A DNA stretch of 35,440 nucleotides from positions 1-35,440 of the forward strand of contig JAAYCJ010000316.1 in the NCBI GenBank assembly GCA_012729815.1. Reading direction: 5' to 3'. This DNA is from Phycisphaerae bacterium (GTDB lineage Bacteria; Planctomycetota; Phycisphaerae; JAAYCJ01). Within the stretch, counting starts at the first letter, position 1. The number at the start of each line of letters is the position of its first letter. The position numbers and the translations under genes are program-made. Shown in pieces: positions 1 through 35,440 of the stretch. Under the pieces are notes generated by a model that saw only the letters and a list, made by a program, of their open reading frames with translations, had not been told where the DNA came from and did not search any database.

Positions 1-692
1 AGCACCAGCAGCGTCATCGGAATGATCTTGGCCGCCATGATCTGCCACGGATGGACCGGGCTGACCAGAAGCTGCTCGACCGTGCCGTACTCCTTCTCAC
101 GTACCAGGGCGGCTGCGGGCAACAACATCGCCACCATCGAAATCGAGCAGAACAGCTCCACCAGCCCGACGAACCACGCCGTATCCAGGTTCTGATTGAA
201 CCAGACCCGCGGTCGAACCGCCAGCGGCATCGTTTGCTCCAACTCGTCGAGGCTCACCGCCGTCTTCAGCGGCACCCGTGAGAAGATATTCGAGATGTTG
301 CCCATCGCCAGCGCGGCGCTGTTCGAGTTGGTTCCGTCAAAGACCAACTGCACCTTGCCCTGCTGCCCGCGGGCCAGGTCACGCGAAAAATCGGCGTCCA
401 CCACGATCACCACCAAAGCCTTGCTCGACAGCAGCAGGCGGTCGATCTGCGAGTAGTTGGCGATGGATTCGACGATGCGAAATCGCGGTGACTGCAGGTG
501 GCTCAACAGCGTGCTGCTGGCCTGTGAACAGTCCATGTCGCAGACCGCGATGGGAAAGCCCATGATGTCCAGCGAGAAGTTTCGCGCGCAGACGAACACG
601 TCCACCGTGAACACCCACAGCACCACCACCATCAGCACGGGGTCGCGCCAGAACTGCAGAAACTCCTTCTTGACCAGGGCCATTGTCCGCAT
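1..692 (-). CDS. ABC-2 type transporter permease, 3' end beyond window
   Basis: This is an inner-membrane permease subunit of an ABC-2 exporter; the reading frame is open to the left edge, so the C-terminus is missing. About 230 residues are visible. It starts MRTMALVKKEFLQFWRDP, the typical cytoplasmic lead-in (KKEF, RDP) to the first membrane helix. A long extracytoplasmic loop follows, then a helix and the motif REKEYGTVEQLLVSP, which matches the REKE-GT-EQL signature of this family. I chose the ATG at 692 because AGGTGA lies directly before it; a second in-frame ATG at 683 is possible. The stop of the upstream permease (696) falls inside this ribosome binding site, so translation is probably coupled. 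The two permeases likely form a heterodimer. No ATPase is visible in the window, so the substrate is unknown. Confidence 0.88.
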   Translation of the reverse strand, partial: MRTMALVKKEFLQFWRDPVLMVVVLWVFTVDVFVCARNFSLDIMGFPIAVCDMDCSQASSTLLSHLQSPRFRIVESIANYSQIDRLLLSSKALVVIVVDADFSRDLARGQQGKVQLVFDGTNSNSAALAMGNISNIFSRVPLKTAVSLDELEQTMPLAVRPRVWFNQNLDTAWFVGLVELFCSISMVAMLLPAAALVREKEYGTVEQLLVSPVHPWQIMAAKIIPMTLLV

Positions 693-695
693 CGT

Positions 696-1841
696 TCACC
701 TGATCCGCTTGCTGAAACACTTGAACGAAATCCAGTACAGCACGATCGAATAGACGGCCAGCGTGGTCAGCGTCGGCCAGTTCATCGACCATCCGGTCCC
801 CTTGAGGAACACGCCGCGCAGGATGTCCAGATAGTACGTCGTCGGCAAAAAACGTCCGATCAGCCAGATCGACCACTTCGAAGCGCTCAGCGGCGTGAAA
901 AAACCCGTGTACAGAAACGACGGCAGCAGCGTGGTCACCATCGTCACCAGAATCGCCGCCACCTGCGTGTTGACCAGCACCGAGATCAGCATGCCCACCG
1001 AACACGTGGCGAACAGGTACAGCACCGTCGCGAACGCCACCAGCGCCAGACTCCCCCGAAACGGCACCTCAAAGACGTACAACGCCAAACCCATCAGGAC
1101 CACCGCGTTGACCAGCGAAATCATCAGATACGGCAGCAGTTTGCCCAGCAGCAGCTCCGCTTTGCTGATCGGCGAGCAGTACAGCGACAAAATCGTCTGC
1201 GACTCCTTTTCCCGCACGATGCTCAACGTCGTCAGCAACGCCGGATAGTACATCAGCGTGGTCGCGATCAGTCCGGGCACGATGAAGTTCGCGCTGCGAA
1301 GCTCCGAGTTGAACTCGATCCGGGCGCTGATGTCCACCGATCCGCGGCCCAGATGCGGCAGGTGCCAGCGGCCCTCGTTGAGCGACCCGAGGAATTGCTG
1401 GTGGATGCTCTCAGCGAACGTCCGGGTGATCTCCGCCCGCACCGGAATCACCCCGTCAATGATGAACTGCACCTCGCCCTGACGCCCGTGATGGTAGTCC
1501 CGCTCGAAACCCTGCGGCACGATCACCGCCGCCCGGATCCGTCCGGCCCGCAGGTCCTCCTCCATCGTCGGAAAGTCGCTGTACCGCTGAACCACGTCGA
1601 AACTCTCCGACGCCGCCACCGCGTCCACGTACGTCCGGCTCAGCCGCGTGTCGTCGCGATCCAGCACGCCCGTCGGTACGTGCTCGATGTCCAGCACCAG
1701 TCCGAACCCGAACGTCACCAGGATGAACGCCGGCACCAGCAGCGCCAACGTCATGTACAGCGGGTCGCGAATGATCTCGTTGAACTCGCGCCGCACGATG
1801 GCCCAAAGCCGTCTGCCGCTGATATCGGTGGAAATTCGCAT
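696..1841 (-). CDS. ABC-2 type transporter permease
   Basis: This is a 381-residue inner-membrane permease of the ABC-2 (YhhJ/YbhR/NatB-like) group. The order is: cytoplasmic start with RREFNEIIRDP (about residues 18-28), one membrane helix, a large extracytoplasmic domain (about 50-185) containing the PQGFERDY stretch common in these proteins, then five helices from about residue 188. REKESQTILSLYCSPISK sits after the second helix and is the family signature. The next gene overlaps its ribosome binding site, so the two permeases are a pair. The start ATG has only a weak, distant GGAG. A 7-bp GC hairpin (1858-1876) lies between it and nadA. It may share the nudix-nadA transcript, but a functional link to NAD synthesis is not evident. 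Confidence 0.9.
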   Translation of the reverse strand: MRISTDISGRRLWAIVRREFNEIIRDPLYMTLALLVPAFILVTFGFGLVLDIEHVPTGVLDRDDTRLSRTYVDAVAASESFDVVQRYSDFPTMEEDLRAGRIRAAVIVPQGFERDYHHGRQGEVQFIIDGVIPVRAEITRTFAESIHQQFLGSLNEGRWHLPHLGRGSVDISARIEFNSELRSANFIVPGLIATTLMYYPALLTTLSIVREKESQTILSLYCSPISKAELLLGKLLPYLMISLVNAVVLMGLALYVFEVPFRGSLALVAFATVLYLFATCSVGMLISVLVNTQVAAILVTMVTTLLPSFLYTGFFTPLSASKWSIWLIGRFLPTTYYLDILRGVFLKGTGWSMNWPTLTTLAVYSIVLYWISFKCFSKRIR

Positions 1842-1857
1842 GCCGTTGTCGTGTTCT

Positions 1858-1876
1858 CCGCCGGCCGGCCCGGCGG
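1858..1876 (-). other. GC-rich hairpin between nadA and permease
   Basis: CCGCCGG and CCGGCGG form a perfect 7-bp stem with a 5-nt loop in the 45-nt gap after nadA. There is no T-run, so it could be an attenuating or processing structure rather than a full terminator. Confidence 0.4.
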
Positions 1877-1886
1877 CTGGGGGTGT

Positions 1887-2996
1887 CTACCGCTTAATCG
1901 TACCGGGGTTTTCCGACCGCAGTGCCAGCATCCGCTGCAGGGCGACCAGCGCGTCATGACGCTGATGCTCGTTCACGAACACCTCGTTGACCACCTGACC
2001 GGCGGCCAGGTTCTCCAGCACCCACAGCAGCCGCGCCGCCGTGCACCGCTTCATCGTCTCGCAGTACGTCTGCAGCGGCGAAAGGTTCATCACCGTCTTG
2101 CGCCCCTTCATCTTCTCCGCCAGGCGATCGACCATGTCCTTCTCGGTCCCGACCGCCCAGACGCTGCCGTCCTCGCTCTGCTCGACCGCGCGGATGATCG
2201 CCTCCGTGCTGCCCGCCATGTCCGCCGCCCGCACCACCTCATACCGGCATTCGGGATGCACGATAACGCGGACGTTGGGATGCTCGCGGCGAACCCGCGC
2301 GATGTCATCGACGGTAAAGTACATGTGCACGTTGCAGCAGCCGGGCCACAAAATTACCCGCGGCTGCTCGTGAAGCTGGCCCATCCCGCCGTCCGGCAGC
2401 TCCGGATTGTACAGGGCGGTGTCCGCCAGCGCCATGCCCATCGCCACCGCCGTGTTGCGGCCCAGGTGCTGGTCCGGAGCGAACAGGACGATATCGCCCC
2501 GCTCCAGAGCCCAGCTCATCACCGCTGAGGCGTTTCCGCTCGTGCAGATCACCCCGTCGTGCCGCCCACAGAACGCCTTGATCGCCGCCGATGAGTTGAT
2601 GTAGAACACCGGCACGACCTTCTGGCCGCCGAAGCGCTCGCCGATGTGGCTCCACGCCTGCTCCAGCGCCTCCGCTGAGGCGGTATTGGCCAAGTAGCAC
2701 CCAGCCGAAAAGTCCGGCAGGATCACCCGCTGCTTCTGCCCGCAGAGCGTCCGCGCCACCTCAGCCATGAAGTACACGCCGCAGAACACGATGTACCGGG
2801 CGTCCTGGGCGGTGGCCGCCTGCTCCGAGAGCTTCAGTGAGTCGCCGGTCACGTCCGCGAACTGGAACGTCTCCTGCGGCTGGTAGTGGTGGGCCAGGAT
2901 CAGCACCTCGCCGCCCAGCTTCTCCTTGGCCGCCCGGATCCGTTCGTACAACTCCGGTTGGGGGATTTCCGCGTATCGGTCGTCAAACTCCCGCAT
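1887..2996 (-). CDS. nadA: quinolinate synthase NadA
   Basis: This enzyme condenses iminoaspartate with dihydroxyacetone phosphate to quinolinate in de novo NAD synthesis, using a [4Fe-4S] cluster in the cytoplasm. The 369-residue protein shows LILAHHYQ (about 33-39), FCGVYFMAE (C72), WPGCCNVHM (C221), HPECRYEV and TYCETMKR (C312). The three named cysteines are the likely cluster ligands, one per pseudo-repeat domain. Length is normal for the family. An in-frame ATG at 3014 would add six residues. I prefer 2996 because it gives a TGATG overlap with the stop of the upstream Nudix gene, indicating translational coupling, and MREFDDRYAE is a plausible start. nadB and nadC are not in the window. 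Confidence 0.95.
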   Translation of the reverse strand: MREFDDRYAEIPQPELYERIRAAKEKLGGEVLILAHHYQPQETFQFADVTGDSLKLSEQAATAQDARYIVFCGVYFMAEVARTLCGQKQRVILPDFSAGCYLANTASAEALEQAWSHIGERFGGQKVVPVFYINSSAAIKAFCGRHDGVICTSGNASAVMSWALERGDIVLFAPDQHLGRNTAVAMGMALADTALYNPELPDGGMGQLHEQPRVILWPGCCNVHMYFTVDDIARVRREHPNVRVIVHPECRYEVVRAADMAGSTEAIIRAVEQSEDGSVWAVGTEKDMVDRLAEKMKGRKTVMNLSPLQTYCETMKRCTAARLLWVLENLAAGQVVNEVFVNEHQRHDALVALQRMLALRSENPGTIKR

Positions 2997-3475
2997 CAGT
3001 CCATGCCTTCCCAATCGATCCGGCCCAGGGCCCGCCAGTCGGCCAGTGCCCGCTGAGCCTGATCGATAATCAAATTGTGGTCAAACGCCAGTTCCGGCAG
3101 CTTCTCCAGATCGAACCATTCAAAGGCCTCGGCATCATCCGCCGCCGCGGCCGCCGCGCTCGCCTTCACCAGAGCCAGATATGCCAGCGAAATAGTCCGA
3201 CCTCGCGGGTCGCGCCCGGGCTCGCCGAACGCCCGGAACTGCTCGATGAAACCTGGAACAAGGCCAGTCTCTTCCTTCAATTCACGCAGCACAGCCGCCG
3301 GCAGGTCCTCGTCGATCTCCACAAACCCGCCCGGCAGCGCCCAGCACCCCTGGAACGGCGCCTTGCCGCGGCGCACCAAGCCGACCTGGCGGCGCCCCTC
3401 GACCCAGCGAAGGCACACCGCGTCCACCGTCACCGACGGCCGCGGATGGTCGTACGTAAACTGCTCCTTAGCCAT
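2996..3475 (-). CDS. Nudix hydrolase (ADP-ribose/NAD-type candidate)
   Basis: This is a 159-residue cytoplasmic Nudix phosphohydrolase. The Nudix box begins at GGFVEIDE and ends at RELKEETGL (about residues 48-71), with the REL-EE core intact. The start VTVDAVCLRW and the QGCWALPGG segment resemble the ADP-ribose pyrophosphatase / NrtR Nudix group. NrtR regulators carry an additional C-terminal winged helix; at 159 residues this protein has none, so it is more likely an enzyme. Its stop overlaps the nadA start (TGATG), which suggests a role in NAD or ADP-ribose turnover; that is inference from context. An alanine run (ASAAAAAAD, about residue 110) is low-complexity. It has no ribosome binding site and may be translated from a leaderless mRNA. 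Confidence 0.88.
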   Translation of the reverse strand: MAKEQFTYDHPRPSVTVDAVCLRWVEGRRQVGLVRRGKAPFQGCWALPGGFVEIDEDLPAAVLRELKEETGLVPGFIEQFRAFGEPGRDPRGRTISLAYLALVKASAAAAAADDAEAFEWFDLEKLPELAFDHNLIIDQAQRALADWRALGRIDWEGMD

Positions 3476-3483
3476 GACTTAAT

Positions 3484-3513
3484 ATTCTAATCCGCCCGAT
3501 CCCCCCAGACCAA
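3484..3513 (-). promoter_or_regulatory. candidate promoter for nudix-nadA, possibly leaderless
   Basis: On the minus strand TAGAAT (3489-3484) ends 8 nt before the nudix ATG. TTGGTC (3513-3508) lies 18 bp upstream as a weak -35. The transcription start would fall at or next to the ATG, and no Shine-Dalgarno is present. Confidence 0.45.
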
Positions 3514-3765
3514 CGCTTTTATCGGTCCAAACAGTTCACCTCGTCATTCCGCCAACGCGCTGGCACCGTGACGCCGCACCACAGCCACCCGTGCCGCTCC
3601 GCTCGTCCCGGTTACCCCGCCCACTTCCGGTATCACCGCCGCCACCAGCCACTCACACTGACCCTACTGCACCCCAGAATTCCCCACCATCCGCCGTCCT
3701 CCCGCCGCCAATTCCTACCTTACGCCTTCACCCCCCGGCCGTTCCTTGCCGCACGCCAATCCGTT

Positions 3766-3989
3766 GGTCGCTCACCCGCCACGCGTCTGTCTTCCGTCCG
3801 CCCACCCAGCGGTCGCTCTCACGTCGCTCCCTTCATTCTGTCCACTGATCCCGCGGTCACTCACCCGCCAGCCGATTTCCAACCGCCCACCGACCCACCG
3901 ATCGTTCCCGCGTCGCCCCGTATTTGCCCTGCCCACTGCTCATAGGTCACTCACCCGCTACCCGATTTCAAGCCGTTGACAACGACATC
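3766..3989. repeat. 45-bp imperfect tandem repeat in an 811-bp gene-free gap
   Basis: Five degenerate units begin with a GGTCRCTC-like core at 3766, 3811, 3855, 3900 and 3945, so spacing is 45, 44, 45 and 45 bp. The best-conserved piece is GGTCACTCACCCGCCA (3766, 3855, 3945). Units at 3855 and 3945 also share CCGATTTC right after it. The whole stretch 3560-3960 is strikingly C-rich and G-poor on the plus strand, and poorer repeat-like copies may extend left to about 3676. The rest of the gap 3476-4286 holds no credible gene. At 4022-4050 a TTGTCC-17-TATAGG promoter-like pair precedes small inverted repeats (AGGAAT/ATTCCT; ACCAT/ATGGT). Confidence 0.65.
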
Positions 3990-4021
3990 GTCTTGCCTCC
4001 CTCAGAGTCGAACGATCAATC

Positions 4022-4050
4022 TTGTCCGGACCCGCATTTAGGAATATAGG
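4022..4050 (+). promoter_or_regulatory. weak candidate promoter for the TPR-holA-lipoprotein operon
   Basis: TTGTCC (4022-4027) and TATAGG (4045-4050) are 17 bp apart in an AT-rich pocket. The leader to the first gene would be about 230 nt. Each hexamer matches the sigma70 consensus at four of six positions. Confidence 0.3.
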
Positions 4051-4286
4051 ATCGTAAATTCCTGATTACCATCCGGAATGGTTCAAATGTGGGTGCGATG
4101 GTAAGAGGCGGCGGTGAATGACGCATGGGTGGCAGCGGTATGGCTGCGACAACTATAGTGAATACAAACAGTTAGACTCGACAGCGGGTGCCGACATTCC
4201 GCCTAACGTTGACCGGGCCAAGCGTCCGATAACCAACGATAGCTGGGACGCCGCACCTCTGCGCGGCGACTGCCGGGAAACGGGTG

Positions 4287-5456
4287 ATGACCAATCGGGT
4301 GATTCTGCTTGCTCTGGCTGCATCAGCGGCATGGGCCGGACCCGCCGCTGGCGATTCCCATGCGCCAGATGGCGATCAGGCTTTTGATTTTATCATTACA
4401 GCTAAAGAAGTCAGGATTGACCTGACCGCCGCGGGAACTTCCGGGGCGAATCGGCTGGAGTGTTACCGGGAAGGTCAGGAAGCACCGGTCTTCGCCCAGC
4501 CGCTGGCCAGCGGCGAGCCGGTCCGTCTGGCCTTCGAGGAAACCGGGGTCTACGTCCTGAAGCTGGCCGGTGGGGGGGATCAAGACGCCACAGCCTACCG
4601 GTGCCTGGTGGACTGGGAGCCGCCGATCGTGGAACTGCGGGCGGTGGACCTGGTCGAAGGACGGCTGGCGATCGAGTGGGTGGCCTTCGACCGTCACTTC
4701 GGCGCCCAGCCGATCAGCCTGTACCTGGTTGACGATTCCGACCAGCGCCTGCTCAGCCGCACCGGCAACGGCGGGTGGATCAGGGCCGACGTCGACCCGC
4801 TGCCGGATGGCGCGCGGGTGAAGGTGGTGGCGACGGATTTGGCCGGCAACGCGACGGCTGCGATGTCGGAACCGATCGTCACGCCGCCGCGACAACCGGT
4901 CGCCACCGCGCCGGCATCGCAGCCGGTAAGCCAGGTTCAAGCCGAACCAGCCGCCAAAGCGCCCATCGAGATCCCACCCGACGCGCGCCTTCATCACGTC
5001 ATCGGCTCGCGCTATCGCGCCTCCGGACAGTTCCGCCTCGCCCGCTATCACCTGGACAAGGCGGTGGAGTTTTGTCCGAAATTTGTTGATGCGTATGTCG
5101 ATCTGTCGGCTGTACTTGGCCTGATGGAACGCTATAATGAGGCGCGGCAAGCCTGCGAGCGGGCCCTGGCGATCGACCCGAATCATCTCGGCGCGCTCGA
5201 AGAGCTCGGTACTCTGCACGTTCGGCAGGGACGGCTGGTCGAGGCGATCGACTGTTTCGAGCGACTGACGCAAATCGACGGCAAGCACGTTCGCGGGTGG
5301 CTTAGTTTGGGTGATGCCTGCTGGATGGCCGGGCGGTTCGACCGGTCGCGAGAGGCATGGGAAAAGGCCCGGACGCTGGCCGCGGAGGCCAAATCGCCGC
5401 TGCTGGCCCAGGTCGAAAAGCGGTGCCGAATGGCGAGCCCGCCGGCAGGCGGCTGA
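4287..5456 (+). CDS. secreted or periplasmic TPR-repeat protein
   Basis: The 389-residue protein starts with a signal peptide (MTNRVILLALAASAAWAG, likely cleaved after the small residues near 20-22). Next comes a beta-rich region (about 30-185) that looks like one or two Ig-like modules, with the phrase VKVVATDLAGNATA typical of such folds. A Pro/Ala/Gln-rich linker (about 190-225) follows, then at least three TPR units (about 240-370, with ACERALAIDPNHLGALEELG as the clearest). TPR segments mediate protein-protein contacts, so this is probably an envelope scaffold. A GTG one codon upstream (4284) is an alternative start. It ends 11 nt before holA and is the first gene of the operon; no direct functional link to replication is evident. 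Confidence 0.82.
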   Translation: MTNRVILLALAASAAWAGPAAGDSHAPDGDQAFDFIITAKEVRIDLTAAGTSGANRLECYREGQEAPVFAQPLASGEPVRLAFEETGVYVLKLAGGGDQDATAYRCLVDWEPPIVELRAVDLVEGRLAIEWVAFDRHFGAQPISLYLVDDSDQRLLSRTGNGGWIRADVDPLPDGARVKVVATDLAGNATAAMSEPIVTPPRQPVATAPASQPVSQVQAEPAAKAPIEIPPDARLHHVIGSRYRASGQFRLARYHLDKAVEFCPKFVDAYVDLSAVLGLMERYNEARQACERALAIDPNHLGALEELGTLHVRQGRLVEAIDCFERLTQIDGKHVRGWLSLGDACWMAGRFDRSREAWEKARTLAAEAKSPLLAQVEKRCRMASPPAGG

Positions 5457-5467
5457 CGGAAGGAACG

Positions 5468-6442
5468 ATGGCGAAACAACCAGCGGCAAAATCGATCTAC
5501 GTGATCGCGGGCAAGGACCGCTACCTCAAGCAGGCCGCCGCCCACGACCTGCAGAACAGCCTGCTGGGCGAAGATGAGGGGATGGGGCTTTCCACCTACG
5601 ACGGCAAGGCGGTGGACATCGGCACCATGCTGGACGAACTCCACACCGTGCCGTTCCTCGCGCCGCGCCGTGTGGTGATCATCGACGACGCCGACAAGCT
5701 GATCAGCGAGGAGCGGGACCTCTTTGAGAAGTACTTCGCCCAGCCGAGCCAGACCGGCGTGCTCGTGCTCATGTGCGAGACCTGGCGGAGCAACACCAAG
5801 CTGGCCAAGGCCCTGCCGAAGATCGGTCAACTGATCACCGCCGAACCGAAGAAGGGCCGCGAACTGGCCCAGTGGGTCAGCAGCGAGGCCAAGCGTCTGG
5901 GCAAGAACCTGCCCGTCAACGTCGCCCAGAGCCTGGTCGAGGTGGTCGGCTCGGACACCGGACGCATCATCAACGAGCTGGAAAAACTCTCGCTGTTCGT
6001 CGGGCAGCGGCCGACCATCACGCTCGAGGACGTCGAGCAGCTCTCCGGCCCCACCGCCGAGCAGAGCATCTTCCTGATCAACGACCTGATGGCCGAGGGC
6101 AAGGCGGAAGAGGCCCTGACCACCCTCGACCGTCTGATGCGAAACGACCGCTCAGCCGAGTACACGATGGTGGGCGCGCTGGCGTTCTCCCTTCGGCGGC
6201 TGCTCAAGGCCCGCGCATTGGCCGACGCGGGCTACTCGCTGCGGGACATCCCGCGCGAGTGTGGCATCACGTATCCCGGTCTGGCCGACCGGTTCATGGC
6301 CCAGGTCAAGCGTTTCACCGCGGCCGAACTGAAACACCTGCTCGCCGAGTTGGCCGAGGCCGACCGGGCGAGCAAAACCGGCGTCGGCGACGCGAAACTG
6401 AACTTGGAAAAGTTCATCGTATGCGCGGCAAATCCAAGATGA
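5468..6442 (+). CDS. holA: DNA polymerase III delta subunit HolA
   Basis: Delta opens the beta sliding clamp within the clamp-loader complex. The 324-residue protein shows the HolA pattern: KSIYVIAGKDRYLKQ (the YLL/GED-like start), FLAPRRVVIIDDADKL (Walker-B-like remnant, about 62-77), LVLMCETW, AEPKKGRELAQWV, then LVEVVGSDTGRIINELEKLSLF (about 155-176) and the helical C-terminal collar. Delta family members lack a working ATPase site, as here. The start at 5468 has a strong GGAAGGA 5 nt upstream; an upstream in-frame start at 5357 would overlap the TPR gene and is not supported. Its stop overlaps the next ATG (ATGA, 6439-6442), so the lipoprotein is translationally coupled. Confidence 0.92.
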   Translation: MAKQPAAKSIYVIAGKDRYLKQAAAHDLQNSLLGEDEGMGLSTYDGKAVDIGTMLDELHTVPFLAPRRVVIIDDADKLISEERDLFEKYFAQPSQTGVLVLMCETWRSNTKLAKALPKIGQLITAEPKKGRELAQWVSSEAKRLGKNLPVNVAQSLVEVVGSDTGRIINELEKLSLFVGQRPTITLEDVEQLSGPTAEQSIFLINDLMAEGKAEEALTTLDRLMRNDRSAEYTMVGALAFSLRRLLKARALADAGYSLRDIPRECGITYPGLADRFMAQVKRFTAAELKHLLAELAEADRASKTGVGDAKLNLEKFIVCAANPR

Positions 6443-7884
6443 ACAAGTCGGCGGCACGGATGGCGCCCTTGTGGCTGATCGTCGCGACGACGGTCAGCGG
6501 CTGTGACGCCGGTGCGATCTTCCACCGGACGCGGGTGCGGACGTTCAATACGCCGTCCAGCGCTCAAAGCCCCTCGCCGTCCCAGACCTCGGAGTACCAG
6601 CAGGCGGCCAGGACCGACGAACCCGCGCACTCCGCTGATCCCTCAGCCGCCGATCCGGAGCAGACCAACTCGCAGGTCTCACAGATGCTCGACCGCATGG
6701 TCCATGCCCAGCAGAAGTACCGCCAGCGGCAGAGCCCGCCCGTTCAGTCCGGCCAGGCGCCCGGCCGCGAAATCGACTCCGCCAGCATCGCCGCCAAGAT
6801 CGCCGCCCGCCGGTCCTACACGGTGGAATTGTCAGCCGACGATCCGCCCGCCGACGAGCCGCTGATCCAAGAGCCGGAACCGCCGGCCCCGTCGCAGCCC
6901 CCAGCCTTCACCATCGAACCGGCCAGACCGCCCCGCCCGCTGCTGGCGGTCGACGATCCGTCAGCCAAAACCCCCACCACCAAGCCGAGCCTGTCGGAGA
7001 AACCCGGCAACGGCCACGCTTCCGCAGCGGACGGTCCCGCCATTCGAATCACCGCGGTGGCCGATCCGGCCAGGTCGCCGGGCTCAAACTCTCCCACCCG
7101 GGTCGATCCGCCGGTCGCGACGGTCAGAAGCGACGGCGTTCATCAGGCCAACCAAGCCGCCGCGGTCGACGGATCGCCAGCCGCGGGCGACGCCCAGCTT
7201 TCCGAGTTGATCCGCCGACTCGAAAAGAAGATCGACGTGCAGCCGGACGACGTGGGCACGCAATTGAAGCTCAAGCTGCTCTACGCGGTCCTGGGCCACT
7301 GGCAGCAGGCCCTCAAGGAGAATCGCAGCGGCCAGGGCGAACCGACCGCCGAAGCGCTGGCGCCTACCGTGGTCAAGCTGATCCAGATCTTTGACGACAG
7401 CGCGATCTCATCCGCCGACCAGGCCAACCAGGCCCTGACCCTTGTCGATGAACTGCGGCGGGTCCTCAAGGCCAGCGCCGACCTGAAGGTCTCGGCCCTG
7501 CAGCTCTGCTGGCAGGTCCAGAGCTTCGGCTGCTACAAGCCGATGGAGCCGGGCTACTTCCGGCCGAATAAGGACCGCGACGTGATTGTCTACCTCGAGC
7601 TCGATAACTTCACGAGCAAGTTCATCGAGGATACGAAGGTCTACCAGACCCTCCTGGCCCTGACCATCGAGCTGATCGACGCCGACGGCAAGGTGGTCCA
7701 CCGCCAGCACGACGAGCGGATCGAGGACGCCGCCCAGTCCCGCCGGCGCGACTTCTACATCGCCCGGATCATCGGCCTGCCCGCTGTCCCCGCCGGCGAG
7801 TACACCCTCAAAGCCACCGTCGAGGACCTGGTCGGCAACAAGGTCTCGCAGTCCAGCCTCAAGCTCACCTACGCCGAAAAGTAG
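6439..7884 (+). CDS. lipoprotein, Pro/Ala/Ser-rich with conserved C-terminal domain
   Basis: The 481-residue protein begins with a lipoprotein signal: hydrophobic APLWLIVATTVSGC with the lipobox Cys at residue 22. Residues about 30-240 are low-complexity and rich in Pro, Ser, Ala and Asp, probably disordered and spanning the periplasm. The C-terminal part (about 250-480) is folded: a helical segment (LIRRLEKKIDVQPDDVGTQL) followed by beta-rich sequence ending near TLKATVEDLVGNKVSQSS, which suggests an Ig-like or Wnt-agonist-type fold. I do not recognise a named family. ATG 6439 gives an ATGA overlap with holA. The same frame is open back to 5773 inside holA, but that upstream part is an out-of-frame shadow. 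Its role may be envelope structure, together with the TPR protein. Confidence 0.8.
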   Translation: MNKSAARMAPLWLIVATTVSGCDAGAIFHRTRVRTFNTPSSAQSPSPSQTSEYQQAARTDEPAHSADPSAADPEQTNSQVSQMLDRMVHAQQKYRQRQSPPVQSGQAPGREIDSASIAAKIAARRSYTVELSADDPPADEPLIQEPEPPAPSQPPAFTIEPARPPRPLLAVDDPSAKTPTTKPSLSEKPGNGHASAADGPAIRITAVADPARSPGSNSPTRVDPPVATVRSDGVHQANQAAAVDGSPAAGDAQLSELIRRLEKKIDVQPDDVGTQLKLKLLYAVLGHWQQALKENRSGQGEPTAEALAPTVVKLIQIFDDSAISSADQANQALTLVDELRRVLKASADLKVSALQLCWQVQSFGCYKPMEPGYFRPNKDRDVIVYLELDNFTSKFIEDTKVYQTLLALTIELIDADGKVVHRQHDERIEDAAQSRRRDFYIARIIGLPAVPAGEYTLKATVEDLVGNKVSQSSLKLTYAEK

Positions 7885-7893
7885 GCCGCCCGC

Positions 7894-9234
7894 CTACGAG
7901 CCCGACGCCGAAACCTCCCTGGCCAGCCCCTGATACCCCAGGTGCATGATCAGATGGTCGAGCAGCACCATGGCGGTGAAGTTCTCAGCCACCGGCCAGA
8001 TCCGCCCGACGATCGTGGGGTCGCGCCGCGTGATCGCCGACAGCTTGGCGTCCTGGTGCGTGTACTTGTCGATCGTGTGCTGCGGCTTGGCGATGGTCGG
8101 AGTCGGTTTGACCGCCACCCGCACGATAATGTCCTGCCCGGTCGCCAGGCCCCCGGTGATGCCGCCCGCGTTGTTCGAGTCGAAGACGACCTTGCCGTTC
8201 TCGCTGTGCATCTGGTCGTTGTTCTGGTAACCGGTCATGTCCTTGACGCGGAAGCCCGCGCCGACCTCGACGCCCTTGACCGCCCCGATGCCGAGCATCC
8301 GGCCCAGTTCGCCGTCCAGCTTGGCAAACACCGGCTCGCCCAATCCTGTCGGCGCGCCGCGGACCACCACCTTGACCACGCCGCCCGACGAATCGCCGCT
8401 CGCGGTGATCCGGTTGCACGCCTCCAGCATGGCCTCCGCCGCGTCCAGATCCGGACAGTTGATCACCGAATGGACGCCGTACTTTTCCTTGATCGCGTCG
8501 GCGTCGAAGACGGGCGTGCGGCTGCGGATCGCGTCGATCTCCTTTTCCACCTCAGCCAGCACCGCCATCTTCTGCAACAGCCGCATCTCCGGCTTGATCC
8601 GCCCGCGAACGTAGATCTCCTGGTAGAACGGGTCGTGGTCGTGGCGCATCCGCTTGTACTGGTTGGTCAACTCCAGGGCCTTGACCGAGTCGATCTCCGG
8701 ACACGCCACGCCGGCCGCCTCATCGATGTAGCTGAACACCTCGATGCCGCACCGCTGCAGCACCCGCTTGGCGATCGCCCCGGCCGCCACGATGGTGCAG
8801 GTGTACCGGCCGGAGAAGATCCCCGCGCCCACCGCGTCGTCCGACGGGCCGTACTTGGCGAACGTGGCGTAAGATGCATGGCCCGGACGCGGCGTGCGAT
8901 TGGTGTCCTGGTACTGCTCGACGTGGATGTCGTGCCGGTCGAGGTTCGGGATGAAGACCGTCAGCGGCGTGCCGTTGGTCAGCCCGCGATTGCCCGCCCC
9001 TTTGATCGTGTCGGCGGCGTTGACCCCGGTGCAGATCACCGGCAGGTCCGGCTCCTTGCGCGGCGAGGACAGCTCATCCGCCCCCGGTTTGCGCAGCAGC
9101 AAATCGCCGTAAACCTCCTGCTCCGTGACCCGCAGGCCGGGCGGCAGCCCCTGAATGATCGCGGCCAGGCCGTCCTGGTACGAACCGCCGGAAACCGTCA
9201 CCTGAAAACACCGGCCGATGTGGCATCCGAACAT
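7894..9234 (-). CDS. divergent chorismate synthase family protein (AroC-like)
   Basis: Classical AroC converts EPSP to chorismate using reduced FMN. This 446-residue protein clearly has the fold: RPGHASY (about 116-122, H119), VAAGAIAKRVL, PTGLGEPVFAKLDGELG, VKGVEVGAGF, NNAGGITGGLATGQDI, VKPTPTIAKP and the final VLLDHL. However the GESHG motif near the N-terminus is GGSYQ (Tyr19 in place of the first catalytic His), and GGGRSSARET is replaced by VGAGIFSGRYT. It is also about 70 residues longer than usual, with an insertion around residues 190-250. ATG 9234 has GGAG 9 nt upstream; a frame extension to 9324 is not supported. It may be a lineage-specific AroC or a paralogue with a different reaction. 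It converges on the lipoprotein gene with a 9-nt gap. Confidence 0.85.
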   Translation of the reverse strand: MFGCHIGRCFQVTVSGGSYQDGLAAIIQGLPPGLRVTEQEVYGDLLLRKPGADELSSPRKEPDLPVICTGVNAADTIKGAGNRGLTNGTPLTVFIPNLDRHDIHVEQYQDTNRTPRPGHASYATFAKYGPSDDAVGAGIFSGRYTCTIVAAGAIAKRVLQRCGIEVFSYIDEAAGVACPEIDSVKALELTNQYKRMRHDHDPFYQEIYVRGRIKPEMRLLQKMAVLAEVEKEIDAIRSRTPVFDADAIKEKYGVHSVINCPDLDAAEAMLEACNRITASGDSSGGVVKVVVRGAPTGLGEPVFAKLDGELGRMLGIGAVKGVEVGAGFRVKDMTGYQNNDQMHSENGKVVFDSNNAGGITGGLATGQDIIVRVAVKPTPTIAKPQHTIDKYTHQDAKLSAITRRDPTIVGRIWPVAENFTAMVLLDHLIMHLGYQGLAREVSASGS

Positions 9235-9271
9235 AACACAAATCTCCAACTGCGACTGCGTCGTGTCCCGT

Positions 9272-9300
9272 ATTCTAGCGAAAAGCCCGCTGAATCGCAC
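9272..9300 (-). promoter_or_regulatory. candidate promoter for the AroC-like gene
   Basis: TAGAAT (9277-9272) is preceded by GTGCGA at a 17-bp spacing. The -10 is a good match and the -35 poor. The leader would be about 30 nt with a GGAG. Confidence 0.4.
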
Positions 9301-9359
9301 GGGTTTGCCGGAAGGAGCGGCCAAAAAGCGGCCTGCCGCTTAACGCTGTTTCGCGAAGG

Positions 9360-10145
9360 TTAATGCGGCTGGGCCGTCATCTGGTGCAGTTGCTTGACCA
9401 ACTCGGGAAGCATCCGGCTGGCCGGACCGGGCAGAACCACATCGGCCGGTTTGGGCGTGTCGGTCAGATCCGGCGCCACGTTGATGACGGTGGCGCCGGT
9501 CGCCTTGGCCTCCAGCAGGAGCGAAGCCACCGGCTGGACCGATCCGCACGTGCCGACGGTCAGAACCAGTTCGCTCCGCTGTGCCGCCTCAAGCCCAGCC
9601 TCAAACGCCACGTCGGCGGCCGCTTCGTCGGGCCAGGTCACGCCAGGCCGCAGCCAGTGGCCGCACCGCGGGCATCGGCACTCCGACTGAGAGTCCTCCG
9701 GCCCCAGCTCGCGGCCGAACCCGCACCGCGGACAGCGGTCGCGCCAGATGCTGCCGCACAGCTCGAAAACGTTTCGTGACCCAGCCTTCTGCTGAAGACC
9801 GTCGATGTTGCACGTGATCACGAAGAACTCCGGCACCTCCCGCTCCAGCTCAGCCAGGGCCTCGTGCCCGGCGTTCGGCTGGGCTCGAGCGATCTGCCGG
9901 CGGCGGTCGTCGTACCATCGCCGCACCTTCGCCGGATCGGCCTCAAAACCCCGGACGCTGGCGCATTCCTCGGGCTCAAACTCGTCCCACGTCGCCATGC
10001 GTCCTCGAGACGATGGCACGCCGCTCTCCGCTGACAGCCCCGCGCCCGTATAGGCCACCACAAAGTTCGCCTGGCGGATCAATTGCGCCGCGTGGCTCAC
10101 CGCCCTGCGGGCAACGCCCGGTACCGGTTGGTCTGGCTCCGACAT
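9360..10145 (-). CDS. sirtuin (SIR2) family protein with substituted catalytic His
   Basis: Sirtuins bind NAD and deacylate lysines or transfer ADP-ribose. The 261-residue protein has the Rossmann start AYTGAGLSAESGVP (about 31-44), TCNIDG (111-116), four or more zinc-type cysteines (C138, C141, C158, C161), and VGTCGSVQPVASL and NVAPDLTDTP toward the end. Three key positions differ from ordinary sirtuins: TQNID reads TCNID, the following LH reads LQ, and the catalytic His in ELHG is Cys130 (ELCG, codon TGC). The TFRG loop is SSRG. So it should bind NAD but is unlikely to be a standard deacetylase. Macrodomain-linked sirtuins also lack the His and ADP-ribosylate proteins, which is one precedent. 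No macrodomain gene lies next to it. Confidence 0.9.
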   Translation of the reverse strand: MSEPDQPVPGVARRAVSHAAQLIRQANFVVAYTGAGLSAESGVPSSRGRMATWDEFEPEECASVRGFEADPAKVRRWYDDRRRQIARAQPNAGHEALAELEREVPEFFVITCNIDGLQQKAGSRNVFELCGSIWRDRCPRCGFGRELGPEDSQSECRCPRCGHWLRPGVTWPDEAAADVAFEAGLEAAQRSELVLTVGTCGSVQPVASLLLEAKATGATVINVAPDLTDTPKPADVVLPGPASRMLPELVKQLHQMTAQPH

Positions 10146-10180
10146 GGCTATTCCACCCCAGAATCGTGCTAACTACTTTG

Positions 10181-10208
10181 ATTCTACCGGCCTACGGCGT
10201 TTATGCAA
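10181..10208 (-). promoter_or_regulatory. candidate promoter for the sirtuin gene
   Basis: TAGAAT (10186-10181) lies 16 bp downstream of TTGCAT (10208-10203). The leader is about 30 nt and contains GGGGTGGA before the ATG. The rest of the 270-bp gap to nfeD shows only short GC-rich inverted repeats and a weak TATAAG at 10344. Confidence 0.4.
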
Positions 10209-10415
10209 CTACCTCGAAGCACAAGCTCCCGGAATTGCTCGACCGGCCCGGGCTCATCGTAAAGGTTTGGCCCAGAACCACTTAAGTGGCCATCGGCGTC
10301 GCCGGGCCCGGAAAAGATGGTTCTGACGGGGCCGAATCCCCGATATAAGGCCGTACAAGGCCCGTCATATCCCGTAGTCGGGTTCCCAATATCAACCCTG
10401 TGAAAGGGCAGGACG

Positions 10416-10877
10416 ATGGACGGACAACTCTGGTGGATCTGGATGGTGCTGGCTGCGGTGCTGATCGTGGCTGAGATGTTCACCGCCGGTTTCTTCCTCC
10501 TGTGGTTCGGCATCGGGGCGGGCGTGGCCGGGGTGATGGCCCTGATCGGGCTGCCGTTTGTCTGGCAGTTGATCGGTTTCATCGTGGTTTCGGGGCTGCT
10601 GTTCGCCTTCTCTCGCCAGTTCGCCGAGGAGGTCACCGCCAAGCAGCCGCCGGGCATCGGGGCCGATCGGTTCGTGGGGCAGATGGGCGTGGTCATCGAA
10701 GCCGTCGATAACATCCGAAACACCGGCCGCATCCGCGTCGGACAGGACGAGTGGCGGGCCGACAGCGCCACCGGCGAAGGACTGCCCGTCGGTACCGTGG
10801 TCAAAGTCGTGGCCATGAGCGGAACCCACGCCGTGGTCCGCCAGGTCGAAGGCGAGGCAGCAGAGCAACAGGCGTAA
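10416..10877 (+). CDS. NfeD family membrane protein
   Basis: This is a 153-residue short NfeD protein. Three to four hydrophobic helices occupy residues 6-65 (WWIWMVLAAVLIVAEM, FFLLWFGIGAGVAGVMALIG, WQLIGFIVVSGLLFAF), followed by a soluble OB-fold domain (about 85-145) with GQMGVVIEAVDNIRNTGRI and VGTVVKVVAMSGTHAVVR. NfeD proteins work with SPFH/stomatin proteins in the membrane, and an SPFH gene follows after 66 nt, which supports the call. It is the short form without the ClpP-like protease domain. The ATG has GGGCAGGA upstream. Confidence 0.9.
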   Translation: MDGQLWWIWMVLAAVLIVAEMFTAGFFLLWFGIGAGVAGVMALIGLPFVWQLIGFIVVSGLLFAFSRQFAEEVTAKQPPGIGADRFVGQMGVVIEAVDNIRNTGRIRVGQDEWRADSATGEGLPVGTVVKVVAMSGTHAVVRQVEGEAAEQQA

Positions 10878-10943
10878 CCGCGGGTCCGGGTTACGACCCT
10901 GACGCAACGGCAATAACTCCCGCTCCAAAAGGAGGATTTCACG

Positions 10944-11888
10944 ATGGGCATGCTGATCTTCATCATCATCGTCGGGATCGTGGTCATCATCACCGCGGCC
11001 CTGGGTATCCGGATCGTCCGGCCGTACGAGAAGGGGCTGATCGAGCGGCTCGGCCGCTACCAGCGGACCGCCGACAGCGGGTTGACCATCATCATCCCTT
11101 ACCTCGAAAGCATGGTCAAAGTCGATATGCGCGAGCAGGTCGTCGACGTGCCGCCGCAGGCCGTCATCACCAAGGACAACGTCGCGGTCGAAGTGGACGC
11201 GGTGGTCTACTACGAGGTCACCGACCCGGTCAAAGTCACCTACAACGTCTCCGACTTCTACCTCGCCGCCACCAAACTCGCCCAGACCAACCTGAGGAAC
11301 CTCATCGGCGACCTGGCCCTCGACGAGAGCCTCACCTCGCGCGAGGCGATCAATACCAAACTGCGGCAGGTGCTCGACGACGCCACCGACAAGTGGGGCG
11401 CCCGCGTCTCCCGCGTCGAGCTTCAGCGGATCGAACCGCCCCGCGACGTGACCGAGGCCATGCACCGCCAGATGAAGGCCGAACGCGATCGCCGGGCCAT
11501 GATCCTCGAAGCCGAAGGACGCAAGAAGTCAGCCGTCCTCCAGGCTGAAGGCCAGCGCCAAGCCGCCATCCTGGAGGCGGAAGGCAAGGCCGAGGCCATC
11601 CAGAAGATGGCCGACGCCGACAAGTACAAGCGGGTCACCGTCGCCCAGGGCGAAGCCGAGGCCACCGTCAACGTCTACCAGGCCATCCACAAGGGCAACC
11701 CCACCGCCGACCTGATCGCGGTCAAATACCTCGAGGCCCTCCAGGCAATCTCCAACGGCCGGGCGTCAAAGGTCTTCCTGCCTTACGAGGCCTCGGGCAT
11801 CCTCGGCAGCATCGCAGGAATCAGCGAACTGCTCAAGGAAAAGACCGCCGGCGACGGTCACGCCGCACAGACGCCAAAGGCCGGCTAA
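10944..11888 (+). CDS. SPFH/stomatin-like membrane protein (QmcA/STOPP type)
   Basis: This 314-residue protein has one N-terminal membrane helix ([19 protein letters not shown], about 4-24) and then the SPFH domain: [40 protein letters not shown] and [21 protein letters not shown] long Ala/Glu coiled coil (about 190-250, with [20 protein letters not shown]) drives oligomerisation. The family forms membrane microdomains that influence protein quality control. Pairing with NfeD is the standard arrangement. A near-perfect AAAAGGAGG ribosome binding site precedes the ATG. The gene ends at a strong terminator. Confidence 0.94.
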
Positions 11889-11911
11889 ACGCAGTCCGAC
11901 ATGCGCGTCAA

Positions 11912-11951
11912 AAGAGGCGTCGCCCGGATGGGGCGACGCCTCTTGTTCTTT
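11912..11951. terminator. bidirectional intrinsic terminator
   Basis: AAGAGGCGTCGCCC (11912-11925) pairs perfectly with 11931-11944 (14-bp stem, 5-nt loop). A T-rich tail TTGTTCTTT follows on plus, and TTTT follows on minus. It serves the convergent SPFH and aconitase genes. Confidence 0.9.
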
Positions 11952-11958
11952 GAAGGGA

Positions 11959-13926
11959 CTATCCCGCTTTGACCATCCGCAGCAGACCGCCCGCGCCCAG
12001 AATCTTCCGCTGGCGGTCGGAGAGGTCCAGCTTCGCCTGGAACTCGGTCTTCTTCGTGGCGTTCCTGACCGTGACCGTCTCAGCGGCGCTTCGCACCGCG
12101 TCCATCAGACCGGGAATTTCAAGCCGGTCGCCCTGGTCGACCGCCTCATAGTCGGCGGGGTCGGCGAACGTCATCGGCACGATTGCGAAGTTGATCAGGT
12201 TGGCGAAGTGAATGCGCTCGATGCTCTTGGCGAGTACCGCCTTGACGCCCAGGTACATCGGGCACAACGCTGCGTGCTCGCGCGACGAGCCCTGGCCGTA
12301 GCTGTCCGCCGCCACGATCACGCCGTGTCCGCCTTCCCCCTTGAGGGCCAGCGCCCGGTCGGCGAAGCTCGGCTGGCCGTCCTCGTTGAGCGGGTTGAAC
12401 ACGTACTTGGCGTATTCGGGCACGTTGGACCGGTACTTGAGCAGCGCCCCGGCGGGCATGATGATGTCCGTGCTGATCTTGTCGCCCACCTTGATGACGA
12501 CGCAGCCCTTCAAATCGCTCGGGGGAACCTCGCTCAGCGGCGGCGGCACGATGGTCGGTCCGCGGAACACGTCCGCCGACCCCGCCTCGGCCTCCGGCAG
12601 CGGCGGCTGAAGCATGTTGTCGTTGACCGCGAAGCGCTTGGGCCACTCGACTCGCGGATACTCGATCCCGAACTTCTCGCCCAGGTCGCGCGGGTCGGTG
12701 AACTCGCCGGTGATCGCCGCCGCGATGCACGTCTCGGGGCTGGCCAGATAGACGCGGTCGCCCTTGGTGCCGCTGCGGCCGGGAAAGTTGCGGTTGAAGC
12801 TGCGCACCGACACCGTGCCCTGGGCCGGCGAATAGCCCAGCCCGATGCACGGCCCGCACGCGCTCTCCAGTATCCTCGCGCCGGCCGCGACAAAACTCCG
12901 CAGCCCGCCCGCCGCGTCGATCATTTCGAGCACCTGTTTCGAACCGGGGGCCACCGCGAACTCCACCTGCTCGTGGACCGTCCGGCCCTCAAGTGCCTTC
13001 GCGCAGAGCATCAGATCCTGATAGCTGGAGTTGGTGCACGAGCCGACCACCACCTGTCCGACCGGCTGGCCCGCCAGCTCCGAGACCGGCACGATGCTGT
13101 CCGGCGAACTGGGCGCGGCGGTCAGCGGCTCGAGCTGCGAGAGGTCGATGTCGATCACTTGGTCGTACGCCGCGTCGCGGTCGGCCGCCATCGCCCGCCA
13201 GGCCTCGCCGCGTCCCTGCGCCTCGAGGAACTGCCGGGTCGTCTCGTCGCTGGGAAAGATGCTGCACGTCACGCCCAGTTCGGCGCCCATGTTGGTGCAC
13301 GTCGCCCGCGCCGGCACCGACAGCGACTCGGCGCCCTCGCCGAAGTACTCGACCACCGCGCCGACGTTGCCGCGGGTGGTCAGGATCGAGAGCAGCTTGA
13401 GGATGATGTCCTTGGCTGAGACCCACGGCCGAAGTTCGCCGGTCAGGTTCACGCCGATCACCTTGGGGCAGGTCAGGTAGAACGCGCCGCCCGCCATGGC
13501 CACCGCCACGTCGAGTCCGCCCGCTCCGATGGCGATCATGCCGACGCCGCCGCCGGTGGGCGTGTGGCTGTCGGATCCGATCATGGTCGCGCCCGGACGG
13601 CTGAAGCGTTCGAGGTTCACCTGGTGGCAGATGCCGTTGCCCGGCCGCGAGTGCCACGCCCCGATCTTCCGCGCGATCGACTGAAGGTAGAGATGGTCGT
13701 TATGGTTCTCCGGGCCGAATTGGGCCATGTTGTGATCGACGTAGCTGACCGCCAGCGGCACGCGGACGCGGTCCAGGCCGATCGACTCGAAGAGCAGATA
13801 GCACGTGGTCCCGGTGGCGTCCTGGGTCAGGGTCTGGTCGATCCGGATGCCGATCTCGCGGCCGGTCTCGAGCCGCCCGTCCACCAGGTGCTCCTTGAGG
13901 ATTTTGTGCGTCAGTGAAAGTCCCAT
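11959..13926 (-). CDS. aconitate hydratase (about 650-residue type)
   Basis: Aconitase interconverts citrate and isocitrate in the TCA cycle using a [4Fe-4S] cluster. The 655-residue protein contains HNDHLYLQSIARKIG, GSDSHTPTGGGVGM, VGSCTNSSYQDL (first cluster Cys) and ESACGPCIGLGY (the CxxC pair), then RNFPGRSGT, TSPETC-type ASPETC, and a C-terminal swivel domain (about 490-640) with SYGQGSSREHAAL. The length fits the shorter aconitase class related to isopropylmalate dehydratase rather than the 890-residue AcnA. ATG 13926 has AAGGAG 5 nt upstream; the 12-residue upstream extension is unlikely. A homoaconitase or related hydro-lyase cannot be fully excluded by eye. Confidence 0.92.
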   Translation of the reverse strand: MGLSLTHKILKEHLVDGRLETGREIGIRIDQTLTQDATGTTCYLLFESIGLDRVRVPLAVSYVDHNMAQFGPENHNDHLYLQSIARKIGAWHSRPGNGICHQVNLERFSRPGATMIGSDSHTPTGGGVGMIAIGAGGLDVAVAMAGGAFYLTCPKVIGVNLTGELRPWVSAKDIILKLLSILTTRGNVGAVVEYFGEGAESLSVPARATCTNMGAELGVTCSIFPSDETTRQFLEAQGRGEAWRAMAADRDAAYDQVIDIDLSQLEPLTAAPSSPDSIVPVSELAGQPVGQVVVGSCTNSSYQDLMLCAKALEGRTVHEQVEFAVAPGSKQVLEMIDAAGGLRSFVAAGARILESACGPCIGLGYSPAQGTVSVRSFNRNFPGRSGTKGDRVYLASPETCIAAAITGEFTDPRDLGEKFGIEYPRVEWPKRFAVNDNMLQPPLPEAEAGSADVFRGPTIVPPPLSEVPPSDLKGCVVIKVGDKISTDIIMPAGALLKYRSNVPEYAKYVFNPLNEDGQPSFADRALALKGEGGHGVIVAADSYGQGSSREHAALCPMYLGVKAVLAKSIERIHFANLINFAIVPMTFADPADYEAVDQGDRLEIPGLMDAVRSAAETVTVRNATKKTEFQAKLDLSDRQRKILGAGGLLRMVKAG

Positions 13927-13964
13927 GGGTTCTCCTTGATCTTCCATCAGAGGCCAGACCATAA

Positions 13965-13993
13965 AGGCTATGATGGCCGCCCCGCGCAGTCAA
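13965..13993 (-). promoter_or_regulatory. weak candidate promoter for aconitase
   Basis: TTGACT (13993-13988, five of six) is followed after 17 bp by TAGCCT (13970-13965, poor). The leader would be about 35 nt and carries AAGGAG. Confidence 0.35.
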
Positions 13994-14048
13994 GGAGTAT
14001 TGCGGATTCGCTTCGCTTAAGGACCAGCAGGAGCACGCGGACCTGTCC

Positions 14049-14077
14049 CTCCGCCGCCCTCGGCGGAGTCTTCCTCT
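14049..14077. repeat. CCGCCG-CCCT-CGGCGG stem-loop, copy 1
   Basis: CTCCGCCG (14049-14056) pairs with CGGCGGAG (14061-14068) around a CCCT loop and is followed by TCTTCCTCT on plus. It lies 10 nt past the stop of the minus-strand gene. A near-identical element is at 33278, so it is a dispersed stem-loop, possibly a terminator. Confidence 0.6.
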
Positions 14078-14794
14078 CTACCCGCCCAACGCGTAGATCC
14101 GGTTGGTCGCGGGCAGGCTGACGATCTTGGAGTAGTGGTGCACCCGGCAGGTGCAGGCGGCGGTGCCGATCGTGGTTGGGGCCTCGATCACGAAGTCGGT
14201 GAAATCGGGCGCGTTGAACGCGAGGAATGCCAGATGGATGCACTCGGCCAGGCGTTCCGAACGCTCCGAGAGGTCCGCGAAGGCCACCGGGCCGATATCG
14301 ACCTGGTAGATGCTTCGCTGCTCCTCGATGTTCATCGTCTTGACCGGGCACTCGATGATCGCCCGCAGGCCGGTCTGCTCGTTGTGAATCTCGGTCTGGC
14401 TGACCATGGGCAAGCCGTCGTGCGTGGCCTGGCGGATCTCGTCGAAGCTCGTCAGCTCGCGCACCGAGGCCGGCTCGACGATCCGGTACTTCGGCGTGCC
14501 CCAGAGCCGGTCGTACGGCGTAATGTTGCGGTAGTTGTCGCTCACGGACGCCCGCCGACGGAAAATGACGCCGACCTCGGCCCCGAAGACCGGCGTGAAA
14601 TCATAGTTGTCCGCGATGAACAGGTCCCGCTCAGCGAAGGTGTTTTCGCTCTTGCACGCCCCGCACTGGATGAAGTCTTCCTGGACCCCGTTTGGCTCGT
14701 CGATGATCCGCGTGCGGGACTCGACCCACAGGCGCAAGCGGTTGGCGGGCGAGGTCCCGTGAACAAACGACCGGCCGTAGTCGATGACGTTCAT
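14078..14794 (-). CDS. uncharacterised 238-residue cytoplasmic protein
   Basis: I do not recognise the family. The protein has no signal peptide or membrane helix. Notable features are a CGACKSE pair (about C44/C47), GVIFRRRASVSDNYRN near the middle, IIECPVKTMNIEEQRS, a helix DLSERSERLAECIHLAFLAFN and a C-terminal ACTCRVHHYSK. The paired cysteines plus His could bind a metal, but this is speculation. The start at 14794 has TAGGAG about 7 nt upstream. Codon use and GC match the neighbours. It stands alone as a single transcription unit between aconitase and a divergent membrane-protein gene. Confidence 0.75.
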   Translation of the reverse strand: MNVIDYGRSFVHGTSPANRLRLWVESRTRIIDEPNGVQEDFIQCGACKSENTFAERDLFIADNYDFTPVFGAEVGVIFRRRASVSDNYRNITPYDRLWGTPKYRIVEPASVRELTSFDEIRQATHDGLPMVSQTEIHNEQTGLRAIIECPVKTMNIEEQRSIYQVDIGPVAFADLSERSERLAECIHLAFLAFNAPDFTDFVIEAPTTIGTAACTCRVHHYSKIVSLPATNRIYALGG

Positions 14795-14826
14795 GGCAAA
14801 CTCCTATGGTATGGCAACTGGGCGGG

Positions 14827-14855
14827 ATACTACAGCGATCATCGCCCGACCGCAA
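14827..14855 (-). promoter_or_regulatory. candidate promoter for the 238-residue protein gene
   Basis: TTGCGG (14855-14850) and TAGTAT (14832-14827) are 17 bp apart, giving a leader of about 25-30 nt with TAGGAG. Confidence 0.42.
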
Positions 14856-14989
14856 GCATGCTCCGATGTTTTTGTGCACCCTTCGGCCGCAGCCGGTGCC
14901 TTTTCTACGGAGGGACGGAGAGTTTTGCCGTACGGCTGGATCGGCGCCTTTGGCGAAGGATGGCAGGCTGCTTTGGCTGGAGGTGATCC

Positions 14990-16990
14990 ATGCGCTTCTT
15001 CTTCAAGGTCCAGGACGGCAGGCTGGTCAAGATCGACATGGAAACGGGGTTGTCGGTGGCGGTCCGGTCGCCAATCGAGACGCGGGTGGTCGAGATCGCC
15101 GCCGTGGGTGAGCGCTTGATCGTCCGCGAGGACGCCGCCGGGCATCCGCCCGACCGGTCCAATCTGTACGCCTTGAATCACGATTTTGAACCGCTCTGGA
15201 CCGCCCAGCCGTCGGCGCTCGGCGACCCCTACGTCGCGCTGCTGCGCGTTCGCGAGGAGGGCGTCTACGCCGCGTCGCGCGAGGGACGCGTCTGTGTGCT
15301 CGACGCCGCCTCCGGCCGGGTCGTTGAGACGATCCGCAGCCCGCAGAGCTGCTCGGACTCCGGATTCGACCCCTCCTGCCCGATGAAGTCATGGAAGGGG
15401 TTCTTCAGCCTCACCGGCGGGAGCATCCTCTACTGCCTCAGCGCGATGTTCCTGCTCTACGGCTTCTTCGCGCTGCTGGGTCCGATCCTGGCCCGAAGCC
15501 ACGCTCTCGCTGAAACGCTGCCGTGCATCGGCGTGCTGAACGTCTACGAACTGGCGCTGCTGGGCGTGCTGCTGCTGATCGTGCTGTGGAAAAACGTGAC
15601 CGACGACGCGATCTCGCTGGTGGTCCTGATCGCCCTGTTCCTGATCGCCAACGGCTCAGCCCTGGACACCGTGGCGACCGAGGCGCCGGAAGCGGTGTTG
15701 TACCTGGGCGTCGGCGCGATGGTGCTGGCGGTGGGCAAATTGTACGTCCTGCGACGCTTCATCATCCCTCACTTGAGCGGCTTGTACCTGGGCGGGCTGG
15801 CGATCATCCTGCTGTGGAACTTTCTGTGCGGCCCGCTTCTGGCCCAGGTCAACCGCGGCGTGGCGACGTCGGACACCGTGCCGCCGGGACCGTGGCAGGC
15901 GGCGTGGATGGCCGTCCTGGCCGCCGGCGTCTTGTTCCTGATCCAGGCGCTGCGAACCCCGGACCCGCAGCGGGATCGGACCGATCCGCTGCCGTTCCTG
16001 CGCACCGCGGCCATGCCCGCTCTGTTCGCCCTGGTTGTCCTGACCGCGTCTGGTCTGCACCAGTTGGGCTTGGCCCACGCGATCAACTTCTCGCACCGGT
16101 TCCTGGATTTCGTTCCCGTCCTGGCCCTGGCGGCGCTGCTGCTGGTGGAGGTCCTGCGGGTGGCGGGTGTGCGGTCGCGGATATGGACGGTGGCGATCGC
16201 AGCCGCTCCGCTGGCGATCACGCTGTATGCGATCTGGGGTCGGCCGGTCGCTTCGGCGGCGCCTTGGCTGGAGGTCCTGTGGCATCCGCCGGTCATCCTG
16301 ACCGCCACGGGCGCGGGCGTGCTGGCGTTGTACCTGGCCCATCCGCGGCGCGGCTTGCTCCACGTGGCCGTCGCGTACGGTCTGGCGGTTCTCCTGACGT
16401 GGGGCGCGACCGGTTTTGGCGATCCAGCCCGGTTGAATTGGACGCAGGTGGGGGTCGTTCTGGTGACGCTGCTGCTGGTGCTGGGGATCTGGCGCCGCAA
16501 TCCGGAGCTCTGCTTCGGCGGGGCGGTGGTGGCGGCGTTCGGGTTGGGCTTCTGGGATGGTCTCCAGCACATGGCTCTCGCATGGGGTCTGACCGTACCC
16601 GGTGCGGTGCTGGGCGTGGCCGGCTTGGCGACGCTGGCGATCTACGTGATCTTCGGCGACCGGTTCTCTCGCAACCTGGCGGCGCTGGGGGCCTTGGCGT
16701 TCATGGTGTTTGTCCTCGACCTGTTCCCGCAGCAGGTGGCCTGGGCCGATCTGGCGGTGGTTGTGATGGTGGGTGTGGTCGGCACGCCGCTGTGGATGCG
16801 GACGCGGGACTACGTGCCGATCGTGCTGCTGTGCCTTCCGCTGGCCCTGCGGCTGTGGGCGGTCGGCGTGGCGATGGGTCCGTGGCGGTACGTGGCGATC
16901 AGCTTCGCGCTCCTGGCGGCGGGAACATGGCTGAGCCTGCGAAAGGCGGCGTCGGAAGCGCCGGCGGCGCTGCCGGAGGTTCAGAAGTAG
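14990..16990 (+). CDS. polytopic membrane protein with N-terminal PQQ-like region
   Basis: This 666-residue protein has an unusual layout. Residues 1-125 are soluble and resemble two PQQ/beta-propeller-like blades (KVQDGRLVKIDMETGLSV; EEGVYAASREGRVCVLDAASGRVVETI). From about residue 140 onward there are roughly 16-18 hydrophobic helices with short loops. There is no signal peptide, so the blade region is probably cytoplasmic. I recognise no transporter signature; some DUF2157-like or polymer-export proteins have similar helix-only bodies, but this is not enough for a name. The ATG is preceded by GGAGGTGATC, an almost perfect anti-16S match. Its last 10 nt overlap the convergent acylphosphatase gene. 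Confidence 0.8.
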   Translation: MRFFFKVQDGRLVKIDMETGLSVAVRSPIETRVVEIAAVGERLIVREDAAGHPPDRSNLYALNHDFEPLWTAQPSALGDPYVALLRVREEGVYAASREGRVCVLDAASGRVVETIRSPQSCSDSGFDPSCPMKSWKGFFSLTGGSILYCLSAMFLLYGFFALLGPILARSHALAETLPCIGVLNVYELALLGVLLLIVLWKNVTDDAISLVVLIALFLIANGSALDTVATEAPEAVLYLGVGAMVLAVGKLYVLRRFIIPHLSGLYLGGLAIILLWNFLCGPLLAQVNRGVATSDTVPPGPWQAAWMAVLAAGVLFLIQALRTPDPQRDRTDPLPFLRTAAMPALFALVVLTASGLHQLGLAHAINFSHRFLDFVPVLALAALLLVEVLRVAGVRSRIWTVAIAAAPLAITLYAIWGRPVASAAPWLEVLWHPPVILTATGAGVLALYLAHPRRGLLHVAVAYGLAVLLTWGATGFGDPARLNWTQVGVVLVTLLLVLGIWRRNPELCFGGAVVAAFGLGFWDGLQHMALAWGLTVPGAVLGVAGLATLAIYVIFGDRFSRNLAALGALAFMVFVLDLFPQQVAWADLAVVVMVGVVGTPLWMRTRDYVPIVLLCLPLALRLWAVGVAMGPWRYVAISFALLAAGTWLSLRKAASEAPAALPEVQK

Positions 16991-17253
16991 CGGACGGTGA
17001 ACTGCTTGTAGCGGCCGGTGGGCTCGACGTCCTGGGTCTGGACGTTCTCGACGTACGGCCCCATCTCCTGCCGGATCTCATCGACGAAGCGGTCGATCTC
17101 GTTCGGCGGGCCCTCCACGTGAATCTCCACCCGCCCGTCCGGCAGGTTGGCCACGTATCCGGTCACGTCGTATCTTCTGGCGACGCTGCGGGCGGTGTAG
17201 CGAAACCCGACGCCCTGGACGTCGCCCTCGAAGTGAACCAGCCTGGCGGTCAT
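16981..17253 (-). CDS. acyP: acylphosphatase
   Basis: Acylphosphatase hydrolyses acyl phosphates such as carbamoyl phosphate in the cytoplasm. The 90-residue protein has the full pattern: FEGDVQGVGFRYTARSVA (catalytic Arg in GVGFR, about residue 18) and VTGYVANLPDGRVEIHVEG (catalytic Asn in VANLPDG, about 36). Length is standard. The start has GGGGGAT just upstream. It lies 41 nt after the PEP-CTERM gene on the same strand and may be cotranscribed with it. Confidence 0.95.
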   Translation of the reverse strand: MTARLVHFEGDVQGVGFRYTARSVARRYDVTGYVANLPDGRVEIHVEGPPNEIDRFVDEIRQEMGPYVENVQTQDVEPTGRYKQFTVRYF

Positions 17254-17294
17254 CGGATCCCCCTTGTGTTCCTGCCTGCCCTCAAGCCCAGCGG

Positions 17295-18239
17295 CTACCG
17301 CCGGCGAATCAAGCCCGCGACGGCCCCGGCCACAAGCAGCAGCAGCGTCGCCGGTTCTGGAGCGGCCGCCGCGGCACTGGACGCCGCCGTCGAGAACAGA
17401 TCCTGGGTCATCATCACCAACTCGGTCGGCACGGTGCCGAACGCGGCGCCGCCGCCCAAGCCGCCGGGAATCGCCATGTCGAGCGTGATCTCGGCTTCCA
17501 GGTCGAACGTCTCGCCGACGCTGGCCAAATAATCGAAGGGGATATCCGCGTCGTCGAACTCCAACAGGTAGACGGTGGCCAGATCGCCCATCGCGATCGG
17601 CGAGACCTCAAAGTCGTTGGCGTGGAAGCTGCCCGAGGTCGCCGTGGTCACCGAGCCGTCGGCTGCCCCGACCAGGCTGACCGTGCCGGACCACAGGTCG
17701 GTCCCGTTCTTGGCGAGGTTCAAGCCGAAGACCATCTCCAGCCCCGCGGCGCTGCCCGCCGTGTTCGGAATGACCGCAGCCAGACCGCCGTCCAGCAGGA
17801 AACTCGACTGGAGGTTCAGCGGACTGCCGGTTGGGAAGGTGGGAAACTCAGACTCCAGGACGTTGATCGTGCGGGTCTGACTGGCCGTCGAGGAGAGGGC
17901 CAGGCTGACCTCCGGATCGGCCGAGCCCGCCGCCGTCTCGAGCACAAAATCGGTCGGCACCGCGCTGTTGTACTGCGGATCGTTCGAGAGCACCCGGTTG
18001 TAGGCCGACCACAGGGTCGCGCCCGCGTCCGACTGTGACATCTCCGTCAAGGCCTCGACCGGCGTCTGGGTCTGGGTGGCTGGGTACTGCCGGGCGAGTT
18101 GCTCGGTCTGCACGACCTCGCCGCTGCGCGACTGGGTGATCTGGCTTCGGGCCACCACCTGGAAATCGGCGACGTCGGCACAAATCCGGCAGGCCCAAAC
18201 GCCCACGATCAGGGCGGCGATTGCGATGGTACGGGTCAT
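17295..18239 (-). CDS. PEP-CTERM sorted secreted protein
   Basis: This is a 314-residue exported protein. It has an N-terminal signal peptide (MTRTIAIAALIVGVWACRICA) and a C-terminal sorting signal: PEP in AAPEPATLLL, a hydrophobic helix and a final IRRR. PEP-CTERM proteins are cut and processed by an exosortase and usually end up on the surface or in the extracellular matrix; no exosortase lies in the window. The body is Ser/Thr/Ala/Asp-rich and beta-like (DLWSGTVSLVGAADGS, FDLEAEITLDMAIPGG) without a known catalytic motif. The start at 18239 has AAGGAG 6 nt upstream. An open upstream extension to 18446 is rejected because it runs through the promoter region. Confidence 0.88.
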   Translation of the reverse strand: MTRTIAIAALIVGVWACRICADVADFQVVARSQITQSRSGEVVQTEQLARQYPATQTQTPVEALTEMSQSDAGATLWSAYNRVLSNDPQYNSAVPTDFVLETAAGSADPEVSLALSSTASQTRTINVLESEFPTFPTGSPLNLQSSFLLDGGLAAVIPNTAGSAAGLEMVFGLNLAKNGTDLWSGTVSLVGAADGSVTTATSGSFHANDFEVSPIAMGDLATVYLLEFDDADIPFDYLASVGETFDLEAEITLDMAIPGGLGGGAAFGTVPTELVMMTQDLFSTAASSAAAAAPEPATLLLLVAGAVAGLIRRR

Positions 18240-18272
18240 CTTGGTCTCCTTGACTGCCAAACGTTGGGGCCT

Positions 18273-18332
18273 GGTGAAAGGGAATGCCGTTTCACCTGCC
18301 CAATTTAACATCGACCGGTTGGGCGGGCAAGG
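18273..18332 (-). promoter_or_regulatory. leader hairpin and weak promoter for the PEP-CTERM gene
   Basis: GGTGAAA (18273-18279) and TTTCACC (18290-18296) form a 7-bp stem about 34 nt before the ATG. Upstream, on minus, a TTGCCC / TTAAAT pair spaced 16 bp could be the promoter (both four of six). Evidence is modest. Confidence 0.3.
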
Positions 18333-18374
18333 AAAAGCCCGCTGGCAACGATAGCGCCGAACGCACCATGGCCC

Positions 18375-18403
18375 TTGCCGACGCGGGTGCGTCCGCCTAT
18401 AAT
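18375..18403 (+). promoter_or_regulatory. sigma70-type promoter for the methyltransferase gene
   Basis: TTGCCG (18375-18380), exactly 17 bp, then a perfect TATAAT (18398-18403). Transcription would begin near 18410, downstream of the ATG at 18368 and upstream of the TTG at 18461, which supports the TTG start. Confidence 0.7.
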
Positions 18404-18460
18404 ATCGGCAATACGGTAGTTGCGTCTTGGGTCTTTCTAACCTCATACAGGGGGTGGACT

Positions 18461-19147
18461 TTGGTCAAACGGGCTGATTTCCTTGATCGTTTTGACAGCG
18501 TCGAGCGGGCGCGGTGGTATCGTGACCGCTTCAAACACGGACGGCGGGCCCGGACCGATCAGCGCGAGCGAACCGCCCTGCGTGAGGTGCTGCAGCCGCT
18601 GGGACGCCTCGGCGCGGTCCTTGACCTTCCCAGCGGGACGGGCCGCCTGTCGCCGGTGCTGGCCGAAAACGCCGACCGGACGATCCTGGCCGACGGGGCG
18701 CCCGCCATGCTGGAAGTGGCGCGGGAAGACCTGGGCACGCAGGGGATGGATTACCTGGTCACCGACGCCCGGGCGATCAGCCTGCCGGACCAGGACGTGG
18801 ACCTGATCTTCTGCCACCGGTTCATCCAGCACATTCACCACCTCGACGACCGCCGCAAAGTACTCCTGGAGTTTGCCCGCGTTTCGCGAAAGTACGTGCT
18901 GATCTCGTTCTACCCTCCGGGCTTCGGCAGCTACTTCAAGTGGTTTCGGCATCTGATCCTGAGGCGACCGGACAATCCCAAGCCGGTCTCCTTGAGCGAG
19001 TTCATCGCCGATGCGGAACGGGCGGGCCTGCGGCTCAAGCACGCCCACCTGTTGCGGCGATTCCCCAAACCGGGTAGCTTCTATCTCTTCGAACGGACCA
19101 ACGGCCAAGCGGCAGCCGCCAGCCCGCTGGGCGGCGCCTCCGGTTAG
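18461..19147 (+). CDS. class I SAM-dependent methyltransferase, TTG start
   Basis: The 228-residue protein has the Rossmann methyltransferase core: VLDLPSGTGRLSPVLAE (motif I, about 49-65), DRTILADGAPAMLEVAR (motif II acid), DYLVTDARAISLPDQDVDLIFCHR (motifs III/IV), then the UbiE-like tail VSRKYVLISFYPP. It methylates an unknown small molecule or lipid. I chose TTG 18461 because GGGGGTG lies just upstream and a strong promoter places the mRNA start after the alternative ATG (18368). Upstream residues look non-coding. C-terminal FPKPGSFYLFERTN is common in Methyltransf_11 proteins. It is a single-gene unit. Confidence 0.85.
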   Translation: MVKRADFLDRFDSVERARWYRDRFKHGRRARTDQRERTALREVLQPLGRLGAVLDLPSGTGRLSPVLAENADRTILADGAPAMLEVAREDLGTQGMDYLVTDARAISLPDQDVDLIFCHRFIQHIHHLDDRRKVLLEFARVSRKYVLISFYPPGFGSYFKWFRHLILRRPDNPKPVSLSEFIADAERAGLRLKHAHLLRRFPKPGSFYLFERTNGQAAAASPLGGASG

Positions 19148-19190
19148 TAATCTGAGCCTGCGTTTCCATCTCACGCCTTTGCGTCTGGTT

Positions 19191-19262
19191 GGGCTATTTC
19201 AAAATCTGATTTTGAAACAGCCCGGACATCTGATCTATAAGATTTATAGTTATTCTTTATTA
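19191..19262. terminator. AT-rich double hairpin between convergent methyltransferase and mutL
   Basis: GGGCTATTTCAAAAT (19191-19205) pairs with 19209-19223 with one mismatch (a G-U pair on the minus strand), and CTATAA-GAT-TTATAG (19235-19249) follows, then TTATTCTTTATT. The low-GC block stands out from its surroundings and probably ends transcription from either side. Confidence 0.5.
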
Positions 19263-19294
19263 GCGCTGGTGATTGTAGGCCAGTCTGCAGCGGA

Positions 19295-21148
19295 CTACGT
19301 CCGCTTGAACTTCTTCTTCAGCTCGTCGAGGGTCATCCGCAGGGCGGTGGGCCGGCCGTGCGGACAGGTGGAGATCATGTCGATCTTGCGGCGGTACTCG
19401 AGCAGGGACTGGATTTCCTCGGGGCTCAGCGGGTCGCCCGCTTTGACCGCCGCCTTGCACGCCAGCGACTCGATGACGTGTTCGATCGGGTCGGTGGATG
19501 CCGGTCCGACCTGATCCTCAAGCCGTTGGAGCAAATCCTCAAGCAGTTGCGAGGCGTCCACGTGGTCCGTGAGCATGGGCAGGCTGTGCACCGCCACCGA
19601 CCGGGGGCCGAACGGCTGAACCTCGATGCCGGCGTCTTCAAGGCTCCCGCGGATCGCCTCGATCTGGGCCATCTGCCGGGCGGTCAGGTTGACCACATGC
19701 GGCACGAGCAGCCGCTGGCGGGGGATCGGCCCAGCCTGCAGATGCTCCTTGAGCTGCTGGTAGAGCACCCGTTCGTGGAGGGCGTGCTGATCGATAATCA
19801 TGAAGCCCTCCGGAGTCTCGGCCACCAGGTACGCGTTGTGGATCTGCAGGGCCGGTTGGACCTGCGGAGCGTCGTTGGGCTGACGCGCGGCTGGGCAGGG
19901 GGGTTCGGGCGGCGCGGTCGGTTGCGTGGGGCCGGGCCGCAACGCCGCCGGTCGAGGAGTGGGCATGCTCCTGGCGACGGCCCGAGGCACCTCGAAATTC
20001 AGCGACGGCTGAGCGACGGAGGCAGTTCGCAAGTAGTCAGCCAAAGCCCGGGTCACCGACTGCTTGAGCTCCTCGCGCTTCGGATCAGCGTTCGCGGTTG
20101 GCGTCTCTTCGGACTCTGCCTCGGTCTCGGGCTTCTCGTCGGTCAGCCGGGCGGACAGGTCGGCCGAGAGAAACCGGTCGCGGATCGTCCCGAGGATCAG
20201 GCTGTGAATCTGACCCGAATCGGAGAACCGCACCTCGCTCTTGGTCGGATGGACGTTGACGTCCACGAAGGCCGGGTCAATATCGAGAAAGATAAACGCG
20301 ACCGGCTGACGGTCGCCGGTCAGCAGGCCGCGATAGGCCTCGCGCAGGGCGTGGGCGATGTAGCGGTCGCGGATCGGACGGCGGTTGACGAAGAAGTATT
20401 GCCAGCGGTTCGACGGCTTGGAGTTCTCCGGCCGGCAGACGTACGCCTGCAGCGTGAACGTATTGTCCTGATGGAATACCTGTAGCAGGCCGTCGGCGAT
20501 TTCCGGCCCGAACACGTCGCGGATGCGGTCGCGAGGATCCTCGGCCGCCGGCAGTTCCAGCACGTTCCTGCCGTTGTGGTCGAGCCGAACGGCGACCCGC
20601 GGAAAGGTCAAAGCCGTGCGGATCACCTGCTCCTGGACGTGGCCGAACTCGGTGGCCGACGTCTTGAGGAACTTGCGCCGCGCGGGCGTGTTGTGGAACA
20701 GGTTCTGGATCTCGATGACCGTACCGGGCGACCCAGCGTACGGGCGGACCGCCGACGGCTGGCCCTCGATCACCTCGACCTCGCCGCCGCTGACCGCGCC
20801 GGGCGTGACCGAGGCGATCCTGACCAGACTGACCGAGGCGATCGACGCCAGCGCCTCGCCGCGAAAGCCCATCGTTCCAATCGCGTAGAGGTCGTTCTCA
20901 TCCGTGATCTTGCTGGTGGCGTGCGGCTGGACGGCCATCGGAATCTGCTCGGGCTCGATCCCGCCGCCGTTGTCGACGATCCGGATCAGCTTCGTCCCGC
21001 CCTGCTCGACCCCCACCTCGATCCGATCGGCCCCGGCGTCCAGGGAGTTCTCGACCAGCTCCTTGACCACGCTGGCCGGACGCTCGATGCACTCGCCGGC
21101 GGCGATCTTGTTGACCAGTTGGGTTGGCAGTATCCTGATGGCGGCCAC
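19295..21148 (-). CDS. mutL: DNA mismatch repair protein MutL (endonuclease type)
   Basis: MutL couples mismatch recognition by MutS to strand removal. The 617-residue protein has the GHKL ATPase: IRILPTQLVNKIAAGE, VVKELVENSLDAGA (E30/N34), DNGGGIEPEQ, GTMGFRGEALASI. A Pro-rich linker (about 370-430) is followed by the C-terminal dimer/nuclease domain with DQHALHERVLYQ (about 451), an ACK motif (about 562) and CPHGRPT (about 594). Thus it is the nicking type found in bacteria without MutH. In the DQHA-x2-E-x4-E motif the last Glu reads Gln. GTG 21148 is the start that aligns with family N-termini; a perfect TATAAT lies upstream. MutS is not in the window. Confidence 0.96.
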   Translation of the reverse strand: MAAIRILPTQLVNKIAAGECIERPASVVKELVENSLDAGADRIEVGVEQGGTKLIRIVDNGGGIEPEQIPMAVQPHATSKITDENDLYAIGTMGFRGEALASIASVSLVRIASVTPGAVSGGEVEVIEGQPSAVRPYAGSPGTVIEIQNLFHNTPARRKFLKTSATEFGHVQEQVIRTALTFPRVAVRLDHNGRNVLELPAAEDPRDRIRDVFGPEIADGLLQVFHQDNTFTLQAYVCRPENSKPSNRWQYFFVNRRPIRDRYIAHALREAYRGLLTGDRQPVAFIFLDIDPAFVDVNVHPTKSEVRFSDSGQIHSLILGTIRDRFLSADLSARLTDEKPETEAESEETPTANADPKREELKQSVTRALADYLRTASVAQPSLNFEVPRAVARSMPTPRPAALRPGPTQPTAPPEPPCPAARQPNDAPQVQPALQIHNAYLVAETPEGFMIIDQHALHERVLYQQLKEHLQAGPIPRQRLLVPHVVNLTARQMAQIEAIRGSLEDAGIEVQPFGPRSVAVHSLPMLTDHVDASQLLEDLLQRLEDQVGPASTDPIEHVIESLACKAAVKAGDPLSPEEIQSLLEYRRKIDMISTCPHGRPTALRMTLDELKKKFKRT

Positions 21149-21180
21149 GGTCGGTCCCGGTTCTCCAAAGCCTTTTCCGC

Positions 21181-21209
21181 ATTATAGCCGCCGGCCAGGC
21201 CGGTGGAAA
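21181..21209 (-). promoter_or_regulatory. promoter for mutL
   Basis: A perfect TATAAT (21186-21181) with TTTCCA (21209-21204) at 17 bp. The leader is about 26 nt and contains GGAG. Confidence 0.6.
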
Positions 21210-21253
21210 GCCGCAGACCAGAATGGCCGCTGAAACGCCGCGACGGCCAAAGC

Positions 21254-21538
21254 CTACTCGCGAGCGCGGGTGTTCTCCTCGATCCGGAAAATCACCAGGA
21301 TCACCTCGAGCCAGATCCGCACCACCAGGACGTAGAGCAGGAATACGATCGGCGAGACGATCAGCAGAACGATGCCGTTGCTGACCCCCTGGGCGAATCC
21401 CGACAGGATGATGCCGATCATGCCCAACGCCACGACGACGATGGCGATGATGTAGAGCACGCGAATGACCCGGGTTGTGACGAACTCCGAAAACGACAGG
21501 TCGAATAGCGCGGCGAAGAACCCTCTTTCGCGGTCCAT
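21254..21538 (-). CDS. small DUF4282-like membrane protein
   Basis: The 94-residue protein has two hydrophobic helices (VLYIIAIVVVALGMIGIILSG and a second after GVSNGIVLLIVSPIVFLLY) preceded by FFAALFDLSFSEFVTTRVI and ending in RIWLEVILVIFRIEENT. This arrangement matches DUF4282 proteins, whose function is unknown. GGAGGAG lies 7 nt before the ATG at 21538; the longer open frame to 21673 lacks support. It is a separate unit between mutL and the glycosyltransferases. Confidence 0.82.
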   Translation of the reverse strand: MDRERGFFAALFDLSFSEFVTTRVIRVLYIIAIVVVALGMIGIILSGFAQGVSNGIVLLIVSPIVFLLYVLVVRIWLEVILVIFRIEENTRARE

Positions 21539-21609
21539 CACTGGCTCCTCCAAGAAAGACAGAAACCCCACGACAATGGTGCCACGACGGAACAGCCGTC
21601 CTGGATCGC

Positions 21610-21637
21610 ATTGTAACGCCCGCCGACGGCGGTGCAA
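21610..21637 (-). promoter_or_regulatory. candidate promoter for the DUF4282 gene
   Basis: TTGCAC (21637-21632) and TACAAT (21615-21610) are 16 bp apart. The leader would be about 65 nt. Confidence 0.4.
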
Positions 21638-21660
21638 CAGGGAATCGTCAGCCGGCGGCC

Positions 21661-22821
21661 TCAGCGACGCCAAATCGACGCGCCGCGAGGCGCCGGCAGG
21701 GAGTCGAACAAAGCCGTAAAGTCGTCAGTCATCTTCTCGACCGTGAAACGCCGCCGGACCAGGTCGCGCGCGTGGCCGGCGACCTCGCGGCGAAGATCGC
21801 CGTCGCCGATCACCTCGAGCAGCCGCTGACGCAGAGCGGCGGCTGAGAGCTGGTAGAAAAAGAACCCCGTCTGGTTGTTGACGATCGCCTCGTCCATCGA
21901 TCCGATGAAGTACGAAACCGCCGGCACGCCCGCCGCCATCGCCTGCAAAACCGACAGGCTCAAACACTCGTGGTACTCGCTGGTCAGGCACACCAGGTCC
22001 AGGCCCGGCAGCAACTGCGAAACGTCCTCACGCTGACCGAGCACCGAAAGGTACTGGCCCAGCAGCCCGCTCTGCCGCGCCCACTGATGGACCGCCGCCC
22101 GGTTGGGTCCGTCGCCGATCACGAAAAAATGCACGTCGCGCCGGTGCCGGACGATCTGCCTGGCCGCCGCGATGAAGATGTCGTGGCGCTTGTCCGCCCG
22201 AAGGTTCGCGATCATCGCGATCGCCGTCACGTTCTCGTCGGCCAACCCGAGAATCGACCGGGCCCGGTCTCGCCACTCCGGATGGTCGAACCGCTCGACG
22301 TCCACGCCGTTGTTGATGACCGCGATCTTGCCCAGCGGCACCTTGTCCAGAGACGCCATGCTCCGCTTGTGCCGTCGGCCCAGGGCCACGAACCGACGGA
22401 CCAGCGGATAGAGCAGCCGGTTGACCGACTCGAAGTTTAGATGGCCCGGCTGCGAGTAGATATGCGCCCACACCGCCACCGGCACGCCCGCCGCCCGCGC
22501 CGCGATCGTCCCCCAGAACATCCGGTCGCCCCCGCTGCCCACCGCCGTCAGTGCCCGAATGCCCTCGCCGCGAATAATCCGCATCAAACGCGGCGCCGCG
22601 TGGTAGTCGTACCGGTCAGCCAGAAGCTTCTCGTGGACGGCAATGCCCGCCTCTTCGAGCGGCGCCGCCAGCGGCCCGCGGTCCTTGAGGCACGCGATGA
22701 CCGGCCGGTACCGCCCGCGCCGCTGAAGCTCGCGGACCAGGTCGAGCAGCACGTGCTCCGCCCCGCCGGTCTCAAGCCGGTTGATGACAAACAGGATGCC
22801 GTTCGCTTGTGCCGTCGTCAT
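21661..22821 (-). CDS. GT4-type glycosyltransferase
   Basis: The 386-residue cytoplasmic GT-B enzyme likely adds a sugar during surface polysaccharide or glycolipid synthesis. It shows the N-terminal LFVINRLETGGAEHVLLDLVREL, the central VINNGVDVERFD, IAMIANLRADKRHDIFIAAA (start of the nucleotide-sugar domain), FVIGDGPNRAAV and the EX7E region ECLSLSVLQAMAAGVPAVSY. Substrate cannot be told. ATG 22821 overlaps the stop of the upstream GT2 gene (ATGA), so the pair is translationally coupled; a start seven codons earlier is less likely. Confidence 0.92.
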   Translation of the reverse strand: MTTAQANGILFVINRLETGGAEHVLLDLVRELQRRGRYRPVIACLKDRGPLAAPLEEAGIAVHEKLLADRYDYHAAPRLMRIIRGEGIRALTAVGSGGDRMFWGTIAARAAGVPVAVWAHIYSQPGHLNFESVNRLLYPLVRRFVALGRRHKRSMASLDKVPLGKIAVINNGVDVERFDHPEWRDRARSILGLADENVTAIAMIANLRADKRHDIFIAAARQIVRHRRDVHFFVIGDGPNRAAVHQWARQSGLLGQYLSVLGQREDVSQLLPGLDLVCLTSEYHECLSLSVLQAMAAGVPAVSYFIGSMDEAIVNNQTGFFFYQLSAAALRQRLLEVIGDGDLRREVAGHARDLVRRRFTVEKMTDDFTALFDSLPAPRGASIWRR

Positions 22822-23744
22822 CGGCCTCGCACCCAATCCCACAGCCCGATCGCCATCCCTCGCAACTGCCCGCGATGGAACGCCCGATCGCCGGCCATCG
22901 CGAAGGCCAGCTCGATCGCGAACAGCCCGCCGACCGTCCAGGCCAGCATCAACGCCTCGCCGACGCCGATCGGAAACGCCCGGATATTTATACGCAGATA
23001 ATTATAAACGGTTTCCCGCCCGGACTGAACCGCGTTCTCGCGGCCGCCCGGATGCGAAAAATGATGAACCGGACACGCGGTGATCCGGACCAGCCGCCCG
23101 CGACGATAGAGCCGCGCCGATATCTCCTTGTCTTCGCCCATCCCGTGGCCCGGCAACCGCTCGTCGAACCCGCCGACCTCGCGCAACGTCCGCACCCGGG
23201 CGGCCAACGCGCCGCCCTGAAGGTCGGGCGTCTGCTCCAGAAACGAAAGCCGACCGAGCTTCCCGCCAAGCGGCCCAGGACGGTGGTAACGACGCAAAAC
23301 CGACCAGAGCCCAGCGTACCGGTAAAGCTGCTCGATCACCTGCCGGCCGATCTTCTGACGGGCGGCTTCGACGATCGGAAAGTCGGCGCCGGCGATCTGC
23401 CGATCGACGTCGAGGTTGAACACCAGTTCCAGGTACGCCAGCGCGTCCCGATGGAGCTGCGCGTCGTCGTCGAGAAAGAAAATCACCGGCGACTCCGCCA
23501 ACTCCAGGGCAAGATTCCGAGAGCGGGTCAGGCCGCGACGCTCGGGCGGTTTGCGATGGTGCAGCAAACGGACGCTCTGCGCCTCAGCCCGTCGACGCCA
23601 GTTGGCCAGCAGATGGTCGTCAAGCCGGCCGTCGTCGATGACCAGAATCTCGTCCGGCGGCCGCGCCTGATCGAAGCACGACGCCAGCGCCGCCAGGAGG
23701 GCTTCCGGTCGGTTGGCGGTGCAGATGGCGACGGCGATCTTCAT
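22818..23744 (-). CDS. GT2-type glycosyltransferase
   Basis: The 308-residue GT-A enzyme has MKIAVAICTANRPEALLAAL at the start, ILVIDDGRLDD, RGLTRSRNLAL, VIFFLDDDAQLHRDAL (DXD-type metal site, about 96-101) and GHGMGEDKEISARLYRRG (acceptor-site ED). A C-terminal hydrophobic stretch (ALMLAWTVGGLFAIELAFAM) may anchor it to the membrane. The start at 23744 aligns with the family; the longer open frame to 23831 runs through the divergent promoter region. No ribosome binding site is visible, and a -10 element ends 7 nt before the ATG, so the mRNA may be leaderless. It is coupled to the GT4 gene by an ATGA overlap. Confidence 0.9.
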   Translation of the reverse strand: MKIAVAICTANRPEALLAALASCFDQARPPDEILVIDDGRLDDHLLANWRRRAEAQSVRLLHHRKPPERRGLTRSRNLALELAESPVIFFLDDDAQLHRDALAYLELVFNLDVDRQIAGADFPIVEAARQKIGRQVIEQLYRYAGLWSVLRRYHRPGPLGGKLGRLSFLEQTPDLQGGALAARVRTLREVGGFDERLPGHGMGEDKEISARLYRRGRLVRITACPVHHFSHPGGRENAVQSGRETVYNYLRINIRAFPIGVGEALMLAWTVGGLFAIELAFAMAGDRAFHRGQLRGMAIGLWDWVRGR

Positions 23745-23751
23745 GGCTTGT

Positions 23752-23779
23752 ATTATGGACGCCGAAACGCCGATTGCAA
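23752..23779 (-). promoter_or_regulatory. candidate leaderless promoter for the GT2-GT4 operon
   Basis: TTGCAA (23779-23774), 16 bp, then CATAAT (23757-23752), which ends 7 nt before the GT2 ATG. The start of transcription should coincide with the ATG. Confidence 0.5.
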
Positions 23780-23790
23780 GACCGGCGGGG

Positions 23791-23818
23791 TTGCGGACCG
23801 CGCCGCCGGGTGTAGAAT
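23791..23818 (+). promoter_or_regulatory. candidate promoter for the nitrilase-GDPD operon
   Basis: TTGCGG (23791-23796), 16 bp, TAGAAT (23813-23818). It is back-to-back with the GT2 promoter. The leader is about 60 nt. Confidence 0.45.
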
Positions 23819-23883
23819 GGAAACCTGACAACGGCGCCGCCTGCTCCGCGACGACGCCTCGGAAGCCACGGCAGGAGCCGATG

Positions 23884-25461
23884 ATGGACTACGCAGTGGG
23901 AATCGTTCAGCCGAAGTACCCGGCGTCGGGATCGCCCGACGACGCCCTTTCGGCGATGGCGGATATGCTCCGCTGGATCGAGGAATACGAAGGACGCACC
24001 GACCTGATCGTGCTGCCGGAATACGCCAACTGCCCGGGTCTCGAAGGGCGGGCGGCGGTGCGGACCTTCGTGGCGGAGCAGTCCGATGCGTTCCTCAGCC
24101 AACTGAGCGAGCTGGCGGCTCGACGCAAGACGAACATCGCGGTTAACGGGGTGCTGCGGCGCGGCGAGTGCTGCTTCAACACCACCCGGTGGATCGGGCG
24201 CGACGGCCGCCGCAAGGCTGAATACGACAAGACGCACCTGACCGCCGCCGAACGCGACGAACTGGGCCTGACCGCCGGCGCCACGCCGGTCGTCTTCGAG
24301 CACGAGGGGCTCCGGATCGGCTTCGTCACGTGTTTCGAGATATACTTCGCTGAGTACCTCGAACGGATCGCCTCCCTGAGACCGGACCTGCTGGTCTTTC
24401 CGACCTATCAGCGGTCCGAGCAGTCCGAGGTGATCCGCCGCCAGGCCGCCGGCCGGGCTTTGGACGTGGAGGCCTTTGTCCTCCGCAGTTCCTATGCGAA
24501 GGGCCAGGGCTCGCCGACCGGAGGCTGTTCGCTGATCGCCGATCCGTCGGGCAGCCTCCTGCTGGATGCGGGACAGGAGGCTGGGCTCTTGGTGGCGACG
24601 ATCGATCCGACCCAAAAGCGCGAACGCCCAGCCGCCCATAGCCGCCAGGCGATGCGGTCGCGACAGGTCGTGCAAGACAACCGCCGGCCCGAGTTGTATC
24701 GCCCGGCCGGGCCGACCGTGGACCGAAAAAACCGCGCCGCGCTCCCGCACGTCGTGGCCCACCGCGGCCTCAGCGGCGTCTGCCCGGAAAACACGCTGCC
24801 GTCCTTTGGCGCCGCCGTCGCCCTCGGTGTCGAGGAGATCGAGTTCGATGTCTGGGACTCAATCGACGGCGTCTGTGTGATTTGCCACGATCCCACCGTC
24901 GATCGGACCTCGGACGGCGCGGGCCGGATCGACGAGCTGAACTGGGAACAGATCCGTCGCCTCGACGCCGGCGCCTGGAAAGGCGAGCAGTGGCGGGGCC
25001 TGCGGTTCCCGCGCCTCGAAGAAGTCTTCGAACGCTTCGCCGGACGCGTCATGATGAACATCCACGCCAAGACTCCCGGCCGCGACGGCTGCATCGTCCG
25101 CCGAATCCGCGACCTGGCCGAGTATCACGGCGTCACGGAGCAGATCTACATCGCCGGTGAAGGCGACGTGCTGAAGGCGGCGAGAGAAATCGCCCCCGCC
25201 GTCAGCCGCTGCTGCCTCGAAGGCCATCACGACGGCAGAATTGTCGACGCAGCGGTGGAATACGGATGCCGCCGGCTGCAGTTCCATCGAAAGCACTACG
25301 ACCAGACGATGGCCGCGGCGGCCAGACACCGGGGAATCGTGTGCAACCTCTTCTGGGCCGATACGCCGCAGGACGCGGCGGCGGCCCTGGCCAACGGAAT
25401 CGACGCGGTGCTGACCAACCGCGCCCATAGCGTGCTGCCCGCGGTCCGAAGCGGCAGATAG
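23884..25461 (+). CDS. nitrilase-superfamily amidase fused to a GDPD domain
   Basis: This 525-residue cytoplasmic protein joins two enzymes. Residues 1-262 are a carbon-nitrogen hydrolase with its full triad: LPEYAN (E46), YDKTHL (K116) and VTCFEI (C150). After a linker (about 263-287), residues 288-520 are a glycerophosphodiester phosphodiesterase: VAHRGLSG (H293, R294), CPENTLPSF, EFDVWDS (E320, D322), CHDPTVDR (H335). The usual NIE-K metal-ligand motif reads NIHAK, with His394 where Glu is normal. It could cleave an amide and a phosphodiester in the same molecule or pathway. I know no standard fusion of this kind. Two ATGs (23881, 23884) are possible; the second has the better spaced AGGAG. 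It starts an operon with cstA and another GDPD. Confidence 0.9.
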   Translation: MDYAVGIVQPKYPASGSPDDALSAMADMLRWIEEYEGRTDLIVLPEYANCPGLEGRAAVRTFVAEQSDAFLSQLSELAARRKTNIAVNGVLRRGECCFNTTRWIGRDGRRKAEYDKTHLTAAERDELGLTAGATPVVFEHEGLRIGFVTCFEIYFAEYLERIASLRPDLLVFPTYQRSEQSEVIRRQAAGRALDVEAFVLRSSYAKGQGSPTGGCSLIADPSGSLLLDAGQEAGLLVATIDPTQKRERPAAHSRQAMRSRQVVQDNRRPELYRPAGPTVDRKNRAALPHVVAHRGLSGVCPENTLPSFGAAVALGVEEIEFDVWDSIDGVCVICHDPTVDRTSDGAGRIDELNWEQIRRLDAGAWKGEQWRGLRFPRLEEVFERFAGRVMMNIHAKTPGRDGCIVRRIRDLAEYHGVTEQIYIAGEGDVLKAAREIAPAVSRCCLEGHHDGRIVDAAVEYGCRRLQFHRKHYDQTMAAAARHRGIVCNLFWADTPQDAAAALANGIDAVLTNRAHSVLPAVRSGR

Positions 25462-25492
25462 TGCGAAGCGGTCTTTTTTCGGGAGCGGTTCG

Positions 25493-27463
25493 ATGACGGT
25501 TTTGACGGTTCTTACGGTGGCGGCGGTGGTGCTGTTCGGTGCGGGCCGGGCCTACTCGCGATATCTGGCCCGGCAGTTGGGCGAGGATCCCTCGCGGCAG
25601 ACTCCCGCGGTGGCCCACGAAGACGGCCGCGACTTTGTCCCGACGCCCACGCCCGTCGTCTTCGCCCACCATTTCGCCTCGATCGCCGGAGCCGGTCCGA
25701 TCGTCGGGCCCGTGCTGGCCATCATCTACGGCTGGCTGCCCGCCCTCGTCTGGGTGCTGGCCGGCGGCGTGCTGATCGGCGCCGTGCATGACTACCTGGC
25801 CACCTACATGGCCACTCGCGAAGGCGGCCAGTCGATGGCCACCGTGGCCCGGCGGATGCTCGGCAAGGACGCCTTCGTGGCCATGACCATCTTCCTGATC
25901 GTCATGCTCGCCCTGGTCTGCGCGACCTTCCTGAACCTCTCCGCGGTGGCCCTCACCAGCATGCTGCCCTTCGAACGCCTGGAGCTGCCGCCCGACCAGA
26001 CGCTCTTCCGCGTCGTCGGCGACCGCGTCGTGATCGGCGGGATCGCCTCGATGAGCGTGATCGTCATCACCGCTGTCGCTCCGCTGCTGGGCTGGCTCTA
26101 CCTCAAGAAGAAGGTCGCGGTCTGGAAATGCTCGCTGCTGGCCGTCGCGATCTGCGCGGTCAGTATCGCCATCGGCGTCTATCGGCCGGTTGTTTTCGGC
26201 CAGACCGAGTTTCTCGGCTGGACGTTCTCCGGACAGGAAATCTGGATGCTGCTCCTCTCAGCCTACGTGCTCGTGGCCGCCGGCGTGCCAGTCTGGATCT
26301 TCCTCCAGAGCCGCGACTTCGTCAACGTCCACATCCTCTACGTCGGCATGGGCGCCCTGCTCGTCACGCTGCTGGTCGCCGGCCTCCGCGGTGACGGCGG
26401 CTCTGCCGAATCGATCCCAGCCATCAACATCGCCGAAGGAACCGAGGCGATGGGCATGTTCTGGCCCGGCATGTTCATCGTCATCGCCTGTGGCGCGGTC
26501 AGCGGCTTCCACAGCCTCTGCGCCGGCGGCACCACCTGCAAGCAGCTCAACTCTGAACGCGCGGCCCGACAGATCGGCTACAACGGCATGCTCCTCGAAA
26601 GCTTCCTCGCCGCCTGCGTGATCGCCGTGCTCATGATCGGTGCCGTCAAAGGCAACTACATCCGCGACGTTCACCCGCGTCTGCTGGGCCCGGTCGGCAG
26701 TTCCAACGCCGTCCTCGGCTTCGCCATGGCCGTCGGCAACGCGGGCAAGATCGCCTTCGGCATCCCCATCGCGGTAGGGGCCCTGGCCGGCATGGTCCTG
26801 CTCGAAGGATTCCTCGTCACCACCCTCGATACCGCCATCCGCCTGACCCGCTACCTGATCGAAGAGGTCTGGCGGACGTTCTTCGGCCAGTACGACGTGT
26901 TCGCGCTGCCCGTCGGCATGGACACCGCCAGGTCGTGGGGAACGGGTGATACGCCGGTCGGCGCCGACGGCATTCCGCCCGTCCCCGACCAGACCGCTGA
27001 GGAGCCCGCCCCCTTCGCCCCCAAAATCACTTCTGGGGCGTTCCGATGGACGCTGCTCCTGCTGCGAAAGTACTGGTTCAACAGCGGCCTTGCCGTCCTG
27101 ATCACCCTCGTTTTCGCCTTCTCCGGCGGGGCCAAGGCCCTCTGGGGAATCTTCGCCACCTCCAATCAGCTTCTGGCTGCGCTGGTCCTGTCGCTCGGCG
27201 CCCTGTGGCTCCTGCGCCAGGGCCGGCGGGTCTGGTTCGCCCTCCTGCCCGGCCTGTTCATGCTGGTCACCACCCTGACTAACCTGGTGCTGTTGTTCGA
27301 GCACTACCGGCACGACCTCGGCACAAACGGCGTGCTGTTCCTGGCCGACATCGTGCTGCTGCTGATCACCGTGTACCTGCTGGCCGGCGGTGTCCGGGCG
27401 GCCTGGGCCTGGCGGAGGGAACGGCCGATCGCCGTCACGGGCGCGACGGGCAGGGCCGGATAG
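25493..27463 (+). CDS. cstA: carbon starvation protein CstA family transporter
   Basis: CstA proteins are inner-membrane uptake systems for peptides and/or pyruvate. The 656-residue protein shows the family hallmarks: TPTPVVFAHHFASIAGAGPIVGPVLA (about 51-76), GWLPALVWVLAGGVLIGAVHDY, ATREGGQSMATVARRMLG, then about 14-16 further membrane helices, ACGAVSGFHSLCAGGTTCKQL and the late ATSNQLLAALVL. Length fits the family. It follows the nitrilase-GDPD gene by 31 nt and is followed by a second GDPD after 9 nt, so it is probably cotranscribed with both. In this context the substrate may be a product of the flanking hydrolases, which is inference. Confidence 0.95.
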   Translation: MTVLTVLTVAAVVLFGAGRAYSRYLARQLGEDPSRQTPAVAHEDGRDFVPTPTPVVFAHHFASIAGAGPIVGPVLAIIYGWLPALVWVLAGGVLIGAVHDYLATYMATREGGQSMATVARRMLGKDAFVAMTIFLIVMLALVCATFLNLSAVALTSMLPFERLELPPDQTLFRVVGDRVVIGGIASMSVIVITAVAPLLGWLYLKKKVAVWKCSLLAVAICAVSIAIGVYRPVVFGQTEFLGWTFSGQEIWMLLLSAYVLVAAGVPVWIFLQSRDFVNVHILYVGMGALLVTLLVAGLRGDGGSAESIPAINIAEGTEAMGMFWPGMFIVIACGAVSGFHSLCAGGTTCKQLNSERAARQIGYNGMLLESFLAACVIAVLMIGAVKGNYIRDVHPRLLGPVGSSNAVLGFAMAVGNAGKIAFGIPIAVGALAGMVLLEGFLVTTLDTAIRLTRYLIEEVWRTFFGQYDVFALPVGMDTARSWGTGDTPVGADGIPPVPDQTAEEPAPFAPKITSGAFRWTLLLLRKYWFNSGLAVLITLVFAFSGGAKALWGIFATSNQLLAALVLSLGALWLLRQGRRVWFALLPGLFMLVTTLTNLVLLFEHYRHDLGTNGVLFLADIVLLLITVYLLAGGVRAAWAWRRERPIAVTGATGRAG

Positions 27464-27472
27464 GGGATTGTT

Positions 27473-28282
27473 ATGCGCGGCTGGATGATCGTGCTGATTG
27501 TCTCTGGAACGGCGCTCGTGGCGACCGTCGCCACGTGGTCCTTCTCAAAAACGCGGGATGCGACGGTGGAAATCACCGCCCATCGCGGCAGTTCAGCCAC
27601 CGCCCCGGAAAACACGATCCGCGCCGTCGAGCAGGCCATCGCCGACGGGGCCGACTACGCCGAGATCGACGTGCAGCAGACCGCCGACGGCGTGATCGTC
27701 CTCCTCCACGATGACGACCTGGCCCGGGTGGCCGGAGTATCCACCAACATCGGCGAGATGACCTACGACCAGATCAAGGGCCTGGACGCGGGAAGCTGGT
27801 TCTCACCGCGGTTCGCCGGTGAACGCATCCCCACCCTCGCCGAGGTCATCGAGACCGCCCGCAGCCGCATCCGGCTCAACATCGAACTGAAGTCTCCGGG
27901 CCGGCACCCCGGTCTGGTCGAAGGCGTCGTCGATCTGGTGCGACGCGAGGCATTCCAATCGCAGTGCGTGATTACCTCTTTCGATCACGCAGCGCTGGCG
28001 ACCGTCAAGACGCGGGCCCCCGAACTGGTCACCGGCGCGATCGTAGGCGGACAGATCGATGCGGCCTTGAATTACCAAACCGACTTCCTGAGCCTCGAAC
28101 AAAAACTGGTCACCGCCGATCTGCTGGCCGCCGCCCGCCGCCGAGGCTTGCTCGTCCACGTCTGGACGGTCGACGACCCGAACGACATGGCCCGCCTCAT
28201 CGACCTGGGCGTCGACAACATCATCACCAACCGCCCAGCCGTCCTGGCCGATCTCCGAACGAGCAGACCGCGCGACCGCTGA
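27473..28282 (+). CDS. membrane-anchored glycerophosphodiester phosphodiesterase
   Basis: The 269-residue protein hydrolyses glycerophosphodiesters to glycerol-3-phosphate and an alcohol. It has an N-terminal helix (MIVLIVSGTALVATVATWSF) acting as an anchor or uncleaved signal, so the enzyme probably faces the periplasm. The catalytic set is complete: TAHRGSSATAPENT, AEIDVQQTADG, LLHDDDL and RLNIELKSPG, with the Glu that is replaced in the upstream fusion. The C-terminus has VHVWTVDDPNDMARLIDLGVDNIITNRP, which is typical. It lies 9 nt after cstA. An outside GDPD plus an uptake protein plus an inside fusion would form a scavenging route. Confidence 0.95.
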   Translation: MRGWMIVLIVSGTALVATVATWSFSKTRDATVEITAHRGSSATAPENTIRAVEQAIADGADYAEIDVQQTADGVIVLLHDDDLARVAGVSTNIGEMTYDQIKGLDAGSWFSPRFAGERIPTLAEVIETARSRIRLNIELKSPGRHPGLVEGVVDLVRREAFQSQCVITSFDHAALATVKTRAPELVTGAIVGGQIDAALNYQTDFLSLEQKLVTADLLAAARRRGLLVHVWTVDDPNDMARLIDLGVDNIITNRPAVLADLRTSRPRDR

Positions 28283-28313
28283 TTCGAAGCTCACACCGAT
28301 GCCCAAATGCCGA

Positions 28314-29567
28314 CTACCGTTTCTTGCCGGACTTGCCGCCCGCCGGACGCTTGCCCTGCTTCTGCACCGCCGACTGCACCCGCATCGGCAGCCCGAACAG
28401 CCGGATAAACCCGATCGCGTCCGTCGGATTGTACTCCGCCCCCATCGTAAAACTCGCCAGCTTCTCCGAGTACAGCGAATACGGGCTCTTCGCCCCAGCC
28501 GTCTCGCACGTCCCCTTAAACAGCTTCACCCGCACCGAACCCGTCATGTACCGCCCCGTCCGGTCGAAGAACGCGTCCAGCGACTCCCGCAGCGGCGTGA
28601 ACCACTGACCGTAATAAATCATCTCCGCGTACTTCAGCGAAAGCTGCTGCTTGTAGTGCATCGTCTCGCGGTCCAGCGTCAACGCCTCCAAGCCGCGGAA
28701 CGCCTCCACCAAAATCGCTCCGCCCGGCGTCTCATACGCCCCGCGCGACTTCATCCCCACCAGCCGGTTCTCCACCAGGTGCGTCTGCCCCACCGCGTGC
28801 TGGCCGCCCAGGCGATTGAGCGTCTCGACGATCTTCACCGGCTCCATCGCCTTGCCGTTCAAACCGACCGGCACGCCTTCCTTGAAATCCACCACCACGT
28901 ACGCCGGCTTGGCCGGAGCCTTCGACTTCGCCACGCTCATCACCCACAGGTTGTCCTGCGGCTCGTTCCACGGGTTCTCCAGGTCCGCCCCCTCGTGGCT
29001 GATGTGCCACAGATTCCGGTCCCGCGAATAAATGCTCTTGCGGCTGGCGGTCACCGGGATGTTGCGCTTCTGGGCGTACTCCAGCGCCGCCTCGCGGCTG
29101 GTCAGCTCGAACCGCGGATCCTTCCACGGCGCGATAATCGTCAGCTTCGGGTCCAACGCCATGAACGTCAGCTCGAAACGCACCTGGTCGTTGCCCTTGC
29201 CCGTCGCGCCGTGGGCCACCGCGTCAGCCCCCGTCTCGTGCGCCACCCGCACCTGCTCCGCCGCGATCAGCGGCCGCGCAATCGACGTGCCCAGCAGATA
29301 CTTGTGCTCGTACACCGCCCCGCCCTTGAGCATCGGCCACAGGTAATCGGTGACGAACGTCTCCTGCAGATTCCGAATCACCACCTCGTCGGCGCCCGAC
29401 CGTTTGGCCTTGCCAACGATGCCCTTGAGCTCATCCTTGCCCTGCCCGATGTCCGCCACAAACGCCACCATCCGGCAGCCGTAGTGCTCCTTGATCCACG
29501 GAAGAATAACCGACGTATCCAGCCCGCCGCTGTACGCCAGGACCACCTTCTTGACATTGTCAGCCAT
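28314..29567 (-). CDS. argG: argininosuccinate synthase
   Basis: ArgG joins citrulline and aspartate with ATP in arginine synthesis. The 417-residue protein has the P-loop-like VLAYSGGLDTSVILPWI (about 8-24), FVADIGQGKDELKGI, GATGKGNDQVRFELTF, SRKSIYSRDRNLWHISHEG and VENRLVGMKSRGAYETPGG. The last about 15 residues are basic and Lys/Gly-rich (KQGKRPAGGKSGKKR), a tail I would not expect for the family. ATG 29567 has GGAGC upstream. It converges on the GDPD gene across a 31-nt gap with no terminator seen; no other arg genes lie nearby. Confidence 0.97.
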   Translation of the reverse strand: MADNVKKVVLAYSGGLDTSVILPWIKEHYGCRMVAFVADIGQGKDELKGIVGKAKRSGADEVVIRNLQETFVTDYLWPMLKGGAVYEHKYLLGTSIARPLIAAEQVRVAHETGADAVAHGATGKGNDQVRFELTFMALDPKLTIIAPWKDPRFELTSREAALEYAQKRNIPVTASRKSIYSRDRNLWHISHEGADLENPWNEPQDNLWVMSVAKSKAPAKPAYVVVDFKEGVPVGLNGKAMEPVKIVETLNRLGGQHAVGQTHLVENRLVGMKSRGAYETPGGAILVEAFRGLEALTLDRETMHYKQQLSLKYAEMIYYGQWFTPLRESLDAFFDRTGRYMTGSVRVKLFKGTCETAGAKSPYSLYSEKLASFTMGAEYNPTDAIGFIRLFGLPMRVQSAVQKQGKRPAGGKSGKKR

Positions 29568-29768
29568 GACTCTTGCTCCACCAAGGGTTCCATTTCAAAC
29601 CGCATAGAATATCAGAGCCGGTGATGCGACGCAACGCCAATGCCGCCCGACAATAACAACCTTTTCCTTGCCCCGGTAAAGCCATCCTGGCAAAATGTAA
29701 GAGTTGACGGCTCTGCGTCAGCCAGAGTTCCTGTTCCATAAGGTTGCTTGACAAAGGAGGCTGCGTTC

Positions 29769-30602
29769 ATGAAAAAGTCCAAAGTCCTGCGAATCTCGCT
29801 CATCGTCCTGATCGTCCTGGTCGTGCTCGTCGCCGCGGTCTGGCTCGCCATCGACTCGATCGCCAAGACCGGCGTCGAACGCGGAGCCCAATACGCCCTC
29901 CAGACGCCCACCGAACTCGACTCCATGAATGTCAGCCTGCTCCGCGGACAGGTCGTCATGAACGGCCTGACCATCCGCAATCCCGAAGGCTTCAAAAGCG
30001 ACCACCTCATGCAGTCCGGAACCTTCGACGTCGAAGTCGCCCCCGGAAGCCTCCTCTCCGACACCATCGAGGTCAAACACTTCGAACTCGACGGCCTCGA
30101 CCTGATCATCGAACGGCAACTGACCGGCACCAACGTCTCGAAAATTCTCGACAACCTCAAGCGCTTCGGCAAGGAAGATCAGCCGGACGAACCGGCTGAG
30201 GATGAGCCAGCCGAAGGCAAACAAATCCGCGTCGACCGCATCGTCGTTCGCAACGTCGCCGCCCATTTCGTCCTCACCGCCACCGCCGACAAGGCCCCGC
30301 CGGTCACCGTCAAAGTCCCCGAACTGGTCATCGAGGACATCGGCAGCGGCGATTCCGGCGCCGTCACCGTGGCCGAACTGGTGGCCAAGGTCGTCCCCGC
30401 CATCCTCGCCGGCGTCCTCAAGGAGGCCAAGGGCGTCGTCCCCGATGACATGCTCGGAAACCTCGACACCCAGGTCGCCGAAACCGCCAAAGCCGTCCAG
30501 GGTGCTGCCGGTGCCCTGATCGAAAAGGGCGGCGAAGGCGTCGGCAAAGCCGTCGAAAAGGTCGGCGAACTCCTCGGCGGCGACAAAAAGAAAGAAGAAT
30601 AA
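29769..30602 (+). CDS. AsmA-like/DUF748-type membrane-anchored protein
   Basis: The 277-residue protein has a short basic start and one strong helix (LRISLIVLIVLVVLVAAVWLAI), then a periplasmic beta-rich region: NVSLLRGQVVMNGLTIRNPEGF, LSDTIEVKHFELDGLDLIIE and IRVDRIVVRNVAAHFV. These phrases are typical of AsmA-like proteins implicated in lipid handling at the envelope. A Glu/Asp-rich linker (about 140-155) splits the domain, and the C-terminal third is helical and Lys/Gly-rich. ATG 29769 has AAAGGAGG 8 nt upstream; the frame opens at 29748 but without support. A weak TTGCCC-17-CAAAAT pair (29668-29696) could be its promoter. Confidence 0.72.
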   Translation: MKKSKVLRISLIVLIVLVVLVAAVWLAIDSIAKTGVERGAQYALQTPTELDSMNVSLLRGQVVMNGLTIRNPEGFKSDHLMQSGTFDVEVAPGSLLSDTIEVKHFELDGLDLIIERQLTGTNVSKILDNLKRFGKEDQPDEPAEDEPAEGKQIRVDRIVVRNVAAHFVLTATADKAPPVTVKVPELVIEDIGSGDSGAVTVAELVAKVVPAILAGVLKEAKGVVPDDMLGNLDTQVAETAKAVQGAAGALIEKGGEGVGKAVEKVGELLGGDKKKEE

Positions 30603-30671
30603 ACCCGCCGACCGCCCGGCATGCGCCGTCGCCAACGTCTGACCGATTGCTTTTCAACCGCCAATGCGGTA

Positions 30672-30699
30672 TTGATATAGGGCCGCGCGCGGCTAGAAT
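30672..30699 (+). promoter_or_regulatory. promoter P1 for ffh-rpsP-trmD
   Basis: TTGATA (30672-30677), 16 bp, TAGAAT (30694-30699); each matches consensus at five of six positions. It would give a leader of about 60 nt. Confidence 0.55.
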
Positions 30700-30729
30700 T
30701 CAGGTGATTTTCTCCTGACAGGGCAGATG

Positions 30730-30758
30730 GCGACATAATCGTTATACTATACTATAAT
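30730..30758 (+). promoter_or_regulatory. candidate leaderless promoter P2 for ffh
   Basis: A perfect TATAAT (30753-30758) ends 8 nt before the ffh ATG, with GCGACA 17 bp upstream. No Shine-Dalgarno precedes ffh, only AT-rich sequence. Confidence 0.45.
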
Positions 30759-30766
30759 AAATATTA

Positions 30767-32197
30767 ATGTTTGAAGCACTGACCGACAAACTGAACAACG
30801 TCTTCCGCTCCATCTCCGGGCGGGGACGAATCACCGAAGAAAACGTCCAGGACGCCATGCGGCAGGTCCGTCGGGCCCTCCTCGAAGCCGACGTCAACCT
30901 CGACGTGGCCCGCAAGTTCTGCGACCGCTGCGTGGAAAAGGCGCTGGGACAAGAGGTTATAAAAAGCCTCCACCCCGGCCAGCTCATGATCAAAATCTGC
31001 CACGATGAGCTGGTCCAGCTCATGGGCCCGGTCGATACCCGCATCTACTACGTCAGCCCAGGCCCGACCGTCATCCTGATGGCCGGCCTCCAGGGCTCCG
31101 GTAAAACCACAAGCTGCGCCAAGCTGGCCAAATTCGTGACCTCCCAGGGCAAACGCCCCGCGATGGTCGCCTGCGACCTCCAGCGGCCAGCCGCCATCGA
31201 GCAGCTTCGCGTCCTCGGCGAGCAGATCAACGTCCCGGTCTACCTCGATCAGAACAACAAGAACCCCGTCGCCGTGGCCCGCGCCGGCGTCAATTTCGCC
31301 ACCAGGGAAAACCGCGACGTCGTCATCATCGACACCGCCGGCCGCCTGCACATCGACCAGGAAATGATGCAGCAGGTCGCCGACATCGCCCAGGCGACCA
31401 GCCCCCACCAGATCTACCTGGTCTGCGACGCCATGACCGGCCAGGACGCCGTCAACTCAGCCAAGGCCTTCAACGAACGCCTCGAACTCGACGGCGTCAT
31501 CCTCACCAAATTCGACTCCGACGCCCGCGGCGGCGCCGCCCTCTCCGTCAAGGAGGTCACCGGCAAGCCCATCAAGTTCATCGGCGTCGGCGAAAAACTC
31601 GACCGCCTCGAGGAATTCCACCCCGACCGCATGGCCAACCGAATCCTCGGCATGGGCGACGTGGTCGGACTCGTCGAAAAGGCCCAGAAAGAGTTCGACG
31701 GACAGGAAATGGCCAAAATGCAGGAGAAAATGGCCAAAGGGGCCTTCTCCCTCGACGATTTCCTGGTCCAGCTCCGCGGCATGAAGCGGATGGGCTCCAT
31801 GAAAGACGTCCTCAAGATGATCCCCGGCCTCGGTTCCCAGATCCCCAACATGGACGTCGACGACGGCGAACTGGTCCGGATGGAGGCCATCATCCAGTCC
31901 ATGACCCCCAAAGAGCGCAAAAAGCCCGAAACCATCGATTTTACCCGCCGCCGCCGCATCGCCAACGGCTCCGGAACCGCCCCGGAAGACGTCTCCGGCC
32001 TCGTCAAGAGCTTCGTCCAGATGCGGGGAATGCTAAAACAGATGTCCGGTATGGGCTTCATGGACCGCATGCGGATGGGCTCCCAGATCACCCAGGCCGG
32101 ACTTATGACTGGAAAAATACCCAAGCTGAAGGTACAATCACCCAAATCGTCGGCTCAGCTCAAGGCTGAGAAACGTAAGAAACGAAAGCGGCGATAA
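30767..32197 (+). CDS. ffh: signal recognition particle protein Ffh
   Basis: Ffh is the GTPase that binds signal peptides and 4.5S RNA to target proteins to the membrane. The 476-residue protein shows the N domain (FEALTDKLNNVFRSISGRG), G1 GLQGSGKTTSCAKLA (about 105-119), DLQRPAAIEQL, G3 IDTAGRLHIDQEMM, G4 TKFDSDARGG and G5 FIGVGEKLDRLEEF. The Met-rich M domain (about 300-450) carries EMAKMQEKMAKG and MRGMLKQMSGMGFMDRMRMG, and the tail is very basic (EKRKKRKRR). Length is normal. It heads the ffh-rpsP-trmD cluster, a widespread translation/secretion arrangement. Confidence 0.97.
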   Translation: MFEALTDKLNNVFRSISGRGRITEENVQDAMRQVRRALLEADVNLDVARKFCDRCVEKALGQEVIKSLHPGQLMIKICHDELVQLMGPVDTRIYYVSPGPTVILMAGLQGSGKTTSCAKLAKFVTSQGKRPAMVACDLQRPAAIEQLRVLGEQINVPVYLDQNNKNPVAVARAGVNFATRENRDVVIIDTAGRLHIDQEMMQQVADIAQATSPHQIYLVCDAMTGQDAVNSAKAFNERLELDGVILTKFDSDARGGAALSVKEVTGKPIKFIGVGEKLDRLEEFHPDRMANRILGMGDVVGLVEKAQKEFDGQEMAKMQEKMAKGAFSLDDFLVQLRGMKRMGSMKDVLKMIPGLGSQIPNMDVDDGELVRMEAIIQSMTPKERKKPETIDFTRRRRIANGSGTAPEDVSGLVKSFVQMRGMLKQMSGMGFMDRMRMGSQITQAGLMTGKIPKLKVQSPKSSAQLKAEKRKKRKRR

Positions 32198-32249
32198 CGA
32201 TCCGACGGTGGGCGACCACCGGCAAAAAAAGAAGGTTTGGAGGATATCC

Positions 32250-32534
32250 GTGTCGGTAAAGTTGAGACTCAAGCGATTTGGACGCCGGAATCGGCCGTCG
32301 TACCGGATCAACGCAATGGACATCCGCTCGGCCCGCGACGGCCGGGTGATCGAGGAATTGGGCTTCTATGACCCGCTCGCCAAGGGCGAACAGCCGCAGT
32401 TCAACGTGAACCGCGACCGCGTCGAATATTGGCTCAGCGTCGGCGCCCAGCCCAGCGAGACGGTCAAAGGCCTCCTCGAAAAGGCCGGCATCAACGCCAA
32501 GGCCGGGGCCCAGCCGAGCGCCAAGAGCGAATAG
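32250..32534 (+). CDS. rpsP: 30S ribosomal protein S16, GTG start
   Basis: S16 is a primary 30S assembly protein. The 94-residue protein has VKLRLKRFGRRNRPSYRIN, then RSARDGRVIEELGFYDP, and NRDRVEYWLSVGAQPSETVKGLL, the full S16 pattern. An open frame begins at 32208, but GTG 32250 fits the family N-terminus and has GGAGG 6 nt upstream. The Ala/Lys-rich C-terminal tail is longer than the minimal protein. Gaps are 52 nt to ffh and 48 nt to trmD. Confidence 0.96.
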   Translation: MSVKLRLKRFGRRNRPSYRINAMDIRSARDGRVIEELGFYDPLAKGEQPQFNVNRDRVEYWLSVGAQPSETVKGLLEKAGINAKAGAQPSAKSE

Positions 32535-32582
32535 CCAAAGGGCAGCGGTGGCGTCCTTTCCGATTTTGTTCGTGGGGCTTCC

Positions 32583-33260
32583 ATGCGCATCGACGTCTTG
32601 ACGCTGTTTCCCCAGCAGGTCGACGATTTCCTCAACTACAGCATTATCGGACGTGCCCGGCAACGCGGCCTCGTCGAAATCGTCTGCACCGACATCCGGA
32701 CCTACAGCGGAGACAAGCACGGCAAGGTCGATGACAAACCCTTCGGCGGCGGACCCGGAATGGTCCTCCGCCCCCAACCCGTCGTCGAAGCCGTCGAAGC
32801 CGTCGAAGCCGCCGACCAACGCCGCGGACCGCGAATCCTCATGACCCCGCAAGGCCGGCGACTCGATCAGCCGCTCGTCCGCGACCTCGCCGCCCACGAC
32901 CGCCTGATCGTCGTGGCCGGCCACTACGAAGGTTTCGACGAACGAGTCCGCCTGATCCTCGCCCCGACCGAAATCTCCATCGGCGACTACGTCCTCTCCG
33001 GCGGTGAACCCGCAGCCGTCGTCCTGATCGACGCCGTCGTCCGACTCCTCGAAGGCGTCGTCGGCGATGAAGAATCCCTGGCTGAGGAATCCTTCACTCA
33101 CAGCCGCCTCGAATACCCGCAATACACCCGCCCGCGCGAATACCGCGGCCACCAGGTCCCCGAAGTCCTCATCTCCGGCCACCACGCCGAAATCGAAAAA
33201 TGGCGAACCGACCAAGCCCAAAAACGAACCGCCGACCGCCGCCCCGACCTGATCCAATGA
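32583..33260 (+). CDS. trmD: tRNA (guanine37-N1)-methyltransferase
   Basis: TrmD methylates G37 of tRNAs with CCN or CUN anticodons and prevents frameshifting. The 225-residue protein has MRIDVLTLFPQ, DKPFGGGPGMVLRPQP, GHYEGFDERV and the knot motif ISIGDYVLSGGE (about 136-147) plus SRLEYPQYTRP. A 9-nt direct repeat inside the gene encodes the (VEA)n stretch near residue 70. The usual cluster includes rimM before and rplS after trmD; both are absent here. The gene is followed by a stem-loop repeat and an IS fragment. Confidence 0.97.
   Translation: MRIDVLTLFPQQVDDFLNYSIIGRARQRGLVEIVCTDIRTYSGDKHGKVDDKPFGGGPGMVLRPQPVVEAVEAVEAADQRRGPRILMTPQGRRLDQPLVRDLAAHDRLIVVAGHYEGFDERVRLILAPTEISIGDYVLSGGEPAAVVLIDAVVRLLEGVVGDEESLAEESFTHSRLEYPQYTRPREYRGHQVPEVLISGHHAEIEKWRTDQAQKRTADRRPDLIQ
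32784..32810 (+). repeat. triple 9-nt direct repeat within trmD
   Basis: GTCGAAGCC occurs three times in a row (32784, 32793, 32802) and encodes repeated Val-Glu-Ala. It is in frame, so unit gain or loss would change only loop length. Confidence 0.8.
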
Positions 33261-33277
33261 CCGCCTCCCAAATGTGG

Positions 33278-33306
33278 GTCCGCCGCCCTCGGCGGACTCT
33301 TCTCCC
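33278..33306. repeat. CCGCCG-CCCT-CGGCGG stem-loop, copy 2
   Basis: GTCCGCCG (33278-33285) pairs with CGGCGGAC (33290-33297) around CCCT and is followed by TCTTCTCCCC. It lies 17 nt after trmD and may end the operon. It matches the element at 14049. Confidence 0.6.
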
Positions 33307-33363
33307 CTTCGACGCTGCAACGCCCACCTCACCCCCCACGCATCGACACAACCGCTAATATAT

Positions 33364-33420
33364 GTCATTCCAGCGCAGGCGGGAATCCAGAAAATGCAGG
33401 GTGCGTCGTCCCGACGCACC
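33364..33420. repeat. REP-like dispersed palindromic elements
   Basis: GTCATTCCAGCGCAGGCGGG and the following AATCCAG (33364-33390) is the well-known intergenic palindrome type whose reverse translation reads FWIPACAGMT. Ten bases later a perfect 9-bp hairpin GGTGCGTCG-TCC-CGACGCACC follows (33400-33420). Both are non-coding. Confidence 0.6.
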
Positions 33421-33522
33421 AGCTTTCGCTCCCTGCCCGTAATCTCATGAAAGGCTGCCTCCATCGGTTACACTCTTGTGAGTCGTTGGAGGAAACCAGA
33501 AGAGCCTTCGAAGGAGACAGCC

Positions 33523-33648
33523 TTGAACAAGAGGTATGAGAGTGTAGCGTGTGCGGGCGTGGACGTCCACTACCAGTTCAGCACGGTGGCGTTTCGGGAC
33601 CACCGGGCGAAACTGGGTGTGTTTTCGCCCGCGAAAACACACCTTCCT
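33523..33648 (+). pseudogene. IS110-family transposase, 5' fragment
   Basis: From TTG 33523 (with GAAGGAG upstream) the frame reads NKRYESVACAGVDVHYQFST, then VAFRDHRAKLGVF. GVDVH is the N-terminal catalytic-site motif (the DEDD Asp) of IS110 transposases, and the rest matches their start. After about 40 residues the similarity stops and the frame runs antisense into the HAAS-protein gene. So more than 85 percent of the transposase is gone. In IS110 elements the non-coding left end before the gene specifies the bridge RNA; 33421-33522 could be a remnant of it. The right boundary is not certain. Confidence 0.65.
33616..33643. other. perfect 12-bp hairpin at the IS fragment end
   Basis: GGTGTGTTTTCG (33616-33627) pairs perfectly with CGAAAACACACC (33632-33643), loop CCCG. 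It lies 19 nt past the stop of the minus-strand gene and at the point where transposase similarity ends. It has no T-tail on minus. Confidence 0.7.
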
Positions 33649-33661
33649 GTCGCACCTGCGC

Positions 33662-34840
33662 TCATTTGCCCATCGTGGCGGGCATCGGGCCGATCGGGAC
33701 GGGGCTTCTTGGCAATTGCGACAGCCCTTCCCTCGCCTTCGCCCACACTTCATCGGGTAGCACGATGGCCCACGCGTTCTGACCGTTGGGTAATGCCTCA
33801 AATCGCGGCGAAGATTCCTGCTTGTAGGAACAACTGGCGATCTGTCGAGGGCTGACCTGGGCAGTGTTGGCCTCGGTCGAGAGAACCGTGGCCGCTACCA
33901 GACAATACGACCCGGCAGGAGCCGACCATGTCTCTTCCGGCTCTCGGCGAGATCCCCGGACAGGGAAGTTGTGACGCTGGCCTCGATAGATGTGTCCTTC
34001 GGGAGAAACGAGAAGGTTGAACTCATGGTGCGTCCACAGGCACTCTCCCATCTTGAACTCCGGTGGCCGAAACCGGCATTCGGCCCATAGCTCACGACCG
34101 CGAAGGTCCTCGGGCGCCTGCAGCTTCATCGACACCTCCACCTTCTCGGGTTCATCTCTGATCTCCGGCGGGCAGAGGATGGTTTCTTCGCGTACGATTC
34201 CACCGTACAGCAGAATTTCCCTGAAACACACATACCGGGATGCGGTTGCCACGACGACGTTGTAGCGGCCGGGTCGAATGGGCCCAAAACCGGCGATGCC
34301 CTCGGCATCCGTCTGCTCCTCAAGGGTTTCCTCTTGCTCAGTAAACGGCTTGCCCTCCAGTTTGACCGTCCAGCCAACCACCGGCTTCCCATCCGGCGTC
34401 TCCTCCACCAACCGAACCTTCAGCCGAACAAGATCGGTGCCCGGCGCAGCCGACGCTGCGGGAGGCTGCCCCATCGCCTCCAGCCGCGCCAGAAACGCCT
34501 CGTTCTGCCGCTGCATCTGCTGAAAGCCCAGATACCCCAACACCAATCCGCCCAGCACCGCCACCGTCAATACCGCCATCAACACGATCATCATCCGCTG
34601 ACCCATGACCTGCTCCTTCATCGCCTCGAACCACAATTTTCTCGCCACCGCCGCCGGGTCGCCGAACTTCGCCAAGACCGCCCGCCGCGCCGCCGCCTCA
34701 TCCCGCGTCCGCAACAGCTCCCGCCGATATGCGCACTCCAGATGATCCGCCAACTCGTCAGCGATATCCCGCCGAAGCCCCGGCGGCTCCTCGCCGTACC
34801 CATCCGGAAACGCCCCGGCTATCCGCTCAACCCATGACAT
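33662..34840 (-). CDS. HAAS-domain membrane protein with extracytoplasmic sensor-like region
   Basis: The 392-residue protein is the likely partner of the adjacent PadR regulator. Residues 1-75 form a HAAS/permease-prefix-like helical domain (LRRDIADELADHLECAYRREL, then AARRAVLAKFGDPAAVARKLW). One membrane helix follows (MIVLMAVLTVAVLGGLVLGYL, about 85-105) and a short coiled segment. The exterior part (about 125-392) contains a carboxypeptidase-regulatory/CNA-B-like beta module (VRLVEETPDGKPVVGWTVKLEG, ending at GPIRPGRYNVVV) and further unrecognised sequence. The start at 34840 has GGAG 6 nt upstream and overlaps the padR stop by 14 nt. HAAS domains are thought to relay signals to PadR proteins. 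What the exterior domain senses is unknown. Confidence 0.78.
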   Translation of the reverse strand: MSWVERIAGAFPDGYGEEPPGLRRDIADELADHLECAYRRELLRTRDEAAARRAVLAKFGDPAAVARKLWFEAMKEQVMGQRMMIVLMAVLTVAVLGGLVLGYLGFQQMQRQNEAFLARLEAMGQPPAASAAPGTDLVRLKVRLVEETPDGKPVVGWTVKLEGKPFTEQEETLEEQTDAEGIAGFGPIRPGRYNVVVATASRYVCFREILLYGGIVREETILCPPEIRDEPEKVEVSMKLQAPEDLRGRELWAECRFRPPEFKMGECLWTHHEFNLLVSPEGHIYRGQRHNFPVRGSRREPEETWSAPAGSYCLVAATVLSTEANTAQVSPRQIASCSYKQESSPRFEALPNGQNAWAIVLPDEVWAKAREGLSQLPRSPVPIGPMPATMGK

Positions 34841-35165
34841 GGTCGGCTCCGCGAAGGATGCCGTTGACCCCAGCCGAAAATCGCGACCACTCCCGCCGAC
34901 GCTCCGAAAGCTCACCCTGTCCCGCCGGCGTCAGCCGATAAAACTTCCGCCGCCGGCCCTCCCGCGTCTCCTCCCAGAACGCCGTCAATAACCCCTGACG
35001 CTCCAACCGGTGCAAAGCCGGGTACAAACTCCCCTCCTTCAAATCGAAATACCCGCCCGACTCCGCCACGATCGTCTGCGCGATCTGATACCCATAATTC
35101 GCCCCCCGCGAAAGCACCTCCAAGATCAACGTCTCCAACGTCCCCCACAAATTCTTCGCCACCAT
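34827..35165 (-). CDS. PadR family transcriptional regulator
   Basis: The 112-residue protein is a compact winged-helix PadR repressor: LWGTLETLILEVLSRGANYGYQIAQTI (helices 1-2), YFDLKEGSLYPALHRLERQGLL (recognition helix), EETREGRRRKFYRLTPAGQ (wing), and a short C-terminal dimerisation helix. The start at 35165 has AAGGAG 7 nt upstream; upstream in-frame extension to 35291 crosses the promoter. It is translated together with the overlapping HAAS protein. CTAG inverted repeats over its own promoter suggest autoregulation. Confidence 0.93.
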   Translation of the reverse strand: MVAKNLWGTLETLILEVLSRGANYGYQIAQTIVAESGGYFDLKEGSLYPALHRLERQGLLTAFWEETREGRRRKFYRLTPAGQGELSERRREWSRFSAGVNGILRGADHVMG

Positions 35166-35181
35166 GTGTCCACTCCTTTGC

Positions 35182-35228
35182 CTAGCGCCTCTATGTACTA
35201 GCATAGACCGACTAGGTATTGATGTCAA
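35182..35228 (-). promoter_or_regulatory. padR promoter with overlapping CTAG operator candidate
   Basis: On minus, a perfect TTGACA (35228-35223), 17 bp, then TATGCT (35205-35200). CTAG, a rare tetramer in many bacteria, occurs three times (35182, 35198, 35212); the last two form a CTAG-N10-CTAG dyad over the -10/spacer, like PadR operators. Confidence 0.65.
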
Positions 35229-35267
35229 GATGATTTTTCCGCAATCCACGCAGCCAACCGATCCCCA

Positions 35268-35440
35268 CCCCCCGCGCGCCATCAGCCCCAACGGGGCGCA
35301 AGAATGTAGCCAGGAGGCGTACGCCCCTGGGTATCAAACGCCCCCGCGCGCCAATCAGCCCCAGCGGGGCGCAAGAATGTAGCCAGGGGCGCGAGCCCCT
35401 GGACCTGAAGGGGCGCGAGCCCCTGGACCTGAAGGGGCGC
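35268..35440. repeat. GC-rich tandem repeat block at right edge
   Basis: A unit with GCGCGCC, then CAGCCCCARCGGGGCGCAAG and AATGTAGCCAGG occurs at about 35274 and again at 35346 (72-bp period). It runs into a perfect 24-nt tandem repeat (35386-35409, 35410-35433, and 7 nt of a third copy). Arms such as GGGGC and GCCCC can fold. The repeat continues past the edge. Bases 35229-35267 show nothing else. Confidence 0.8.

Follow-up and report, generated by a model that had tools for sequence, protein, structure and literature searches.

A degenerate sirtuin of a Phycisphaerae bacterium, with cysteine in place of the catalytic histidine and probably no working deacylase site

The sirtuin gene at 9360..10145 (minus strand) of the window, which is the whole 35,440-nucleotide stretch of DNA analysed here, encodes a protein of 261 amino acids that probably no longer works as a deacylase and has been either retired or put to a new use. 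From comparison with its relatives, the reading that we favour, and consider fairly probable, is that of a vertical orthologue in which the deacylase site has been lost and the sirtuin fold and zinc ribbon have been kept. The protein is then most likely catalytically dead, since the residues for NAD handling, the general base and the substrate strand are gone. Sirtuins are usually taken to be active on the strength of family membership alone, and annotation would name the present gene a deacylase.

The open reading frame runs from an ATG at 10145 to 9360 without any internal stop. Its product matches Pfam SIR2 at 115 bits (cut-off 24), pairs end to end with the Archaeoglobus Sir2 protein (AfSir2) at an E-value of 3e-52, and is matched by the NCBIfam sirtuin models, all of them under their curated cut-offs (for example 219 against 243 and 207 against 320 bits). 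The structure modelling proposed in the preliminary description gave a sirtuin fold by AlphaFold2 with a mean pLDDT of 92, a value helped by the ordinary sirtuin relatives in the input alignment, and a Foldseek search with this model returned AfSir2 (1m2k/1m2g) as best match with a TM of 0.86. The SIR2 domain with its Rossmann and zinc-ribbon fold is present by Pfam, by Foldseek and by this model built with sirtuin relatives. AfSir2 and the bacterial CobB-type deacylases are the best match in both sequence and structure, and they have the fold, the length, GAGxS, NID and the four zinc cysteines in common with the window protein, in which, however, the catalytic His, Gln98, Phe33, FGE, the Ser of GTS and the Asn of INP are all altered. 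No sigma-70-type promoter was found near the gene, a negative result of little weight in an organism of this kind.

A summary of the sirtuin GxG motif, of the three sub-sites for NAD and of the His that acts as general base is given in PMC8556138. The window protein was aligned with 47 ordinary sirtuins from its class (33–45% identical), and a column was taken as conserved when at least 85% of the 47 carry the same residue, which gave 69 columns. Numbering follows the window protein, the AfSir2 equivalent being 14 lower up to the catalytic His, and Phe33 is the usual Thermotoga name for the nicotinamide-facing residue. The remaining residue roles (shield, ribose, phosphate loop and acyl-lysine strand) follow established sirtuin structures.

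The window protein departs from its relatives at 18 of these 69 columns, most relatives doing so at 0–5; outlier relatives reach up to 16 (L016), still with His116 and Gln98. Codon 130 (9756..9758, minus strand, as are all codons below) is TGC for Cys at the position of the catalytic His116, and codon 112 (9810..9812) is TGC for Cys at the ribose-contacting Gln98; the His and Gln are found at these columns in 47 of 47 class relatives, so that the substitution by Cys is well beyond chance. The motifs read TCNIDGLQ and ELCG, within TCNIDGLQQKAG and VFELCGS, where codon 118 (CAG, 9792..9794) puts Gln at the His of DGLH. In the cofactor loop PTFRG has become PSSRG by Ser-Ser for Thr-Phe at codons 45–46 (10008..10013), the equivalent of Phe33 being Ser46. 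The substrate strand VVWFGE has become VTWPDE, with Pro-Asp for Phe-Gly at codons 172–173 (9627..9632), its Val, Phe and Gly residues counting among those replaced. Farther on, GTS has become GTC through codon 200 (TGC, Cys, 9546..9548) in a phosphate-loop stretch that reads VGTCGSV, and INP has become VAP, with codon 224 (GCG, 9474..9476) giving Ala for the Asn by which the adenosine ribose is normally held. The preliminary description had reported the Cys at the catalytic position correctly and had understated the extent of the change.

It had also judged a sequencing error to be unlikely, and with this we agree. The genome is a draft of 367 contigs, which would leave some room for errors of sequencing or assembly, but at least nine coherent active-site changes are spread along an open frame and several of the codons need two or three base changes, so that error is no credible cause; its probability is negligible and it was ruled out. 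The TGC of codon 130 is two changes from CAC, as had been described, but three from CAT, for which two had been given as well.

Several features of the fold and of the cofactor site are retained. All four zinc cysteines (138, 141, 158 and 161) are in place, as had been noted, and so are GAGLSAESG (G34–S38 of GAGxS), Arg34, Asn99 (N113) and Asp101 (D115), together with NID and most of the helix positions. The statement that the Rossmann motifs remain is therefore right for GAGLSAESG but not for GTC, VAP, PSSRG and VTWPDE. With the GAGxSAESG loop, Arg34, Asn99 and Asp101 kept, binding of NAD or nicotinamide by the protein is still possible.

The distribution of the changes was examined for the action of selection, of which it gives mixed, indirect signs. 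Active-site columns are changed in 8 of 20 cases in the window gene, against 10 of the 49 other conserved columns (p 0.09), and at 95% conservation the contrast is 7/18 against 4/29 (p 0.05), so that for this gene alone the bias falls short of significance (p 0.05–0.09). Pooling with the degenerate sirtuin of a second genome of the family (G002, described below) gives 16 of 40 active-site columns against 20 of 98 others (p 0.017), a test in which the two genes are related and the active-site set was picked by the analyst from known sirtuin contacts. This pooled bias, the open frame and the intact zinc cysteines together suggest that the fold of the decayed sirtuins is still constrained. A remodelling confined to the active site was ruled out, as conserved columns elsewhere have drifted too.

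That the gene is instead a dying pseudogene, from which all constraint has gone and whose frame is open merely for lack of time, appears unlikely. Its fast evolution in the tree, the redundant second sirtuin in the genome, and a GC3 of 0.81, below most neighbours, with a GC2 of 0.52, above most of them, speak for such a course; GC by codon position is gene-like, yet flatter than in most neighbours. However, neither stops nor frameshifts have appeared although about a quarter of the conserved columns changed, for which a rough simulation gives a chance of 5–8% if all codons drifted like the conserved columns and of 14–46% with fewer changes, and the zinc cysteines, the helix residues and 39 of the 49 conserved columns outside the site are kept.

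The history of the gene could be followed in three genomes of the window's family, all of which have an aconitase gene accompanying the sirtuin. In one of them (G001) the sirtuin has ordinary motifs and overlaps the aconitate hydratase gene (acn) by 8 nucleotides, ATGGATGA, and in G002 the two genes are about 200 bases apart. In the window, acn (11959..13962, minus strand; NCBIfam NF005558, 896 bits), the ancestral neighbour as judged from this adjacency in G001 and G002, is separated from the sirtuin by an nfeD-like and an SPFH/band-7 gene on the opposite strand (10416..11888, plus strand, by profile search), a pair that does not lie between acn and the sirtuin in G001 or G002. Adjacency to acn was not seen at the other loci of the class that were fetched, within flanks of about 1.5 kb. 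In the tree the three family sirtuins form one clade (97/83 with the longest rows left out, 59/83 with them in), and this clade together with the acn synteny indicates that the window gene is the vertical orthologue of its family's acn-adjacent sirtuin.

The G002 sirtuin (L060:8813-9598, minus strand) is degenerate in another manner. It keeps ELHG and reads GAGFYLQNG, TQTMDG, WCGE, GVNT and ISS, having lost GAGxSxxSG, Asn99, the Phe of FGE and the GTS and INP residues, and it too departs at 18 conserved columns. In the tree, the branches of the window and G002 sirtuins are both about 2.7 times as long as that of G001. A shared ancestral decay of the two was rejected, since the ordinary G001 sirtuin is sister to that of G002 (99/80) and the two share 5 of 18 changed columns, as many as chance would give (p 0.54); separate decay of each is the better reading. 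The window genome and G002 each encode one more sirtuin, ordinary in its motifs (G000:C302 in the window genome and G002:C36, 57% identical), and none was found in G001, whose genome is only 73% complete.

These observations are consistent with the following course of events. An ordinary acn-linked sirtuin would have been inherited vertically in this bacterial family, and in the window genome the second sirtuin may have taken over deacylation through redundancy. The gene was apparently also separated from aconitase, and constraint may have been relaxed by both circumstances. The general-base His, the ribose Gln, the nicotinamide Phe, the phosphate-loop Ser, the adenosine-ribose Asn and the FGE strand would then have been lost, and with these residues missing NAD-dependent deacylation would no longer take place. 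A residual non-catalytic binding role, for example for a former protein partner, may be imagined. In E. coli, CobB removes acetyl groups from aconitases and brings AcnA activity back (PMC8987015); by this analogy, which is not proof, it is plausible that the ancestral sirtuin acted on aconitase. Sirtuin chemistry would thus have been lost within one bacterial family while the G001 orthologue stays ordinary and overlaps the end of acn, so that the loss, and the link to aconitase suspected for the ancestor, can be tested directly. A general analogy is offered by class IIa HDACs and other pseudo-deacylases, where the fold outlives the loss of a catalytic residue, the class IIa HDACs having an unrelated zinc-dependent fold.

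The preliminary description had further proposed a new or changed activity, possibly using Cys130. Loss of the ordinary deacylase chemistry is well supported, but a new NAD-linked activity of Cys130 is weakened by the changes at other NAD residues, and a new Cys-based activity is unlikely. A neofunctionalised sirtuin, with Cys130 (and Cys112 and Cys200) as nucleophile, metal or redox site, is on the whole rather unlikely, though several points favour it. The nicotinamide pocket (Asn99/Asp101) and the GAG loop are intact, no stop interrupts the frame, the model has high confidence, and SirTM shows that ADP-ribosyltransferase activity is possible in a sirtuin that lacks the His (PMC4518038). Changes to Cys make up 4 of 18 in the window protein against 12 of 288 in the relatives (p 0.01, a post hoc count), and this over-representation would suit a new thiol site and counts against a dead enzyme; the total of nine Cys is not out of the ordinary. 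An apparently maintained clade of Cys-bearing sirtuins also exists in Calditrichia. On the other hand, Phe33, Gln98, the GTS Ser and the A-site Asn have gone together, the substrate strand is disrupted where FGE has become PDE, drift has reached conserved columns outside the site as well (10/49), and the full set of changes is seen in one genome only.

The analogy with the macrodomain-associated class M sirtuins, which had been cited alongside this proposal, does not hold. The catalytic His is missing from class M (SirTM) as it is from the window protein, and both retain the Asn of TxN, the equivalent of Asn118 (PMC4518038). However, class M carries a required Gln (SirTM Gln137) in place of the His (PMC4518038), where the window protein has Cys, and its phosphate loop is GVGx[NT]TP, which is absent here. 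It belongs to an operon with macrodomain, GcvH-L and LplA2 genes, none of which is among the neighbours scanned (aroC, nfeD, SPFH and acn), the two macrodomain genes of the genome sitting on other contigs; AfSir2 is moreover the nearest solved structure. Class M identity is very improbable and was ruled out on residues and neighbours.

The search for homologues that had been advised was made by a peptide scan of 85k genomes, which found no close homologue of the window protein, and no counterpart was found in viral contigs. A nucleotide pattern written for sirtuins whose catalytic position is Cys was then scanned over 84,980 species and matched seven stretches, four of which are sirtuins other than the window gene. 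The His version of the pattern recovers 65 of 79 ordinary sirtuins, a recall of about 80%. His-to-Cys sirtuins are very rare, since at that recall about 85,000 species yielded just four besides the window gene. They belong to Ruminiclostridium, Lachnospiraceae and two Calditrichia, with Gln98 replaced by Val, Leu, Met and Leu, and a third Calditrichia genome (G402) has one more that the pattern missed. Cys-bearing sirtuins do exist, then, but distant from the window gene and independent of it. No paper on bacterial Cys-sirtuins or pseudo-sirtuins was found in the literature searched.

The three Calditrichia genes (L037, 640-1380, minus strand; L038, 6128-6859, minus strand; L110, 2581-3381, plus strand) carry Cys where the catalytic His would stand, Met, Leu or Val for Gln98 and a shortened cofactor loop, and the L038 copy shares 53 and 58% identity with the other two. 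Each lies near a peptide deformylase gene (def) in a genome with ordinary paralogues, and this deformylase-linked clade looks stably maintained. It is like the window gene in the Cys, the replaced Gln98, the zinc cysteines and the ordinary paralogues, and unlike it in a cofactor loop four residues shorter, the retained EIN, conservation across three genomes, the nearby def and a separate origin, there being no close kinship between the two. That the His-to-Cys sirtuins, which arose several times and have Gln98 replaced too, are working proteins, either with another chemistry based on a thiolate, a metal or redox or as NAD sensors at the old ribose site, the window gene being one origin and the Calditrichia clade another, is in our opinion quite doubtful. 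These rare independent cases suggest that a thiol is tolerated, or occasionally favoured, at this position once Gln98 is gone. The Calditrichia clade is a better target for follow-up than the window gene.

Two more observations concern degenerate sirtuins. At the Ruminiclostridium locus (L033) an ordinary and a degenerate sirtuin (GPAFSLEAG, TVNVDG, ELCG) stand side by side as two tandem ORFs, likely a duplication followed by decay of one copy. A further one, in a Calditrichia genome (G398, L076), has Lys instead of the catalytic His (ELKG) and reads GNGIKAES for GAGxSxES.

Other features of the window were recorded as follows. Downstream of the sirtuin lies the chorismate synthase gene aroC (7894..9324, minus strand, start probably near 9234; Pfam PF01264, 313 bits), whose match spans about 420 residues against a profile of 327 positions, which suggests that some 90 residues have been inserted. 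The NAD-biosynthesis gene nadA (quinolinate synthase), about 6 kb away from the sirtuin, overlaps a Nudix gene at 1887-3475 (minus strand), the best NCBIfam match of the latter being an ADP-ribose-responsive repressor family at 88 bits, far below the cut-off of 400. An Acido-Lenti-1 RNA (Rfam RF01687, 43 bits) is found at 35357-35402 on the minus strand.
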